From assembly GCF_020731145.1 (NCBI RefSeq), contig NZ_JAJFZN010000003.1, positions 372,001 to 436,000 of the forward strand: a stretch of 64,000 nt of DNA. The letters are read 5' to 3'. Source of the stretch: Sneathiella sp. HT1-7. Its GTDB lineage: Bacteria > Pseudomonadota > Alphaproteobacteria > Sneathiellales > Sneathiellaceae. Below are positions 1-64,000 of this stretch, piece by piece. Both the position numbers and the translations under genes were made by a program. The notes beneath the pieces were generated by a model that was given only the letters and a program-made list of their open reading frames with translations, had not been told where the DNA came from and searched no databases. Numbering within the stretch: the first letter of the stretch is position 1; each line of letters starts with the position of its first letter.

Positions 1-977
1 AAGTAGAAAAAAGCATAGAAGCCGACATCATTGACGACAGCAATATTGTGCTGGCGGATCCGGCGAAGCTAGGTAGAGCGCAGCGTCTCGATGACGCGCG
101 TGGTCGCTATATCGAATTTGCCAAAAGCAGTTTCCCCCGAAACCAACTCCTGAAGGGGCTTAAAATCGTTGTCGATTGCGCGAACGGCGCAGCCTATAAG
201 GTGGCGCCGACAGTGCTCTGGGAGTTGGAGGCAGATGTCATCTCCATGGGTGTCTCTCCCAACGGATTTAATATCAATGATGGCTGTGGTTCAACCTCGA
301 CGGATGCTATGTGCGCCCGTGTCGTTGAAGAAGGGGCCGATCTCGGCATTGCCCTTGATGGGGATGCAGATCGGTTGTTGATCTGCGATGAGAAGGGGCG
401 ACTGATTGACGGAGACCAGCTCATGGCGCTGATCGCCCGAACCTGGCAACGTCGCGAAAAGCTTCAGGGTGGCGGTATCGTATCAACGGTTATGTCCAAT
501 ATGGGGCTTGAGAAATTCTTGGAGGATCGCGGCCTGATCCTCGCGCGGACCAATGTTGGCGATCGTTATGTTGTTGAACATATGCGTGAGCATGGTTTTA
601 ACGTCGGCGGAGAGCAGTCGGGACATATTGTCCTCAATGATTATAGCACAACGGGTGACGGCCTGATTGCCGCGCTTCAAGTCCTGTCCGTGATCGTAGA
701 AGAGGGCCGACCGGTCAGCGAGGTATGCCATAATTTTGATCCTTGGCCGCAGATTCTCAAGAATGTGCGGTATGGGACAGGGGATCCACTCTCCGGCGAC
801 GCTGTGCAGAAGGCAATCCGGGACGGGGAAATCCGACTCGGAAATGAAGGACGGCTCTTAATCCGAAAATCCGGGACGGAACCGCTGATCCGCGTGATGG
901 GCGAGGGAACGAACGACAGCCTGGTTAATGAGATTGTCGATAATATAGTCAATGAGGTTACTGCCTCAGTTGGCTGA
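1..977 (+). CDS. glmM: Phosphoglucosamine mutase, 5'-truncated by window edge
   Basis: GlmM converts glucosamine-6-phosphate to glucosamine-1-phosphate on the cytosolic route to UDP-GlcNAc, for peptidoglycan and LPS. The reading frame is open from base 3, so the true start and the serine phosphate-transfer loop lie upstream of the window. Visible motifs in order are the metal-binding DGDADR, the sugar-binding GEQSGH and the C-terminal phosphate loop [12 protein letters not shown]. The residues before the first GTG (base 48) continue the family sequence, so that GTG is not the start. thiD follows after 25 bp, probably in the same transcript. This pairing is common in alphaproteobacteria. Confidence 0.95.
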
Positions 978-1002
978 TAAAAATAAGACATAAGAGGGTA
1001 GT

Positions 1003-1806
1003 ATGCAGGGGCGTGTATTGATTATCGCCGGATCGGATTCCGGCGGTGGGGCAGGTATTCAGGCGGATATTAAGACGGTAACGGCCCTTGGTGGCTATGC
1101 GGCGACGGCGATAACCGCGCTGACGGCACAAAATACCCTTGGTGTTGAGGAGATTGAGGCGGTTTCTGCTCCCTTCGTCGCGCAGCAGATTGACGTTGTC
1201 TTAAGAGATATTGGTGCAGATGCCATCAAAATCGGTATGCTCCATCGAAAAGAAGTGGTGGATGCCGTCGCGGGTCTGTTTGATCATCTCGATAAATTGC
1301 CGCCGGTCGTGCTCGATCCGGTAATGATTGCCAAAGGCGGCGCGAGTCTGATCGCAGAAGAGGCGAGCGACGCCATAAAAAAACGCCTGATCGGGCCGCA
1401 TACTCTTGTTCTCACCCCGAATATTCCGGAGGCTGAACAGCTTACCGGCATGAAGATCAACAATCTGACCGATATGGAAAAGGCGGGCCGTCTTCTGCTC
1501 GATATGGGTCCCGTCGCTGTATTAATGAAGGGCGGGCATAGCGAAGGGGCTGAAATTGTCGATCTTCTTGTTTCACCAGAAGGGGTCCAGACTTTTTCAC
1601 ATCGACGGATTGAGACGCCCCATACTCATGGCACGGGCTGCACACTGTCATCGGCTATTGCAACAGGCATTGCGCAAGGTCTATCGGTCCCGGCGGCCGT
1701 TGCCCGTGCCATTCGCTATGTGGAAAACGCGATCTTTGAGGCACCCGGCATCGGCGCCGGTCACGGACCGCTCAATCACGGGCATACAGTGGGGCGGTTT
1801 GAATAG
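1003..1806 (+). CDS. thiD: Hydroxymethylpyrimidine/phosphomethylpyrimidine kinase
   Basis: ThiD phosphorylates HMP and then HMP-phosphate to give HMP-PP for thiamine synthesis in the cytoplasm. The 267-residue length is normal for the ribokinase-like ThiD family. The N-terminal substrate motif AGSDSGGGAGIQAD and the C-terminal anion-hole motif GTGC (residues 210-213) are both present. The ATG is preceded by AGAGGG at 993-998. It sits 25 bp after glmM on the same strand. No TenA or ThiE domain is fused. Confidence 0.95.
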   Translation: MQGRVLIIAGSDSGGGAGIQADIKTVTALGGYAATAITALTAQNTLGVEEIEAVSAPFVAQQIDVVLRDIGADAIKIGMLHRKEVVDAVAGLFDHLDKLPPVVLDPVMIAKGGASLIAEEASDAIKKRLIGPHTLVLTPNIPEAEQLTGMKINNLTDMEKAGRLLLDMGPVAVLMKGGHSEGAEIVDLLVSPEGVQTFSHRRIETPHTHGTGCTLSSAIATGIAQGLSVPAAVARAIRYVENAIFEAPGIGAGHGPLNHGHTVGRFE

Positions 1807-1822
1807 CTTTAGCTATTCTTTG
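1801..1822 (+). terminator. Weak hairpin at the thiD stop, possible terminator
   Basis: GAATAGC and GCTATTC form a 7-bp stem around TTTA. The hairpin overlaps the thiD stop codon and is followed only by TTTG. The stem is A/T-rich and the U-tract short, so this is at best a weak terminator for glmM-thiD. The next gene has its own ribosome binding site 50 bp further on. Confidence 0.3.
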
Positions 1823-1882
1823 AAAACACCTTTTGATAGTATTGATGTGGTAAAATAATTACTCATTCGATAGGAATAAGGC

Positions 1883-2380
1883 ATGGCTTATTTTAAACAC
1901 GCTTTATTGGGCGTTGGCTTGATATTTTTTGTTGGATCTGGTGCCGTGCATGGAGCGGAGTCCACAGCAAAAATTGAAGCCATCGATGAACTCCTGAGAG
2001 TCACAAGATTGGCTGATAATTTAAAGACTGTCACGTCTGATAGCGTTCGATTTTATCTAGATAAGAGTTTCAGTTCTAAGCCGAATATTCCGGAAGAGGT
2101 TAAAGAAAAGTCCTATGGGATAGTAATGGAAACCTTTAACGAGAATTTGCCAGGATTAACCGTTCCGATTGTCGAGTTGTACGAACAGACATTTACGCTT
2201 GAAGAAATTCAGGAACTAACGACGTTCTACAAGTCCCCGCTCGGCCAGAAGTTAGTTCGTGAAACTCCGGTAATAGTGCAAAAATCCATGATGATCGGAA
2301 ATCAGTGGGGCCAGAAGATTGCGGCTATCGCGATGGAGCGTATCCGCAAGGAACTGGCCAGCAAAGGTTACGATATTTGA
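1883..2380 (+). CDS. Secreted DUF2059 family protein
   Basis: This is a 165-residue protein with an N-terminal signal peptide (hydrophobic residues 8-20, probable cleavage after VHGA near residue 25). The mature part is a helical DUF2059 domain with the typical core 'TFYKSPLGQKLV' at about residues 112-123. Family members are exported proteins of unknown biochemical role. AGGA at 1872-1875 supports the ATG start. The gene stands alone between thiD and a convergent operon, ending 16 bp from the stop of the opposing gene. The family assignment is firm, the function unknown. Confidence 0.8.
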   Translation: MAYFKHALLGVGLIFFVGSGAVHGAESTAKIEAIDELLRVTRLADNLKTVTSDSVRFYLDKSFSSKPNIPEEVKEKSYGIVMETFNENLPGLTVPIVELYEQTFTLEEIQELTTFYKSPLGQKLVRETPVIVQKSMMIGNQWGQKIAAIAMERIRKELASKGYDI

Positions 2381-2396
2381 TTGTCAAGCTGGAGGA

Positions 2397-3569
2397 CTAA
2401 ATTTCCGCAAGAGCCTCAATAAGCCGGTCGATTTCATCGTCCGTGTTATAATAATGAAATGAAGCTCTTATCATTGCATCTATACCCCGTTTCTCAAGAT
2501 CGAAGCGAGTGCTGGAGAGACCGGTGATAGAGACATTAATACTCCGCTCCACAAGGTAGTTCTTAATTTCGTCCGGGCTCTTTGTTGTGTGATCGAAGGT
2601 GACGATACCGCCTTTTTGAGCGCCGATATCCTGAACGGTGACGCCGGGTACTTTTGAGAGTTTTTCCCGCGCGGTCGCGGCAAGGGCGCAGAGCCGGGTC
2701 GAGGTTTCCTCAATTCCGAGGGTGAGAAGATAATCGACGGCAGCGCCGAGTCCGATGACGGCGGCGACATTGAACTCCCAATTCTCGAACAGGCGGGCAT
2801 CCTTGCGCATTGTATATCCATTGAGGGACGTCCATTCCGCGCTATGCATATCAAGAAACGGCGGTTCCAGCTTGTCCAAAATACTCTTCCGGACATAGAG
2901 AAAGCCAGTACCACGCGGCCCTCGAAGATACTTGCGTCCCGTCACCGAGAGCATGTCGCAGCCGATTTCCTCTACATCGACCGGAAGCTGCCCGACGGAC
3001 TGGCAGGCATCCAGAAGATAGGGAATGCCATATTTTCGAGCGACTTTGCCGATTTCTGCCGCCGGATTGACAAGGCCGCCGTTGGTCGGCACATGGGTCA
3101 CCGAAATAAGCTTCACCTTGTCGTCTATCATCTCTTCCAGAGCGGCAACATCCATTTGCCCGCGGTTATCGCTCGGTACGAAATCGATTTTGACGCCCGT
3201 TCGTTTTGCAACTTGCAGATAATCAATGACATTGGTGGCATATTCGGCCTCAGCCGTCAGGATGCGGTCGCCGGGCGCGAATTTCAGGCCGTAGAAGGCC
3301 ATTTGCCAACCGACGGTCGCATTCTCGACAAGTGCAATTTCGCTGCGGTCACAGTTGATCAATTCGGCGATGGCGTCATAGGTTCGCTCAAACGCGGGCA
3401 AAGCTCTTGCCTGAGCCTCATAGCCGCCGATGGCCAGTTCCAGATTGAGATGATCTTTCACCGCCTCATAGACAGGGAGCGGCATTAATGCCGCGCCCGC
3501 ATTGTTGAGATGAATCCGGTTTTCTGTTCCTGGTGTCTCCGATCGGAGTTTATCAATATCAAGTGTCAT
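2397..3569 (-). CDS. Class V PLP-dependent aminotransferase/desulfurase-like enzyme
   Basis: This 390-residue fold-type I PLP enzyme resembles the cysteine desulfurase / isopenicillin N epimerase branch. HVPTNGGLVNP and DACQSVGQLPVD are the PLP-pocket segments, and the Schiff-base lysine is in TGRKYLRGPRGTGF. It is the last gene of a three-gene minus-strand operon, 12 bp after an aldo/keto reductase and with a second class V enzyme first. There is no suf or isc neighbour, so Fe-S assembly is unlikely. Amino-acid or amine catabolism is more plausible. The substrate is not readable from sequence. Confidence 0.8.
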   Translation of the reverse strand: MTLDIDKLRSETPGTENRIHLNNAGAALMPLPVYEAVKDHLNLELAIGGYEAQARALPAFERTYDAIAELINCDRSEIALVENATVGWQMAFYGLKFAPGDRILTAEAEYATNVIDYLQVAKRTGVKIDFVPSDNRGQMDVAALEEMIDDKVKLISVTHVPTNGGLVNPAAEIGKVARKYGIPYLLDACQSVGQLPVDVEEIGCDMLSVTGRKYLRGPRGTGFLYVRKSILDKLEPPFLDMHSAEWTSLNGYTMRKDARLFENWEFNVAAVIGLGAAVDYLLTLGIEETSTRLCALAATAREKLSKVPGVTVQDIGAQKGGIVTFDHTTKSPDEIKNYLVERSINVSITGLSSTRFDLEKRGIDAMIRASFHYYNTDDEIDRLIEALAEI

Positions 3570-3581
3570 TAGGTATCCTGT

Positions 3582-4565
3582 TTAGCGATGTCCGGCTACA
3601 GCATGGGGGATATAGGCGTCCTTGAGGCGCGCGAGTTCGTTCATATCCAGCGATATATCAAGTGCGGCAACGGCCTCTTCCAACTGATACATCTTGCTCG
3701 CCCCGATAATGGGCGCGGTGACAGTGGGACTGTGATGGACCCAGGCGAGGGCAATCTGTGCTGGAGTGACCTCACGTTCCTTTGCGATTTCCTGCACAAC
3801 GGCGAGGATGTCATAATCGGCGCCCTGTCCAATCCGCATGGATTTTATCATAGCATCGGAGCGGGAGCGGGTCGTCTCTCCATCCGCATCCTTTTTCTTG
3901 TTCCCGGCGAGGAACCCGCGCGCGAGCGGTGACCAGGGAATAACGCCAATACCCTGATCCTCACAGAGAGGCAACATTTCGCGCTCCTCTTCCCGATAAA
4001 CAAGGTTATAAACATTCTGCATGGAGACGAACTTCGCCCAGCTATTCTTTTCGGAGATGGAAAGCGCTTTCATGAACTGCCAGGCGAACATGGAAGAAGC
4101 GCCAATATAGCGGACCTTGCCGGCGCGGACGACATCGTTTAGCGCTTCCAGCGTTTCTTCGATCGGCGTGTCATAGTCCCAGCGGTGAATCTGATATAGA
4201 TCGACATAGTCGGTGCCGAGGCGGCGCAAGGAATTATCGATGGAATGCATGATATGCTTGCGCGAGAGGCCACCGGTTAGCGGACTTTTCCCCATCCGGT
4301 TGAAGACTTTTGTGGCGATGACAACTTCATCGCGCTTGGCGTAGTCTTTTAGCGCCCGTCCGACAATTTCCTCCGATACGCCCAATGAATACATATCGGC
4401 AGTGTCGAAGAAATTGATGCCCAGCTCAAGTGCGCGCTTGATAAAGGGGCGGCTTTCCTCTTCTGGCAGGACCCAGTCCCGCCAGCTCGGGTCGCCATAG
4501 GTCATGGTGCCGAGGCAAAGATCGCTTACTTTCAGGCCGGTATTTCCCAGTCTTTTCAAGTTCAT
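3582..4565 (-). CDS. Aldo/keto reductase
   Basis: This is a 327-residue NADPH-dependent TIM-barrel reductase of the AKR superfamily, of the YajO/potassium-channel-beta-like type. The catalytic tetrad is visible: Asp and Tyr in FFDTADMYS, Lys in IATKVF, His in YQIHRWD. The C-terminal GASKMYQLEEA binds cofactor. The ATG is preceded by GGAG. It lies between two class V PLP enzymes with 11- and 12-bp gaps, so the three are probably co-transcribed and may act on one amino-acid-derived substrate (inference). Confidence 0.9.
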   Translation of the reverse strand: MNLKRLGNTGLKVSDLCLGTMTYGDPSWRDWVLPEEESRPFIKRALELGINFFDTADMYSLGVSEEIVGRALKDYAKRDEVVIATKVFNRMGKSPLTGGLSRKHIMHSIDNSLRRLGTDYVDLYQIHRWDYDTPIEETLEALNDVVRAGKVRYIGASSMFAWQFMKALSISEKNSWAKFVSMQNVYNLVYREEEREMLPLCEDQGIGVIPWSPLARGFLAGNKKKDADGETTRSRSDAMIKSMRIGQGADYDILAVVQEIAKEREVTPAQIALAWVHHSPTVTAPIIGASKMYQLEEAVAALDISLDMNELARLKDAYIPHAVAGHR

Positions 4566-4576
4566 TTTTATCTCCG

Positions 4577-5710
4577 TCAGAGGATATTTTCTAGCGCCAT
4601 GAGCAGTCTATCGCTATCTGACTCGTTGTTAAAGAGGTGAGGGGTGACCCGCAAGCTTGAGCCCCGTACGGAGAGATAGATATTCTCCTTCAGCAGGGTT
4701 TCAAGGAGGTTTTTGGGCAATCCATCCGTCTGCCGGAGCCCGAGAAAATGCCCGGCGCGCCGCTCGTCGGGGAGGGAGGTTAGCCCGAGCCTCTCGCATC
4801 GCGCGGCGATATCACGCGTTTTCTGCGTTAGTGTTCCCTGAATGTTGGCGACGCCCCAGTCGAGGATTTGCTCAAGCGCGGCAACGGCAACAGGCATCAG
4901 GGCGAAGTTCGCCCGCTCTCCCATATCAAATCGTCGCGCGCCGTCCTGATAGTCATCGACATAATCAACCAGCCCGGCGAAATCCTCCGATCCCTTGCGG
5001 TTGAGCCAGTTATATTCCAGCGGGTTGCCGTTCTGATGCTCCGGCGCGACATACATGAAGCCGAGGCTATAGGGTCCGAGTAGCCATTTATAGACTGCGG
5101 CGATCATGAAATCGGGCTTTACGCGCGCAAGATCAAGCGGCATCGCGCCGAGCGATTGAGTCACGTCAAGAACCAGCTTTGCGCCTTGCGCCCTGAGTTT
5201 CTCCCCAATTGCCACTAGGTCGAGGAGTGCGCCGTCTGTCCAGTGATTATGGGGCAGGGCCGCGAGGGCGACATTCTCATCAATCGCGTTAAGGACAGCC
5301 GACGTCCAGTCATGATCGGCAGGCGTCGACACAGTGACGATCTCGGCGCCGCTGTCGTGTGCACGCTGCTGCCAGCAATAAACATTCGACGGGAACTGAT
5401 CCTCAAGGAGAAGGATTTTCTGACCGGCTTTAAGCGGGATGTTCCGCGCCGCAACGGCAAGGCCATAAGACGCACTCGGAATAATCGCGACATCATTTGC
5501 TGTTGCGCCGATCAGTTCTGCAAATAATGATCGCGCCTTTTCTGATTCGGTAAAGAAGTCAACCGGGGAGACTGTCCAGGGCAGGGATTTGCGGTCCACG
5601 CCCGTATGACCAGCCGCCCGCGCGGCTTTCAGGAGCGGTCCCATATAGGCACAGTTGAAATAGGCAATATCGTCCGGGATATCAAAAAGATGGCGTTGGC
5701 TGGGGATCAT
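4577..5710 (-). CDS. Class V PLP-dependent aminotransferase, kynureninase/desulfurase-like
   Basis: This is the first gene of the minus-strand operon. About 377 residues if started at the ATG (5710), which has GAGG nine bases upstream; an upstream TTG at 5719 would add three residues. LDVTQSLGAMPLDL and the PLP lysine in AVYKWLLGPYSLGF mark a class V enzyme. It is clearly divergent from the class V protein at the other end of the operon, so this is not a recent duplication. The substrate is unknown. Confidence 0.78.
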   Translation of the reverse strand: MIPSQRHLFDIPDDIAYFNCAYMGPLLKAARAAGHTGVDRKSLPWTVSPVDFFTESEKARSLFAELIGATANDVAIIPSASYGLAVAARNIPLKAGQKILLLEDQFPSNVYCWQQRAHDSGAEIVTVSTPADHDWTSAVLNAIDENVALAALPHNHWTDGALLDLVAIGEKLRAQGAKLVLDVTQSLGAMPLDLARVKPDFMIAAVYKWLLGPYSLGFMYVAPEHQNGNPLEYNWLNRKGSEDFAGLVDYVDDYQDGARRFDMGERANFALMPVAVAALEQILDWGVANIQGTLTQKTRDIAARCERLGLTSLPDERRAGHFLGLRQTDGLPKNLLETLLKENIYLSVRGSSLRVTPHLFNNESDSDRLLMALENIL

Positions 5711-5896
5711 GGAAAACAACCTCGAGAGTATGATTATCCCGTATTCTCTCGATCCCCAACGCCTTTGGCCAGCCCTTTATTGTCACCGGTACAATTAAGC
5801 GATTGTTTAGACGTTTGTTCTATTATGGATGATAAGATCCTAGATTGAAATACAATCATTAGTTGAGGATAATCGTCTGTATGGAAGGTAAAGAAT

Positions 5897-5941
5897 ATAG
5901 TGCGGCTATCGTTTAAATTCTTCGATGCATAGTCGCACTAT
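5897..5941. repeat. 13-bp inverted repeat with 19-bp spacer
   Basis: The arms ATAGTGCGGCTAT (5897-5909) and ATAGTCGCACTAT (5929-5941) pair over 13 positions, with one G-T wobble when read as RNA or one mismatch as DNA. The spacer is A/T-rich. The repeat lies 45 bp upstream of the PD-(D/E)XK-like gene and is not followed by a T-run, so it is not a standard terminator. It could be an operator, a leader hairpin or the end of an inserted segment. Confidence 0.75.
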
Positions 5942-5986
5942 TAACGCTTCTATTGCCCGAAGCTTTAAATATTTTGGAGGTATATC

Positions 5987-6472
5987 ATGCTCGGCCCCGA
6001 TAACGCATTTTGGGATAGTGATGAGTGGGTTAGCTGGGATGAAATAAACCAGCAAATCCAGTACAAGGAATGGAGGGCGAGGTATCCCAAAGCAAATCTC
6101 GCCTTAATACCGATTTTTGAACAGCTTTTAACCACTGCGGAAGATTATTACCGGGAAACAGGTCTGCACCTGCAGGTCTACGGGGATATTGGTGAATTAT
6201 ACGGTGCAATAACATACGGTATCAAGCTTCATAAAAATTATGCTCAAGGATCCGATGGACGACTGGGGAATGACTTCATCGAAGTGAAAACAATTTCGCC
6301 ATTTAAGACTCGTGACGAAGTGCTAGTCGATCTGAAGGGGCACTTCAACGAGCTGCTAGTTGTGAATATCAATGAAGATTTTAAAATCTGCCATCGACTA
6401 GTTGATCGTAAACTGCTTCCAAAAACTAATGAGAAACGACTGCGGATCAAATGGAGTGATCTGGAATTTTAA
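5987..6472 (+). CDS. Orphan protein with PD-(D/E)XK nuclease-like motif
   Basis: This 161-residue cytosolic protein has no signal or membrane segment. Residues 68-103 read GDIGELYGAI, then GNDFIEVKTIS. This is the layout of a PD-(D/E)XK core: helix glutamate E70, then D96 and E99-V-K101 on the following strands. Small families of this shape, such as DUF6998-like proteins, are usually annotated as hypothetical. GGAGG nine bases upstream supports the ATG. The gene is visibly more A/T-rich than its neighbours and stands alone between inverted repeats, hinting at horizontal acquisition. A nuclease function is inference only. No methyltransferase or immunity partner is adjacent. Confidence 0.6.
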   Translation: MLGPDNAFWDSDEWVSWDEINQQIQYKEWRARYPKANLALIPIFEQLLTTAEDYYRETGLHLQVYGDIGELYGAITYGIKLHKNYAQGSDGRLGNDFIEVKTISPFKTRDEVLVDLKGHFNELLVVNINEDFKICHRLVDRKLLPKTNEKRLRIKWSDLEF

Positions 6473-6475
6473 GTC

Positions 6476-6514
6476 GTCTTTGTCCGTACAGCGGCGACTA
6501 GCGCATACAAAGAC
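6476..6514. repeat. 8-bp inverted repeat downstream of the orphan nuclease-like gene
   Basis: GTCTTTGT (6476-6483) and ACAAAGAC (6507-6514) are perfect inverted arms with a 23-bp spacer, starting 4 bp after the stop codon of the preceding gene. There is no T-run, so terminator function is doubtful. The arms are unrelated in sequence to the inverted repeat upstream of the same gene. Confidence 0.45.
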
Positions 6515-6551
6515 TGGAGATAGTCGGCGTTCGGTTTAATGACGGGTAGTT

Positions 6552-7028
6552 TTACGTCATCAACTCGATACGTAACTGATAGCAGTTATTGGTGGCGGAG
6601 CGGGCATGGACATAGGCGACGCCCTTTGTCGCGAGGATGTTTCGCGCGGCGGCCTCGATTTCTTCCGGCGCGACGAACTGGCCGGTGCCGTAAACGATAC
6701 GGTCATTGTCTCCGTAACCGCGTAAAAGAAGCCCAGCGCGGGACTTGATCATTTCGGGAAGCTCATGGTGTCTGACATAGGCCTCGCATTCCATCGCATG
6801 GAGGAAAATCGGCCCCTGCTCCGCGTAGGGTTGTTCAGACGCGAAAGGCCGGTAGGACAGCACTAGGAATTCATCACCCGCCGCAATATTGGAAAGGCAA
6901 TGGCGGCAGGGATTGCCGTCTCCGTCGGATATATGATGTTCCGGCGCGTGGCCATAGGCGTCCAACCCACCATTTTGAAGAGCGCGCACCTCGTCCGTCG
7001 GCAGGGGAATGTAGGAAAGTTTCGTCAT
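6552..7028 (-). CDS. DUF1203 domain-containing protein
   Basis: This 158-residue protein has the DUF1203 pattern: PCRHCLSNIAAGDEFLVLSY near residues 41-60, then GPIFLHAMECEAY and a C-terminal NNCYQLRI. The conserved Cys and His residues suggest a metal or redox site, but the family function is not established. GGAG lies upstream of the ATG at 7028. It is divergent from serC across a 284-bp region that holds the serC promoter and leader RNA. Confidence 0.8.
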   Translation of the reverse strand: MTKLSYIPLPTDEVRALQNGGLDAYGHAPEHHISDGDGNPCRHCLSNIAAGDEFLVLSYRPFASEQPYAEQGPIFLHAMECEAYVRHHELPEMIKSRAGLLLRGYGDNDRIVYGTGQFVAPEEIEAAARNILATKGVAYVHARSATNNCYQLRIELMT

Positions 7029-7227
7029 AATTCTGTATCTCCATTGTTCGGTTCGGAGGTGACATTAGGGCCTTGCGTTCTAGGAAAATATCCGAATGCC
7101 GAGATGGAATTTTGGTCTCGACTCTGTCTTTCTCAGAGAAATCACTGTCGCTATCGGGATATTTATGCGGATAGCGAACATTCTCAGCGCAGATATCCGG
7201 CAAATTGTCGCAGTGCAAAAATTCCCG

Positions 7228-7256
7228 TTGACATCCCTCTCGAAATTTTGTCTATG
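7228..7256 (+). promoter_or_regulatory. Candidate sigma-70 promoter of serC-serA
   Basis: A perfect -35 box TTGACA (7228-7233) is followed by a 17-bp spacer and a weak -10 TCTATG (7251-7256). The predicted transcription start is near 7262-7264, exactly where the leader RNA hairpins begin. The agreement between promoter and RNA start supports both calls. Confidence 0.55.
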
Positions 7257-7261
7257 AGCGG

Positions 7262-7312
7262 CGGGCCACATCCCCCCACCGGGATGCTCTAGACTGGAAG
7301 GTTTAGTTTATT
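7262..7312 (+). ncRNA. serC motif leader RNA (two tandem hairpins)
   Basis: Two hairpins abut the serC start. CATCCC (7269-7274) pairs with GGGATG (7281-7286). CTAGAC (7289-7294) pairs with GTTTAG (7301-7306) around TGGAAG. The start ATG follows six bases later. Position, gene context and two-hairpin layout match the serC motif, a cis-regulatory RNA described by comparative genomics upstream of serC in alphaproteobacteria. No ligand is established. There is no separate Shine-Dalgarno sequence outside the second hairpin. Its GGAAGG (7296-7301) is the best candidate, so hairpin 2 could gate ribosome access (inference). Confidence 0.72.
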
Positions 7313-8482
7313 ATGACAGTAGAAATGCGTCCGGAGAGACGCCCTAATTCTCCTATGTTTTCATCCGGCCCCTGCGCGAAGCGCCCCGGATGGTCCCTCC
7401 AAAATCTTGAAGATGCGTGTCTCGGCAGGTCCCACCGCTCCGGCGTTGGCAAGGCCAAGCTGAAAGCCGTGATCGATCAGCAACGCGCGCTTCTGGGTAT
7501 TCCTGATGACTACAAGGTCGGTATCGTGCCGGGCTCTGACACCGGCGCCGTTGAGATGGCACTCTGGTCAATGCTGGGCGCACGTCCCGTCACCATGCTG
7601 GCGTGGGAAAGCTTCGGCTCCGGCTGGGCGACCGATGTGGTCAAGCAGCTCAAACTGGAAAATGCCGAGGTTGTCACCGCCGAATATGGTGAGATCCCGG
7701 ACCTTGCCGCGACTGACTGGTCCCGCGACACGGTCTTCACCTGGAACGGCACAACCTCTGGCGTCCGTGTCCCGAACGGTGACTGGATCTCGGACGACCG
7801 TGAAGGTCTTGCCATTTGCGATGCGACCTCTGCTGTTTTCGCCATGGAACTGCCATGGGAAAAACTCGACGTTGTCACCTGGTCCTGGCAGAAAGTGCTA
7901 GGCGGGGAGGCGGCTCATGGCATGCTGGTCCTGAGCCCGCGCGCTGTTGAGCGGCTGGAAAGCTACACCCCCGCATGGCCCCTCCCGAAGGTCTTCCGCA
8001 TGACCAAGGGCGGCAAGCTCATTGACGGTATCTTTAAGGGGGAAACGATCAATACTCCCTCCATGCTGGCAGTCGAGGATGCGCTGGACGCGCTTAACTG
8101 GGCGAAAAGCATTGGCGGCGGCAAGGGCATGATCGCCCGCACGGATGCCAATGCGAAGGTGATATCCGACTGGGTCGCGAAAACCGACTGGGTCGATTAC
8201 CTCGCGGCCGATCCGGCTATTCGTTCCACCACTTCGGTTTGTCTCAAGATCACCGATGACTGGTTCACGTCCTTGTCCAAGGAGGATCAACCAAAGGCGG
8301 CGAAGGAACTCGTTAATCTGCTCGCAGCGGAAGGCGCGGCGCTGGATATCGGGCACTATCGTGACGCACCGGCGGGTCTTCGGATCTGGGCGGGCGCGAC
8401 GGTGGAAACGGCCGATCTTGAAGCCCTGATGCCCTGGCTCGACTGGGGCTACGCGACACTTAAAAACACATTCCAGAAATAA
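7313..8482 (+). CDS. serC: Phosphoserine aminotransferase
   Basis: SerC transfers an amino group from glutamate to 3-phosphohydroxypyruvate in serine synthesis, and can also act in pyridoxine synthesis. The 389-residue protein is of the alphaproteobacterial type: [12 protein letters not shown] at the N-terminus, [12 protein letters not shown] in the PLP pocket and the Schiff-base lysine K194 in SWQKVLGGE. serA follows after 21 bp, so the two consecutive serine-pathway steps are co-expressed behind the leader RNA. Base composition is typical of the surroundings. Confidence 0.95.
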
Positions 8483-8503
8483 TCCTTAAGAAGGATCGAA
8501 AAA

Positions 8504-10081
8504 ATGGTCAAAGTCCTTATCTCTGACAAGATGAGCCCGCGCGCTGCTGAAATTTTTCGGGAGCGTGGCGTAGAAGTAGACGAACTAACCGGCATGACGC
8601 CGGAGGAACTGAAAGCCTGCATTGGCGAATATGACGGTCTCGCTGTCCGCTCCGCTACCAAGGCAACCGCCGAGATTATTGCGGCGGCAAGTAACCTGAA
8701 AGTCATCGGCCGCGCCGGTATCGGTGTGGACAATGTTGATATCCCGGCGGCAACAGCGGCGGGTATCTGTGTGATGAATACGCCCTTCGGCAATGCCATC
8801 ACCACCGCCGAGCACGCCATCGCGATGATGTTCTCGCTCTCTCGCCATATCCCCGCGGCGAATGCCTCCACCCAGGCCGGCAAATGGGAGAAATCGAAAT
8901 TCATGGGTGTCGAGCTGTATGGCAAGACCTTGGGCGTCATCGGCTGCGGCAATATCGGTTCGATCGTGGCCGACCGCGCCGTTGGCCTTAAGATGAAGGT
9001 GGTCGCCTATGATCCGTTCCTGTCTCCGGAACGGGCATTGGAGCTTGGTGTTGAGAAGCTGGAATTGGACGATCTGTTCGCCCGCGCCGATTATATCTCG
9101 CTTCACACGCCGATCACCGACAGCACCCGTAATATCATCAATGCCAAGAATATTGCCAAGATGAAGCCTGGCGTGCGGCTGATTAACTGCGCACGTGGTG
9201 GCTTGGTTGTCGAGGAAGACTTGAAAGCAGCACTCGAATCCGGACAGGTTGCCGGCGCTGCGCTTGACGTTTACGCCGTTGAACCTGCTAAGGAAAATAT
9301 CCTATTCGGCATGGATAATGTGGTGACAACGCCGCATTTGGGCGCCTCTACCGATGAAGCGCAAGTCAATGTCGCCATTCAGGTAGCGGAACAAATGTCC
9401 GATTATCTGTTGGTCGGGTCGGTGACCAACGCCCTCAACATGCCGTCCGTCACGGCGGAGGAAGCCCCGAAACTGAAACCCTATATGGAGCTGGCGACCC
9501 AACTTGGCGGGTTTGCCGGTCAGGTCACGGAAAGCGGAATCAAGTCAGTTCGCATCGACTATGAAGGGGCGGCGGCGGGCCTCAACACCAAGCCACTTAC
9601 CTCGATCATCATCCAGAGCCTGTTGAGCCCCCTGATGGACAGCATCAATATGGTGAATGCTCCGGTGGTGGCAAAGGAACGCGGAATCGACGTGACCGAA
9701 AGCTATAATGATCGGGAAGAAGACTACCAGACTCTGATCCGTCTCACGATTACGACCGAGCATCAGACCCGCGATATCGCAGGCACCCTGTTCGGCGACG
9801 ACCGTCCGCGCGTGGTCAGCATCAAGGGCATTAATATGGAGGCAGAGATCGGCCCCCACATGCTCTATGTCACCAACAAGGACAAACCCGGCTTTATCGG
9901 AGCGCTTGGTTCTGTTCTCGGTGATGCCGGTGTTAATATCGCAACTTTCAATCTAGGTCGCCACAAAGCGGCTGGCGAAGCGATCGCCTTGATTGAGATA
10001 GATTCGGAATTGTCGCAGGAAACGTTAGATACGGTCCGAAAGTTGCCTCATGTGGAGCAGGTCAAGCCGCTTAATTTCTAG
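8504..10081 (+). CDS. serA: D-3-phosphoglycerate dehydrogenase
   Basis: SerA oxidises 3-phosphoglycerate to 3-phosphohydroxypyruvate with NAD, the committed step of serine synthesis. The 525-residue long form has the substrate domain, a Rossmann domain (VIGCGNIGSIVADRA near residue 150), the catalytic Arg/Glu/His region ending TTPHLGAST, an intervening domain and a C-terminal ACT domain (VTNKDKPGFIGALGSVLGD) that in related enzymes binds serine for feedback control. AAGGA lies upstream of the ATG. A strong terminator follows. Confidence 0.96.
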   Translation: MVKVLISDKMSPRAAEIFRERGVEVDELTGMTPEELKACIGEYDGLAVRSATKATAEIIAAASNLKVIGRAGIGVDNVDIPAATAAGICVMNTPFGNAITTAEHAIAMMFSLSRHIPAANASTQAGKWEKSKFMGVELYGKTLGVIGCGNIGSIVADRAVGLKMKVVAYDPFLSPERALELGVEKLELDDLFARADYISLHTPITDSTRNIINAKNIAKMKPGVRLINCARGGLVVEEDLKAALESGQVAGAALDVYAVEPAKENILFGMDNVVTTPHLGASTDEAQVNVAIQVAEQMSDYLLVGSVTNALNMPSVTAEEAPKLKPYMELATQLGGFAGQVTESGIKSVRIDYEGAAAGLNTKPLTSIIIQSLLSPLMDSINMVNAPVVAKERGIDVTESYNDREEDYQTLIRLTITTEHQTRDIAGTLFGDDRPRVVSIKGINMEAEIGPHMLYVTNKDKPGFIGALGSVLGDAGVNIATFNLGRHKAAGEAIALIEIDSELSQETLDTVRKLPHVEQVKPLNF

Positions 10082-10121
10082 GCCATTTTGGACGAAATTT
10101 CGCACCTTTGGGTGTTCTCGG

Positions 10122-10152
10122 AAAAGCGGCGGTTAAAAACTGCCGCTTTTTT
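10122..10152 (+). terminator. Rho-independent terminator of serC-serA
   Basis: AAAAGCGGC (10122-10130) pairs with GCCGCTTTT (from 10142), and the stem is followed directly by a run of six T residues. It lies 40 bp after the serA stop and separates the serine operon from hisZ. Confidence 0.88.
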
Positions 10153-10201
10153 GCTGTTCCTGTTGGCGACAGCGGGGAAATATGCTTTATAGGCCCACGT
10201 A

Positions 10202-11341
10202 ATGAATGACTATTCTGAAAAAGGCCTGCTGCCCGCCGGTTTGGCAGATATGCTCCCGCCCGCCGCCGTACGCGAAGCGCGGATTAACCGTACCCTGATG
10301 GATGTTTTCGCAGGGAACGGCTACCTGCAAGTCAAGCCCCCCCTGATCGAGTTTGAGGAACATCTGCTGGAGGGATCCGGCGCGGCTCTCGCGTCCAAAA
10401 TGTTCCGTGTTATGGACCCGGTGTCGCATCGGATGATGGGCATTCGCACCGATATCACTCTACAGATCGCCCGGGTGGCAACCACCCGCATGAAGCAGGA
10501 CCCGCGCCCGTTGCGGCTTTCCTATGCGGGGCAGGTTTTACGGGTATATGGCTCACAACTCCGGCCGGAGCGACAATTTGCACAAGCTGGCGTGGAGCTG
10601 ATCGGTCCGTCAGAAACTTCTGCCGATGCGGAGTTGATTCTGCTCGCGGCGGAGGCTCTTGGTGCGCTTGAGGTTGAGAATTTCTCAATTGATCTGACAC
10701 TGCCCACGCTTGTGCCAACGCTTTGTGGTGAATTGGGCGTTGATGAAGAGACAGCCGCTTCCGCGCGTGAAGCTCTCGATCACAAGGACGCAGCGGCGCT
10801 TGATGACTATGACGCGACGCTGAGCCAAATTCTTACCGCGCTTTTGAAGGCAGCAGGACCGGCAAACAGCGCATTGGAGGCGCTCGAAAAAATTGACCTT
10901 CCCGAAGCGGCGGCAGGACAAGTCGCAGCGCTCAAAAAGGTTGTCGCTCAGCTTCAGCAGGCCGCACCGGATCTCAAATTGACGATTGATCCCGGTGAAT
11001 ACCGCGGGTTTGAATATCAAACCGGTCTCAGCTTTACGGTCTTTGGTCGCGGTGTGCGCGGGGAACTTGGCCGGGGCGGGCGTTACCGTCTGATGGACGG
11101 GGAGTCGGCGTCCGGCTTTACCCTCTTTCTCGATAGTTTGATGCGTGCGGTCCCTCGAAGGCCCGCGGATGATCGGCTATATCTCCCCTTTGGAACCGGT
11201 CTTGATCAAGGGTATGCCTTGCGTCAGGATGGCTGGAAAACGGTCGCAGGACTCGCGCCGGAAGACAATATCGAGGCTGAGGCACGGCGCCTCAATTGCG
11301 GCCAGTTTCTCGGGCCGGATGGAATTACAAAACTCTCCTGA
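10202..11341 (+). CDS. hisZ: ATP phosphoribosyltransferase regulatory subunit
   Basis: HisZ is a catalytically inactive paralogue of histidyl-tRNA synthetase that assembles with the short form of HisG in the first step of histidine synthesis. The 379-residue protein keeps class II synthetase features: DVFAGNGYLQVKPPLIEF, a motif-2-like RLSYAGQVLRV, and YRGFEYQTGLSFTVFG with GRYRLMDG. It lacks an anticodon-binding domain. purA follows after 30 bp, a frequent alphaproteobacterial neighbour pair. hisG is not in the window. No clear Shine-Dalgarno sequence precedes the ATG. TATAGG ends 8 bp before it. Confidence 0.9.
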   Translation: MNDYSEKGLLPAGLADMLPPAAVREARINRTLMDVFAGNGYLQVKPPLIEFEEHLLEGSGAALASKMFRVMDPVSHRMMGIRTDITLQIARVATTRMKQDPRPLRLSYAGQVLRVYGSQLRPERQFAQAGVELIGPSETSADAELILLAAEALGALEVENFSIDLTLPTLVPTLCGELGVDEETAASAREALDHKDAAALDDYDATLSQILTALLKAAGPANSALEALEKIDLPEAAAGQVAALKKVVAQLQQAAPDLKLTIDPGEYRGFEYQTGLSFTVFGRGVRGELGRGGRYRLMDGESASGFTLFLDSLMRAVPRRPADDRLYLPFGTGLDQGYALRQDGWKTVAGLAPEDNIEAEARRLNCGQFLGPDGITKLS

Positions 11342-11371
11342 TCAAAATTTTATATTCAAGGACTGAGGATA

Positions 11372-12664
11372 ATGGCGAACGTAGCGGTGGTTGGCTCCCA
11401 ATGGGGTGACGAGGGCAAAGGCAAGATTGTTGACTGGCTGTCCGAGCGTGCAGATGTCGTTGTGCGCTTTCAGGGTGGGCATAACGCCGGCCATACGCTC
11501 GTTGTGGATGGCAAGGTCTACAAGCTCAGCCTGCTTCCGTCCGGCATTGTCCGTGGCGGCAAGATTTCGGTAATTGGCAACGGCGTTGTCGTCGACCCCT
11601 GGGCGCTGATGAAAGAGATTGATACCGTGCGGGGGCAAGGTGTCACCGTCGATCACAACACACTTAAAATTGCAGAAAACGCGACGCTTATCCTACCGCT
11701 TCATGGGGAGCTTGATGCCCTGCGGGAGGATGCGGCGTCGGCAGTGAAGATCGGCACAACACGGCGCGGCATCGGACCGGCCTATGAGGACAAAATAGCC
11801 CGCCGTGCGATTCGCGTGTGCGATCTTACGGATGCGGACCTTCTGAAGCGGAAAATCGCGACCTTGCTCGATCATCACAACGCGCTTCGGAAAGGACTGG
11901 GCGCGCCATTGGTGGATGGGGATAAGTTACTCGCGCAACTCGTTGAAATCGCTCCAAAAGTTCTCGAGTTTTCGGATATTGTCTGGCGCCGCCTGGACGA
12001 GGCGAAAAAGGCCCGCAAGCGGGTCCTGTTCGAAGGCGCGCAAGGGGCGATGCTGGATAACGATCATGGAACCTATCCGTTCGTAACCTCCTCCAATACG
12101 CTCGCTGGACAAGCAGCGGTTGGCAGCGGTGTTGGACCGAGTTCGGTCAATTATGTTCTCGGCATTACCAAAGCCTACACGACCCGTGTTGGCGAAGGGC
12201 CGTTCCCGACGGAACTGTTCGACGACGTCGGCAAGGGACTTGGCGAACGCGGGCATGAGTTTGGTGTTGTGACGGGGCGCAAGCGCCGCTGCGGCTGGTT
12301 CGACGCAGTGATGGTGCGTCAGGCCGTCAAGACCGGTGGTCTCACCGGCATCGCGTTGACCAAGGTTGACGTGCTGGATGGCATGGATGAACTTAAAATT
12401 TGCGTTGGTTATGAACTAAATGGCAAGCAGATCGACTATTTCCCCTCCAACATGGCAGATCAGGCGGCGGTAAAACCCATTTACGAGACCATGGAAGGCT
12501 GGAGCGAGAGCACTTATGGCGCGCGTAGCTGGGCCGACCTTCCGGCAGCGGCAGTCAAATATATCCGCCATGTAGAGGAGCTGATCGAGGCACCGGTCGC
12601 GCTCCTTTCCACAAGCCCGGAACGCGAAGACACCATCCTCGTCCGGGATCCGTTCGAAGACTAG
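11372..12664 (+). CDS. purA: Adenylosuccinate synthetase
   Basis: PurA joins IMP and aspartate using GTP to make adenylosuccinate, the first AMP-specific step. The 430-residue length is standard. The N-terminal [11 protein letters not shown] phosphate-binding motif, [10 protein letters not shown], the IMP-site [11 protein letters not shown] and the GTP-base motif TKVDVLDG are all present. The gene probably shares a transcript with hisZ. The MFS gene follows after 15 bp. Confidence 0.97.
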
Positions 12665-12679
12665 GCGCAGGCAGACCAT

Positions 12680-13849
12680 ATGGGCAAGCAGTCAGATCGC
12701 ATGGCGTCGCTTGCCTTTGGAGGCCTGCTGTCGCTCGCTGTCTGTATCGGGATCAGTCGGTTTGTATTTACACCGATCCTGCCCTTTATGGAGATGGGGT
12801 TGGGGATCAGCAAGCCGGACGCAGGTCTGATTGCCTCGGCTAATTATCTCGGTTATTTACTGGGCGCCTTGTTCGGTAGCCGACAAAACCTGCCGGGTAG
12901 TCCGCGACGCTGGTTCCTTGCTTCAATGGTAACTTGCACGATAACCACTCTGGCAATGGGCATAACGACAAGTTTTGAGGTTTTCCTCGGCCTTCGCCTG
13001 ATTGCCGGTGTGGCGTCGGCGTTGGCCATGGTATTTGGCTCGACCCTCATTCTCAATCGTCTCGCCGCGCGTAAGCGATCTGGTCTTGCGGCGCTCCATT
13101 TCGCGGGGGTGGGCACGGGAATTGTACTGTCATCGGTATTGGTTATCGGAATTGAGGTCATGGATGCCGGCTGGCGGAGCATGTGGATCGCCTCCGGCGC
13201 GCTTTCCTTTGCTCTTGTCCCGCTGATTTTTTATCTTGTTCCGCCGGTGACCGACGCAACTATTGTCGCGGTGAAGGGGGAACGCCTTCATTACAGCCGG
13301 TCACTCAAAGCCTTGATTTTCTCTTATTCTCTGCTTGGATTCGGCTATATTATTACCGCGACTTTCCTCTCGACCCTTGTCCGTCAAATACCTGAAGTGC
13401 AGTGGATGCAGTCCTATATCTGGCTAATTGTTGGGCTTTCCGCGATACCTTCCGTTGCCTTCTGGAACTGGATTGCGGCCTATGTCGGCAACAGGCGGAG
13501 TTATACCTTCGCCGGTTTCGCAATGGCGGCTGGTGTTGTCGCCAGCGTGTTAGGTGAGGGCCCAGTCATACTCACCTTGGCCGCTATTCTTCTTGGCGGG
13601 ACATTTATGGGGATGACTGCCCTGGGGCTTGTCGAAGCACGGAATATGGTGCCCGATCACGCACGCCAGATCCTCGCTGTTATGACGCTTGCTGTTGGGA
13701 TAGGACAGATTGCCGGGCCAATATTTGCTGGCTTTTTGCATGGTATTTTCGGGGACTTCGTTGCCGCGTCGTTGGTCGCCGCAGGCGGGATTGTTATCGG
13801 CAGCCTTCTCGTGTGGCGAAAGCCAGCGAAACCGGCTTCCAGACAATAA
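12680..13849 (+). CDS. YbfB/YjiJ-like major facilitator transporter
   Basis: This 389-residue polytopic inner-membrane protein has about 12 predicted membrane segments. It opens with ISRFVFTPILPFM followed by a loop and LGYLLGALFG, the pattern of the YbfB/YjiJ MFS family. The substrate is unknown. It lies 15 bp after purA with only a weak ribosome site, so it may be translated from a purA read-through transcript. No regulator is nearby. Confidence 0.8.
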   Translation: MGKQSDRMASLAFGGLLSLAVCIGISRFVFTPILPFMEMGLGISKPDAGLIASANYLGYLLGALFGSRQNLPGSPRRWFLASMVTCTITTLAMGITTSFEVFLGLRLIAGVASALAMVFGSTLILNRLAARKRSGLAALHFAGVGTGIVLSSVLVIGIEVMDAGWRSMWIASGALSFALVPLIFYLVPPVTDATIVAVKGERLHYSRSLKALIFSYSLLGFGYIITATFLSTLVRQIPEVQWMQSYIWLIVGLSAIPSVAFWNWIAAYVGNRRSYTFAGFAMAAGVVASVLGEGPVILTLAAILLGGTFMGMTALGLVEARNMVPDHARQILAVMTLAVGIGQIAGPIFAGFLHGIFGDFVAASLVAAGGIVIGSLLVWRKPAKPASRQ

Positions 13850-13927
13850 CAAATTTAACGGCATTTTAACGCCGAATTGCGACAATCCGAGACAATATTC
13901 TAATAGCTGGATTGAAGCCGAGCGCAA

Positions 13928-15973
13928 ATGACTGTTGCCGAGAAAATAGAAATGCCGACGAAGTCGCCGACTGGCGATGCTGGCCCTCTGCTTGGGGGAC
14001 GGTTCAGGATCGATGTTTCCCGGCGTCTCGTCGATATGGAAAACGGCGATAACATGGTTGTTCAGGCGACAGATGTTCAGAATCCGTCTGCAGAGTACTT
14101 TGCCGTAATTTCAAATCCTTACAGCAGTTTCCGTCTGGCTATGGCGCAGATAATGAGCGAGATCCATATCCCCGGTATGGTCGATCTTATGGCGCATGGA
14201 AAGGTGCAGTTTTCAGAAATAGAAGCCTGTTATGTTTCCGTGTTCGAAATGCCGCGGGGGGGACGCTTGTATCGTGAAGGGGATGCTCCGCTTCCTGAAA
14301 TTCTAGTGCTGGACTTGGTCGTGTCGACCGTGGCGACCTGCCTGTTGAATTTGCAAAAAAACGGCATGACCCATCGCGGCATTCGCGCAGATAATCTTTT
14401 TGTCGCTGACAATAGTCAGAGCGAATTTCTGCTGGGGGAGGCGATAACAATGGCACCGGGATCGGCCCAACCAGCCGTTTATGAACCGCTGGAATGTGTA
14501 ATGGCGCATCCCATGGGACGGGGTGACGGTAGTCCATCGGATGATATTTATGCGACCGGTGTCCTGATTTTACACTTGGTTGGCGGCAAGCTCCCAGCGG
14601 CGGATTTGAGCCCGGATGAGATTTACACGAAGAAGCTGGAGCTGGGTAGTTTCGCAGCCCTCACCGAAGGCATGAGCTTGTCAACGCGGGTGAGTGATGT
14701 ACTTGCCGGAACTTTACATGATGATCCAAAGCGCCGCTGGGATGCGGAGACGTTGCTCCATTGGCGGGAGGCGATTGGCGACACGCCCAGGCGCGGACGC
14801 GGTGATCGTCATGCTTTTGGTAAGATATTGTTTCAATCGGAAGAATACAGCGCCCCGAGAGTTCTCGCCCATGCCATGACGCGAAAATCGAAGGCCGCGC
14901 TGGAGCTTATCGAGAATGGTAAATTGGCGAAATGGGTCAAGAGCGCGCTTCGCGATGAGGATGCTGCGACCAAGATCGAGCAAATCCAGGCTTCCGCCAA
15001 CTCATCACGCGGCGATAAACGGTTTGATACCGCCGCCGTGGCACAGGCTGTTCGCTTGTTGGATCCGGACGGTATCTTCTGGTATCGCAACGTAGCTTTT
15101 GGCCGAGGGGCCCTCGGTCCTCTTTTGTTATGGGCGTTCCAGAATGATGACGCCGAGATGAAGAAAGACCTGATGGAACTGCTGGAGACTGCCCTGTTGC
15201 AAACAGTGTCTGTGGAGGAAACGCGCAGCAGCAAGGGGAGGCAGTTGGAATGGGTGCCCGAGAGCGCCCTGACAAGGTGTTATGACTATATGAGGCGAAA
15301 GCGGGATGTCGGCTACGGGCTTGAACGATGCCTGTATGAGCTGAACCCGAAAACCCCATGCCTTAGTCCGCTTGTTCTGGGATCACATGTAAGAAATGTG
15401 CCTGAATTTATTGAAATTGCAGAGAAAAAGCTGGCCGCATCCAATGGCCAAGGCAACCCGTTTGACAGGCACTCTGCTGCTTTTATCACCTCAAAGGCGA
15501 AGGGACTTGATAAGTATCTTCGGATGCTCGCAGCGAGCGCGCCAGGTACGTCGGCCAATGCGCTGGCGCAGATTAAACTCTTTGCCAAGTTGCAGGCCGC
15601 CGCCCATCCGGGGCCGCTTCCGGGGTTTTGCCGCTGGATGGAGGAAACGCAGAAGCCGGTCCTTGCAAAAATCCGTTCCCGCTTGCGCCGGGAAGTGGTC
15701 AGCCAAAAATTCCAAGAGGCGAAGAAGAGTGGCAATCTGGCAGCTATTCTGAAAGAAACAGATATCGAGCGGCAACTGGCTGAGGATACACATGAGTATG
15801 AAATTGCGCTTGCAACTTCCGCAGAATCAGAGCGGATCGCGGCCTATCTGGAAGGCGCGAGCGAACAACGCAGGCAAGATGCCGCACATTATGGAATATG
15901 GATCACATCGGTTCTGGCGATTACGACCCTTGTGACCAGCATGACCATCTCCGCCCTTTATTTTCTGGGATAA
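13928..15973 (+). CDS. Membrane-anchored Ser/Thr pseudokinase
   Basis: This 681-residue protein has a Hanks-type kinase fold at residues 20-290, a helical central region, a charged segment near 610-650 and one C-terminal membrane helix (about 655-680), leaving the kinase-like part in the cytosol. The fold is recognisable from HRGIRADNLF (149-158), YEPLECVM in place of the APE region, and SPSDDIYATGVLILHLVGG. Three catalytic elements are changed: the VAIK lysine is absent in YFAVISNP, HRD is HRG (G151), and DFG is replaced by LLGEAIT. It is therefore predicted to be inactive or to have unusual chemistry. A small membrane protein follows after 4 bp. Confidence 0.75.
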   Translation: MTVAEKIEMPTKSPTGDAGPLLGGRFRIDVSRRLVDMENGDNMVVQATDVQNPSAEYFAVISNPYSSFRLAMAQIMSEIHIPGMVDLMAHGKVQFSEIEACYVSVFEMPRGGRLYREGDAPLPEILVLDLVVSTVATCLLNLQKNGMTHRGIRADNLFVADNSQSEFLLGEAITMAPGSAQPAVYEPLECVMAHPMGRGDGSPSDDIYATGVLILHLVGGKLPAADLSPDEIYTKKLELGSFAALTEGMSLSTRVSDVLAGTLHDDPKRRWDAETLLHWREAIGDTPRRGRGDRHAFGKILFQSEEYSAPRVLAHAMTRKSKAALELIENGKLAKWVKSALRDEDAATKIEQIQASANSSRGDKRFDTAAVAQAVRLLDPDGIFWYRNVAFGRGALGPLLLWAFQNDDAEMKKDLMELLETALLQTVSVEETRSSKGRQLEWVPESALTRCYDYMRRKRDVGYGLERCLYELNPKTPCLSPLVLGSHVRNVPEFIEIAEKKLAASNGQGNPFDRHSAAFITSKAKGLDKYLRMLAASAPGTSANALAQIKLFAKLQAAAHPGPLPGFCRWMEETQKPVLAKIRSRLRREVVSQKFQEAKKSGNLAAILKETDIERQLAEDTHEYEIALATSAESERIAAYLEGASEQRRQDAAHYGIWITSVLAITTLVTSMTISALYFLG

Positions 15974-15977
15974 CTGA

Positions 15978-16484
15978 ATGGCTAAGAAAGCAGAAAAAGC
16001 GGCAAAATCCGCGAATGGAACCGAAAGCAGTACCGGTCAGAATATTGCGCTTTTCTGGGTGTTGGTTTTGTCGGGTCTTGGTATAGTTTTTGTACCGCCA
16101 ACTATGCTGGTTCTGATCGCCGGTATGATTCCGAGCTTTGTCGCACTACTTCTGAATACAGATAGGTCCGGCAGTCTTGCGGCGATGTTGGCCTTTAATC
16201 TCGCCGGAATTATTCCTGTGATCGGAATTTTATGGGAGAGGGGCCATACGTTTCATGAGGCTTTTAAAATTCTCTCTGATGTTTATATGTGGCTTGCCAT
16301 GCTGGGCGGTGCCGGTGTTGCCGTGTTCCTGGCCTGGGCTGTGCCGGTAATCGTTTTCTCAACCTATGAGTTGCAAGCGCGCGCCAATCTCGCCCGACTG
16401 CAGAAACAACGGAACAAGCTCATCGAGGAATGGGGCGGACAATTTGTTGCCGATATGAAAGAAATTTCGCAACGCCAGCGATAG
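15978..16484 (+). CDS. Small four-helix membrane protein paired with the pseudokinase
   Basis: This 168-residue protein has a Lys/Ala-rich cytosolic N-terminus, about four membrane helices (near 23-40, 43-60, 69-86 and 103-126) and a charged C-terminal helix with LARLQKQRNKLIEEW. I do not recognise a family. Its ATG is 4 bp after the pseudokinase stop, with GGGA just inside the upstream gene, so the two are translationally linked and may form one membrane complex (inference). Confidence 0.7.
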   Translation: MAKKAEKAAKSANGTESSTGQNIALFWVLVLSGLGIVFVPPTMLVLIAGMIPSFVALLLNTDRSGSLAAMLAFNLAGIIPVIGILWERGHTFHEAFKILSDVYMWLAMLGGAGVAVFLAWAVPVIVFSTYELQARANLARLQKQRNKLIEEWGGQFVADMKEISQRQR

Positions 16485-16580
16485 TATGCGGCCTCAATTC
16501 TTTCGGATAAGGGCTGGAAATGATGTCCTGCATTGGGCATAGTGCTGTCATCACAAACATTAAAATAAGGAAGAATAAGA

Positions 16581-16940
16581 ATGACAGGGCATGTCTACTG
16601 GATGTTTGATCTCGCGATCAAGGACGGCGAATACGAAAAATTTGAAGCGTTGATGAAAGAAATGGTGGAGGCGACCGAGGCCAATGAGCCGGGTGCCCTC
16701 AACTATGAATGGTCGGTCAGCGAAGATAAGAAGACTTGCCATATTCTTGAACGCTATGTGGATTCCGCTGCGACGATGGTTCATATGGGAAATTTCGGTA
16801 AGAATTTCGGCCGTCGCTTTATGGAAGTGCTGAAACCTAACTCCATAACGCTTTATGGTGATCCGTCTGAAGAGGTGGTGAAGGCTTTCAGCGCAATGGG
16901 TCCGGTCATCATGAATTCGGTTGGTGGCTTCTCACGCTAG
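16581..16940 (+). CDS. Antibiotic biosynthesis monooxygenase (ABM) domain protein
   Basis: This 119-residue single-domain protein has the dimeric alpha/beta-barrel ABM pattern: an opening strand, FEALMKEMVEATEANEPGALNYEW, then a strand with the pattern CHILERYVDSAA. YgiN-like members oxidise quinols, while others act in stress or polyketide chemistry. AAGGAAG precedes the ATG by nine bases. It faces a convergent membrane-protein gene 33 bp away. The substrate is unknown. Confidence 0.75.
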   Translation: MTGHVYWMFDLAIKDGEYEKFEALMKEMVEATEANEPGALNYEWSVSEDKKTCHILERYVDSAATMVHMGNFGKNFGRRFMEVLKPNSITLYGDPSEEVVKAFSAMGPVIMNSVGGFSR

Positions 16941-16973
16941 GCCAGAGGTATTTGGAAGGGTGCTCAATTGCGT

Positions 16974-17483
16974 CTAAGCTGTTGCTGCTGAGCGTTCTCC
17001 CAGAGTTATGACCCGTAGTGTACGACCGGTGAAGCTGCCGGAACAGGCACCGACCACAGCGCCAAAGATAATCGCATAAGCCATTGTCTCAACAAAATGC
17101 GGTGCGATCGCGCCGAGCACGCCATTTATAAAGTTCGAAAAGAATATCAGCATCAGGATCACAATTGTTATGCGATCTCCACGAAGTGTCATGTTCCAAC
17201 CGGATTTTTCCAGAATCAATCCATCCTGCCACCGAAAGGCAACAATGACACCGATCAGGTAGCTGAAGGCAAAGACCAGCCAACCAGTCGAAACCTGACC
17301 ATTTCCGAGTTTTGCATTTACTGCGATCAGGCCAAGCAGCGGATAGAAAAAATAAGGGATAACGGAGCTGTTGCGCGTTCTCATGGCCTTCAGGCCAACA
17401 AATACTAGAAAGAAGAAAAGGGGCCAGACCCAAATCGGTGTATTTTGAATGATTCCAAACGCAAACTCTTTCATGAAAGGCAC
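16974..17483 (-). CDS. Small integral membrane protein, DUF6622-like
   Basis: This 169-residue protein has about four to five membrane helices and opens with IIQNTPIWVWPLFFFLVF, a pattern resembling DUF6622-type proteins (recognition from memory, not searched). The C-terminus is polar and short. No catalytic residues are evident. It is convergent with the ABM gene and upstream of nothing on its strand. Function unknown. Confidence 0.6.
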   Translation of the reverse strand: MPFMKEFAFGIIQNTPIWVWPLFFFLVFVGLKAMRTRNSSVIPYFFYPLLGLIAVNAKLGNGQVSTGWLVFAFSYLIGVIVAFRWQDGLILEKSGWNMTLRGDRITIVILMLIFFSNFINGVLGAIAPHFVETMAYAIIFGAVVGACSGSFTGRTLRVITLGERSAATA

Positions 17484-17574
17484 CTAATTCTATGATAGTG
17501 ACCCAAGTCTGAAACTGCCGTTGGATTGAAGATGGCCCGACGTCAGAGACACCTAATTTTCAATCTTCAAGTAA

Positions 17575-17600
17575 GGGGACTGCCGGTAAGGGCAGACCCC
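17575..17600 (-). terminator. Hairpin downstream of rpoH, possible terminator
   Basis: GGGGACTGCC (17575-17584) and GGCAGACCCC (17591-17600) form a 10-position stem with one A-A mismatch (a U-U mismatch in the rpoH transcript) and a 6-base loop, about 25 bp after the rpoH stop on its strand. The following sequence is only modestly U-rich (UUACUU), so intrinsic termination is uncertain. Confidence 0.4.
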
Positions 17601-17625
17601 TATATTTATCCGCGTGAACAGCGAG

Positions 17626-18504
17626 TTAGTTCAGCCGTTCTTCCATGACTTTCGACTTCATAGCCCGTTGAAGCTTCTCAAACGCCCGGACTTCAATCTG
17701 CCGAACACGTTCGCGGCTGATGTTATATTCCTGGCTTAGATCCTCCAAGGTTTTCGGTTCCTCACTCAGGCGGCGTTCAGTCAGAATATGACGTTCCCGT
17801 TCATTGAGAACCTCCATCGCCTTTGCGAGCATCGCGCGGCGGCTTTTCAGCTCCTCACTCTCGGCATAGACGGTTTCCTGGTTCGGTGTCTCATCTTCGA
17901 GCCAGTCCATCCATTCGCCTTCGCTCTCGGCACGCATCGGGGCGTTGAGGCTATGATCCGGCGCCGTCAGGCGGCGGTTCATGTTGATCACTTCATCCTC
18001 GGTGACACCCAGCTTCGTGGAGATGGTTTTTACCTGCTCCGATGTCATGTCTCCTTCGTCAATGGCCTCAATCTGGCCTTTGATTTTGCGAAGATTGAAG
18101 AACAGTTTTTTCTGCGCCGCCGTTGTTCCCATTTTCACGAGGGACCATGTCCGCAGGATATATTCCTGAATGGCCGCGCGAATCCACCACATGGCATAAG
18201 TGGAGAGGCGGAAACCTTTTTCGGGTTCGAATCTCTTGACCGCCTGCATCATTCCGACATTGCCTTCCGAGATCAGCTCGGCAATCGGCAGGCCATAACC
18301 GCGATAGCCCATAGCGATCTTCGCGACCAGCCGTAGATGGCTCGTCACCATTTTATGGGCGGCTTCGGTGTCTTCATGGTCTTTCCACGCTTTGGCCAGC
18401 ATATATTCTTCGCTTGGCTCAAGCATCGGGAATTTGCGGATTTCCTGCAAATACCGCGATAGACCGCCTTCCGGCGTTAATACGGGTAAAGTAGATGTGC
18501 TCAT
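17626..18504 (-). CDS. rpoH: RNA polymerase heat-shock sigma factor (sigma-32)
   Basis: This group-3-like sigma-70 family factor directs heat-shock transcription. With the ATG at 18504 (MSTSTLPVLTPEGG) the protein has 292 residues, normal for RpoH, and GAGAGGG lies just upstream. An in-frame upstream extension lacks conservation and is rejected. Region 2 (LRLVAKIAMGYRGYGLPIAE, then LSTYAMWWIRAAIQEYILRTW) is followed by the RpoH-box-like AAQKKLFFNLRKIKGQIEAI. Region 4 has EEYNIS-type helix-turn-helix residues in QEYNISRERVRQIEVRAF. A long inverted repeat occupies the leader between rluD and rpoH. Confidence 0.96.
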   Translation of the reverse strand: MSTSTLPVLTPEGGLSRYLQEIRKFPMLEPSEEYMLAKAWKDHEDTEAAHKMVTSHLRLVAKIAMGYRGYGLPIAELISEGNVGMMQAVKRFEPEKGFRLSTYAMWWIRAAIQEYILRTWSLVKMGTTAAQKKLFFNLRKIKGQIEAIDEGDMTSEQVKTISTKLGVTEDEVINMNRRLTAPDHSLNAPMRAESEGEWMDWLEDETPNQETVYAESEELKSRRAMLAKAMEVLNERERHILTERRLSEEPKTLEDLSQEYNISRERVRQIEVRAFEKLQRAMKSKVMEERLN

Positions 18505-18529
18505 ATCAGGACCCTCTCTATTCGTGGCA

Positions 18530-18565
18530 CCCGGGTTTTGTCGTATTATACGCCCAAAAGCCGGG
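18530..18565 (-). promoter_or_regulatory. Nested inverted repeat in the rpoH leader
   Basis: On the rpoH strand, CCCGG-C-TTTTG pairs with CAAAA-C-CCGGG (10 of 11 positions, one C-C mismatch). The loop contains a second palindrome, CGTATAATACG, which itself includes a perfect TATAAT. The element lies 26 bp upstream of the rpoH ATG. It may be a promoter with an embedded operator, or a leader RNA structure. It has no U-tract and so is not a standard rluD terminator. Confidence 0.5.
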
Positions 18566-18620
18566 CCCGGATTACATTCCTGTCTACTCAAGAACCGTGG
18601 CATTTCTATGATTTTGGGAT

Positions 18621-19592
18621 TTATCCCCTGAATGCCTTGGTCAGTTCCCTTAAGTCAGATGGGAAATCTACCTCGAATTTCAAGCGTTTGTCTGTGACGG
18701 GATGCACAAAACCGAGGGTTTCGGCATGAAGTGCCTGACGATTGAAGGAAAGGATAGTTTTTTGCCTGTCTTCAGGAAGGGCGCTGACACGGCTGCGCCT
18801 GGGCCGCGTATAGAGCGGATCACCGACCAGCGGATGGCCGATATGGCCCATATGCACCCGGATCTGGTGCGTGCGCCCCGTTTCAAGTTCACAAGAGACA
18901 AGCGCAGCGATATCGGAGAAATTTTCCACGAGTTTATAGCGGGTGAGAGCGCTTTTGCCACCCTTGGTTATCATCGCCATGCGCTTGCGGTTATGTGGAT
19001 CGCGGCCAATATTCCCTTCAATCTCGCCCGCAGGGGGGTAAACCCGGCCCCAGACAATGGCTTTGTAACGCCGCTCGATATCATGGGCCGCGAAAAGGGT
19101 GGCAAGCCCCTGATGCGCGGCGTCGCTTTTGGCGACCACCATCAGCCCGCTGGTATCCTTATCAATCCGGTGCACAATGCCGGGGCGCTTCACCCCGCCA
19201 ATCCCGGAAAGGCTATCCCGGCAATGATGGAGAAGCGCGTTCACCAGCGTGCCGGACCAATTCCCCGCCGCCGGATGTACCACCATGCCTGCGGGCTTGT
19301 TGATGACAATCAGATGCTCATCTTCAAAAATAATATCGAGAGGGATGTCTTCTGGCTCCGGCTCGCTCTCAACAGCTTCCGGCACGGTAATTTCGTATAT
19401 ATCGCCCGCACGGGCCTTGTGAGATGGATTTAGCACGGGCGCGCCGTTCAGCAGAACCAACCCTTCCTTGATCAGTGGCTTGATCCGGTTGCGAGATAGT
19501 TCCACAAGCGTTGTGGCCAACAGCCGGTCGAGCCGGGTGCCGTCATCACCGCTTGAAACTTCAACTTGATGTGGACCCTCATTGGATGGCAT
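18621..19592 (-). CDS. rluD: RluA-family 23S rRNA pseudouridine synthase (RluD-like)
   Basis: This 323-residue enzyme has an N-terminal S4 RNA-binding domain (RLDRLLATTLVELSRNRIKP) and a pseudouridine synthase domain. The catalytic aspartate is in HRIDKDTSGLMVVAKS, and the C-terminal GRTHQIRVHMGHIGHPLVGD is conserved. RluD isomerises uridines in helix 69 of 23S rRNA; the exact target here is inferred from length and the S4 domain. It lies 117 bp upstream of rpoH on the same strand and is divergent from a small membrane protein. Confidence 0.9.
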   Translation of the reverse strand: MPSNEGPHQVEVSSGDDGTRLDRLLATTLVELSRNRIKPLIKEGLVLLNGAPVLNPSHKARAGDIYEITVPEAVESEPEPEDIPLDIIFEDEHLIVINKPAGMVVHPAAGNWSGTLVNALLHHCRDSLSGIGGVKRPGIVHRIDKDTSGLMVVAKSDAAHQGLATLFAAHDIERRYKAIVWGRVYPPAGEIEGNIGRDPHNRKRMAMITKGGKSALTRYKLVENFSDIAALVSCELETGRTHQIRVHMGHIGHPLVGDPLYTRPRRSRVSALPEDRQKTILSFNRQALHAETLGFVHPVTDKRLKFEVDFPSDLRELTKAFRG

Positions 19593-19632
19593 ACAAATGA
19601 ACCAGAACCGTTTGTTAAAAGAGGGCGATCAT

Positions 19633-20019
19633 ATGTCGGAAGAGCCATCCGAAAATTCCGGACCCAATTTCACCTTGCTGAAATGGATTGTTGGAGTCCT
19701 CGGTGTGCTGATCATCCTGTTCGCCACTGTGATAGCGGTTACCATATATAAGCGCATGACGGCAATGGAAACAAAGCCCGCGCCGGAAATGCCGGATACG
19801 ATGTTGTCCAAGACCAGCGGAACATCGCCGCTCGCGGAGTTTGGGGATATTCGCCTGCCTATCCCCGATGACATGGATTTGATTAGCCTGACTCCCTCTA
19901 ACGATCGGCTGTTTGTCACCGTCGGTACAGAGGGAGCCGCGCGGTTGATCCTTGTTATCAGTCTCGATGACGGGAGCGTTCTTGGTAGCTTTAATCTTGA
20001 ACGAGATGGTATTCAGTAG
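19633..20019 (+). CDS. Small membrane-anchored protein, DUF6476-like
   Basis: Starting at the ATG at 19633, which has GAGGG at 19621-19625, the protein has 128 residues. There is a cytosolic N-terminus, one membrane helix (WIVGVLGVLIILFATVIAV) and a small periplasmic beta-rich domain ending SLDDGSVLGSFNL. An earlier ATG at 19582 would overlap the rluD start and is rejected. The type and position divergent from rluD fit DUF6476-like alphaproteobacterial proteins. No function is known. Confidence 0.65.
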   Translation: MSEEPSENSGPNFTLLKWIVGVLGVLIILFATVIAVTIYKRMTAMETKPAPEMPDTMLSKTSGTSPLAEFGDIRLPIPDDMDLISLTPSNDRLFVTVGTEGAARLILVISLDDGSVLGSFNLERDGIQ

Positions 20020-20071
20020 AGAGCGATTATTTCATCCGGCAAAAATGGGCGGAAGAAAGAGCAGGGGGCAG

Positions 20072-21115
20072 ATGGTGAAGAACGGAACGCTCGTTAATTT
20101 TGCTAGTGATAATTCGGCGCCCGTCGCCCCGACAATACTTGCAGCGATCCAGAAAGCCAACGCGGGCCCGATGCCGAGTTACGGCAATGACCCGCTCACC
20201 CGCGGTGTTGAAGAAAAGCTTAAACAAATTTTCGAATGCGATCTCCGGGCGTTTCCCGTAGCAACGGGAACGGCTGCCAATGTGCTCGGCCTCAGCGTGA
20301 TGACACCGCCCTATGGCGCGATCTACTGCCACAAGCTTGCTCATATAGAGCATGATGAATGCGGTGCGCCGGAATTTTATACCCATGGCGCGAAGCTCGT
20401 TAAGCTTGACGGGGCGGACGGAAAACTGCTGCCGGCGGAGTTGGAGGGCTTGCTTAAAAATTCGGGTGCCGGCAATGTCCATCATGTGCAGCCTTCCGTC
20501 ATAGATATTACTCAGGCAACTGAAAGCGGCACTGCCTACCAGCCGCAGGAAATTGCTGAAATTGGATTGGTTGCGAAGAAATATGATCTTGGTCTGCATA
20601 TGGATGGTGCGCGCTTCGCCAATGCGCTCTGCCATCTTGGCTGCGCGCCGGCCGATATCACCTGGCGCGCCGGGGTGGATGTCCTGTCGTTCGGGGCGAC
20701 AAAAAACGGTGCAATGGGGGCCGAGGCTGTGATTTTCTTCAATCTCGAGAAGGCGCGCGAATTTGAGTTCCGCCGCAAGCGCGGGGCGCATCTTTTCTCG
20801 AAAATGCGCTATCTATCGGCGCAGCTCGATGCCTATCTCACGGATGACCTGTGGCTTGATCTAGCGGGCCATGCCAACCGCATGGCGCGCGCCACCGCTG
20901 AGGGTATTTCCGCGATTCCCGGTGCTGAGATCCTCTACCCGGTGGAAGCCAACATGATTTTCGCACGGCTACCGGAAGTTTCTCTTGAATGCCTCGCGGT
21001 CTCCGACATTCTCTACTACCGAAATGGAGACGAGTCTGCAGGTGAAGTTCGGCTGGTAACGTCCTGGAATACAAGTGAGCAGGACGTCAATCATTTGCTC
21101 AAGGTAATTGCCTGA
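20072..21115 (+). CDS. ltaE: Low-specificity L-threonine aldolase / beta-eliminating lyase
   Basis: This PLP enzyme is predicted to split threonine or allo-threonine into glycine and acetaldehyde. The ATG at 20072 is preceded by AGGGGG and gives 347 residues starting MVKNGTLVNFASDNSAP. The earlier in-frame start at 19952 lies inside the preceding gene and is rejected. PSYGNDPLTRGVEEKL near the N-terminus and the Schiff-base lysine in SFGATKNGAMGAEAV are family features. It may also act on 3-hydroxy amino acids other than threonine. Confidence 0.85.
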   Translation: MVKNGTLVNFASDNSAPVAPTILAAIQKANAGPMPSYGNDPLTRGVEEKLKQIFECDLRAFPVATGTAANVLGLSVMTPPYGAIYCHKLAHIEHDECGAPEFYTHGAKLVKLDGADGKLLPAELEGLLKNSGAGNVHHVQPSVIDITQATESGTAYQPQEIAEIGLVAKKYDLGLHMDGARFANALCHLGCAPADITWRAGVDVLSFGATKNGAMGAEAVIFFNLEKAREFEFRRKRGAHLFSKMRYLSAQLDAYLTDDLWLDLAGHANRMARATAEGISAIPGAEILYPVEANMIFARLPEVSLECLAVSDILYYRNGDESAGEVRLVTSWNTSEQDVNHLLKVIA

Positions 21116-21219
21116 AGGTGACGGGTGCGGAATTTTTCTCCACATGGTTTGATTTCGGGGACCTCACCCGTTATTCAAGGCGGAGTATAATTTAAAGCGA
21201 CGAATGAGAAAGGCTTAAC

Positions 21220-22407
21220 GTGCAGAATTTCTGGGATTTTTGGGAAATCGTCAAAGAAGTCTGGCACGAGGGATACGCGGGCGTTGATTTCAGCTCGCTG
21301 ATTATAGCCCTCGGGATCATACTGTCGGCGTTGTTGGTGCGCGGCATTTTCACCAAATTCGTCGTCAACCGTCTGATCAAGTTCGCCGAGAAATCCGATA
21401 GCAAGATCGATGATCACCTGATTACCGCCTTAAAGGGGCCGATTCGCTTTGTTCCCGTGGTGATCGGTGTGTATCTCGCCCTCGAGATTCCCGATTTTGA
21501 CGAAGATCCGGACTTTTCCGCCATGACCGGAAGAATTGTCCGGTCTCTCATTGTTTTTAATCTCTTTTGGGCACTCTATTGCGCCATCAGCCCCCTGACT
21601 TTCCTGCTTGGTAAGTTGGAGGAGTTGTTCTCGGCGGAGATGGTCGAGTTTCTCGTCAAGATCATGAAGGGGCTGGTATTTGGCCTTGGCGCGGCAACTG
21701 TGTTGCAACTCTGGGGGATACAGGTTGGCCCGATCATTGCCGGTTTCGGCATTGTCGGCGTCGCCGTCGCCCTCGGTGCGCAGGATCTGTTCAAGAATCT
21801 GATCAGCGGATTCCTTATCCTCGCGGAGAAGCGATTCAAAGCGAGCGACTGGGTGCTTGTCGACGGGGTTGTTGAGGGGACAGTGGAGAAAATTGGCTTT
21901 CGCTCTACGGTGATCCGACGCTTTGACAAGGCAATCACCATTGTGCCGAATGCGGTATTTGCGGACAAGGCGGTCACTAACTTCTCGGAAATGACGCATC
22001 GCCGTATTTACTGGAAAATTGGTCTGGAATATTCGACAACCGTGGCGCAGCTTCAGGAGGTCACGGAAAATATCGAGAACTACCTCATTGGAAACAAGGA
22101 CTTCGCTCAGCCGGGAGAGGCATTGATGTTCGTGGTGACGGACAGCTTCAATGCCAGCAGCATCGATATCATGATCTATTGTTTTACCAAGACAACTAAA
22201 TGGGGCGAATGGCTTGATATCAAGCAGGATTTTGCCTATGCGATCAAAGGTATCGTCGAGCAGGCGGGCACTGGATTTGCCTTTCCGTCCATGTCTGTTT
22301 ATCGCGGTATTGGCGCGACGGAACCGGACCCGTTTGTTCCACCCAGCGGATATAAGGACGGGCATGCACTGACCAACGGAGATACGGGATACGGGAACGC
22401 GAGTTAG
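21220..22407 (+). CDS. MscS-family mechanosensitive ion channel
   Basis: This 395-residue inner-membrane protein has several N-terminal helices and the pore-lining TM3 (GIVGVAVALGAQDLFKNLISG), followed by the cytosolic MscS beta domain (VDGVVEGTVEKIGFRSTVIR, then VPNAVFADKAVTNFS). It is predicted to open under osmotic downshock. The length is intermediate between E. coli MscS and the longer YnaI-type channels. The start is GTG with GAGAAAGG upstream. The stop abuts, base to base, the stop of the convergent tusA gene. Confidence 0.92.
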   Translation: MQNFWDFWEIVKEVWHEGYAGVDFSSLIIALGIILSALLVRGIFTKFVVNRLIKFAEKSDSKIDDHLITALKGPIRFVPVVIGVYLALEIPDFDEDPDFSAMTGRIVRSLIVFNLFWALYCAISPLTFLLGKLEELFSAEMVEFLVKIMKGLVFGLGAATVLQLWGIQVGPIIAGFGIVGVAVALGAQDLFKNLISGFLILAEKRFKASDWVLVDGVVEGTVEKIGFRSTVIRRFDKAITIVPNAVFADKAVTNFSEMTHRRIYWKIGLEYSTTVAQLQEVTENIENYLIGNKDFAQPGEALMFVVTDSFNASSIDIMIYCFTKTTKWGEWLDIKQDFAYAIKGIVEQAGTGFAFPSMSVYRGIGATEPDPFVPPSGYKDGHALTNGDTGYGNAS

Positions 22408-22647
22408 TTAAGAATTCGCCGACTTGACGATGATATATTCGAACAGACCGTCAGTTTCACTCGTATTTTCAAGCAGGTAACCACTGACATCGCAAAAATG
22501 GCGAAAATCGATGGTTGACGCCGGATCGGTCGCATGCACTTTCAACCGCTCCCCCTCCTTCAGTGCCTTCATCGCCTTTTTTGCTTTCAGGACAGGCAGC
22601 GGGCAGTTTAGACCGGTGGTATCGAGAAAATGCGGAATTTCTGCCAT
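22408..22647 (-). CDS. tusA: TusA-family sulfurtransferase
   Basis: This 79-residue TusA/SirA-like protein carries the sulfur-accepting CPLP motif (TTGLNCPLPVLKAKKAM) near its N-terminus. Family members relay persulfide sulfur for tRNA thiolation or molybdenum cofactor work. It is a solitary gene; no desulfurase or tusBCD is nearby. The stop codon lies directly against the end of the MscS gene with no spacer, so a shared bidirectional terminator is not possible in the gap. Confidence 0.88.
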   Translation of the reverse strand: MAEIPHFLDTTGLNCPLPVLKAKKAMKALKEGERLKVHATDPASTIDFRHFCDVSGYLLENTSETDGLFEYIIVKSANS

Positions 22648-22814
22648 TTTTTTTCATTTCTGCAGTGTAGGACGCTGATATTCGCCGCAAAAATAGCGGT
22701 CCAGCGCATCGCGCGCAACAGATGATTTTAACCGCTCAAATCAGGGATGCTCGGCCATCGAATTAACTTTTTCTACACTCTATTCTGACAAAATCCACCG
22801 ATAGGGTTCGCCCT

Positions 22815-24149
22815 ATGGATATCAAGAATCTATTGGGTGCTGTTAAAGAAAAGGTGAAGATGCGAAACGAGATTGGGCATCGCTCGGGTATTAACCCCGA
22901 CTACTTTAACCAGGGCAGGACGACGGATGACCAAAAACCGGGTTCCGCCGCCGGAGAGGTGAAGCATTATGAAATTGGTGAAGCCACCAGTTTTTTGCGG
23001 CCATTCGGCAAGACCTATCAGGAAGCTCTCGAAAATCTTATCACCGGCAGTATCCAGATTATCGGCCTTGATGAGGTGAAGGCCCAATATGCCGAGCAAT
23101 GGGGCAGCATCAAGAAAAATGTGATGGAGATTGCGGACGCCTTTATCAGTCGCAAGCTGGATCGTCATGACATCTTTGTCCCCCTCGATGATGGACATTT
23201 CGCGCTTTTGTTCGCAGATGCCACGCGCGAAGAGGCGCTGGAACGCTCCAAAACCATAGCGCAGGATCTAGTCAACAAATTGTTCGGTGAACTGCCGGGC
23301 GGGGAATTGATCTCCGTCGAGGCGGCGATGCTGAAAATCGAGGATTTTGAGGGTCTGGATAAAATCCAATCTCTCGATGGACTGGTTAAATGTTTCCGTG
23401 CTGCCATCGTCGCGGCGAAGGAGCGGGAAGCGCGTGTTTTTCAAGAACATGAAACCGAGTTCAATGTCCGTTTCCGGCCACTGATCAATCGGCGCAAAGG
23501 TTTTGTGGGCATGTATGAAGCGGTCAACATGACGAATGTCGAAGATGAGCAGGTGAATGTGACGGCGAATGATCTATTGTTTAGCGAGTCGCCGCGGTTG
23601 AGTGCTGAAATGGATTGTGTGGTCCTGCGAGAGACGGGAACAATTTTTAAAAAGCTCGGCGAGGCCGGGAACAAACCTGTGATTTTCCTCCCCGTTCATT
23701 TCGAGACGTTGGCGAATAGCTACTTTCGGAGCAAATACGCTCGCATTCTCGCGTCCTTGCCGGACTATACTGAATGGCACCTGGTCCTGAATGTGCAGGA
23801 CATCGCGGCGGGTGTGCCGAACAGTCGTTATCGCCAGATATTTACGTCGCTCCGTCAATTGGTGCTGGGGTTTACATTCGAAGTTGGACCAAGCTGGAAC
23901 GAATTTGAGGCCATTCGCGACCTTCCCATTCTCGCCGTTACGCTCGCGGGGCATGAGAGTTTGCAGCTATCGGAAATCGAAGGATTATTTCGCCGCGCAA
24001 AGCAGAACAAGAAAAAATGCATTTGGCGGTCGGTAGACAACGACGCGTTGGCTCGCGCTGCCTTCAAGATGGACGTTGATTATGTGAGTGGTCCGATTTT
24101 CGGTGCGTTGCAGACGGTGCCAGCAAAGCCATTTTCCTTGCCAAAATGA
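22815..24149 (+). CDS. Degenerate GGDEF/EAL-like protein
   Basis: This 444-residue soluble protein was not recognised by name. Residues 115-200 have the beta-alpha layout of a GGDEF domain, with RHDIFVPLDDGHFALLFADA where RxD...GGDEF would sit. The GG(D/E)EF signature is lost. From about residue 215 an EAL-like domain starts with VRFRPLINRRKGFVGMYEAV and ends VDYVSGPIFGAL, matching the edges of an EAL barrel. Most metal- and substrate-binding residues between them are not recognisable. It is predicted to bind a ligand or partner rather than turn over c-di-GMP. It is monocistronic, and converges within 4 bp on the next gene. Confidence 0.55.
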   Translation: MDIKNLLGAVKEKVKMRNEIGHRSGINPDYFNQGRTTDDQKPGSAAGEVKHYEIGEATSFLRPFGKTYQEALENLITGSIQIIGLDEVKAQYAEQWGSIKKNVMEIADAFISRKLDRHDIFVPLDDGHFALLFADATREEALERSKTIAQDLVNKLFGELPGGELISVEAAMLKIEDFEGLDKIQSLDGLVKCFRAAIVAAKEREARVFQEHETEFNVRFRPLINRRKGFVGMYEAVNMTNVEDEQVNVTANDLLFSESPRLSAEMDCVVLRETGTIFKKLGEAGNKPVIFLPVHFETLANSYFRSKYARILASLPDYTEWHLVLNVQDIAAGVPNSRYRQIFTSLRQLVLGFTFEVGPSWNEFEAIRDLPILAVTLAGHESLQLSEIEGLFRRAKQNKKKCIWRSVDNDALARAAFKMDVDYVSGPIFGALQTVPAKPFSLPK

Positions 24150-24153
24150 GCAG

Positions 24154-25413
24154 TTAGTCCCGTTTCAGCACAGCCGCCATCTCAATATGCGGTGAGAATA
24201 GAAACTGATCCACGGGCAGCACGGCTCCCAACTTGTACCCACCATCCATCAGCGTCTTGACGTCCCGCGCGAAGGTGACGGGGTTGCATGAAATCGCCAC
24301 AACAGATGGAATATTGCTTTTCGCAATTTCCTCTGCCTGCGCTTTCGCGCCGGCCCTCGGCGGATCGAAAATCAGGCCGTCAAAAGCGTTGAGTTCATCC
24401 GTCAGCAACGGGCGGTGAAAAAGATCCCGCGTTTCGGATGTGACGTTAAGAATGGCGCGGTTCGCCGCGGCCTGCAGGCTGTTTGTGAGCTCTTCATCCC
24501 CCTCTACCGCGTGTACGCGAGCTGTGGCCGCAAGCGGGAAGGTGAAACTGCCGACCCCTGCAAAGAGATCGGTGATATTCCGTGCGTCACTCAGGGCATT
24601 GCGCGCAAAGTCGGCAAGTGCCGTTTCTCCTGCCTTGCTCGCTTGAAGGAAACCGCCAGGCGGAAGGGTCACGGGGACGTTGTTAAGTAGAACTTCGGCG
24701 GGCAGACGAGCGGCGATTACTTCGGGAACTTCCTTTGTGTTTTGTCGCCAAGCGATCCGGGCGATTTTTTGTTTCGCGGTAAAGGCGGCGAGAGCTTCAC
24801 GGGTTTCCAGATCAAGCTCCTTTTTTGCCGTGATCATCAAATCAGGGCCATTCTCTGTAACCGTTGCAATGATTTTCGCTTCGCTGTTGCGCGGGAGCAG
24901 AGGCGGCAGCAGCGCACGCAGAGGCTTAACAAGGGCGAGCAGTGTCGCATCGATCACTGGGCAATCACCAACATCAAAAATCTGGTGGCTTCGGCGCAGA
25001 TGGAAACCGATCATCACGCCTTTCTTGCGTTTGGCAGCAATAAATTCGACCCGGCGGCGGCTGGCGAGGGGGCAGGTTGTGGTTTCGAGAATCTCTGCGC
25101 CTTCTATACCGGCCATGGACAGGCAGTCGACGATGCGCTGGCGTTTCCATTGGGCCGTAAAGGACGGATTAAGATGCTGTAGTGAGCAGCCGCCGCAGGT
25201 GCCGAAATGGCGACAAATTGGGTCAGTACGCTCAGGGCCGGGACTAAGAATTTCTTCTATCGCGGCAAGGGTTCCGTTGCCTCGCTCTTCCACGATAGAG
25301 GCACGGATCCAGTCGTCCGGGGCGGTCAAAGGAATATAATAGCTTTGTCCGTCCTTTTCCGCGATGCCATCGCCGGCGGATCCGACGTGATCTATTGTAA
25401 GGTCAACTATCAT
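24154..25413 (-). CDS. TrmA/RumA-type tRNA/rRNA uracil-C5 methyltransferase
   Basis: This SAM-dependent enzyme is predicted to methylate a uracil in rRNA or tRNA. The N-terminus is a TRAM-like beta domain. Cysteines in CRHFGTCGGCSLQHL are the Fe-S ligands of the RlmD/RumA group. The methyltransferase domain has ITDLFAGVGSFTFPLA, LIFDPPRAGAKA and the catalytic cysteine in ISCNPVTFARD. I prefer the ATG at 25413 (MIVDLTIDHVGSAGDG), with GGGAG upstream, giving 419 residues. It overlaps the end of tlyA by 11 bp. It resembles RlmD, but the target base is uncertain. Confidence 0.85.
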   Translation of the reverse strand: MIVDLTIDHVGSAGDGIAEKDGQSYYIPLTAPDDWIRASIVEERGNGTLAAIEEILSPGPERTDPICRHFGTCGGCSLQHLNPSFTAQWKRQRIVDCLSMAGIEGAEILETTTCPLASRRRVEFIAAKRKKGVMIGFHLRRSHQIFDVGDCPVIDATLLALVKPLRALLPPLLPRNSEAKIIATVTENGPDLMITAKKELDLETREALAAFTAKQKIARIAWRQNTKEVPEVIAARLPAEVLLNNVPVTLPPGGFLQASKAGETALADFARNALSDARNITDLFAGVGSFTFPLAATARVHAVEGDEELTNSLQAAANRAILNVTSETRDLFHRPLLTDELNAFDGLIFDPPRAGAKAQAEEIAKSNIPSVVAISCNPVTFARDVKTLMDGGYKLGAVLPVDQFLFSPHIEMAAVLKRD

Positions 25414-26149
25414 GGCGGGCTCCCAGGAGAAATTCTTTATTGCCGTCACTGCCGAAAATCGGGCTGTCTGTTATCCCGAGGGACGTCCAGCCGGAAAGAG
25501 AATTGATCCAGCTTTCCATTTCAGTCGGGACCGCGGCGACAAGCGTTTCATCCCGGACAATGCCACCCTTGCCGACATTGCCCTTGCCTACCTCAAACTG
25601 TGGTTTGACGAGGGCGAGGAGATGCGCGCCGGGTGCAGCGAGGGAGAGCGCGGCGGGAAGCGCCTTCTGAAGCGAGATAAAACTTACATCTGCCACGATA
25701 AGATCGAGCGGTTCAGGAATCAGTACGTCATCGAGATCGCGGGCATTGGTCTTTTCAAGATTGATAACCCGCGCGTCTTCGGCAATTAAGGGATCGAGTT
25801 GTCCATGCCCCACATCCACCGCATAAATCCGTGCCGCGCCACGTTCCAACAGCACCTGACAAAATCCACCGGTGGAAGCGCCGATATCTGCCGCTGTTTT
25901 TCCCTTCGCGTCGACATTGAAATAATCAAGCGCGGCAAGAAGTTTCTGCGCACCGCGTCCGACCCAGTCAATTTCCGGGGTGGCAACGCTGAGGCTCATT
26001 TCTTCCGTTACTTTCCGGGTTGGTTTGGTGACAACCGTGCCATCGATGGAGACACGCCCGTCCGCAATCAGGCTCTGCGCTTTTGCGCGGCTTTTTACCA
26101 GATCACGGGCGACGAGCGCGAGATCAAGCCTTTGCGGGGGACGTGTCAT
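25403..26149 (-). CDS. tlyA: TlyA-family rRNA 2'-O-methyltransferase
   Basis: This 248-residue protein has an N-terminal S4 domain (RLDLALVARDLVKSRAKAQS) and an FtsJ-like Rossmann domain with SAM motif DIGASTGGFCQVLLERGA and the DVSFISL strand. TlyA proteins methylate cytidine 2'-OH in 16S and/or 23S rRNA; some have been described as haemolysins, but methylation is the supported role. It is in the operon after dxs (9-bp gap) and overlaps the next methyltransferase gene. Confidence 0.9.
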   Translation of the reverse strand: MTRPPQRLDLALVARDLVKSRAKAQSLIADGRVSIDGTVVTKPTRKVTEEMSLSVATPEIDWVGRGAQKLLAALDYFNVDAKGKTAADIGASTGGFCQVLLERGAARIYAVDVGHGQLDPLIAEDARVINLEKTNARDLDDVLIPEPLDLIVADVSFISLQKALPAALSLAAPGAHLLALVKPQFEVGKGNVGKGGIVRDETLVAAVPTEMESWINSLSGWTSLGITDSPIFGSDGNKEFLLGARHDS

Positions 26150-26158
26150 ATGAGATGC

Positions 26159-28093
26159 CTAGATGGCGGAAATATTCCGCTGTTTCGCCTTGCCGGAGCC
26201 GAGTGCGGAGAGAGCCGCTTCGACGATCTGCGCGTGATTGACACCGGCCTCATCATACATATCCTCGATCTGTTGTTGATCGATATAGGCATCTTTCATG
26301 CAAAGTGGCCGGATTTTCAGCCCGTCATCCAGAAGACCGTTCATGGCTAGGAACTGCATCACATGGCTGCCGAAGCCGCCAACGGCACCCTCTTCAACGG
26401 TGATCAGAACGTCATGATGGGTGGCGAGATCGCGGATAAGTTCTTCATCGAGTGGTTTACAAAAACGCGCATCGGCGACGGAGGTTGATATACCCTTTGC
26501 TTCCAATTCTTCTGCCGCAATCAAGGCCTCTTTCAGCCGGGTTCCAAAGGAAAGAATAGCGATGTTATCGCCCCGCTTTATCAATCGGCCCTTGCCGATT
26601 TCCAGCACGTTGCCCGTCTCGGGCAAGTCGATGCCAATACCTTCGCCGCGCGGATAGCGAAAAGCGCAAGGCCCTTCATTATAGGCGGCCGCCGTTGCGA
26701 CCATATGTTTCAACTCGGCCTCATCCGCCGGGGCCATAACCATCATGTTCGGTAGCGTGGCGAGATATGTAATATCGAAGGAACCGGCATGGGTCGCCCC
26801 GTCTGCCCCAACAAGGCCGGCCCGGTCCATGGCAAAACGTACCGGCAGGTTCTGGATCGAGACATCATGCACAACCTGATCATAGCCGCGCTGAAGGAAA
26901 GTGGAATAGATGGCTACGAACGGCTTTAACCCCTCCGTTGCCATACCGGCGGCGAAAGTCACCGCATGCTGTTCAGCAATACCTACATCGAAGCAGCGGC
27001 TTGCGAATTCATTCGCGAACTGATCAAGGCCGGTGCCGTCCGGCATGGCGGCGGTGACAGCAACGATTTTATCGTCGCGGCGCGCTTCCTCAATAAGGCT
27101 CTGCGCAAAGACCTTGGTATAGGAGGGGGCATTCGGTTTTGCTTTTGCCTGTGCCCCGGTAATGACATCAAACTTGGAAACACCATGATATTTATCAGCA
27201 GCGGCCTCGGCGGGCGGGTAGCCTTTGCCCTTCTGCGTGACGCAATGGATCAGGATCGGCCCAAATTTTGATTCTCGCGCATTTTTCAGGACGGGGATAA
27301 GATGTTCCAGATTGTGACCGTCAATCGGCCCGACATAATAAAAGCCGAGTTCCTCGAACAATGTGCCGCCGGTGACCATGCCGCGCGCGAATTCCTCGGC
27401 GCGCCGGGCTGTCCGTTCCAGCGGATCGGGTAGGAGAGAGGCAACCTGTTTTGCCAGCTCCCGCAGGTTACGATAAGGTTTGCCCGAAAGAAGCCGCGAG
27501 AGATAGGCGCTCATGGCACCGACAGGCGGCGCAATGGACATGTCGTTGTCATTGAGGATAACGATCTGCCGTGCATCCATGGCGCCGGCGTTGTTCATTG
27601 CCTCATAGGCCATGCCTGCGCTCAGCGCCCCGTCCCCGATTACGGAGATGACATTGTTGTCGCGACCTTGCAGATCCCGCCCTACTGCCATGCCGAGCCC
27701 GGCGGAAATTGATGTTGAGGAATGCGCCGCGCCAAAGGGGTCATATTCGCTCTCGGCCCGCTTGGTAAAGCCTGATAGACCATTCGGTTGTCGCAATGTA
27801 CGGATGCGATCACGCCGTCCGGTCAGGATTTTGTGAGGATAGCATTGATGGCCGACATCCCAGATGAGCCGGTCTGCCGGAGTGTTAAAGACATGATGAA
27901 GCGCGACAGTCAATTCGACAACACCAAGACCTGCCCCCAGATGCCCGCCGGTCACTGACACGGCGCTGATCGTTTCCTGCCGCAACTCGTCGGCCAGCTG
28001 TACTAGCTCTGGCAGAGTCAGATCGCGCATCGCCTGCGGATAATCGATGGTGTCCAATAATGGGGTCGCCGGTCTCGTTGTCAAAATATTCAC
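26159..28093 (-). CDS. dxs: 1-deoxy-D-xylulose-5-phosphate synthase
   Basis: DXS condenses pyruvate and glyceraldehyde-3-phosphate using thiamine diphosphate, the first step of the MEP isoprenoid pathway. The 644-residue length is normal. Features include [17 protein letters not shown], the TPP motif [18 protein letters not shown] and the transketolase segment [18 protein letters not shown], plus a C-terminal domain. The start codon is GTG. It is downstream of ispA by 6 bp, so precursor supply and prenyl chain elongation are co-expressed. Confidence 0.97.
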
Positions 28094-28099
28094 CCGTCT

Positions 28100-28990
28100 T
28101 CAGTTGCGGCGTTCTATTGCAAAGCGCGCGGCATGTCTTAACAGATCAGCCTTTGGTCCGAAAGGTCCTAGATGTTCGATCGACTGATCAACCAGCATGG
28201 CGGCGTGAACCTTTGCTTCTTCCAGTCCCATAAGAGATACGAAAGTCGCTTTCCCCGCAGCTTCGTCTTTGCCAGTTGCCTTGCCCATTTCCTCTGGGCT
28301 ACCTTCAGTATCCAATATGTCATCCGCAATCTGAAAGGCCAGCCCTAAATCATGTGCGTAGGCCTTGAGTGCTTGCAGTTGTTGCGGTGATGCATGCCCA
28401 AGAATGGCCCCCGCCTCGCAGGCGAAGGTAATTAGTGCGCCGGTTTTGAGCTGCTGCAGTCGGGTAATGGTGACAATGTCGATATCATCGCCATCGGCAA
28501 AGATGTCCATCGTCTGTCCGCCGACCATGCCGCGTACGCCGATGGCATGAGATAGCTTTGCAACCAGCTTGATGCGGACTTCGGCGGAGGAGTGGGTTTT
28601 AGGATTACCGATAATCTCAAAGGCGAGCGATTGTAGCGCATCCCCGGCGAGTACGGCCGTTGCTTCGTCAAACTGTTTATGCACCGTCGGTTTCCCCCGG
28701 CGCATATCATCATCGTCCATGCAGGGAAGATCGTCATGAATAAGGGAATAGCTGTGGATAATCTCAAGTGCAGAGGCTACCCGCGTTGAATGCAGGCGTG
28801 GTACGCCAAAAAGATCTGCCGCCTGAATAACCAGAAAGGCGCGCAGCCGCTTCCCCCCAGATAGAACTGAATAGCGCATGGCTTCGTAAAGCTGCTTTTC
28901 CAGTCCGTTGTTTTCTGGCAGAAACTCGCGAAGCTCCCGATCCATCAACACGGCAGTCTGACGGAGGGCCTTGCCGAAATCATCTTCCAT
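28100..28990 (-). CDS. ispA: Polyprenyl (farnesyl/geranylgeranyl) diphosphate synthase
   Basis: This 296-residue prenyltransferase condenses IPP with allylic diphosphates in the cytoplasm. The first aspartate-rich motif is in HDDLPCMDDDDMRRGKP and the second in IADDILD. The two-residue insertion in the first motif (DDxxxxD) and the short length fit IspA-type farnesyl diphosphate synthase. The exact chain length cannot be read. It lies between xseB and dxs in the usual alphaproteobacterial order. Confidence 0.93.
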   Translation of the reverse strand: MEDDFGKALRQTAVLMDRELREFLPENNGLEKQLYEAMRYSVLSGGKRLRAFLVIQAADLFGVPRLHSTRVASALEIIHSYSLIHDDLPCMDDDDMRRGKPTVHKQFDEATAVLAGDALQSLAFEIIGNPKTHSSAEVRIKLVAKLSHAIGVRGMVGGQTMDIFADGDDIDIVTITRLQQLKTGALITFACEAGAILGHASPQQLQALKAYAHDLGLAFQIADDILDTEGSPEEMGKATGKDEAAGKATFVSLMGLEEAKVHAAMLVDQSIEHLGPFGPKADLLRHAARFAIERRN

Positions 28991-29019
28991 ATTAATGTCT
29001 CAATCCACCGCACTCATGT

Positions 29020-29277
29020 CTATTCAACATTCGCCGGTTCGACCGACAGGTTACCATTCTTGCCGACGATCTTGTCGACCCGCTCCTGTGCGTTCCTGAG
29101 CTTGGCGTCGCAATGCTGTTTCAACAGGGACCCGCGGGTGTAGATATCGATCGACTGGTCGAGATCGACCTGGCCGGAATCGAGTTTTTCAACGATCTGC
29201 TCCAGTTCTTTCAGAGCCTCTTCAAAGCTCATCTTGGCGATATCAGCGGGGATTTCCTGGCTATTCGGGTCAGACAT
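29020..29277 (-). CDS. xseB: Exodeoxyribonuclease VII small subunit
   Basis: This 85-residue XseB has the signature SFEEALKELEQIVEKLDSGQ followed by a second helix and a short acidic tail. XseB binds the large subunit XseA to form the single-strand exonuclease. XseA is not in the window. GGAG precedes the ATG at 29277. Its position just before ispA-dxs is a widespread conserved arrangement and not evidence of a functional link to isoprenoids. Confidence 0.94.
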   Translation of the reverse strand: MSDPNSQEIPADIAKMSFEEALKELEQIVEKLDSGQVDLDQSIDIYTRGSLLKQHCDAKLRNAQERVDKIVGKNGNLSVEPANVE

Positions 29278-29308
29278 GATTTCTCCTTTGCCGTCTTATA
29301 CTCTTCTC

Positions 29309-30235
29309 TTAAGTCCGGAGCAATGCTTTCACATGGGCGTCAACGCCATCGGCCAGCCCCTCCAGATCGTAGCCGCCTTCAAGTGCCGAAACAACACGTC
29401 CGCTCGCGTGCCGGTCGGCAATCGCCATGAGTTTCCGGGTCACCCAGCCAAAGTCTTTGCCAGTCAGGTTGAGATTGGCGAGCGGGTCTCTTTCATGGGC
29501 ATCGAAGCCCGCGGAAATTATCAGTAATTCAGGTCGAAAGGTATCGAGAGCCGGCAGGATGACGTTGTCATAGGCCTCCCGGAAGGCGCGGGAGCCTGAT
29601 CCGGCGGCGAGAGGAACATTCACAATATTGCCCACACCAGTTTCACTGGCATCACCTGTGCCGGGATAAAAGGGAGCCTGATGACTGGAGGCATAGAACA
29701 GCCCTGCGTCTTTTTCAAATATTGCCTGGGTGCCATTCCCGTGATGAACATCGAAATCGACTACTGCAATCCGTTCCAGTTTATATGTCTGTCGCGCGTA
29801 ACACGCACCGACGGCGACATTGTTATACAGGCAAAATCCCATGGCGCAGTCCGCTTCAGCATGATGGCCGGGCGGGCGGATGGCACAAAAGGCGCTGGTT
29901 TTTGGCTCTTTCATTACAACGTCAATGGCTGCAACCACCGCCCCGGCGGCACGTAAGGCAGCCGATTGCGAACCGGGTGACATTTTAGTGTCAGGATCAA
30001 GATCGATAATACCTTCAACAGGGGCTCTTGCCACCAGCCGGTCAAGATGAGCCTCCGTATGGGCCAATGCGAGTTGCTCGCGCGTGGCGAGGGGGGCATC
30101 CCGGCGTTCCAGAGTTGGGAAATTTTCAAGGTCCAGTTGATGCAGGACAGCCCTCAGGCGATCTGCTCGTTCCGGATGCCCGGTACCAGTGTCATGAAAC
30201 AGACAATCGCGATGTGTAAATAGATAGGTTGTCAT
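29309..30235 (-). CDS. Histone-deacetylase-like amidohydrolase
   Basis: This 308-residue zinc-dependent deacetylase belongs to the class II HDAC / acetylpolyamine amidohydrolase superfamily. The catalytic and metal motifs IRPPGHHAEADCAMGF, VVDFDVHHGNGTQ and ISAGFDAHERDP are intact. The physiological substrate in bacteria is uncertain: acetylpolyamines, acetylated proteins or small amides. It heads the xseB-ispA-dxs cluster, 31 bp before xseB, as in many alphaproteobacteria. It is divergent from the RND efflux operon. Confidence 0.9.
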   Translation of the reverse strand: MTTYLFTHRDCLFHDTGTGHPERADRLRAVLHQLDLENFPTLERRDAPLATREQLALAHTEAHLDRLVARAPVEGIIDLDPDTKMSPGSQSAALRAAGAVVAAIDVVMKEPKTSAFCAIRPPGHHAEADCAMGFCLYNNVAVGACYARQTYKLERIAVVDFDVHHGNGTQAIFEKDAGLFYASSHQAPFYPGTGDASETGVGNIVNVPLAAGSGSRAFREAYDNVILPALDTFRPELLIISAGFDAHERDPLANLNLTGKDFGWVTRKLMAIADRHASGRVVSALEGGYDLEGLADGVDAHVKALLRT

Positions 30236-30357
30236 GGGTCGCCAGTTTAGGGTTTCGAAAAATCATCAATTTTATGTATGTGCAGATTTTTTTGTTGCTT
30301 TTCAAGCAATTCAGCCTCAATTCTGTAAAGATACGTGCAGAGTGAAATGTAATACAA

Positions 30358-31455
30358 ATGAACAAAACAGCACAATTGGCCATCATAGTGGTAATTGCCG
30401 CGTTGGGCTATGGGGCGTGGCACTATCAGGACCAGCTTCCCTTCATTGGCGGCGGTAACGGCGAAGCACAGGCCACCAAAGGTCCCAAGCGACCACCGCA
30501 GAATGTCATTGTTTCTGCGGTTGTGAGTAAGGCTTTGCCGCGTACCATCACGGCTATCGGTACCGCTCGGGCGAATGAATCGGTGGTGATCACCACAAAA
30601 GTCACCGGCAAAACCAGCAAGCTTGATTTCAATGAGGGGCAAAAAGTGAAGGTCGGCAAGCTGCTGGTTCAGCTTGACGATACGGAACTGCGCGCGAACT
30701 TAACCGAATCGCAGGCGGCACGCGACAATGCGCAGAAGCTCTATGACCGGGCGTTGAAGCTTTATGCCACGCGAAACGTAGCCAAGGCGCAGGTTGATTT
30801 GCTTCTTGCTGAGTTGCAGGCGGCGGAGGCGGCAGTTTCAGCGCAAAAAGCACGACTTAGTGACTATCGGATCGTGGCACCCTTTTCTGGCGTTCTCGGA
30901 TTCCGGGAGGTGAGTGTTGGCTCGCTCGTGCAGCCGGGGGATATCATTACCACGCTCGACGATACGGATACGATCAAGGTGGATTTTGATCTGCCGGAAA
31001 CTTATATCGCTGATGTCGGGCCGGGTCTGAAATTCTCTGCGAAGAATGCTGCCTATCGCGATCATGTATTCGAAGGGCAGGTCAATACCATCTCTACCCG
31101 GGTGAATGAATATACTCGTGCGGTTCGGGTGCGCGGATCGGTTCCGAATGGAGATGGGCTTTTGAAACCGGGTATGTTCCTCTCTGTCGAGTTGCAGATC
31201 AGTGTCGATGAGAATGCACTCCTGGTCTCTGAAGAGGCGGTTGTGCTTACGATTTCCGGGCCTATCGTCTATGCGGTAGTGAATGACAAAGCGGTGCGTA
31301 CGCCGGTAAAAATTGGGCGCCGTATCAGAGGTTTCGTGGAAATTATTGAGGGATTGCAAGAAGGTGATCCGGTGATCACTGAAGGCCTTCAGAAGGTCAA
31401 GGATGGTGCACCTGTCAAACCGAGCGTGGCGGTTTCAACCTCTGAGGCATCGTAA
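30358..31455 (+). CDS. RND efflux periplasmic adaptor (membrane fusion protein)
   Basis: This 365-residue HlyD/AcrA-type adaptor has an N-terminal hydrophobic anchor or signal (residues 5-20). It also has a lipoyl half-motif (VVITTKVTGKTSKLDFNEGQ), an alpha-hairpin (near 115-160), the second lipoyl half (IVAPFSGVLGFREVSVGSLV) and beta-barrel domains. It links the inner-membrane pump to an outer-membrane channel. The stop overlaps the pump gene start (TAATG). No TolC-like gene or repressor is adjacent. The ribosome site is weak. Confidence 0.92.
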   Translation: MNKTAQLAIIVVIAALGYGAWHYQDQLPFIGGGNGEAQATKGPKRPPQNVIVSAVVSKALPRTITAIGTARANESVVITTKVTGKTSKLDFNEGQKVKVGKLLVQLDDTELRANLTESQAARDNAQKLYDRALKLYATRNVAKAQVDLLLAELQAAEAAVSAQKARLSDYRIVAPFSGVLGFREVSVGSLVQPGDIITTLDDTDTIKVDFDLPETYIADVGPGLKFSAKNAAYRDHVFEGQVNTISTRVNEYTRAVRVRGSVPNGDGLLKPGMFLSVELQISVDENALLVSEEAVVLTISGPIVYAVVNDKAVRTPVKIGRRIRGFVEIIEGLQEGDPVITEGLQKVKDGAPVKPSVAVSTSEAS

Positions 31456-34400
31456 TGCGGTTGCCCGATCTCGCCATCAAGCGCCCGGTTCTGGCCATCG
31501 TTTTTTCGGCCGTTCTGGTCCTATTCGGGCTTTTTTCCTATCAATCCTTAAGCGTTCGGGAATATCCGGATATCGACAGCCCGAATGTCTCGATCCAGAC
31601 CTCCTATCGAGGGGCATCGGCAGAAATTATCGAAAGCCAGATAACCCAGGTAATCGAGGATGCGGTTGCCGGAATCAGCGGTGTGGAACGAATTTCCTCC
31701 ACCAGCCGGGAGGAGTATTCGACGGTCGGCGTGGAATTTTCGCTAAGCCGGGATATTGAATCTGCGACTAATGATGTGCGCGATCGTATTTCCCGCATCG
31801 TCAACCAACTTCCCGAAGAGGCCGACTCGCCGCGTATTTCAAAATCCGAGAGTGACGCGCGGCCCATCCTTTGGCTGTCTCTGACCAGTGACAGATTCAA
31901 CCAGCTTGAACTCACTGATTATGCAGAACGAAACCTTGTCGATCCCCTCTCAACCGTTGATGGGGTAGCAAATGTGCGCATCGGTGGTGCACGTCGCTAT
32001 GCCATGCGCATCTGGCTTGATACACCGGCAATGGCCGCACGCGGCGTAACGGTTGCGGATATTGAATTCGCCATTCGCGAACAAAATGTGCAGATTCCTT
32101 CCGGTCGAATTGAATCGAACATGCGGGAGTTCAGCATCAAGACACAGTCTGACCTCCGGACTGCGGAGGAATTCCGCCGGATCATCATCTATGATTATGC
32201 GGAGGGGCGGGTGCGCCTCGGCGATGTGGCTGAGGTGGAGATTGCGCCGGAAAATGATCGGACGAACCTTCGGGTTAACGGGCAAACAGCCATCGGCCTT
32301 GGCGTGGTTCGCCAATCGGGCGCCAATGTGCTGGAGGTTGCCAACGGCGTGAAGAAGATTGTCGAACGGCTGAAGAACAATCTTCCCACCGGCCTCGATA
32401 TCCGGGTGTCATATGACCAGTCGGTCTTCATCAGCCAGTCTATCAAGGAGGTATTCTTCGCCCTCGGCGTTGCCATGATCCTTGTTATCCTGGTTATCTT
32501 TTTCTTCCTGAGATCCATCGCGGCCACCTTTATTCCGGCCGTTGCAATCCCGGTATCGATCATTGCCACGCTGACAATTCTTGGGGCGCTTGATTATTCC
32601 GTAAATGTGCTGACGCTGCTTGCGCTGGTGCTTGCTATCGGTCTTGTTGTCGATGACGCAATTGTCGTGCTTGAGAATATCCACCGCAGGATTGAAGCGG
32701 GGGAGCCGCCGCTTCTTGCTGCGAGCCGGGGGGCGAAACAGGTCGGGTTTGCCGTTGTCGCGACGACCATCGTCTTGATCGCTGTCTTTATCCCGATTTC
32801 ATTCCTCGATGGCACGACGGGCCGGTTATTCAGGGAATTTGGCGTTGCGGTTGCCGCCGCCGTGATGTTTTCCTCCTTCGTTGCATTGACACTGACGCCG
32901 ATGCTTTGCTCAAAGCTACTCGTTGAGACGAATAAGGAAGGCTGGTTCTATAAATCGACGGAGCGTCTATTCACTGGCCTCGCTACACTTTATGGCAATG
33001 CGTTGAAATGGACACTGAAAATACCACTGGTGGTCGTGGCAATTGCTATCGGGCTTTCGGCGTTGGCCTATAGTTTCTATGACGTTATCCCAAAGGAATT
33101 TGCCCCGACGGAGGATCGCGGTGTCTTTTATATGCCGGTGAAAGGCCCTGAAGGGGCCACCATGGAATATACGCGTAATAATGTCGACAGGATCGAGGAG
33201 GTATTGAAACCTCTCGAAGAAAGTGGTGAGGCTTCGCGCCTTTTTGCTTTTCTTGGCACCTTCCGTCAGCCCGGACCGGTGAATGAGGCCTTCATGCTCG
33301 TGGGACTAGTCCCTTGGGAAGAGCGGTCGCGGTCGCAACAGGAAATCGTTAATGAGGTGTTCCCTAAACTGCTCGCCATTCCGGGTGTGAAAGTTTTTGC
33401 AATCAACCCCGCCAGTCTTGGTCAGCGCGGTTTTTCCGCTCCGGTCCGAATTATTATTGGCGGTCCCTCCTATGACGTCATCAATGAATGGGTGGACAGG
33501 GTTATCGCCCGGGCGCAGGAAAATCCGCAGCTTCTTAACATCACCAAGGATTTTGAGGAAACCCAGCCGCAGATCCATCTGGATATTGATCGGGCGCGAG
33601 CCTCTAACCTTGGGGTCACGATTGAGACGATTGGCCGAACCCTTGAAACACTGATGGGCGCGCGCAATGTCACGACCTATGATCAAGGAGGCAAGCAGTA
33701 TGAAGTCATTGTTCAGGCCCGCAAAGAAGATCGCGGAAGCCGGGATGATCTGTCGAACGTCTATGTCCGCTCAGAGGTTGCAGATCAGCTGATCCCGCTC
33801 TCGGGTTTTGTGACACTAAGGGAAGAGGCCGGGCCGGGTGAACTCAAACGTACCGACCGACTTCGTACGATTGAAATATCGGCCTCTCTCGGGCCGGACT
33901 ACACGTTGGAGAAGGCGCTCAATTATCTGGAAACCATCGTCCGCGAAGAAGCCGGAGAAGAAGCGACAATCTCCTACGATGGCCTTAGTCGCTCATATAA
34001 GGATTCCAATCAGGCATTGGTCTTCACCTTTGTGACGGCGCTTCTCGTGGTGTTTCTTGCTCTTGCCGCGCAGTTTGAAAGCTTCATCCACCCTATGATT
34101 ATCATGACGACGGTGCCGCTCGCTATTACCGGCGCGCTGGGCTCTATCCTGCTGGCTGGGCTGACGCTCAATATCTATAGCCAGATCGGGATGATCATGC
34201 TGATCGGACTGACGGCGAAGAATGCTATTTTGATTGTGGAGTTTGCGAACCAGCTCCGGGATGAAGGCGCGGATATCCTGACCGCGATACAGGAGGCGGC
34301 GATCATCCGTCTGCGCCCGATCCTGATGACGACAATTTCAACGGCCCTTGGGGCGGTGCCACTTGCCATTGCGACTGGTGCTGGCGCTGAAAGCCGGGAA

Positions 34401-34565
34401 GCAATTGGCATTGTCATTATCGGCGGTATGATATTCTCGACCATTCTGTCTTTGTTCGTTGTGCCGGTGGTATACATCCTGTTGGCCCGCTTCAGCCGTC
34501 CTTCTGGTTATCTTGCTGCGCGGCTGAATGAGCTCGAAACTGCGCATTCGGATATCCACAAATAG
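31455..34565 (+). CDS. RND-family efflux pump inner-membrane subunit
   Basis: This 1036-residue HAE1/AcrB-like transporter has 12 membrane helices in two repeats and two large periplasmic loops. The TM4 proton-relay segment ALVLAIGLVVDDAIVVLENI carries the paired aspartates, and the TM10 region includes IGLTAKNAILIVEFANQL with the conserved lysine. It is predicted to export drugs, solvents or lipophilic metabolites using the proton gradient. It is translationally coupled to its adaptor by a 1-bp overlap. Substrate range unknown. Confidence 0.95.
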   Translation: MRLPDLAIKRPVLAIVFSAVLVLFGLFSYQSLSVREYPDIDSPNVSIQTSYRGASAEIIESQITQVIEDAVAGISGVERISSTSREEYSTVGVEFSLSRDIESATNDVRDRISRIVNQLPEEADSPRISKSESDARPILWLSLTSDRFNQLELTDYAERNLVDPLSTVDGVANVRIGGARRYAMRIWLDTPAMAARGVTVADIEFAIREQNVQIPSGRIESNMREFSIKTQSDLRTAEEFRRIIIYDYAEGRVRLGDVAEVEIAPENDRTNLRVNGQTAIGLGVVRQSGANVLEVANGVKKIVERLKNNLPTGLDIRVSYDQSVFISQSIKEVFFALGVAMILVILVIFFFLRSIAATFIPAVAIPVSIIATLTILGALDYSVNVLTLLALVLAIGLVVDDAIVVLENIHRRIEAGEPPLLAASRGAKQVGFAVVATTIVLIAVFIPISFLDGTTGRLFREFGVAVAAAVMFSSFVALTLTPMLCSKLLVETNKEGWFYKSTERLFTGLATLYGNALKWTLKIPLVVVAIAIGLSALAYSFYDVIPKEFAPTEDRGVFYMPVKGPEGATMEYTRNNVDRIEEVLKPLEESGEASRLFAFLGTFRQPGPVNEAFMLVGLVPWEERSRSQQEIVNEVFPKLLAIPGVKVFAINPASLGQRGFSAPVRIIIGGPSYDVINEWVDRVIARAQENPQLLNITKDFEETQPQIHLDIDRARASNLGVTIETIGRTLETLMGARNVTTYDQGGKQYEVIVQARKEDRGSRDDLSNVYVRSEVADQLIPLSGFVTLREEAGPGELKRTDRLRTIEISASLGPDYTLEKALNYLETIVREEAGEEATISYDGLSRSYKDSNQALVFTFVTALLVVFLALAAQFESFIHPMIIMTTVPLAITGALGSILLAGLTLNIYSQIGMIMLIGLTAKNAILIVEFANQLRDEGADILTAIQEAAIIRLRPILMTTISTALGAVPLAIATGAGAESREAIGIVIIGGMIFSTILSLFVVPVVYILLARFSRPSGYLAARLNELETAHSDIHK

Positions 34566-34644
34566 GGTAAGCGGGAAACCGATGGGATTGATTTTTAGCA
34601 GCGGACGGTAATCGCTGTTCCATCGTGGGGCGAGCGCGGCTATG

Positions 34645-34680
34645 ATAGGCGCGGCTTAGATGTTTGGGCGCCTTATTTTT
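34645..34680 (+). terminator. Candidate terminator after the RND operon
   Basis: AGGCGC (34647-34652) pairs with GCGCCT (34668-34673) around a 15-base loop, extended by flanking A-T pairs with a one-base bulge and followed by TATTTTT. The loop is large, so strength is doubtful. It ends 15 bp before the SDR start. Confidence 0.45.
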
Positions 34681-34695
34681 CAAGGAACAGGTTAA

Positions 34696-35433
34696 ATGTC
34701 AGACAAGGGGAAATTTCTATTGCTGACCGGTGCGAGCCGGGGAATTGGGCATGCCACGGTCAAACGATTTAGTGCCGCAGGCTGGCGGGTTCTGACCGTG
34801 TCGCGACAGGAATTTTCTGAATATTGCCCCTGGGAGGGTGGCGAGAAGGATCATTTGCAGATTGATCTGGCGGATATCGAAGCCTTGCCAACGGCGATTG
34901 AGCATATCCGAGAGAAGTTGGAGGGGGCACCTCTGCATGCGCTGGTGAATAACGCCGGAGTGTCGCCAAAGGGGCCGGAGGGAGCGCGGTTCAGCACGCT
35001 CAATTCCTCTTATGCCGATTGGCTGCATGTCTATAACGTCAATCTTTTTGCGCCGTTGATGTTGGCACAGGGTCTGTTTGACGAACTGGTTGCCGCGAAA
35101 GGGACGATCGTTAATGTCACGTCGATCGCGGGTAGCCGGGTGCATCCCTTCGCGGGATCAGCTTATGGAACATCGAAGGCAGCGCTTTCCGCGCTTACAC
35201 GAGAGATGGCGGCAGATTTCGGACCTCATGGAGTAAGGGTCAACGCCATTGCGCCCGGAGAGATCGACACATCGATCCTCTCTCCCGGCACAGAGGATAT
35301 GATTCAGGATATTCCGCTTCGCCGCCTAGGAAAACCGGAGGAAGTTGCTTCCACCATTTATTTCCTCTGCGATGCACCGTCATCCTATGTGACAGGCGCG
35401 GAGATCCATATCAACGGCGGCCAGCATGTGTAG
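34696..35433 (+). CDS. Short-chain dehydrogenase/reductase
   Basis: This 245-residue NAD(P)-dependent Rossmann oxidoreductase is of the classical SDR type. The cofactor motif TGASRGIGHA is at the N-terminus, NNAGVSPKGP marks the central strand, and the catalytic Ser-Tyr-Lys are in VTSIAGS and YGTSKAAL. AAGGAACAGG precedes the ATG. The next gene starts immediately after its stop codon, which suggests a shared pathway. The substrate is unknown. Confidence 0.92.
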   Translation: MSDKGKFLLLTGASRGIGHATVKRFSAAGWRVLTVSRQEFSEYCPWEGGEKDHLQIDLADIEALPTAIEHIREKLEGAPLHALVNNAGVSPKGPEGARFSTLNSSYADWLHVYNVNLFAPLMLAQGLFDELVAAKGTIVNVTSIAGSRVHPFAGSAYGTSKAALSALTREMAADFGPHGVRVNAIAPGEIDTSILSPGTEDMIQDIPLRRLGKPEEVASTIYFLCDAPSSYVTGAEIHINGGQHV

Positions 35434-35880
35434 TTGGATCGTGAAGTGAATGGTTCCGATAAATATCTGACGCGGCTGATTGAACGCTTTTATCATGATG
35501 CCTGGAACAGAAGGGGCGAGGATTGTGCCCGTGAGATTCTGCACAAAGATTTTGATTTTCGGGGGTCCCTTGGTCCCGTCCGTGTAGGGCCGGAGGGGTT
35601 TATCCAGTATATGCGTGAACTCTGGATCGGCCTTCCTGACTTTCGCTGCGATATCGAGGATGTCGTGGATGAGGGCGACAGCGCTGCCGCAAGGATGAAG
35701 TTTTCCGGCACGCATAAGGGGTCATTCTACGGCGTTCCAGGAACGGGCAAGACAATCATCTGGGCGGGCGGCGCCTTCTTCAAGGGCAATGGGAAGCAGA
35801 TCACGGCGCTCTGGGTGTTGGGGGATATTGACGCCATAAAGCGCCAGCTTGGCCCATCGGCGAACTCTAATTTTGCCTGA
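35434..35880 (+). CDS. SnoaL-like polyketide cyclase / ester cyclase family protein
   Basis: This protein of about 148 residues has the NTF2-like SnoaL fold: IERFYHDAWNRRGEDCAREI, FRGSLGPVRVGPEGFIQYM and the hydrophobic C-terminal strands. Family members range from cyclases to proteins of unknown role. The frame begins directly after the SDR stop with TTG. A GTG four codons later (35446) is an alternative. Neither has a strong ribosome site, so translation probably depends on coupling to the upstream gene. Confidence 0.75.
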   Translation: MDREVNGSDKYLTRLIERFYHDAWNRRGEDCAREILHKDFDFRGSLGPVRVGPEGFIQYMRELWIGLPDFRCDIEDVVDEGDSAAARMKFSGTHKGSFYGVPGTGKTIIWAGGAFFKGNGKQITALWVLGDIDAIKRQLGPSANSNFA

Positions 35881-35891
35881 ATGAAATAACC

Positions 35892-36497
35892 ATGAACCTC
35901 CCCGGAACTGCAGGCTATGTCGAAGCAGCGGAGTGACTGATTCCGCGTTATGAGGCGCTGGAATTTGACGAGCTGCATGCCGTCATACTTGATTTGATGC
36001 CGCAAAAGCCGCTCCGGTTACTGGATATCGGGGCAGGCACGGGGCGGGATGCGGCCTGTTTTGCGGTGCAAGGCCATCAGGTAACCGCCGCCGAGCCGAC
36101 CGATGCCTTTCGCCTTGCAGGGATGCGCCTTCATGCTGCTCATGATATCGAGTGGATTGATGACGGTCTGCCGCACCTTGCGGCACTTTCGGGGCAAGAC
36201 AATGCATTTGATTTTGTTCTACTCACAGGTGTCTGGATGCATCTGGACAAGGCGGAGCGGATGACCGCGATGCCGGTGCTTGCCTCTCTCATGGCGCCGG
36301 GCGCGCGTCTCATCATGTCGCTTCGTCATGGGCCGGTGCCGGAAGGGCGACGGATGTTTGAGGTGACAGGAGAGGAGACAATTGATCTTGCTGAAGCGGC
36401 AGGCTTGAGCCTTCTGCGAAAGCGCTATACGGAGTCCATCCAGCCTGAAAATCGCGCCAACGGCGTGCACTGGACAATGCTCGCCTTTCGCCGCTAA
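35892..36497 (+). pseudogene. Class I SAM methyltransferase interrupted by an in-frame TGA
   Basis: From ATG 35892 the frame reads MNLPGTAGYVEAAE, then a TGA at 35934-35936, then continues in frame LIPRYEALEFDELHAVILDL into MPQKPLRLLDIGAGTGRDAA. The residues on both sides of the stop look like the normal N-terminal helix region of this family, so this is one gene with a nonsense codon. Reinitiation at TTG 35994 or ATG 35997 would keep the SAM motif LLDIGAGTGRDAA and the rest (about 167 residues), but lose roughly 34 residues. It is 11 bp after the SnoaL-like gene, and its 3' end overlaps the convergent BLUF gene by 4 bp. A sequencing error is possible. Confidence 0.75.
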
Positions 36498-36904
36498 GCG
36501 TTGAAAGCTTTTAGCGCGGTCATGGCGATATGCGGGTTTTCGACAATCGCCGGGTCGGTAAAACGGCCGTCTTTGATGCTTTGGAATCCCGGAATGTTTT
36601 CCATGTCCTCAGCATTGACAGTGCGAAACCCCATCGACCAGCCCGGAAAGTTGCGCTTTTCTGTTTTGCCCTTGCGCAGCAGGATAAGCCCATCATGGCG
36701 GTGATCCTTGCCAATCCGCTCATAGGCATTCTTAATGTTCTCCGCCCGGCCTTCCAACACCTGCATGAAGCTGCCGTCCTTATAAAGTAGCATGCCGGTG
36801 ATATTGTCAGCGGTGTTGCGGGAGCGGCTCGTCTCTAGGATCGCCATTAGCTCCGCCTCATTCATGAGGTGGCTGGCTGTACTTACATAAACGAGATAGT
36901 GCAC
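36494..36904 (-). CDS. Short BLUF-domain blue-light photoreceptor
   Basis: This is a single BLUF domain with a short C-terminal helical tail, 136 residues from a GTG at 36904 that has AGGAG seven bases upstream. A longer upstream reading is not conserved. Flavin-site residues are in place: the Tyr in LVYVSTAS, the Asn in RNTADNITGMLLY, the Gln in SFMQVLEG and the Trp in FPGWSMGF. BLUF proteins bind FAD and change hydrogen bonding on blue light. No output domain is fused, so it must act through a partner. It follows the aminotransferase gene by 37 bp on the same strand. Confidence 0.88.
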   Translation of the reverse strand: MHYLVYVSTASHLMNEAELMAILETSRSRNTADNITGMLLYKDGSFMQVLEGRAENIKNAYERIGKDHRHDGLILLRKGKTEKRNFPGWSMGFRTVNAEDMENIPGFQSIKDGRFTDPAIVENPHIAMTALKAFNA

Positions 36905-36941
36905 CTTCACGCTCCTCTCGTGGTGGCGGGATGGAAATAGT

Positions 36942-38345
36942 TTAGATTTCCTGCCAGTTTTCCCTGAACGCCATCGCGGCGATGTCGTCAAGGCCCTTGG
37001 TAAAGCGGTCGAACATTTCGTCGATTTCGCTTTCCGTGATGATCAACGGCGGGCAAAGGGCGAGATTGTCGCCTGCAACCGCCCGGCTGATAACGCCAGC
37101 GTCCTGCATGGCCTGCGCCGTTTTCGCACCTGCCTTGAATTTCGGGTCAAAGGAACGCTTGGTCTTTTTATCGGCCACCAGCTCAATCGCGCCGATCAGC
37201 CCCATGGAGCGAACTTCCCCGACTAGCGGATGATCCGTAAGGGCGTTGAACCGTTCGTTAAAGCGTTTTGAGACATGGCGCACATGGCCGAGGATATTGC
37301 GCTCCTCCATCAGTTCCATCGTCCGCATACCCACGGCGGCTGGCACCGGATGTCCGGAATAGGTGAAGCCATGGGCGAAAGCACCGTGTTTCTCACTCTG
37401 TTTGACCATCCCGTCGAATATATCCTGCGACACCATCACTGCCGAGATCGGCAAATAGGCGCTGGAGAGGGCCTTTGCGCAGGAGAGAATATCCGGCTGG
37501 ATATCGAAGGTCTGCGAGCCCCACATCTGGCCTGTCCGTCCGAAACCACAGATCACTTCATCGGCGATCATCAGCACATCATATTTTTTCAGGACCGCCT
37601 GGATCTTCTCGAAATAGGTGGCCGGCGGAATAATTACGCCACCGGCGCCCATGATCGGCTCGGCGATAAAGGCGGCGACCGTGTCCGGCCCTTCCTTCAG
37701 GATCAGCTGTTCGAGGTCATCGGCGCAGCGTGCCGCGAATTCCTCCTCAGTCTCGCCATCCTTGCCATAGCGGTAGTAATGCGGGCAGGAGGTATGCAGG
37801 ATATTCTGGATCGGCAGGTCGAAGTCGTTATGCAGCGGCGGCAGGCCGGTCAGGCTCGCGGCTGCGACCGTGACGCCATGATAGGCCTTCTGGCGGGAAA
37901 TGATCTTCTTTTTCTTCGGACGACCAAGGCTGTTATTGTAATACCAGACAAGTTTGATGACCGTATCGTTAGCCTCTGATCCAGAGTTGGCAAAGAACAC
38001 CTTCGAGAAGGGCGCGGGCGCAATTTCTAGGAGTTTCTCCGCTAGGCGTATTCCTGGCTCTGTCGATTTGCTGGCAAAGGAATGATAGAAGGGCAGCTTG
38101 CGCATCTGGTCGATGGCGGCCTCGATCAGCTCCTCTTCACCAAAACCGAAGGAGGCGCACCACAGACCGGCCAGTCCCTCAATATATTCCTTGCCGTCTT
38201 CATCAAAGACATGAACGCCCTTACCGGTTTCAATAATCAGCGGACCTTCGGTCAGATGGGTCGAGAGGTTGGTGTAGGAATGGATCAGGCTTTTCGCATC
38301 GCGTGCGGCAAGGGAATTCCCCTGAAGAAGGCTTGGGCTGCTCAT
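36942..38345 (-). CDS. Class III (omega) aminotransferase
   Basis: This 467-residue fold-type I PLP enzyme is of the class III family that handles omega-amino acids, diamines or beta-alanine. The PLP-binding segment is MIADEVICGFGRTGQMWG and the Schiff-base lysine is in LSCAKALSSAYLPISAVM. FANSGSEANDTVIKL positions the cofactor phosphate. AGGA lies upstream of the ATG. A succinate-semialdehyde-type dehydrogenase encoded 2 kb away could take the product of a GABA- or putrescine-type reaction (inference). Confidence 0.92.
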   Translation of the reverse strand: MSSPSLLQGNSLAARDAKSLIHSYTNLSTHLTEGPLIIETGKGVHVFDEDGKEYIEGLAGLWCASFGFGEEELIEAAIDQMRKLPFYHSFASKSTEPGIRLAEKLLEIAPAPFSKVFFANSGSEANDTVIKLVWYYNNSLGRPKKKKIISRQKAYHGVTVAAASLTGLPPLHNDFDLPIQNILHTSCPHYYRYGKDGETEEEFAARCADDLEQLILKEGPDTVAAFIAEPIMGAGGVIIPPATYFEKIQAVLKKYDVLMIADEVICGFGRTGQMWGSQTFDIQPDILSCAKALSSAYLPISAVMVSQDIFDGMVKQSEKHGAFAHGFTYSGHPVPAAVGMRTMELMEERNILGHVRHVSKRFNERFNALTDHPLVGEVRSMGLIGAIELVADKKTKRSFDPKFKAGAKTAQAMQDAGVISRAVAGDNLALCPPLIITESEIDEMFDRFTKGLDDIAAMAFRENWQEI

Positions 38346-38487
38346 TACAATATCCTCGAAAAAGAATTTGAAACGTTTCTATATTTGTAGAGCGAATATC
38401 CAGCCCCTGTCAAAGCCCGTTTACAACTATCTTGCCTGACTTCCCGCTCCATGGCTTAATAGACGAAATAATCGGGGAAGTGGTCGT

Positions 38488-39411
38488 ATGAGTGAGTATT
38501 TTACCTATTCCGGTGCGGAAGGGCAGGCAATCCATATTTACCGGTGGATGGGTGAGAAAAAACCAAAAGCGATTGTACAGATCGCGCATGGTATGGCGGA
38601 ACATGGGGCTCGTTATGAAAGGCTTGCCCGCGCACTCAATGAATTTGGCTATATCGTCTATGCGAATGACCATCGCGGCCACGGTCAGACGATTGCGGAC
38701 GGAGAGGTGCCGGGCCACATGGGGGATGACGATGGCTGGAACAAAGCAGTTGAGGATATGTATCTGCTCAACCGGGAGGTCGCCTTAGAGCATCCGGGCC
38801 TGCCGATCCTGATGCTTGGTCATTCGATGGGTTCTTTCATGACGCAGCAATATATGGCGCAGCATGGGGAGACGATTGCCGGGGCTGCGCTCTCCGCGAC
38901 CAACGGTCCGCCCGGCGCTATCGGCCGGATAGCCCAACTTGTTATCCGGTTTGAAAAGCTGCGCTTCGGTGCGCGCGGGCACAGCCCCATCATAGCGGGA
39001 ATGACGTTTAAGACATTTAATAAGCAGTTTGCGCCGAACCGGACGGAATTTGACTGGCTCTCGCGGGACGAGGCAGAGGTCGATAAATATGTGACCGATC
39101 CGCTCTGCGGGTATGAGTGCTCGGTCGCAACCTGGCGCGGGCTTCTCGATGCACTCCCAAAAATTGCCGGTGCGTCGGCACTTAAAAAAATGAACAAACA
39201 AATGCCGATTTTTATCTTTAACGGGAGCGAGGACCCTGTCGGTGAGAATACGAAGGGTGTGAAGCGGCTCCTCGCGGCCTATCACCGACATGGTTTTACG
39301 CGAGTTACCCATAAGTTCTATGTCGGCGGTCGTCATGAGATGCTGAACGAGATCAACCGTGATGAGGTGACAACGGACTTCATCGCCTGGGCGAACAGCG
39401 TTATCGGCTGA
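38488..39411 (+). CDS. Alpha/beta hydrolase, monoacylglycerol-lipase/lysophospholipase-like
   Basis: This 307-residue serine hydrolase matches the Hydrolase_4 group. It has the oxyanion strand IVQIAHGMAEHGARYE, then YANDHRGHGQT, the nucleophile Ser in LGHSMGSFM, an Asp in FNGSEDPVG and a His in GGRHEMLNE. There is no signal peptide, so it is cytosolic. GGGGAAG precedes the ATG. It is divergent from the aminotransferase and upstream of a GST-like gene with an 82-bp gap. It is predicted to cleave lipid or ester substrates. Confidence 0.88.
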   Translation: MSEYFTYSGAEGQAIHIYRWMGEKKPKAIVQIAHGMAEHGARYERLARALNEFGYIVYANDHRGHGQTIADGEVPGHMGDDDGWNKAVEDMYLLNREVALEHPGLPILMLGHSMGSFMTQQYMAQHGETIAGAALSATNGPPGAIGRIAQLVIRFEKLRFGARGHSPIIAGMTFKTFNKQFAPNRTEFDWLSRDEAEVDKYVTDPLCGYECSVATWRGLLDALPKIAGASALKKMNKQMPIFIFNGSEDPVGENTKGVKRLLAAYHRHGFTRVTHKFYVGGRHEMLNEINRDEVTTDFIAWANSVIG

Positions 39412-39493
39412 CCTCTTCGCATCGCGTCGGGCTGGACAGCAATAGTTTGTTGCCATAAGGTTTTTCCGCTCTCAATAAACAAGGAAAAACAAC

Positions 39494-40507
39494 ATGAGCG
39501 GACAGCCACAGGATCGTTATACCCTCATCGGCGGCAACGCCTCCCCTTATTCCCTGAAAATGCGCGCCCATATGCATTACCGGCGGCTGCCCTATGACTG
39601 GGTTCTTCGTTCGGAGGAAAATGATCATCTGCTGGAAGGATTGCGTCCGGTTCTTGTGCCGGTACTGAAGTTCCCAGAGGATGGCAGCCTGCATCTCGAC
39701 AGCACGAGGCTTATCTATATGCTGGAGGAACGGCACTCCGACGACCGATCGGTCATTCCGGGCAATCCCGCCCATGCGTTCCTCGCCCACCTGGTTGAGG
39801 ATATGGCCGACGAATGGGTTACCAAGATGATGTTTCATTACCGCTGGGCCTATGAGGCGGATATTCATTATGCCGCGCGTTGGATCGCCGATGACCGCTC
39901 CCCCAACGCCTCGGATGAGGAACGAGAGAAGTTTGCTGAATTTTTCACCGAGCGGCAGATAGGGCGCATGCCGCTTGTCGGCTGTACAGCGGAAAATGCT
40001 CCGATTATTGAGTCAGGCTTCCATCATATTCTCGCGCTGCTTCATGCGGATGTCGGTCAGTATAAGTATCTGTTCGGGACACGCCCCTCTATCGCAGATC
40101 TCGGCCTCTATGGGCAGCTCCGGACACTGTCTATCGATCCGACGCCGATGTCGATCATGCGGGAGGAAGCGCAACGGGCGGAAAGCTGGCTCAGGCAACT
40201 TGATGACGCCTCTGGCATTGAGGGGGACTGGTATGGCGTCGGCGACCTGCCGCCGATGACGAAGGGAATGATCACCTATTGCGCCGAAATTTACTTGCCC
40301 TTCCTTGCCGCGAATGCCACAGCGATTGAACGGGGCGAGGAGACATTTACAGCCGATCTTGATGGCAAGTCCTATTCGCAAGGGGTCTTTAGATATCAGG
40401 TCAAATGTCTGGGCGAGTTGAAAGCGCGCTACAAAGCGCTCCCCGAGGAGGCCAGATCTGTTGTTGATGACCTGATCGGGGAGGCGGGGATTAATATCCT
40501 GAGCTAG
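39494..40507 (+). CDS. Glutathione S-transferase family protein, long form
   Basis: This 337-residue protein has an N-terminal thioredoxin-like GST domain (YTLIGGNASPYSLKMRAHMH, with VPVLKFPEDGSLHLDSTRL around the glutathione-binding cis-Pro and Ser) and an extended all-helical C-terminal domain (SIADLGLYGQL). It is longer than classical GSTs of about 200-230 residues; some large bacterial relatives are lignin-ether or dehalogenation enzymes. AAGGAAAAACAAC precedes the ATG. It converges on the dehydrogenase with 2 bp between stops. Confidence 0.8.
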   Translation: MSGQPQDRYTLIGGNASPYSLKMRAHMHYRRLPYDWVLRSEENDHLLEGLRPVLVPVLKFPEDGSLHLDSTRLIYMLEERHSDDRSVIPGNPAHAFLAHLVEDMADEWVTKMMFHYRWAYEADIHYAARWIADDRSPNASDEEREKFAEFFTERQIGRMPLVGCTAENAPIIESGFHHILALLHADVGQYKYLFGTRPSIADLGLYGQLRTLSIDPTPMSIMREEAQRAESWLRQLDDASGIEGDWYGVGDLPPMTKGMITYCAEIYLPFLAANATAIERGEETFTADLDGKSYSQGVFRYQVKCLGELKARYKALPEEARSVVDDLIGEAGINILS

Positions 40508-40509
40508 CC

Positions 40510-41937
40510 TTAAATTGAAAAGCCGCCGAGTTTGGTTTCCAGATACTCCATGATCCCTTCCTTGGCGCCTTCACGGCCAAGTCCGCTGTCCTTCATCCCA
40601 CCGAAGGGCGCGGCGGCGCTGGTCGGGTTGATATCATTGATGCCGATGATGCCAAAGCGCAGCCCTTCGAACATCCGCATGGCGCGGGAGATATCGCGGG
40701 TATAGACGTAAGCCGCAAGGCCATATTCCGTATCGTTCGCCTTTTCCAGCACTTCCGCCTCACCCTCGAAACGGATGATCGGGGCGACGGGACCGAAGGT
40801 TTCCTCCCGATAGATCAGCATGTCTTCAGTGACATTGGCGAGGACAGTGGGGGCATAGAAATAACCCTTGTCGAGCCCGTTGGATTTAATCGGGACACCC
40901 CCAGTCACAAGTTCCGCGCCTTTGGAAATGGCGTCTTGGACCTGCCGTTCCACCTTGTCGATGGCCGTCTGATTGACGAGGGGGCCGATGGCGACACCGT
41001 CTTCAAATCCGCTGCCCGCCTTCATTTTGGAGACCCGTTCTTCGAAGGTGGCGACGAACTGGTCGTAGGAGCCATTCTGCACGAAGAAGCGGTTTGGGCT
41101 GATGCAGGCCTGTCCGGTGTTGAGGAATTTGACAAGCGATCCGCCTTTCGCCGCATGGGCCGGGTCGACATCCTCGAACACGACAAATGGCGCATGCCCA
41201 CCCAGCTCTGCCGAGACGCGTTTCATATTGGCGCTGGCCTGACCGGTCAACATCTTGCCGACATTGGTGGAACCGGTGAAGGTGAGCTTGCGGACGGACG
41301 GATGGCTGGTGAACACTTCGCCAACCGGTTTCGGATCCGCCGCCGTGACCATATTGACCACCCCCGGCGGGATGCCCGCAGCCTCGAATATCTCGAACAT
41401 CGCAATGGCGCAGAGCGGTGTGGCCTCGGCGGGTTTGAGGACGACTGTGCAACCTGCCGCGAGCGCCGGGCCTACTTTCCGCGTGATCATCGAGATCGGA
41501 TAGTTCCAGGGGGTCACTGCTGCCACCACGCCGACGGGCTGATGCAGCACCATGAAGCGCTGATCCCCGCGCGCGGAAGGGAGGATTTCCCCGTTCACGC
41601 GTTTCGCTTCTTCCGCATACCAGAGCAGGAAGTCTGCGCCATACTGTACTTCATTGCGGGCTGCTTTCAGCGGCTTGCCCTGTTCCTCGGTCATCGTGCG
41701 GGCGAGGTCCTCTTTCCGCTCGATCATGATCTGGTAGGCCTTATAGAGATAGGCGCTCCGCTGATAAGCGGTGGTCTTCGACCAATCGCGGAAGGCAGCA
41801 TCCGCCGCCTCGATCGCGCGGGTGGCCTCCGCCGCGCCGCCATCGGGGACCTGTTTGATCACATCTCCCGTCGCGGGATTGAAAACGTCAAAGCTGTTAC
41901 CGTTGTCAGCGGCGACCCATTTTCCGTCTATATACAT
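40510..41937 (-). CDS. gabD: NAD(P)-dependent succinate-semialdehyde dehydrogenase-like enzyme
   Basis: This 475-residue aldehyde dehydrogenase is most similar in motif content to GabD. AVTPWNYPISMITRKVGPAL, the cofactor segment FTGSTNVGKML, the general-base Glu in VSAELGGHAPF and the catalytic Cys in NTGQACISPNRF are all present. It would oxidise succinate semialdehyde, or a related short semialdehyde, to the acid. GAAAGG lies upstream of the ATG. The class III aminotransferase at 36.9-38.3 kb could supply the substrate, although the genes are not in one operon. Confidence 0.85.
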   Translation of the reverse strand: MYIDGKWVAADNGNSFDVFNPATGDVIKQVPDGGAAEATRAIEAADAAFRDWSKTTAYQRSAYLYKAYQIMIERKEDLARTMTEEQGKPLKAARNEVQYGADFLLWYAEEAKRVNGEILPSARGDQRFMVLHQPVGVVAAVTPWNYPISMITRKVGPALAAGCTVVLKPAEATPLCAIAMFEIFEAAGIPPGVVNMVTAADPKPVGEVFTSHPSVRKLTFTGSTNVGKMLTGQASANMKRVSAELGGHAPFVVFEDVDPAHAAKGGSLVKFLNTGQACISPNRFFVQNGSYDQFVATFEERVSKMKAGSGFEDGVAIGPLVNQTAIDKVERQVQDAISKGAELVTGGVPIKSNGLDKGYFYAPTVLANVTEDMLIYREETFGPVAPIIRFEGEAEVLEKANDTEYGLAAYVYTRDISRAMRMFEGLRFGIIGINDINPTSAAAPFGGMKDSGLGREGAKEGIMEYLETKLGGFSI

Positions 41938-42021
41938 TTTTTGAAACCTTTCGCGTCGGCGGGAAATTCATATTCTTGATTTTTGCGCAGTCTACTTATT
42001 TATCCGCGCCAGTAAAGCGGG

Positions 42022-42933
42022 TCAATCTGCCGCATCTATGGCTTGACCCGCAAGGCGTGTCTGTTCCCGTTCCTTGATCATCCGGGAGGTGAGGCGGGAA
42101 CCATCCTCGCTCCAGCCGGGCGGACCGAAGACATACATAAATCGAGCCTTGAGACTTTTTGCATGAATAAGGTCAGCAAAAATCCCGGCCCATTCATGAA
42201 AGGCAATAATCAGGGGATTAAAGCTGGCGATCTGCTTGACGATGCCATAGCGACAAGGTTCGGCTTTGTCTTCGGGCACGAAGCTGCCGAACAACTTGTC
42301 CCAGATGATAAATATTCCGGCATAGTTGGCATCGAGATAGCGCGGATTAACGGCGTGATGCACGCGGTGATGCGACGGTGTGTTCATCACGGCTTCAAAC
42401 GGCTTCCACATCTTGTCAATCGCCTCGGTATGGATCCAGAACTGATAGACGAGGCTTATTCCTTTCTGGAAGACGATGAGGGCAAGCGGAAACCCGATGA
42501 AAGAGAGGACTAGCCAGAGTATCCAGGTGCCGGCGAGACCGCCCGTCCAGGTCTGTCGCAGAGCGGTTGTCAGGTTGTAGTATTGCGAGGAATGATGGTT
42601 GATATGCGCCGCCCACCAGATGCGATGCTCATGGCTGAGGCGGTGGAACCAGTAGTAGACGAAATCCTCCGCGAACAGGATCAGGACGAAAGCCCACCAG
42701 TGATAGCCGATATCAAACAGGCGATATTGATAAACCCAAATCGATACTGCGCCGACAATCCCGAAATTCACCAGCCCGATGGCAAAGTTGCCAAGCCCCA
42801 TCATAAGCGAGGCGGCGCTGTCGCGCGCCTCGTAGTTGGATTTCTTGGGTGCATAGCGACCGATCACGGCCTCAATCAGGATTAGGAGGACGAAGGCCGG
42901 AATGGCGAATGTGACCGGATCAGGCAGCTGCAT
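42022..42933 (-). CDS. Fatty acid hydroxylase / sterol desaturase family protein
   Basis: This 303-residue integral membrane di-iron enzyme has histidine clusters in FHRLSHEHRIWWAAH, INHHSSQYYN and SHHRVHHAVN, separated by membrane helices. Bacterial members hydroxylate or desaturate lipids, hopanoids or carotenoids; the substrate is not readable here. The gene starts inside the end of the preceding small gene (14-bp overlap), so the two are co-translated. Confidence 0.88.
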   Translation of the reverse strand: MQLPDPVTFAIPAFVLLILIEAVIGRYAPKKSNYEARDSAASLMMGLGNFAIGLVNFGIVGAVSIWVYQYRLFDIGYHWWAFVLILFAEDFVYYWFHRLSHEHRIWWAAHINHHSSQYYNLTTALRQTWTGGLAGTWILWLVLSFIGFPLALIVFQKGISLVYQFWIHTEAIDKMWKPFEAVMNTPSHHRVHHAVNPRYLDANYAGIFIIWDKLFGSFVPEDKAEPCRYGIVKQIASFNPLIIAFHEWAGIFADLIHAKSLKARFMYVFGPPGWSEDGSRLTSRMIKEREQTRLAGQAIDAAD

Positions 42934-43345
42934 CTTTTTCTCCGTTAATCATTGCCTCAATGACCGTGCGTTCTGTCGCGGTGGTGGTGAATATGACTGG
43001 AGGATACGCAAATCCTTGCCGCGGGATATAAAGCGCGTTTTCCTGCCGCCAGTTCGTTTTGCCGATGTCGGCAGACTCAAGTATTTGCAGCACCAGCTTG
43101 TTCCCGAAGCCCCGAATGAGGCCCACGCCCCCAGAGTTGCGCCAGCGAACCAGAGCGAATTTTGCGTCTTTACTGATAACGGAATATTCGATTATCTCGT
43201 CTGGTTGCTGATGGCTGAGAAATTGCGCTACAGTCTCTTCTGTCAGTTCCGCATCCCGCCGGCCCGCCACCAGCCGGATGACGAGGATCACGATCAGTAC
43301 CGCGCCTGCCGCGGCGGGCAAGAGTATCAGCGGATCGATGGCCAT
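42920..43345 (-). CDS. Hypothetical N-terminally membrane-anchored protein
   Basis: This 141-residue protein has one N-terminal membrane helix (residues 6-28) and a small soluble domain ending FTTTATERTVIEAMING. I do not recognise a family. AGGGG lies upstream of the ATG at 43345. It overlaps the fatty-acid-hydroxylase gene by 14 bp and is transcribed first, which suggests an accessory role to that membrane enzyme (inference). Confidence 0.65.
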   Translation of the reverse strand: MAIDPLILLPAAAGAVLIVILVIRLVAGRRDAELTEETVAQFLSHQQPDEIIEYSVISKDAKFALVRWRNSGGVGLIRGFGNKLVLQILESADIGKTNWRQENALYIPRQGFAYPPVIFTTTATERTVIEAMINGEKDAAA

Positions 43346-43423
43346 TCCCGAATGCCCCTTGATTCGTTATTTTCTGCGCTATTGATACAAAAATTATGAA
43401 GCTTTGACAAAATTCACGCATTT

Positions 43424-43447
43424 GGATCAGCTTGAGTGCACTGATCC
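43424..43447. promoter_or_regulatory. Operator-like inverted repeat upstream of the acyl-CoA synthetase
   Basis: GGATCAG (43424-43430) and CTGATCC (43441-43447) are perfect 7-bp inverted arms with a 10-bp spacer. A TTGACA lies just upstream at 43404-43409, but no good -10 box follows at the right distance. The dyad is the right size for a dimeric repressor and is in the divergent intergenic region between the acyl-CoA synthetase and the membrane-lipid gene pair. Confidence 0.45.
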
Positions 43448-43570
43448 CCTACGTAAATCATATGGAGTTGCGGCGAATGGACGCGAATCTTAAAGGGTCT
43501 TTACCTTGAGCGAGTGCGGTTTTATGCTGCGCGCAATAGTCTAACAAACAACAAACATGGGATAAACTTA

Positions 43571-45199
<1,629 letters not shown>

Positions 45200-45218
45200 T
45201 CGGGTATTAACTGCAAGG

Positions 45219-45248
45219 AAAGCCGGGTCCTGCCCGGCTTTTTCTTTT
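45219..45248 (+). terminator. Rho-independent terminator after the acyl-CoA synthetase
   Basis: AAAGCCGGG (45219-45227) and CCCGGCTTT (from 45233) form a 9-bp stem with a 5-base loop, followed by TTTCTTTT. It lies 19 bp after the stop codon. Confidence 0.9.
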
Positions 45249-45345
45249 CTACTCAACGGTTACAAGAAAATTCACACATTCAATGTGTTGATTGTTTGGG
45301 CGAGACGATTTAATATCTCGAAAAAATAGATTTGGGTGTCGTCCA

Positions 45346-46413
45346 ATGTTACTTTCTCGGGTTTTATCTCTTTTTATAGTTTTCACTCTTCCTATCATGG
45401 TATCCGCCTGCGCGCCTACCTTTACCGAAAGCAAGACCGCGAGTGGCGGAAGTGCGGGTACGGTCACCGCGGCGTCTAATGGAGAAACGCCGTCCCTTTC
45501 TGACATTCGGGATATGAATGAAGGGTCCGCGCCGACAATTCAGCCCGCAAAAGAAGTGACGGAGGGCGAAATAGGAGCCGGTAACGAAATTCGTATCAAG
45601 ATGCTGCCAGGATTTGGCAAAGAGACCTGGTTATGTGATGCGGACGGAGGCTGTGCGCCGGTTCATGTCAATGCCGCGACGAATGCCAATGACATATCTG
45701 GTGAAAGCAAGCCCGGGACCAGTGCCAGACCAGCGGACAATATCATCGGAGACGTAGAACTTAGCGATGAAACATTGAAACTTGTCGGCAAGAAGATTGA
45801 CGGCGGGTTGAACGGGAAAAAGATCCTGATCATGACGCCTGATGTGGAACTGAGCCTGCTCACTGCCGGCGGGTTGACAGAGCCGCATGCTCTTTGGACG
45901 TCGGCGGCCAAGGGTTACGTCACCGAATTCATGGCGCAGTACTTCACGGATATGGGCTATGGCGTGGCCATCCACTCCGACGACGCGCAGCTTGTCTCGA
46001 CGGAGATTGCGCAGGACCTGATTGATCTGCATGAAGATGCTGGAAAATCAATCTTTCTGTATCAGTACAACACGCTCTTTCAACTGCCGACAAAAAAGGA
46101 CGGTAGTTTTAACTGGAAGCTGGGCAAAACAGCGCAGGACCTGAAAAAGGCGTATGGGGCAGATCTAGGGGTCTTCGTTTATATGCGCGATTCCTATTCA
46201 AGCGGATCGCGCGTTGCCGCTCAGTTTTTGGCTGCTGCAATTCTGGGGGTTGGAATACCGGGTGGTCAACAGGTCGGGTTTATCTCGCTGGTCGATCTCG
46301 AGACCGGGAATATCCTGTGGTATAACCGTCTGGTCTCGGGCGGCGGCGATCTTCGCACCTTTGAGCCCGCTTTCGATGCGACGGAGAATCTATTGGAAGA
46401 TATTCCTTTATGA
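45346..46413 (+). CDS. Predicted lipoprotein, first gene of a three-gene envelope operon
   Basis: Starting at the ATG at 45346 gives 355 residues. The signal ends at a lipobox, PIMVSAC, with the lipidated cysteine near residue 20. A low-complexity polar linker follows. The mature domain ends ISLVDLETGNILWYNRL, a strand pattern shared with GNA1162/CsgG-like lipoprotein folds (inference). No enzyme motif is seen. It overlaps the M48 protease gene by 4 bp (ATGA) and is probably anchored in the outer membrane. Confidence 0.75.
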   Translation: MLLSRVLSLFIVFTLPIMVSACAPTFTESKTASGGSAGTVTAASNGETPSLSDIRDMNEGSAPTIQPAKEVTEGEIGAGNEIRIKMLPGFGKETWLCDADGGCAPVHVNAATNANDISGESKPGTSARPADNIIGDVELSDETLKLVGKKIDGGLNGKKILIMTPDVELSLLTAGGLTEPHALWTSAAKGYVTEFMAQYFTDMGYGVAIHSDDAQLVSTEIAQDLIDLHEDAGKSIFLYQYNTLFQLPTKKDGSFNWKLGKTAQDLKKAYGADLGVFVYMRDSYSSGSRVAAQFLAAAILGVGIPGGQQVGFISLVDLETGNILWYNRLVSGGGDLRTFEPAFDATENLLEDIPL

Positions 46414-47576
46414 GACTTGGCAAGGCCGCTGTTGGGTTGAGTTTACTGGTTTCGGCATGTGCAGGCACTGGCCAGGTCGGTGATGTGAAACCGGGTGACG
46501 AACCGGAGCTGACAACCGTAGAGGCTGGTCTGCGTATGAAGATGGATGAGGCGGAACGAAGTTTCGCCGCCAGCGCCTTGATTATCAAGGATCCTGAACT
46601 GCAGAACTATCTCGACGGGGTTGTCTGCCGGCTTGCAGAGAAAATTTGCCCGGATATACGTCTCTATATTGTTAAAATTCCCTATTTCAACGCATCCATG
46701 GCGCCGAATGGTGTTATGCAGGTCTGGACGGGATTATTGTTGCGGGTGGAGAACGAGGCGCAGCTCGCAACGGTTCTCGCACATGAGTTGGCCCATTACA
46801 AGAAACGCCATTCCATCAAGATGTGGAACAGCGCGCGGAATACGACGGATTTTCTGGCCTTTTTTTCGATCGCCACGGGCGGTATAGGATATGGCTTTGT
46901 AGGCCTTGCGGCGGGTCTTGGCGCCGCCGGATCAATTCAGGCCTATTCGCGGGATCTGGAAAATGAGGCGGATGAAATCGGTCAGGATTACCTTTATGAT
47001 GCCGGTTACGATCCGGCGGAGGCGGGCCAGCTTTGGGAGAAGATAAAAGGCGAGGCGGAAGCGGGAGATCGTGAGTCTACGGCCATTTTCTTTGCGTCAC
47101 ACCCGCCGGCCGAGGATCGGATAGAGAACCTGAAGTCAAGAGCGGAAGCCTACCCGGCGCGCCCGCTTCAGGCGCAGCAGAGAGCTGACGATAAATTTCG
47201 CAAACTTGTTGATGCCCGCTGGCAAAGCTGGGTTGAGGACTTGATCGATACGGGATCATATGAAGAGACGCTGTTTGTCATCGACAATCTGGAAACGCGG
47301 GAGTTTAGCCCGGCGGCACTTGATTTCTACCGCGGCGATGTATACCGCCGGCGGAGCAATGAGGGCGATCTCGACAAGGCGAAGGAAGCCTACCTCATGG
47401 CGGCGAAATTCCCGGAAGCGCCCGCCAAAACATATAAAAACCTCGGCCTTGTCGCCAAGCGTCAGAAGGAAGATGGCAAGGCCATCGAGTATTTAGAAAT
47501 TTACCTCGCTCGCTATCCGGAAGCATCAGATCGCTTCCTGGTCGAGTCATACATCAAGCAATTGAGGGAATCATGA
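46410..47576 (+). CDS. M48-family metalloprotease lipoprotein with TPR-like tail
   Basis: This 388-residue protein has a lipobox LLVSAC at the N-terminus, a gluzincin protease domain with the zinc motif HELAHYKKRHS (H125, E126, H129), and a third ligand Glu in LENEADEIGQDY. TPR-like helices lie at the C-terminus. This layout is like BepA/LoiP-type periplasmic proteases that check outer-membrane protein or LPS assembly. It is coupled by ATGA overlaps to lipoprotein genes on both sides, so it likely works with them at the outer membrane. Confidence 0.88.
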   Translation: MRLGKAAVGLSLLVSACAGTGQVGDVKPGDEPELTTVEAGLRMKMDEAERSFAASALIIKDPELQNYLDGVVCRLAEKICPDIRLYIVKIPYFNASMAPNGVMQVWTGLLLRVENEAQLATVLAHELAHYKKRHSIKMWNSARNTTDFLAFFSIATGGIGYGFVGLAAGLGAAGSIQAYSRDLENEADEIGQDYLYDAGYDPAEAGQLWEKIKGEAEAGDRESTAIFFASHPPAEDRIENLKSRAEAYPARPLQAQQRADDKFRKLVDARWQSWVEDLIDTGSYEETLFVIDNLETREFSPAALDFYRGDVYRRRSNEGDLDKAKEAYLMAAKFPEAPAKTYKNLGLVAKRQKEDGKAIEYLEIYLARYPEASDRFLVESYIKQLRES

Positions 47577-48148
47577 GACATTTTATCATCCTACTGCTTA
47601 CCCTGACGATAGCCAGCTGTGCACCGACGTTCCAGCTTAAGCAAACGGGTCAGAGTTCCATGTGGAACAGCTATTCGGTGGTGACATCGGAATATATCAA
47701 TGAGTTGAAGACCGATAAATCCGTCATGTGGACGCAGGACGGGCCCATCCTGGAAAGAGTGGAGTTCTGGGCTCCGATATCGGATGGGGAGAAATTGCCA
47801 TTTGTCTTTCTTGGCGGGAATGAGGAGCGCGCGGAAACCTTCCGTTCCGACATGACACCGGAAGAGATTGTCGAGTTGGTTCGGAACGGTTTCTCCCTGA
47901 CGCCGTCAACGCCCACTTTCATTGGCAATCTCCAACCGGCGTCGTTCGGCGATAGGCAGGGATATCTGATTGATCTCAATCTGTCCTCCAAGGATGGATC
48001 GGATTTTAAGGGCAATCTCCTGTTCGCGACAATAAACGGCAAGTTAATGGCGGTCTTTTTCGCGGCCCGGGAAACGCATTACTATGAAGCACGGCGCCCT
48101 TATTTTGATAGCGTTGTCCAATCCATAAGAGTTAGCGGCGACGCTTAA
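47573..48148 (+). CDS. Predicted lipoprotein, third gene of the envelope operon
   Basis: This 191-residue protein has a short signal and lipobox TIASC (lipidated cysteine near residue 16). The mature domain has a PsbP/DUF1795-like alternation of strands and no catalytic motif. It opens with CAPTFQLKQTG after the lipobox, similar to CAPTFTESKTA in the first lipoprotein of the operon. It overlaps the protease gene by 4 bp and is followed by a strong terminator. Family unknown. Confidence 0.72.
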   Translation: MRHFIILLLTLTIASCAPTFQLKQTGQSSMWNSYSVVTSEYINELKTDKSVMWTQDGPILERVEFWAPISDGEKLPFVFLGGNEERAETFRSDMTPEEIVELVRNGFSLTPSTPTFIGNLQPASFGDRQGYLIDLNLSSKDGSDFKGNLLFATINGKLMAVFFAARETHYYEARRPYFDSVVQSIRVSGDA

Positions 48149-48171
48149 CAATCTGGACGTCGTCAAACAAG

Positions 48172-48202
48172 AAAGCCGGGGAATTCCCCGGCTTTTCTTT
48201 TT
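48172..48202 (+). terminator. Rho-independent terminator of the lipoprotein operon
   Basis: AAAGCCGGGG (48172-48181) and CCCCGGCTTT form a perfect 10-bp stem with an AATT loop, followed by a T-rich tract. It lies 23 bp after the third lipoprotein stop. Confidence 0.92.
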
Positions 48203-48286
48203 TCTGGGCGACGTTGCTTGCATAATGTGTTTGTATCCATATCTGTGGAGGGCGCAGGTCAGATAACAGGAAAAACAGGGAAAGAC

Positions 48287-49297
48287 ATGTCGACAATGAA
48301 TAAACAATATCGTCTCGCCGCACGGCCCGTTGGCGTCCCGAAGGACAGCGACTGGAATTTTACAACGGAAGAGCTGCCGGAAATTGGCGCCGACGAGGTG
48401 CTGGTGAAAATTCATTATGCCTCTCTCGACCCCGCCATGCGTGGTTGGATGAATGAAGGTCGTTCCTATATTCCACCGGTCAAGATCGGCGAGGTAATGC
48501 GCGCCGGTACAGTGGGCGAGGTCATTGCCTCTAACAGTACAGATTTCAAGGCGGGCGATTTCGTGAGTGGCATGCTTGGTATTCAGCAATATGCCAAGGC
48601 GCTGGCGAAGGACCTCACTAAAATCGATCCGAACCTCGCGCCGATTGAAACCTATCTTGGGGGCCTCGGCATGCCGGGTCTGACCGCCTATTTTGGCCTC
48701 TTGGACGTTGGCGCGGTGAAGGAGGGCGATACGGTGCTTGTCTCGGGCGCGGCCGGGGCTGTTGGCTCTCTTGTCGGCCAGATCGCCAAGATCAAGGGCG
48801 CGCGCGCCGTCGGTATCGCGGGCGGAGCCGAAAAATGCGCCTATGTGGTTGATGAACTCGGCTTTGATGCCTGTCTCGATTACAAATCCGACAGCTTCAT
48901 GCAGGATTTGAAAGAACCGCTCAAAAACGGTGTCGATGTTTATTTTGATAACGTCGGCGGAGAAATCTTGGATATCGCACTCGCCCGCATCAACCGTCAT
49001 GCCCGTATCGTGATTTGTGGCGCGATTTCCCAATATAATAATACGACGCCCATGTACGGCCCGCGCAATTACATCAATCTTCTGGTCCATCACGCGCGCA
49101 TGGAAGGCTTCGTCGTGTTTGACTATATCAAGCGCTATGGCGAAGGGGTGCAGGAGTTAGCGAAATGGTACAGCGAGGGCAAACTCAAGTTCCGCACGCA
49201 AACAGAGACGGGTATTGAGAACTTCCCGTCTGTGCTCCTGAAGCTGTTCAAGGGTGAGAATACAGGAAAACTGGTCCTGAAAGTTCTAGATGACTGA
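48287..49297 (+). CDS. MDR-family NADP-dependent oxidoreductase (CurA/PTGR-like)
   Basis: This zinc-independent medium-chain reductase is predicted to reduce the C=C bond of alpha,beta-unsaturated carbonyls with NADPH. The ATG at 48287 gives 336 residues starting MSTMNKQYRLAARPVG; an earlier in-frame start is not conserved. Cofactor residues are in VLVSGAAGAVGSLVGQIAK, followed by DVYFDNVGGEILDIAL and ICGAISQYNN. It is monocistronic, bounded by terminators on both sides. Confidence 0.9.
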   Translation: MSTMNKQYRLAARPVGVPKDSDWNFTTEELPEIGADEVLVKIHYASLDPAMRGWMNEGRSYIPPVKIGEVMRAGTVGEVIASNSTDFKAGDFVSGMLGIQQYAKALAKDLTKIDPNLAPIETYLGGLGMPGLTAYFGLLDVGAVKEGDTVLVSGAAGAVGSLVGQIAKIKGARAVGIAGGAEKCAYVVDELGFDACLDYKSDSFMQDLKEPLKNGVDVYFDNVGGEILDIALARINRHARIVICGAISQYNNTTPMYGPRNYINLLVHHARMEGFVVFDYIKRYGEGVQELAKWYSEGKLKFRTQTETGIENFPSVLLKLFKGENTGKLVLKVLDD

Positions 49298-49325
49298 CAG
49301 ATAAGCGTTTTTCGGGTATGATGGA

Positions 49326-49355
49326 GGCGTCGCCGATTTACGGCGGCGCCTTTTC
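49326..49355 (+). terminator. Rho-independent terminator after the MDR oxidoreductase
   Basis: GGCGTCGCCG (from 49326) pairs with CGGCGGCGCC over 10 positions, including one G-U, with a 5-base loop and a TTTTCTCT tail. It lies about 30 bp after the stop codon. Confidence 0.88.
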
Positions 49356-49400
49356 TCTGTAGGCTTCTATAGAGGCGTTGCGTAGCGTGAAAGACGGTCA

Positions 49401-50636
49401 ATGGAGTCACTCGAGCTAATCCTGATACTGGTATCCTTCCTTTTTTTGATTGGGTGTCTTCTAACGCCCATCGCGGACCGGTTAGGTGCGCCGTTTCTGC
49501 TTCTTTTCCTCTGTATTGGGATGCTCATGGGCGAGGACGGAATTGGCCGGGTTCGCTTCGATGATTTCAATCTTGCCTATAACATTGGATCCATCGCGCT
49601 GGCCTTGATCCTCTTTTCCGGTGGCCTTGATACCAGCCGGGAGATTTTCAGGAAGGCTGCCGCGCCGGCGATGGCGCTGGCGACCTTTGGTGTCGTGGCA
49701 ACAACTGTCATTGTTGGTGTCCTGATTCATTTCCTCTTTGGTTTGCCGCTCGCCATTGCGCTGTTGCTGGGCGCGGTGGTGGGCTCAACGGATGCGGCGG
49801 CGACGTTTCTTTTGCTGCGGCAGAGGAATATCAAGCTGAAAGACGGTTTGGGGGAGACCCTGATGGTGGAGGCGGGGATCAATGACCCGATGGCCATCTT
49901 CCTGACGATCACTATGGTGGCGATTGTTGATAACGATCTGCCTGTCGATCTGCCGACGCTGATCAGTTTCCTGCCGGAGCTTGCGCGGCAGCTAGGTTTA
50001 GGTTTGGTTGCGGGCATTGTCGGCGGTGTTGTGACCGCATTTCTGATCAACCGGGTCAAGATGCCGGTCAGCTTGTTCGCACCCTTTGCCATGGCGTCGG
50101 CCTTGCTTCTCTTCAACATGACCGCTCTGGGTGGCGGCAGTGGCTTTCTCGCCGTTTTCATCTGCGGTGCGGTCCTGCGCGACCGGATGACACACCAGAC
50201 AGAACGGGTCCGGCAGTTCCATGATGGTCTCTCCTGGATTTGCCAAATCGTCCTCTTTTTGATGCTGGGGTTATTAGTCTCACCGACCGATGTACTGGAT
50301 CACATTCCTCTTGGGCTTGGCGTTGCCGTTCTGTTGATCTTTATCGCCCGGCCGCTGGCGACAACGCTCTCCTTGACGCCGTTCCGCATTGGCTGGCGGC
50401 AGCAGGCTTTCGTCGGCTGGGTGGGCTTGCGCGGTGCGGTGCCGATCTTCCTTGCCATCATTCCGGTGATCAGTCCGGGGCCGCTCAGTTCAGGCTTTTT
50501 CGATGTGGTTTTTGTTGTGGTAGTTGCTTCACTTTTCCTGCAGGGCTGGACACTCTCATTGGTGGCAGGCTGGCTTGGCCTGATCGCGGAGTCGGACGAG
50601 GAGCCGGTGCTCCCCCTCAGCGAAGGCAAGGATTGA
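49401..50636 (+). CDS. CPA1-type cation:proton antiporter (NhaP2/CvrA-like)
   Basis: This 411-residue inner-membrane antiporter has about 12 helices. LGAVVGSTDAAATF and MVEAGINDPMAIFLTI hold the unwound-helix and the Asp ion-binding residues of the NhaP2-like branch. It is shorter than E. coli CvrA, lacking the C-terminal TrkA-C regulatory domain. It is predicted to exchange K+ or Na+ for protons. Next gene is prfC after 111 bp, with no clear terminator. Confidence 0.9.
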   Translation: MESLELILILVSFLFLIGCLLTPIADRLGAPFLLLFLCIGMLMGEDGIGRVRFDDFNLAYNIGSIALALILFSGGLDTSREIFRKAAAPAMALATFGVVATTVIVGVLIHFLFGLPLAIALLLGAVVGSTDAAATFLLLRQRNIKLKDGLGETLMVEAGINDPMAIFLTITMVAIVDNDLPVDLPTLISFLPELARQLGLGLVAGIVGGVVTAFLINRVKMPVSLFAPFAMASALLLFNMTALGGGSGFLAVFICGAVLRDRMTHQTERVRQFHDGLSWICQIVLFLMLGLLVSPTDVLDHIPLGLGVAVLLIFIARPLATTLSLTPFRIGWRQQAFVGWVGLRGAVPIFLAIIPVISPGPLSSGFFDVVFVVVVASLFLQGWTLSLVAGWLGLIAESDEEPVLPLSEGKD

Positions 50637-50747
50637 TTTTTAACCCAATAAGCCTTATTTAAGCGCGGGTCTGCGACGGAAAATTTCCTACTGCAGGCTC
50701 TTTTTAATCCCGTGCCGGATGAACCCGGGCGGGGATCAGGACATATC

Positions 50748-52337
50748 ATGACGATGCTGGAAGAACGGGTCGCAAATCGGCGGACCTTCGCAATCATTGC
50801 CCATCCGGATGCGGGCAAGACGACATTGACCGAAAAGCTGCTGTTGTTCGGCGGTGCCATTCAGCTTGCCGGCGCTGTGAAAACGCGCGGGGAACAGCGA
50901 CGTGCGCGCTCTGACTGGATGAAAGTGGAGCGTGAGCGTGGCATTTCTGTTGCTTCTTCCGTCATGACTTTCGACTACCGCGAGAAGACGTTTAATTTGC
51001 TCGACACGCCGGGCCATGAGGATTTCAGTGAGGATACCTACCGCACGCTAACAGCGGTCGATAGCGCCGTGATGGTGCTCGACGGGGCGAAGGGTATTGA
51101 GAGCCAGACACGCAAGCTGTTTGAAGTTTGTCGTCTGCGTGATATGCCGATTACAACCTTTATCAATAAGTTTGACCGAGAAGCGCTGGATCCGTTTGAT
51201 TTGCTGGATGATATTGAACAAACGCTGGCGCTCGACGTGGTGCCGGCAAGTTGGCCGATTGGTATGGGCCGGAATTTTCTCGGCTGTTATGATCTGTTTA
51301 ACGACCGACTGGTGCTGGTTTCCAAGGGAAAGGGGAACCATCTCGATGAAGGGGTGACTTGTAATGGACTTGATGACCCGAAACTTGATGAGTTGCTTCC
51401 CGCCGCTGAGGTTGCCAAGCTGCGCGAAGATATAGAAATGGTCCGCGGATTGTGCCCTGAATTTGATATGCAGGCCTTTCTTGAAGGCACAATGACTCCG
51501 GTCTATTTCGGCAGCGCCATCAATAATTTCGGCGTGGAAACGTTGCTGAATGGTCTTACCGAAGCCGCCCCAAGCCCCCGCGCGGCACCGACTGCGGGGC
51601 GTGACATTTCACCATTAGAAAACAAGGTCAGCGGCTTTATTTTCAAGATACAGGCAAATATGGATCCGAAACACCGCGACCGCATTGCCTTTATGCGGCT
51701 TGTGTCCGGACATTTTAAACGCGGCGCGAAGCTGAAACATATCCGTAGCGACAAGATCATGAATATCCATAATCCGGTGCTTTTCCTCGCGCAGGATCGG
51801 GAACTGGCGGAGGAAGCCTGGCCCGGTGATATCATCGGTATTCCCAACCATGGCAACCTGCGTATCGGCGACGCCCTGACGGAGGGGGAAGAAATACGCT
51901 TTACCGGTATCCCGAGTTTTGCGCCTGAGCTATTGCAGAAGGTGCGCCCCGTCGATCCGATGCGCGCAAAGCATCTGGGTCGGGCACTGATCCAACTCGC
52001 GGAGGAGGGGGCTGCCCGTACATTTAAGACGCGCATGGGGTCGGACTGGGTGGTCGGTGTTGTTGGCGCGTTGCAGTTTGAAGTGCTGGCGGATCGTATC
52101 CGCACGGAATATGATATCCCGGTTAATTTTGAACAGACCGAACTTTACACCGCTCGGTGGGTGGAATGTGATGATACGCGGGAGATGAAGAAATTCCTTG
52201 ATGGAAATCAGGCCTCGCTCGCAGAGGATCATGACGACGCACCGGTGTTCCTGGCACGCAATAGCTGGCATCTGGAACGGGCCGAAAAAGACTGGCCGAA
52301 AATCAAATTCCTGAAGACTAAAGAGCAATCCGCTTGA
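50748..52337 (+). CDS. prfC: Peptide chain release factor 3
   Basis: RF3 is a GTPase that recycles RF1/RF2 from the ribosome after termination. The ATG at 50748, with AGGA upstream, gives 529 residues, the normal length; the upstream GTG at 50712 is rejected. GTPase motifs are AHPDAGKTTLTEKLL, the G3 DTPGHEDF and the G4 NKFD, followed by domain II and the RF3 C-terminal domain. It lies 24 bp before the yajQ-like gene on the same strand. Confidence 0.95.
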   Translation: MTMLEERVANRRTFAIIAHPDAGKTTLTEKLLLFGGAIQLAGAVKTRGEQRRARSDWMKVERERGISVASSVMTFDYREKTFNLLDTPGHEDFSEDTYRTLTAVDSAVMVLDGAKGIESQTRKLFEVCRLRDMPITTFINKFDREALDPFDLLDDIEQTLALDVVPASWPIGMGRNFLGCYDLFNDRLVLVSKGKGNHLDEGVTCNGLDDPKLDELLPAAEVAKLREDIEMVRGLCPEFDMQAFLEGTMTPVYFGSAINNFGVETLLNGLTEAAPSPRAAPTAGRDISPLENKVSGFIFKIQANMDPKHRDRIAFMRLVSGHFKRGAKLKHIRSDKIMNIHNPVLFLAQDRELAEEAWPGDIIGIPNHGNLRIGDALTEGEEIRFTGIPSFAPELLQKVRPVDPMRAKHLGRALIQLAEEGAARTFKTRMGSDWVVGVVGALQFEVLADRIRTEYDIPVNFEQTELYTARWVECDDTREMKKFLDGNQASLAEDHDDAPVFLARNSWHLERAEKDWPKIKFLKTKEQSA

Positions 52338-52361
52338 TACACGGAAACGAAGGAGAAACCC

Positions 52362-52847
52362 ATGCCCTCATTTGATATTGTCTCGAAAACCGAAATGGCG
52401 GAAGTTGATAACGCGCTGAATAACATTCGTCGGGAAATAGAGACCCGCTATGATTTTAAGGGCAGCAACTGCACGATTGATCGCGCCGAGCAGGCCATAA
52501 CCATTCATGCAGATGATGATCTTAAGCTGAAACAGATGCATGAGTTGCTGGCAACGCATTTGACCCGCCGGAAAGTCGACGCCGGCGTTCTTGATTACCA
52601 GACGCCGGAGAAATCTGCCGGTCAAAGCGTTCGGCAGGTCGTGATCGTCCGGGAGGGTATCGATAAGGATCTCGCGAAAAAGCTGGTCAAAGAAATAAAA
52701 GGCTCCAAGATCAAGGTGCAGGTATCAATCCAAGGGGACGAGCTACGCGTTACCGGCAAGAAGCGTGATGACCTGCAGGAAACCATTGCCTTCTGCAAGG
52801 GGCTCAAACAGGAACTTCCCCTGCAATATGTGAATTTCCGCGACTGA
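52362..52847 (+). CDS. YajQ family nucleotide-binding protein
   Basis: This 161-residue YajQ/XC_3703-like protein has a duplicated alpha/beta fold: MPSFDIVSKTEMAEVDNALN, then IETRYDFKGSNCTI and the C-terminal VQVSIQGDELRVTGKKRDD. Some members bind c-di-GMP and act as effectors; whether this one does is unknown. AAGGAGAAACCC precedes the ATG. Co-transcription with prfC is likely. It converges on a lipoprotein gene 4 bp away. Confidence 0.92.
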   Translation: MPSFDIVSKTEMAEVDNALNNIRREIETRYDFKGSNCTIDRAEQAITIHADDDLKLKQMHELLATHLTRRKVDAGVLDYQTPEKSAGQSVRQVVIVREGIDKDLAKKLVKEIKGSKIKVQVSIQGDELRVTGKKRDDLQETIAFCKGLKQELPLQYVNFRD

Positions 52848-52851
52848 GGCG

Positions 52852-53361
52852 TTACGGCATAGGGCCAAAGGTGCGATTCATTATCTTTGGCGGACCGTCT
52901 TCATATATCTGCATGATGGCAATTTCACCGTATTTGTCCGGTTGGCGATCTTTCCCGCCGAGTTGACCGTAGATGCTCTGCAGATTATCAGTGTTGCCGA
53001 CCCACATCACCGTTTTGCCAGGGTTTTCCATGATTAATCGCTCAGCCACGTTACTGATCTCGATCACCCGCAGCTTGATCCCGCGCTGCGCGATCAGTGG
53101 CTTGACCGTATCAAGATTGCGCTTTTTATCAGGGCTGTAGATCACGTCGATATCTAAGTCGGCAACGGCAGCGGGTAGGGCCTCGGCGCGGGCGATGCCC
53201 TTTTCATTGAGGTCGGTCGCAAAGGGCGCGCGATCTGCATGACGCAAGAGAATGACTGTCGTTTCAGTGCCGGGCGGAGAGTTGACCGTACTACAGGCAG
53301 AAAGAAGAAAAATAACGCTAAAGGCAGTCAGAACACCAAGTATAAATCGTTTTCCAATCAT
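52852..53361 (-). CDS. Histidine-phosphatase-like lipoprotein
   Basis: From the ATG at 53361 (GGGGA four bases upstream) the protein has 169 residues: a lipobox FLLSAC and a compact histidine phosphatase domain. The catalytic motif is LLRHADRAPF, with RHAD in place of the usual RHG. The second catalytic His region appears as MWVGNTDNL rather than a clear GH motif, so the second histidine may be missing and activity reduced. An upstream extension to 53442 is rejected. It is probably at the periplasmic face of a membrane. Confidence 0.78.
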   Translation of the reverse strand: MIGKRFILGVLTAFSVIFLLSACSTVNSPPGTETTVILLRHADRAPFATDLNEKGIARAEALPAAVADLDIDVIYSPDKKRNLDTVKPLIAQRGIKLRVIEISNVAERLIMENPGKTVMWVGNTDNLQSIYGQLGGKDRQPDKYGEIAIMQIYEDGPPKIMNRTFGPMP

Positions 53362-53528
53362 AAAATCCCCTTCCGGCAGCATTTCCCGCATTCTTATAAT
53401 AAAGATACCTGATATTTGCACAATGTGACAAATAAAGGCCATTTTCAGGCGATCATATTGGTGCCTGATTTTGATTTTAACGCTAGTTCCATTCGATAAA
53501 AAATTATTCTTTAGGTGGAGCGTTTTTC

Positions 53529-54167
53529 ATGATCGATTTAATTCATACCATTCTTAAATTTACCCATATCATTAGCCTAACGTTAGGTGTAGGGGGCGCT
53601 ATTATTGCCGATCTGTTTGTTATTGGATTGTTGAACAAAGCCATTACACGACAGGAACTGAGATTACTTGAAAACTTGGAGAAGTTTGTATTCGTAGGGT
53701 TGATGTTACTCTGGATTTCGGGTGTCGGCTTTTTTGTCGAGTATCAGCTGTTCAATCCGGAAAAGCTGTCAAATCCGAAGATATTGGCGAAGCTGACGAT
53801 TGTCATGATTGTGACTCTGAACGGCCTTCTGTTTCATATGTTCTTTCATAACAGGGTTTTCCAGGAAGGGCTGGTCATCGTGAAGTTGCCGCCGCTTACT
53901 TACTACAGTTTGATTTTATTCGGGACGATCAGCAGTTTCAGCTGGATAGGAGCAATGACCCTGGGGGCCGTGTCACAGTTGAACGACATCTTTCCCTATA
54001 TCCAGATCATGGTCGGTTATCTTGCGATTGTCGCGTGCGGGATGATCAGTGGCTTGATGTTTGCCACTTTCAAAAGATGGCATGTGAACCGTAATCCCGA
54101 AATGATGGTTTCAGCCGCAGGGGAAAAGAAGTTCCAAGCACCGCCGCAATTTGCACTAAAGCGTTAA
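53529..54167 (+). CDS. Hypothetical polytopic membrane protein
   Basis: This 212-residue protein has five to six membrane helices, His residues in or near helices (FTHII, LFHMFFHNRVF) and a short basic-then-polar C-tail. I do not recognise the family; the His spacing is compatible with a haem- or metal-containing membrane protein, but this is speculative. AGGTGGAG precedes the ATG. It stands alone and converges on the MBL hydrolase. Confidence 0.65.
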   Translation: MIDLIHTILKFTHIISLTLGVGGAIIADLFVIGLLNKAITRQELRLLENLEKFVFVGLMLLWISGVGFFVEYQLFNPEKLSNPKILAKLTIVMIVTLNGLLFHMFFHNRVFQEGLVIVKLPPLTYYSLILFGTISSFSWIGAMTLGAVSQLNDIFPYIQIMVGYLAIVACGMISGLMFATFKRWHVNRNPEMMVSAAGEKKFQAPPQFALKR

Positions 54168-54211
54168 GGTGAAGCAAGTTGATCCGGGCTCGGTGTCCGG
54201 ATCAGCTATTT

Positions 54212-55108
54212 TCAAGCCAGTGAATATAATGCTGTCTCCGCCGCCCCCTCTTTGGTCGCTATGTCGCCGGTTTCGATCATATGCAGGATATGCGCATAGA
54301 CCGAGCGGGCCGCAGCCGGATGCAGGTTTACCGGTACATCCACATACATTCTTTTCACCATATCCGGGATTGTCATTGGGCCGTTGCTCAAGCAGCTGCG
54401 GATCTGGTCCATGCGTTCGTGCCGGTGGGCAATCAGGGCCTCAACAAAGGGTTTGGTTTCGGTGATCGCAGGGCCATGGGTTGGCCAGTAGGTATCATAA
54501 TCAAAGCCCAGCAATTTCTCGAGACTTTGCATATATTGGCTCATATTTCCATCAGGCGGAGAGACGACCGTGGTTGACCAGCCCATCACATGATCGCCGG
54601 TAAAGAGAGTATTCTCTTCGCGCAAACCAAAACAGACATGATTTGAGAGATGTCCCGGCGTATGAATGGCATCGACGGTCCAGCCATTGCCGAGAATGAC
54701 GTCGCCATCTTCCAGCTTCACATCGGGCATGAAGTCTGTATCGCCGCCTTCTTCGATTTTGAATTCGGACACGCCGCTTCCGTGGGGGCCAAAGCCATAG
54801 GTTTTGGCGCCGGTTAGCTGCTTTAAGGGCTCGGCCGCGGGGGAGTGATCATGATGGGTATGGGTGATAAGAATATGGGTTACCATCTCTCCCTTCAGCG
54901 CCGCCATTAACGCGCCGACATGTGCCCCGTCGAGTGGGCCGGGATCAACAACCGCCACTTCACCGCGCCCTATAATATAGGTGCCGGTACCGTGAAAGGT
55001 GAAAGCGCTCGGATTATGGGCGATCACCCGGCGGATCAGCGGGCTAAGCTCCTCCGCCACGCCATATTCAAACTCGAATTCTCTTTTGAAGGGGACTTTA
55101 ACTGCCAT
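54212..55108 (-). CDS. Metallo-beta-lactamase-fold hydrolase
   Basis: This 298-residue MBL hydrolase has the metal motif HILITHTHHDHSPAAEPL, downstream metal ligands in DAIHTPGHLSNHVCF and FTGDHVMGWST, and a C-terminal winged-helix-like tail (VKRMYVDVP) typical of the LACTB2-like and RNase-related subgroup. The substrate could be RNA, a thioester or a small ester. GGAAAGCAGGATC precedes the ATG. It is the last gene before the tandem paralogue family and reads away from it. Confidence 0.88.
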   Translation of the reverse strand: MAVKVPFKREFEFEYGVAEELSPLIRRVIAHNPSAFTFHGTGTYIIGRGEVAVVDPGPLDGAHVGALMAALKGEMVTHILITHTHHDHSPAAEPLKQLTGAKTYGFGPHGSGVSEFKIEEGGDTDFMPDVKLEDGDVILGNGWTVDAIHTPGHLSNHVCFGLREENTLFTGDHVMGWSTTVVSPPDGNMSQYMQSLEKLLGFDYDTYWPTHGPAITETKPFVEALIAHRHERMDQIRSCLSNGPMTIPDMVKRMYVDVPVNLHPAAARSVYAHILHMIETGDIATKEGAAETALYSLA

Positions 55109-55188
55109 GATCCTGCTTTCCGGTTTTTAGTGATTGTAACCAATCGAGCGGGAGCGGCAACAGGAACTTTTTTCAAATTAAGATGGAT

Positions 55189-55665
55189 TTACTGCCGACT
55201 TAAGGAATTCATCAGTCTAAATGATTGAGACGGCTTATTTGCAACGCCGTGAATGTTGGAGAGAATAAAGTTTTTCGCCTCATCCATACAATGTGTCGTT
55301 GTTGAGGTAAGTTCGATATCTTTCAAATGGGCGACGGCTTGGGTAAGCTTGATGATGTTGAGATAAGCGGATTCGTTGGTGACGGAGACGCTTACGATCC
55401 GTCGTATGCCAGCTTCCAGAGTAATATCACCCAAAATATGCATATCTTCGTAGGAGAATTCATCCTCATGTCCACGCCGATTATCAAGTATCGCAAAATA
55501 GTTGGAGGAGGGATTATCCCCAAGCGTCTTCCGATAGACCGGGATGCGATGTTCGCGGCTGATCGGTCCCGTTGCTGTCATGAAATGTACATGTTCGCCA
55601 TAACACTCCAGCGTCTCATAGCTGATGTTGGCGAATGCGCCTGAGGAGATTTTGCGTCCTTGCAT
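55189..55665 (-). CDS. Tandem paralogue A of an unrecognised small protein family
   Basis: From the ATG at 55665 (GGGA ten bases upstream) the protein has 158 residues, the same as paralogue B. It opens MQGRKISSGAFANISYETLE. A central strand YFAILDNRRGHED and a later RRIVSVSVTNES precede a C-terminal helix with MDEAKNFIL. This alternation resembles STAS/SpoIIAA-like folds, an inference without a search. No signal peptide or membrane segment. It shares about 60 bp of upstream sequence with paralogue B. Function unknown. Confidence 0.72.
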   Translation of the reverse strand: MQGRKISSGAFANISYETLECYGEHVHFMTATGPISREHRIPVYRKTLGDNPSSNYFAILDNRRGHEDEFSYEDMHILGDITLEAGIRRIVSVSVTNESAYLNIIKLTQAVAHLKDIELTSTTTHCMDEAKNFILSNIHGVANKPSQSFRLMNSLSRQ

Positions 55666-55727
55666 GTTCTTTCCCGTATTAGTTTCGAGCATTTATTTAA
55701 TACTGACAGTTACTAATACTTTGTGAA
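55666..55727 (-). promoter_or_regulatory. Upstream block A, conserved with block B
   Basis: Reading on the minus strand into paralogue A, this block shares its spacing and most bases with the block before paralogue B. Common elements in order are TTCA-nn-AAGT-n-TTAG-n-AACT, then TTAAAT, then CTAAT-n-CGGGAA about 8 bases before the ATG. Sequence conservation outside the coding region points to a duplicated promoter and ribosome-binding region. Confidence 0.6.
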
Positions 55728-56030
55728 TGCTATCCATCAAAATTCACATGAGGTCAATATCATAAAAATCAAATAAATGTAAATATAAAATTTTTCATTA
55801 ATTTTTTAATAATTCGCATTTGGAGTTCAATATATATATTCATTCAATATATATATTTTTTACTTATAATAACCGAACTATTTTTATACATCTAAATAAA
55901 TAATACTTCCTAATATTTACTATCTTTGGTAGGTGCATGACGTAGGGTCACCTTGAGGTGCCGACTAATTTGACCTTAGACAATAATAGTTGTTCGCCGT
56001 CGCCACTTTCGCGGCAATCCGGGTCTGTCG
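55728..56030. other. A/T-rich intergenic stretch between paralogues A and B
   Basis: Together with block A this leaves 365 bp without a gene. The middle, about 55740-55925, is strikingly A/T-rich with no credible reading frame. It contains the tandem 15-bp repeat described separately. Around 55926-56030 the composition returns to normal and may hold the decayed 3' end of paralogue B. No terminator hairpin with a T-run is seen. Confidence 0.6.
55826..55857. repeat. Tandem 15-bp A/T-rich direct repeat
   Basis: TTCAATATATATATT occurs at 55826-55840 and again at 55843-55857, 17 bp apart start to start. The copies are on the same face of the helix only approximately. The element is bendable or easily melted DNA and might be a nucleoid-protein or regulator site. 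No replication genes are adjacent. Confidence 0.8.
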
Positions 56031-56507
56031 TTATGAGCAGCTGGAAGATTTCGCTAGTTTGAGGGGAGCTGCTGCTGGGTCGGCAAGGAGTTGAATTCTG
56101 GAGAAAACGAAAGTTTTTGCTTCCTTCAGGCATTGTGTTGAGGTTGCCTGCATGTCAAAATTTTTCATATCGGCGACCGCGCGGGAAAGGTTTACGATGT
56201 TTTGATATGCGGGTTCTTTGGTGACCGCGACGCACACCATGCGCCTTATGCCTACGCGCAGGAGAGTATCGGCCAGAAAATGCATATCGTCGTAGGAAAT
56301 CTTATCTTCATATCCGGCGCGATTATCGAGGATCGCAAAGAAAGTAGAGGAGGGATTGGTATTGAGTAACTTCCGGTAAACCAGCACGCGATGCTCGCGG
56401 GTGACGGGTCCTAACGCTGTCATGAAGTTGATATGTTCTCCGCCGTATTCCAGAGTTTCATATCTGATATTGGCAATTGTTCCGGAGGAGATTTTACGTT
56501 CTTGCAT
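56031..56507 (-). CDS. Tandem paralogue B of an unrecognised small protein family
   Basis: This 158-residue protein closely resembles paralogue A along its length: MQERKISSGTIANIRYETLE at the start, FFAILDNRAGYED in the middle and CLKEAKTFVF near the C-terminus. The final ten residues diverge. GGGAA is upstream of the ATG at 56507, within the upstream block shared with paralogue A. The clear similarity in both coding and non-coding sequence suggests a relatively recent duplication. No catalytic residues recognised. Confidence 0.72.
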   Translation of the reverse strand: MQERKISSGTIANIRYETLEYGGEHINFMTALGPVTREHRVLVYRKLLNTNPSSTFFAILDNRAGYEDKISYDDMHFLADTLLRVGIRRMVCVAVTKEPAYQNIVNLSRAVADMKNFDMQATSTQCLKEAKTFVFSRIQLLADPAAAPLKLAKSSSCS

Positions 56508-56570
56508 CTGGCTTCCCGCATTAGATGGAGTAGCCTGATTTAACGCAAATAGTTCCTAACACTTCATGAA
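56508..56570 (-). promoter_or_regulatory. Upstream block B, conserved with block A
   Basis: This is the counterpart of block A, reading into paralogue B. It keeps the order TTCA, AAGT, TTAG, AACT, TTAAAT, CTAAT and CGGGAA, with the same spacing to the ATG to within about one base. The third paralogue does not carry this block. Confidence 0.6.
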
Positions 56571-56686
56571 CTTTTCCTCACAGCCTCGAACTAATATTGT
56601 GTTTTTATAATTAAATGATTTGCCGTGCCTGATCCGGCAAAGTCTTGAGCATCAGTCGAGCATTGGTTTTGGGAAAAGCGGTTTTA

Positions 56687-57124
56687 TTATTCGGCCTTTG
56701 CATATTCATTCATATACATCAGGATGAATTTTTCTGCTGTTGCGAAGTCAGCGGTCGAAATTGCCTCGACTTCTAGATTCTTTGTCATGGAAATAGCCTT
56801 GATCAATCTGATAATTTTATCATAGGCCGGATCCTTTGTCACAACCGCATAGATAAAGCGCTTGATGCCACGTGAGATGAGCATATCACCAATCCCGGAC
56901 ATATCCGCCATGGAAAGGAGGCTTTCCTTGGCTTTACGGTTATCCAGTATGCAAAAGTAATTGCTCGTTTTCGTCAGGGCCAGTGTTTCTTCATAAACGG
57001 GCGCGCGATCTTCCCTGTCCAATGAGCCGCTTTGTGTCACGACATGCAGGTACTGACCACAACATTCCTTCGTTTCATATTTAATATTTGTAAATGAAGC
57101 GGACGCGATTTTACGCCATTTCAT
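56687..57124 (-). CDS. Tandem paralogue C, divergent member of the same family
   Basis: From the ATG at 57124 (AGGG ten bases upstream) the protein has 145 residues. It shares the family pattern with A and B: MKWRKIASASFTNIKYETKE at the start, YFCILDNRKAKES in the middle, then KRFIYAVVTKDPAYDKII. It is more divergent and lacks their C-terminal extension. It is nearest to the signalling operon, which is divergent from it across 240 bp. Function unknown. Confidence 0.7.
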   Translation of the reverse strand: MKWRKIASASFTNIKYETKECCGQYLHVVTQSGSLDREDRAPVYEETLALTKTSNYFCILDNRKAKESLLSMADMSGIGDMLISRGIKRFIYAVVTKDPAYDKIIRLIKAISMTKNLEVEAISTADFATAEKFILMYMNEYAKAE

Positions 57125-57364
57125 AAAAGACCCTTTCTCAATACGTAACTCTTCTAAATACAAATAATATTGGGATACTTAAAAACAATGAATATTTTTG
57201 GACACTAATAGAATTTTTGTGAGGTTTCAAGCATCTCCGCAAAGGGGAGCTTTACGGATTGACCGGGAGTTGATAGTCTTTCAGACAATGAAAACCAGAC
57301 GTTGTCTGCGAACCAATCGGCAGGGGCAGGCAATGGAATTTGATATCAGAATTGGGGAAGTAAG

Positions 57365-58126
57365 ATGGCTCTGATAGGACGGCAGAAGCTATTGGCGATG
57401 CTGCTTTGGGCCGCAATAGCAACTCTTCCCGCGGCCACACATGCCGCCGATACCACCAGCGAATATGACATTGCAATTGATCTGGCAACTATGTTGCAAT
57501 CTGCCCGCTCGATTATTGGTGAGAACCAAGATCTTATTAACGATCCAACGATCGGCGACAAGGGCCTCACGGCGGAAGTCGTGAGGGAGGGGGCGTTGAA
57601 AAAATTCACATCGGCCAAAGGTGGCGCCCAACCGGATTTGTCCGGCGATGATCGTAGGAGTCGTCTCCTGAAGGCACAGATTGAGGCGATTTCCAAGGTT
57701 GTTACAGAAAATCAGGATACGATCAATCAGCCGGGTATCGCGTTCAAGGGCTTCGTCCCGGCTGTGTTCGCCCGTCTGGTGAATGAAGAATTCAAACGGA
57801 CAATGGGCGAGGAGGCGGAGGTGAAGGTCACCGCGCCGCCGGAACTCATCCGTAACCGCAAAGCTCGCCCCGATGACTGGGAAGTAGAGGCCATTCGCAA
57901 TGATCTGTCCGCACCGGGCTGGGAGAAGGGCGCCATTTTTTCTGCTGAGGCGGCTAATCGGGGTCGTCCGGCATTCCGCGTTCTCGTCCCTGAATATTAT
58001 GGGCAGGGCTGCCTTTCCTGCCATGGCGCTCCGAAGGGGGAGCTTGACGTGACCGGCTATCCGAAAGAGGGTGGTCATCTTGGCGATCTCGGCGGAGTGA
58101 TTAGTGTAACGCTGTATCGAAACTGA
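57365..58126 (+). CDS. Secreted c-type haem DUF3365 (Tll0287-like) sensor protein
   Basis: This 253-residue protein has a signal peptide (cleavage near THA, residue 27), a helical DUF3365/Tll0287-like domain and one haem-c attachment site CLSCHG (C216, C219, H220). The N-terminal region (27-110) contains a partial repeat of the segment that follows: [11 protein letters not shown] and [11 protein letters not shown]. In many bacteria this domain is fused to histidine kinases as a periplasmic redox or gas sensor. Here it is a separate gene 28 bp upstream of a hybrid kinase, so it likely feeds that kinase from the periplasm (inference). Confidence 0.85.
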
Positions 58127-58154
58127 CTCGGTCGCCCGGAAGGTTGAATTCTTC

Positions 58155-60902
58155 ATGAGCAATTTTTCCATTCTCACCCGATTATCGATTTTGAGTGTGG
58201 CGCTTTTGGCGATCCTGATCGGGTCAAACTTGTTTCTCGATTATCGCTTGATACAGAATGCGAAAACGATTGAGAGTGAGGCCCAACTCGTTGGTCGAAT
58301 TACGACAGCGAATGCCGCCAGTAAGTCTTTTGGGGATCTGAAATTCTGGCTGGCCGATCTGGCCGTCAGCCTGCTTACCCTGTCAGAGCGCAATGCGGAT
58401 GCGGCGCTGAAATCCCTGAAAGTCAGCCTTGAAAAGTTGAAGGAGTATGATCCTGAACGGGTGGCTCTGATTGATCAGGAGATTGCCCTGTTAATGAATG
58501 AGGCTCTTCTCGCCGTCGATGCCTACACGGATGAGCGCCGCGTAATTGGTAATAGCCTGATGGCCAAGGCACGCGTGCATATTCAGCATATTGATGAACA
58601 GCTTTCCGGGATTGTTGATGAACTTGAGGAGGAATCGCGTGTGCGCAGCAGCGCCGGTCTCGCGTCCGCCCGGCAAGCGGTCCATCTCTCTCATATTATC
58701 ATTATCGTCAGTGCGGTCATCGGCTTGCTGTTGACATTCCTTGTGCTTCGCTCGATCCGTACGCCGCTGTCACGGCTCGTCACCGCCATGCGCTCAATCA
58801 CCAAGGGGGACCTGACCGTGCAGGTGCCGCCCGCTGGCAAAGATGAAATCGGGGAGATGGCGCAGACCGTGACCTTGTTCCGCGATAGCCTGATTGAGCG
58901 AGACCGGTTGGCAGAGGAACGCGAGAAGGCACAAGCCGAAGCCCGGAGCGCGCAGGAAAAACTGCTTGAGGCGATTGAGGCGGTCACCGATGCCTTCGCA
59001 CTCTATGATGCTGACGACAAGCTGGTCATCTCAAACAGCAAGTACCGCGAAATGTATGAATATCTCGGACTGCCCATCGAAAAGGGCATCAGCTATGAGA
59101 CGATTATTTCTGCTGCTGTGAACAAGAAGATGATTGTTGCCGCCCAGGAAAATGAGGAGCAATGGCTGAAAGAGCGGATCGTCCGTCACCGTAATCCGAC
59201 GGAACCCTATGAGCATTTACGGGCCGATGGAAAATGGCTCCGTATTAACGAGCAGAAGACCGCCGATGGTGGCATCGTTGGCGTCTTTACCGATATTACG
59301 GAAGCCAAGGCGCGCGAGACCGAGCTTGGCGAAATGGTGGATCGGTTGGCCGAGGCGCGAGACGTGGCAATGAAGGCAACACAAACCAAGAGCCAGTTTC
59401 TTGCCAATATGAGCCATGAACTCAGAACGCCTCTCAATGCGGTGATCGGCATTACCGAGATGCTGGAAGAAGATGCGATTGAGGATGATGATGAGGATAT
59501 GATCGAGCCTTTGCAGCGGATCAGCCGCGCGGGCAAGCATCTTCTCAAACTGATCAATGACATCCTTGATCTCTCCAAGATCGAGGCTGGCAAGATGGAA
59601 CTCCATGTTGAAAGCTTTGATCTCGCCGCTGTTGTCCGCGATTGCGTTGATATGGCCGGGCCGCTGGCATCACCCAACAACAATAAAATCGATGTCAGCC
59701 TGCCGGACGATCTGCCACCCATGATCTCTGATGTGACGCGGGTCCGGCAGGTTGTCTTCAACCTTCTCAGCAATGCCTGCAAATTTACGGAAAATGGCAC
59801 AATTGGCATAACCGTCACGCAAGCCGATGATGATCTTGTCAAGATCGACGTTTCCGATACCGGGATCGGCATGTCACCGGAGCAGCTTGAGCGTTTGTTC
59901 AGCGATTTCTCTCAGGCAGACAGCTCTACCACCCGTAAATATGGCGGGACGGGTCTAGGGCTTGCGATTTCCCAGCGATTCTGCCGCATGATGGGTGGGG
60001 ATGTGACGGTGGAAAGCACGCCGGGGGCGGGGTCAGTTTTTCGTGTCAGCCTGCCACGGGAAATCCCGTCGGCTGAAGAAAGTGGTCCGATGGAAGGGGC
60101 TCTGTCACGCCCTCCATCAAAGGGTAATGCCGGAGGGAATGTTGTGCTGGTCGTCGATGACGATCCGGTTGCGCGCGATATCCTGGGCCGTTTCCTGAAG
60201 GCGGAAGGCTATGATGTTGCCATCGCCGTCAACGGGGAAGAAGGATTGCAAAAAGCGCGCGATCTTCGGCCTGCCGTTATCACACTAGATGTGGTGATGC
60301 CGGGGAAAGATGGCTGGACGTTGTTGCAAGAACTCAAAGACGATCCGGAGCTTAAGGATATTCCAGTGTTGATGGTATCCATCGTCGATGACAAGCATAA
60401 GGGCTTTTCGCTCGGTGTTGCTGACTATATGACCAAGCCTGTGGATCGACAGCGCTTGCTGACCCTGCTGGAGCGATACAAGCTTAATGGCAAGGGTGGC
60501 AATGTCCTCATCGTTGAGGATGATGGAACAACCCGCCAGTTGATGCGGCGGATTTTTGTAAGTGAGGGTTGGCGCGTGCGCGAAGCCGTCAATGGCCGGG
60601 CCGGTCTGCAGCTCGTCAAGGATGCTATTCCCGATTTGATCCTGCTCGACCTGATCATGCCGGAAATGGATGGCTTTGAATTTCTCGACTCCCTGAAAAC
60701 AGTTCCGGAGGCGAAGGGAGTACCGGTGGTTGTCATTACCGGGGCAGATCTGTCCGACGAAGATCGCAGGCGCCTTAATGGCGGTGTTGAGCAGATCATC
60801 AAGAAATCAGCAGACGGCGCGCCGGCATTCCTTGATGAAGTCCGCCGCTATATGGGACAGCACCTGATTGTACATGCCGAAATATCTGGAGAAACAGAAT
60901 GA
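58155..60902 (+). CDS. Hybrid sensor histidine kinase with two receiver domains
   Basis: This 915-residue protein has membrane helices near 8-27 and 177-198 bracketing a periplasmic helical sensor, then HAMP, a linker coiled coil and a PAS-like domain ([20 protein letters not shown]). The HisKA phospho-acceptor is H421 in SHELRTPLN, and the HATPase has DTGIGMS and [10 protein letters not shown]. Two REC domains follow, with phospho-acceptors D712 ([11 protein letters not shown]) and D832 ([11 protein letters not shown]). The stop overlaps the next response regulator (ATGA). No HPt domain is encoded in the window. Confidence 0.95.
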
Positions 60903-61276
60903 TGAAAATCCTCTATGTCGAAGACAATGAGGACAATATCTACATGTTGTCCCGCCGCCTCAAGCGCAAAGGGTTTGAGGTTGTTATTGCGGGGGATGGT
61001 GTCGCCGGAATAGAGGCGGCCCGACGTGAAAAGCCGGCGCTCATCCTGATGGACCTCAGCTTGCCTAAATTGGACGGGTGGGAGGCGACGCGACAACTCA
61101 AAGCGGATGCGGAAACGCGCGCAATTCCGATTATCGCTTTATCGGCCCATGCGCTGGAAGGGGAGCGGGAGAAGGCACTGGATGCCGGTTGCGATGATTT
61201 CGATACCAAGCCTGTCGAATTTGCCCGCCTTATGGGTAAGATAGGGGGCTTTCTGGAAATAGGAGGGGCATCTTGA
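60899..61276 (+). CDS. Single-domain response regulator
   Basis: This 125-residue stand-alone receiver opens with [18 protein letters not shown]. The phospho-acceptor is in [16 protein letters not shown], with the conserved Lys in FDTKPVEF near the end. There is no output domain, so it acts by protein contact or as a phosphate shuttle. Two in-frame ATGs (60899, 60902) overlap the kinase stop. The next gene starts within its own stop codon. Confidence 0.93.
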
Positions 61277-62319
61277 CCCAGAAAGACGCCCGCATTCTGG
61301 TCGTCGATGACAATGAAGATAATCGCTTCACCCTGAAGCGGCGCCTTAAAAAGCTTGGCTACGGAAATCTGGAAATTGCGGTTCATGGACGCGACGCGCT
61401 GGAGAAGATGCAGGAGCAGCCGTTTGATCTGATCCTCCTGGATATCATGATGCCGGAAATGGATGGCTATGAGGTGCTGGAAACCGTCAAACGGGATATG
61501 CAGCTTCGTCATATCCCGATCATTATGATATCGGCGGCGGACCAGCTTGAAAGTGTCGTCAAATGTATTGAGCTCGGGGCGGAAGACTTTCTGCCGAAAC
61601 CTTTCAATGCAACCCTGTTGCGCGCCCGCGTTTCCGCCTCACTTGAGAAAAAGGCATTGCGGGATCAGGAACAGGCGTATCGCGCCCAAATCGTTGCCGA
61701 GAAGAAACGCACTGATGAATTGCTCCATTCCATCATCCCGGCGATGGCGGTGCAGGAACTCAAGCAGACCGGAGTGGTACGTCCGCGCAATTTCGATGCG
61801 GTCGGTATTCTGTTTTGCGATATCGTCGGCTTTACAGCCTATTGCGATCGTAATTTGCCGGAAACGGTTGTTGCTCATCTTCAGGCGTTGATCGAGACGT
61901 TCGAACAGATTGTCGATGACTTTCAGATGGAGAAAATCAAGACCATTGGTGATGCCTTCATGGCGACTAGCGGCCTGTTGCGACCAGTGGAGGCGCCGCT
62001 TCTGACGGCGGTGCGCTGCGGTCTTGAAATGTCCCGTGCCGCCCGGGAGATGGAGCCGAACTGGGAAGTGCGCATCGGCCTGCATTTTGGGCCCGTCGTG
62101 GCCGGTATCGTCGGCAAGCAGCAGTTCCTGTACGATGTCTGGGGGGACACCGTGAATATCGCGGCGCGACTCGTCGAACATAGCTCGCCCGGAGCAGTTG
62201 CCATGACCGCCGCCGCCTGGCAGGAAATACAAGATGAATGTGAGGCTCGCTCGCTCGGGGTCATCGATATTAAGGGAAAAGGAAAGCTTGATGTTGTCGA
62301 GGCCTTCGCGGTTCGTTAG
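61273..62319 (+). CDS. Receiver-domain class III adenylate cyclase
   Basis: This 348-residue protein has an N-terminal REC domain (DARILVVDDNEDNRFTLKRR, acceptor in LILLDIMMPEMDGY), a coiled linker and a class III cyclase domain. Metal aspartates are in FCDIVGFTAY and TIGDAFMATS, the base-selecting Lys is in EKIKTIGD and the Asp in YDVWGDTVNIAAR, which together favour ATP over GTP. Start is TTG (61273) overlapping the upstream stop (TTGA). The AGGAGGGG at about 61260-61267 makes this start convincing. cAMP is the predicted output of the operon. Confidence 0.93.
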   Translation: MTQKDARILVVDDNEDNRFTLKRRLKKLGYGNLEIAVHGRDALEKMQEQPFDLILLDIMMPEMDGYEVLETVKRDMQLRHIPIIMISAADQLESVVKCIELGAEDFLPKPFNATLLRARVSASLEKKALRDQEQAYRAQIVAEKKRTDELLHSIIPAMAVQELKQTGVVRPRNFDAVGILFCDIVGFTAYCDRNLPETVVAHLQALIETFEQIVDDFQMEKIKTIGDAFMATSGLLRPVEAPLLTAVRCGLEMSRAAREMEPNWEVRIGLHFGPVVAGIVGKQQFLYDVWGDTVNIAARLVEHSSPGAVAMTAAAWQEIQDECEARSLGVIDIKGKGKLDVVEAFAVR

Positions 62320-62361
62320 CCTTTGAAGGCGCCTTGATTTAGCAGATAGAGAGACATCAAA

Positions 62362-62787
62362 ATGCATAGACGGCTGTTTTTGAAGGGATTAGGGTTGATC
62401 GGAGTTGCGTCTTCCATGGCGTTGCCGAAAATCGCGATGGCGGGTGGCCTGCTCGATCCTATGAACTCGAAACTGGCGGGGTCTCTGTTCTACACGATGG
62501 AGATGCCGGGTCGCTGGACCGGGAAGGAGGCGGGGCATGTCCCGATGATTGAACGGAGCGGCAATATGATTGAAGTCACCACCGGTCATGAAATGGATGG
62601 CTACACCCATTATATCGTCAAGCATATCCTGCTCGATGAAAATCTTGATTTTGTCGCCGAAACCATATTCGACCCGGATGTCGATGCACCAATTTCGACA
62701 TATGATGTCACCGGTATGAGGAGTGCTCTTTATGCGGTATCGCTCTGTAACAAGCATGACGCCTGGCTCAATCGGCTGGCGCTCTAA
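62362..62787 (+). CDS. Tat-exported superoxide-reductase-like (desulfoferrodoxin family) protein
   Basis: This 141-residue protein has a twin-arginine signal (MHRRLFLKGLGLIG) ending at about MAGG, residue 30. The mature part matches the SOR iron-site pattern: an early GHVPMIE, GHEMDGYTHYIVKHI supplying further histidines, and CNKHDAW at the C-terminus where SOR has CNxHG. The first lysine/glutamate loop and the exact spacing differ from classical neelaredoxins. It is 42 bp after the cyclase. A periplasmic superoxide or sulfur-related redox role is plausible, not proven. Confidence 0.68.
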   Translation: MHRRLFLKGLGLIGVASSMALPKIAMAGGLLDPMNSKLAGSLFYTMEMPGRWTGKEAGHVPMIERSGNMIEVTTGHEMDGYTHYIVKHILLDENLDFVAETIFDPDVDAPISTYDVTGMRSALYAVSLCNKHDAWLNRLAL

Positions 62788-62821
62788 TAATGCAACATAG
62801 TTGTTTATGAGATAACGCTTT

Positions 62822-64000
62822 ATGTCGATGCGAGAAATCGAACTGAAATTAACTCTGTCAGAGGGGGATATTCGCGCGCTTGCGGGTACCCCTGCTTTTA
62901 TGGAACTGACCGGTGGGAAGGCTACCACGCGACTGCTCATATCCGTTTATTTTGATACGCCGGACGGCGCCCTTGGTCGCCAAAGAATGTCTTTGCGTAT
63001 CCGCGATAACGGCGAGAAACGGGTCCAGACGGCCAAGCTGGATGGCGGGCTGAGTAAGGGACTATCACAAACGCTGGAATATGAGAGTGAGATCGCGGGC
63101 GATGCCCCGGATTTGAGCCTGATAGGTGACAGAGAAGTCATACGCCGAATAGAGAATGTCCTGGCGGGGGAGGCACCCGTTCCGCTTTTCGAGACATATA
63201 TCAACCGCACGGCCGCCCTTATCGATATCGCGGGTGAGGGGACAGTCGAACTCGCTATTGATATTGGGGACGTCCGGGCCGGAGCCAAACGAGCTCCGCT
63301 TGATGAGGTGGAACTGGAGCTTAAATCGGGTGCGCCTTTCGCTATGTTAAGCGCAGCGGAGAAGTTGTTCGCGGGTGTCGCGGTGACACCGAGTAAGCTG
63401 CATAAGGCGCGGCGGGGTTTTGCGCTGATTGGTCTTGGCGAGACGGAAAGTCCACTTGAACCCGCCTATTCGGAAAAGACGGAAATTACGCGCAATATGT
63501 CAGGCATAGAGGCGTTGCGATCTGTCGGGAATTCGGCGGCGGAGCAGATCCTGCAAAACTGGGATTTTGTGATTGCCGACCCTGCACCAGAGGGACCGCA
63601 CCAGCTTCGGGTCGGCCTACGGCGCTTGCGGACGGCGCTTCATATGCTGAATGCGAAGAAGCTGGGGGCGGAGTTTTTGGCACTCGAAGAATTGGCGCAG
63701 AAGTTGGCGGGCGTGGTTGGTGCGCTCCGTGATGCGGATGTCTTGCTGAGCGACATTTTTGAACCTGCCGCTGTCCGCCTTGATGAAATTCCCGACTGCG
63801 GCGCGTTGAGGGAGGCTCTCAATGATCATATTGCCAAACAGCGTGTGGCCGTGCGTAAGAGCCTGCTAAGCGCTGACTGGACCCAATTGAAACTATCCTG
63901 TTTGTTTTTCGACTTTTTAATCGATCGGGCACTTGCGCGGGCGGATGGAAATTTTGTTGATCTCAAGGTCCAAAAGCATGCGGATAAAGCGCTGGCGAAA
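62822..64000 (+). CDS. CYTH-CHAD domain protein, truncated by window edge
   Basis: The frame is open from ATG 62822 (a second ATG is at 62828) to the window end, giving 393 residues so far. The N-terminal CYTH domain has the EIELKLTL signature and a triphosphate tunnel of charged strands (YFDTPDGALGRQRMSLRIRD). The CHAD domain begins near residue 235, with HQLRVGLRRLRTALHML giving the conserved basic face. CYTH-CHAD proteins bind polyphosphate or hydrolyse triphosphate. It lies 34 bp after the SOR-like gene, possibly in the same transcript. The C-terminal end is not in the window. Confidence 0.9.
   Translation, partial: MSMREIELKLTLSEGDIRALAGTPAFMELTGGKATTRLLISVYFDTPDGALGRQRMSLRIRDNGEKRVQTAKLDGGLSKGLSQTLEYESEIAGDAPDLSLIGDREVIRRIENVLAGEAPVPLFETYINRTAALIDIAGEGTVELAIDIGDVRAGAKRAPLDEVELELKSGAPFAMLSAAEKLFAGVAVTPSKLHKARRGFALIGLGETESPLEPAYSEKTEITRNMSGIEALRSVGNSAAEQILQNWDFVIADPAPEGPHQLRVGLRRLRTALHMLNAKKLGAEFLALEELAQKLAGVVGALRDADVLLSDIFEPAAVRLDEIPDCGALREALNDHIAKQRVAVRKSLLSADWTQLKLSCLFFDFLIDRALARADGNFVDLKVQKHADKALAK

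Follow-up and report, generated by a model that had tools for sequence, protein, structure and literature searches.

In the part of a review of bacterial pseudokinases drawn on here, seven families are described, and the group as a whole is characterized as largely unexplored by experiment (PMC12599244). EssB/YukC, which belongs to the T7SSb secretion system of Bacillota, has a cytosolic kinase fold in which all three catalytic motifs have been lost, followed by one transmembrane (TM) helix and an extracellular domain. It acts as an interaction hub, and its polytopic membrane partner, YueB, is encoded in the same locus (PMC9600267 and, in the part drawn on, PMC12599244); contact between YukC/EssB and the polytopic membrane protein is probably made via TM regions (PMC9600267). 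The MviN pseudokinase domain (ActPs3) of Mycobacterium is a degenerate kinase fold situated inside a large membrane protein, in which the catalytic-loop pattern is listed as lost altogether (PMC12599244, table 1). In the GLW pseudokinases of proteobacteria, GLW replaces HRD and poly-Leu replaces the beta3 Lys strand. SelO/YdiU is a bacterial kinase-fold protein without the HRD Asp, which, according to the part of the review concerned, is active in AMPylation and retains both the DFG Asp and the Lys of beta3 (PMC12599244); SelO and SidJ, both known pseudokinases with new chemistry, are tabulated there as retaining Lys and DFG Asp (PMC12599244, table 1). In addition, Escherichia coli YegI is an atypical kinase of about 650 aa whose TM segments follow the kinase domain.

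The locus described here lies in the window, by which is meant the whole 64,000-nucleotide stretch of Sneathiella sp. HT1-7 DNA that was analyzed. Both ORFs that the first-pass annotation had placed at 13928-16484 were found at these coordinates on the same strand; they encode a predicted tail-anchored pseudokinase (PK) and its partner membrane protein (MP), and 4 nt separate the PK stop from the MP ATG (Table 1). The pair appears to mark an undescribed two-part inner-membrane device rather than a decaying gene, since PK is inherited together with MP in about a third of the Alphaproteobacteria genomes sampled.

Table 1. Features of the PK-MP locus and its neighbors, in window coordinates.
Feature	Position	Strand	Basis or detail
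PK, predicted tail-anchored pseudokinase	13928-15973	+	681 aa ORF
PK kinase-fold domain, residues ~21-295	13988..14812	+	AF2 secondary structure/confidence, family alignment
PK C-domain, residues 296-612, all-helical, ~300 aa	14813..15763	+	AF2, family alignment
PK residues 613-681, single ~68-residue predicted helix leading to C-terminal TM anchor	15764..15970	+	AF2
MP, partner membrane protein, four predicted TM helices	15978-16484	+	168 aa ORF
purA, upstream neighbor (context)	11372..12664	+	69/101 loci
rpoH, convergent downstream neighbor (context)	17626..18603	-	62/101 loci

The homology of PK to protein kinases was confirmed as genuine on profile and model evidence, being weak by sequence but strong by family profile and fold. 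PK alone matched Pfam Pkinase with E=7e-5, under the gathering score, and its best PDB chain was PknA (E=2e-4), whereas the PK family profile matched PDB kinases down to 7e-16. The AF2 model, built with 84 family members (mean pLDDT 93.1, pTM 0.87), predicted a bilobal protein-kinase-like fold; Foldseek matched its kinase domain to PknA, PknB, WNK and CaMK-type kinases, and target-normalised TM-scores of the model against the PknA, PknB and WNK kinase domains were ~0.7-0.75. Model, Foldseek and profile matches thus agree with the earlier view that the 681-residue protein has kept a kinase fold, and the C-terminal anchor proposed at the same time corresponds to a TM helix at ~662-680 that was detected in 99/103 members. 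Near-invariant positions are also present family-wide in the C-domain (W336, G464, E466-R467, Y470, C478, D513, H515, Q556 and G602), with Y470 and C478 found in all 112 members aligned, and D620 in the long helix is invariant across the family.

The catalytic motifs of the kinase-fold domain are degenerate: the Gly-loop is degraded, S62 stands at the VAIK Lys position, residues 149-151 read HRG, and LGE (169-171) replaces DFG, while H149, R153, N156, alphaF D206 and R270 are kept in the family alignment. Motif counts were made on 112 family members spread over Alphaproteobacteria and drawn from 100 loci and further ones. At the VAIK Lys position Cys, Ser, Leu, Ala, Thr and other residues were observed, with Lys in 0/112; the HRD Asp position was occupied by Ala (42), Gly (25), Ser (15), Asn (13) and others, and by Asp in only one of the 112. 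Position 169, which the spacing from HRD aligns with the DFG Asp, held Leu, Ile, Phe or Val in nearly all members and Asp in 0/112; this register could be off by 1-2 residues, as beta8 is predicted at 167-169 and so ends at 169, and setting the Asp position at 170 instead gave Gly in 108/112 and Asp in 2/112. By these counts PK may be regarded as a pseudokinase in the sequence sense of the term, its catalytic residues being lost and the loss conserved. The first-pass annotation had likewise described PK as devoid of the ATP-site Lys, the HRD Asp and the DFG Asp, and no intact HRD/DFG set was found among the 112 orthologues, so recent decay is not indicated. In a 103-row alignment, D206 (103/103), D265 (103/103) and R270 (102/103) are likewise kept and look structural.

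Judged against the part of the review drawn on here, PK appears to match none of the reviewed families, the non-GLW ones having been compared by description only. The closest working analogy for PK-MP is probably YukC/EssB, in mode rather than in membership: a cytosolic kinase fold with all three motifs lost, one TM helix and a polytopic membrane partner from the same locus are common to both, whereas PK carries a ~300-aa cytosolic helical domain before its C-terminal anchor and has no adjoining secretion genes. Membership of EssB/YukC was rejected because the TM helix is at the extreme C-terminus and the neighbors are purA and rpoH rather than a T7SSb cluster. PK resembles MviN in that a degenerate kinase fold is tied to a membrane protein, but MP is a 4-TM protein in its own right and the pattern H-x-x-I-R-x-x-N is kept in PK. 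The GLW family was also rejected, as no GLW occurs among the HRD-position motifs of PK, which are mostly H[R/G]x, and the beta3 strand is typically A-L-V-C (commonest motif ALVC). PK shares with SelO the absence of the HRD Asp, but the residues that define SelO, the beta3 Lys and the DFG Asp, are absent in the family, and this assignment, with AMPylation, was rejected; SelO-like chemistry appears unlikely for PK because both residues have been lost, and the earlier idea of atypical catalysis of the SelO kind found no support on the same ground. A relationship to YegI was rejected as well, since neither the family profile nor phmmer gave a match; PK resembles YegI in length, in its atypical kinase domain and in having its membrane segment after that domain, but the TM layouts of the two proteins differ.

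As described by the first-pass annotation, a small four-helix membrane protein adjoins PK: the 168-aa MP has four hydrophobic segments, and its charges fit an N-in/C-in topology family-wide; the basic loops would then face the inside, and the outside would carry an acidic loop as well as a tight Pro-Pro turn. In a structure model (pLDDT 89.6), helices were placed at 19-38, 40-49, 51-58, 64-87 and 102-167, and the long C-terminal helix, predicted to be cytosolic, carries a conserved E-W-G motif (W152, G153). P52 (99%), N74 (98%), G77 and P123 are conserved, the first two lying inside TM helices. For MP and the PK C-domain, no covering Pfam model, no NCBIfam model among the members scanned and no PDB entry matched by sequence were found.

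The two genes are strictly paired. When the MP HMM was run over 101 PK loci, MP was detected directly downstream of PK on the same strand in 96, mostly with gaps of -1 to +30 nt; some of the matches sit in long read-through ORFs (L079, L100, L117), which were taken as start-site artefacts. Among the five loci without an adjoining MP, two are at contig edges and three belong to genomes with MP elsewhere (G326, G242, G056), showing that the genes can separate and yet both be retained; the neighbors of these separated MP genes (exonuclease VII, YchF and MlaC genes) are unrelated and gave no clue. Tandem PK duplications duplicate MP too (L124, L126, L150). Across 385 Alphaproteobacteria genomes, PK was found in 133, MP in 135 and both in 132, and the genomes with just one of them are fragmentary or marginal cases; in the order of the window, PK is present in 24/26 genomes. 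A draw of 399 genomes from the whole phylum, overlapping with the class sample, contained 16 genomes marked by MP and equally by the PK C-domain, every one of them alphaproteobacterial. In this draw there was one further, marginal MP match, and no PK C-domain was found outside the PK architecture. The genomic pairing and co-occurrence, with MP conserved beside PK in orthologous loci, support the earlier proposal of a dedicated pseudokinase that has a membrane partner of its own; such a pair had also been called rare, which does not agree with its presence in about a third of the sampled Alphaproteobacteria.

PK and MP distances are correlated beyond the species signal (Mantel p<=0.001), with a partial r of 0.66 when purA is controlled for and of 0.61 when rpoH is. 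Shared composition could contribute to this relationship. Genes that are linked and evolve fast can have effects of rate and composition in common. Residue covariation of PK with MP outside the order of the window did not exceed that of shuffled pairings; the signals of the whole set vanished against shuffles once this order was removed, and no PK-MP interface is therefore claimed. Charge complementarity between the long helices of the two proteins was not seen.

Farther out around PK-MP, hisZ, serA and rluD are found, and the usual position beside purA and rpoH indicates vertical descent of the pair from early in Alphaproteobacteria. The same gene order is present in Azospirillum thermophilum, where PK (WP_109331946.1) is named 'serine/threonine protein kinase' and MP (WP_245986950.1) 'hypothetical protein'; both Azospirillum PK members to which the collection gives a product name bear this kinase label, whose functional meaning is unsupported by the motifs. 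The position does not by itself link PK-MP to purines or heat shock, and assignment of a function from neighbors was rejected because purA, hisZ, serA, rpoH and rluD have housekeeping roles and accompany the pair by synteny. Anti-phage defence was similarly rejected, since the PADLOC matches are weak generic kinase-domain ones and the locus occupies a conserved housekeeping position. In the window, a YbfB-type MFS transporter gene (12680-13849) lies between purA and PK; it is present in about half of the order only and is probably a later insertion into the gene order. MP is followed by an ABM-domain monooxygenase-like gene (16581-16940, 119 aa), and similar-sized ORFs come after MP in many members of the order.

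Most likely, PK is a scaffold or regulatory head without catalytic action, which MP keeps at the inner membrane. We infer a physical complex of the two proteins, non-catalytic action and coupling through helices from the family-wide catalytic loss with the fold kept, the pairing, the co-occurrence, the correlated distances and the YukC/EssB precedent. PK and MP would make up a two-protein complex in the alphaproteobacterial inner membrane that is ancient and vertically inherited. In it, the kinase-fold head and helical C-domain of the tail-anchored PK would be cytosolic, with a single unbroken helix linking them to the membrane, and the four-helix MP would extend at its C-terminus into a long helix in the cytosol. 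Phosphate transfer by the kinase fold would have ceased; the head may serve as a scaffold or an allosteric receiver that catches a cytosolic client or ligand, coupled to MP via the two long membrane-proximal helices. On balance, we consider it probable that PK and MP act as one such complex, with a client bound by a non-phosphorylating head. Of the alternatives offered by the first-pass annotation, a scaffold or allosteric device at the inner membrane is thus retained as the best reading, and the SelO-type one is not.

What counts against PK as a pure scaffold is the polar set of the cleft (R69, H149, R153, N156 and E/D171), which appears unusually conserved, more so than a pure scaffold needs. 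R69 is found in 107/112 members, H149 in 103/112, N156 in 108/112, G170 in 108/112 and an acid (Glu or Asp) at 171 in 101/112, while R153, standing where the catalytic-loop Lys would be, is present in 96/112; the pattern H-x-x-I-R-x-x-N is therefore retained despite the loss of Asp from HRD and DFG. It is possible, if rather unlikely, that PK is an atypical enzyme or a small-molecule sensor whose cleft, with its migrated R69, R153, N156 and E/D171, binds a nucleotide or another ligand and either catalyses a non-kinase reaction or senses the ligand. However, PK lacks a Gly-loop, and in the whole family neither the VAIK Lys nor an Asp at the DFG-D position occurs, whereas SelO and SidJ are tabulated in the review as keeping Lys and DFG Asp; the retained residues may just hold loop structure. 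A similarly tentative reading is a class-wide, vertically inherited inner-membrane device in which the kinase fold has been rebuilt around the migrated Arg/Asn/acid site for a non-canonical ligand or a new reaction and signals via MP.

The scaffold reading also has to be weighed against one in which the PK head gates MP and the membrane function (channel, transporter or flippase-like) lies in MP itself. The Pro and Asn conserved within the MP TM helices would be in line with this, as would solo paralogues: three extra MP-family copies without an adjoining PK were found in one genome (G039; L161, L162, L163) and likewise in another (G171), which suggests that MP can work without PK or together with further proteins. 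Nevertheless, no transporter or channel family matched MP consistently, Foldseek gave no PDB fold match with E<=0.001 for MP, and no shared metabolic neighbor was seen beyond the housekeeping genes around purA and rpoH, leaving this a doubtful explanation. One of the solo copies (L162 in G039) comes shortly after the gene for a hybrid histidine kinase of 994 aa (HisKA, HATPase, receiver, Hpt).

In informative pairs of relatives, PK showed pN of 0.08-0.28 against pS of 0.48-0.81, the pair L085/L075 having been left out as too distant and apparently saturated; MP gave similar pN/pS, and purA and rpoH evolve more slowly. Since pN is far below pS, both PK and MP are under purifying selection. That PK is a once-active kinase in recent or drifting decay, a dying gene, is extremely improbable, even though every catalytic motif is degenerate and one PK (G012, L071) is split over two overlapping ORFs of 406 and 340 aa (either a frameshift or an assembly error), because the same degeneration is shared class-wide, pN is far under pS, Y470 and C478 are universal and the pair is retained in genomes of 1.4-2.0 Mb. 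Recent decay was ruled out by pN/pS and the class-wide motif loss, and the degenerate state of PK is ancient. The retention of PK-MP from streamlined 1.4-Mb to 7-Mb genomes, mostly at one position by purA and rpoH, makes the pair a strong candidate for a core function at the inner membrane of Alphaproteobacteria that has gone unrecognised. PK is also an experimentally accessible Gram-negative pseudokinase.

Several minor observations were made in addition. A 2.0-Mb genome (G157) contains three PK-MP pairs (L150, L167), of which two lie in tandem. In the host genome of the window, the sole kinase-like gene besides PK over the Pfam cut-off encodes a YegI-like atypical kinase of 450 aa, followed directly by a PP2C-like phosphatase ORF (L194:3323-5505, G000:C6), both named by reading translations. 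As no canonical Hanks kinase was found over the cut-off in the host, PK is unlikely to be a regulator of a classical Hanks kinase.
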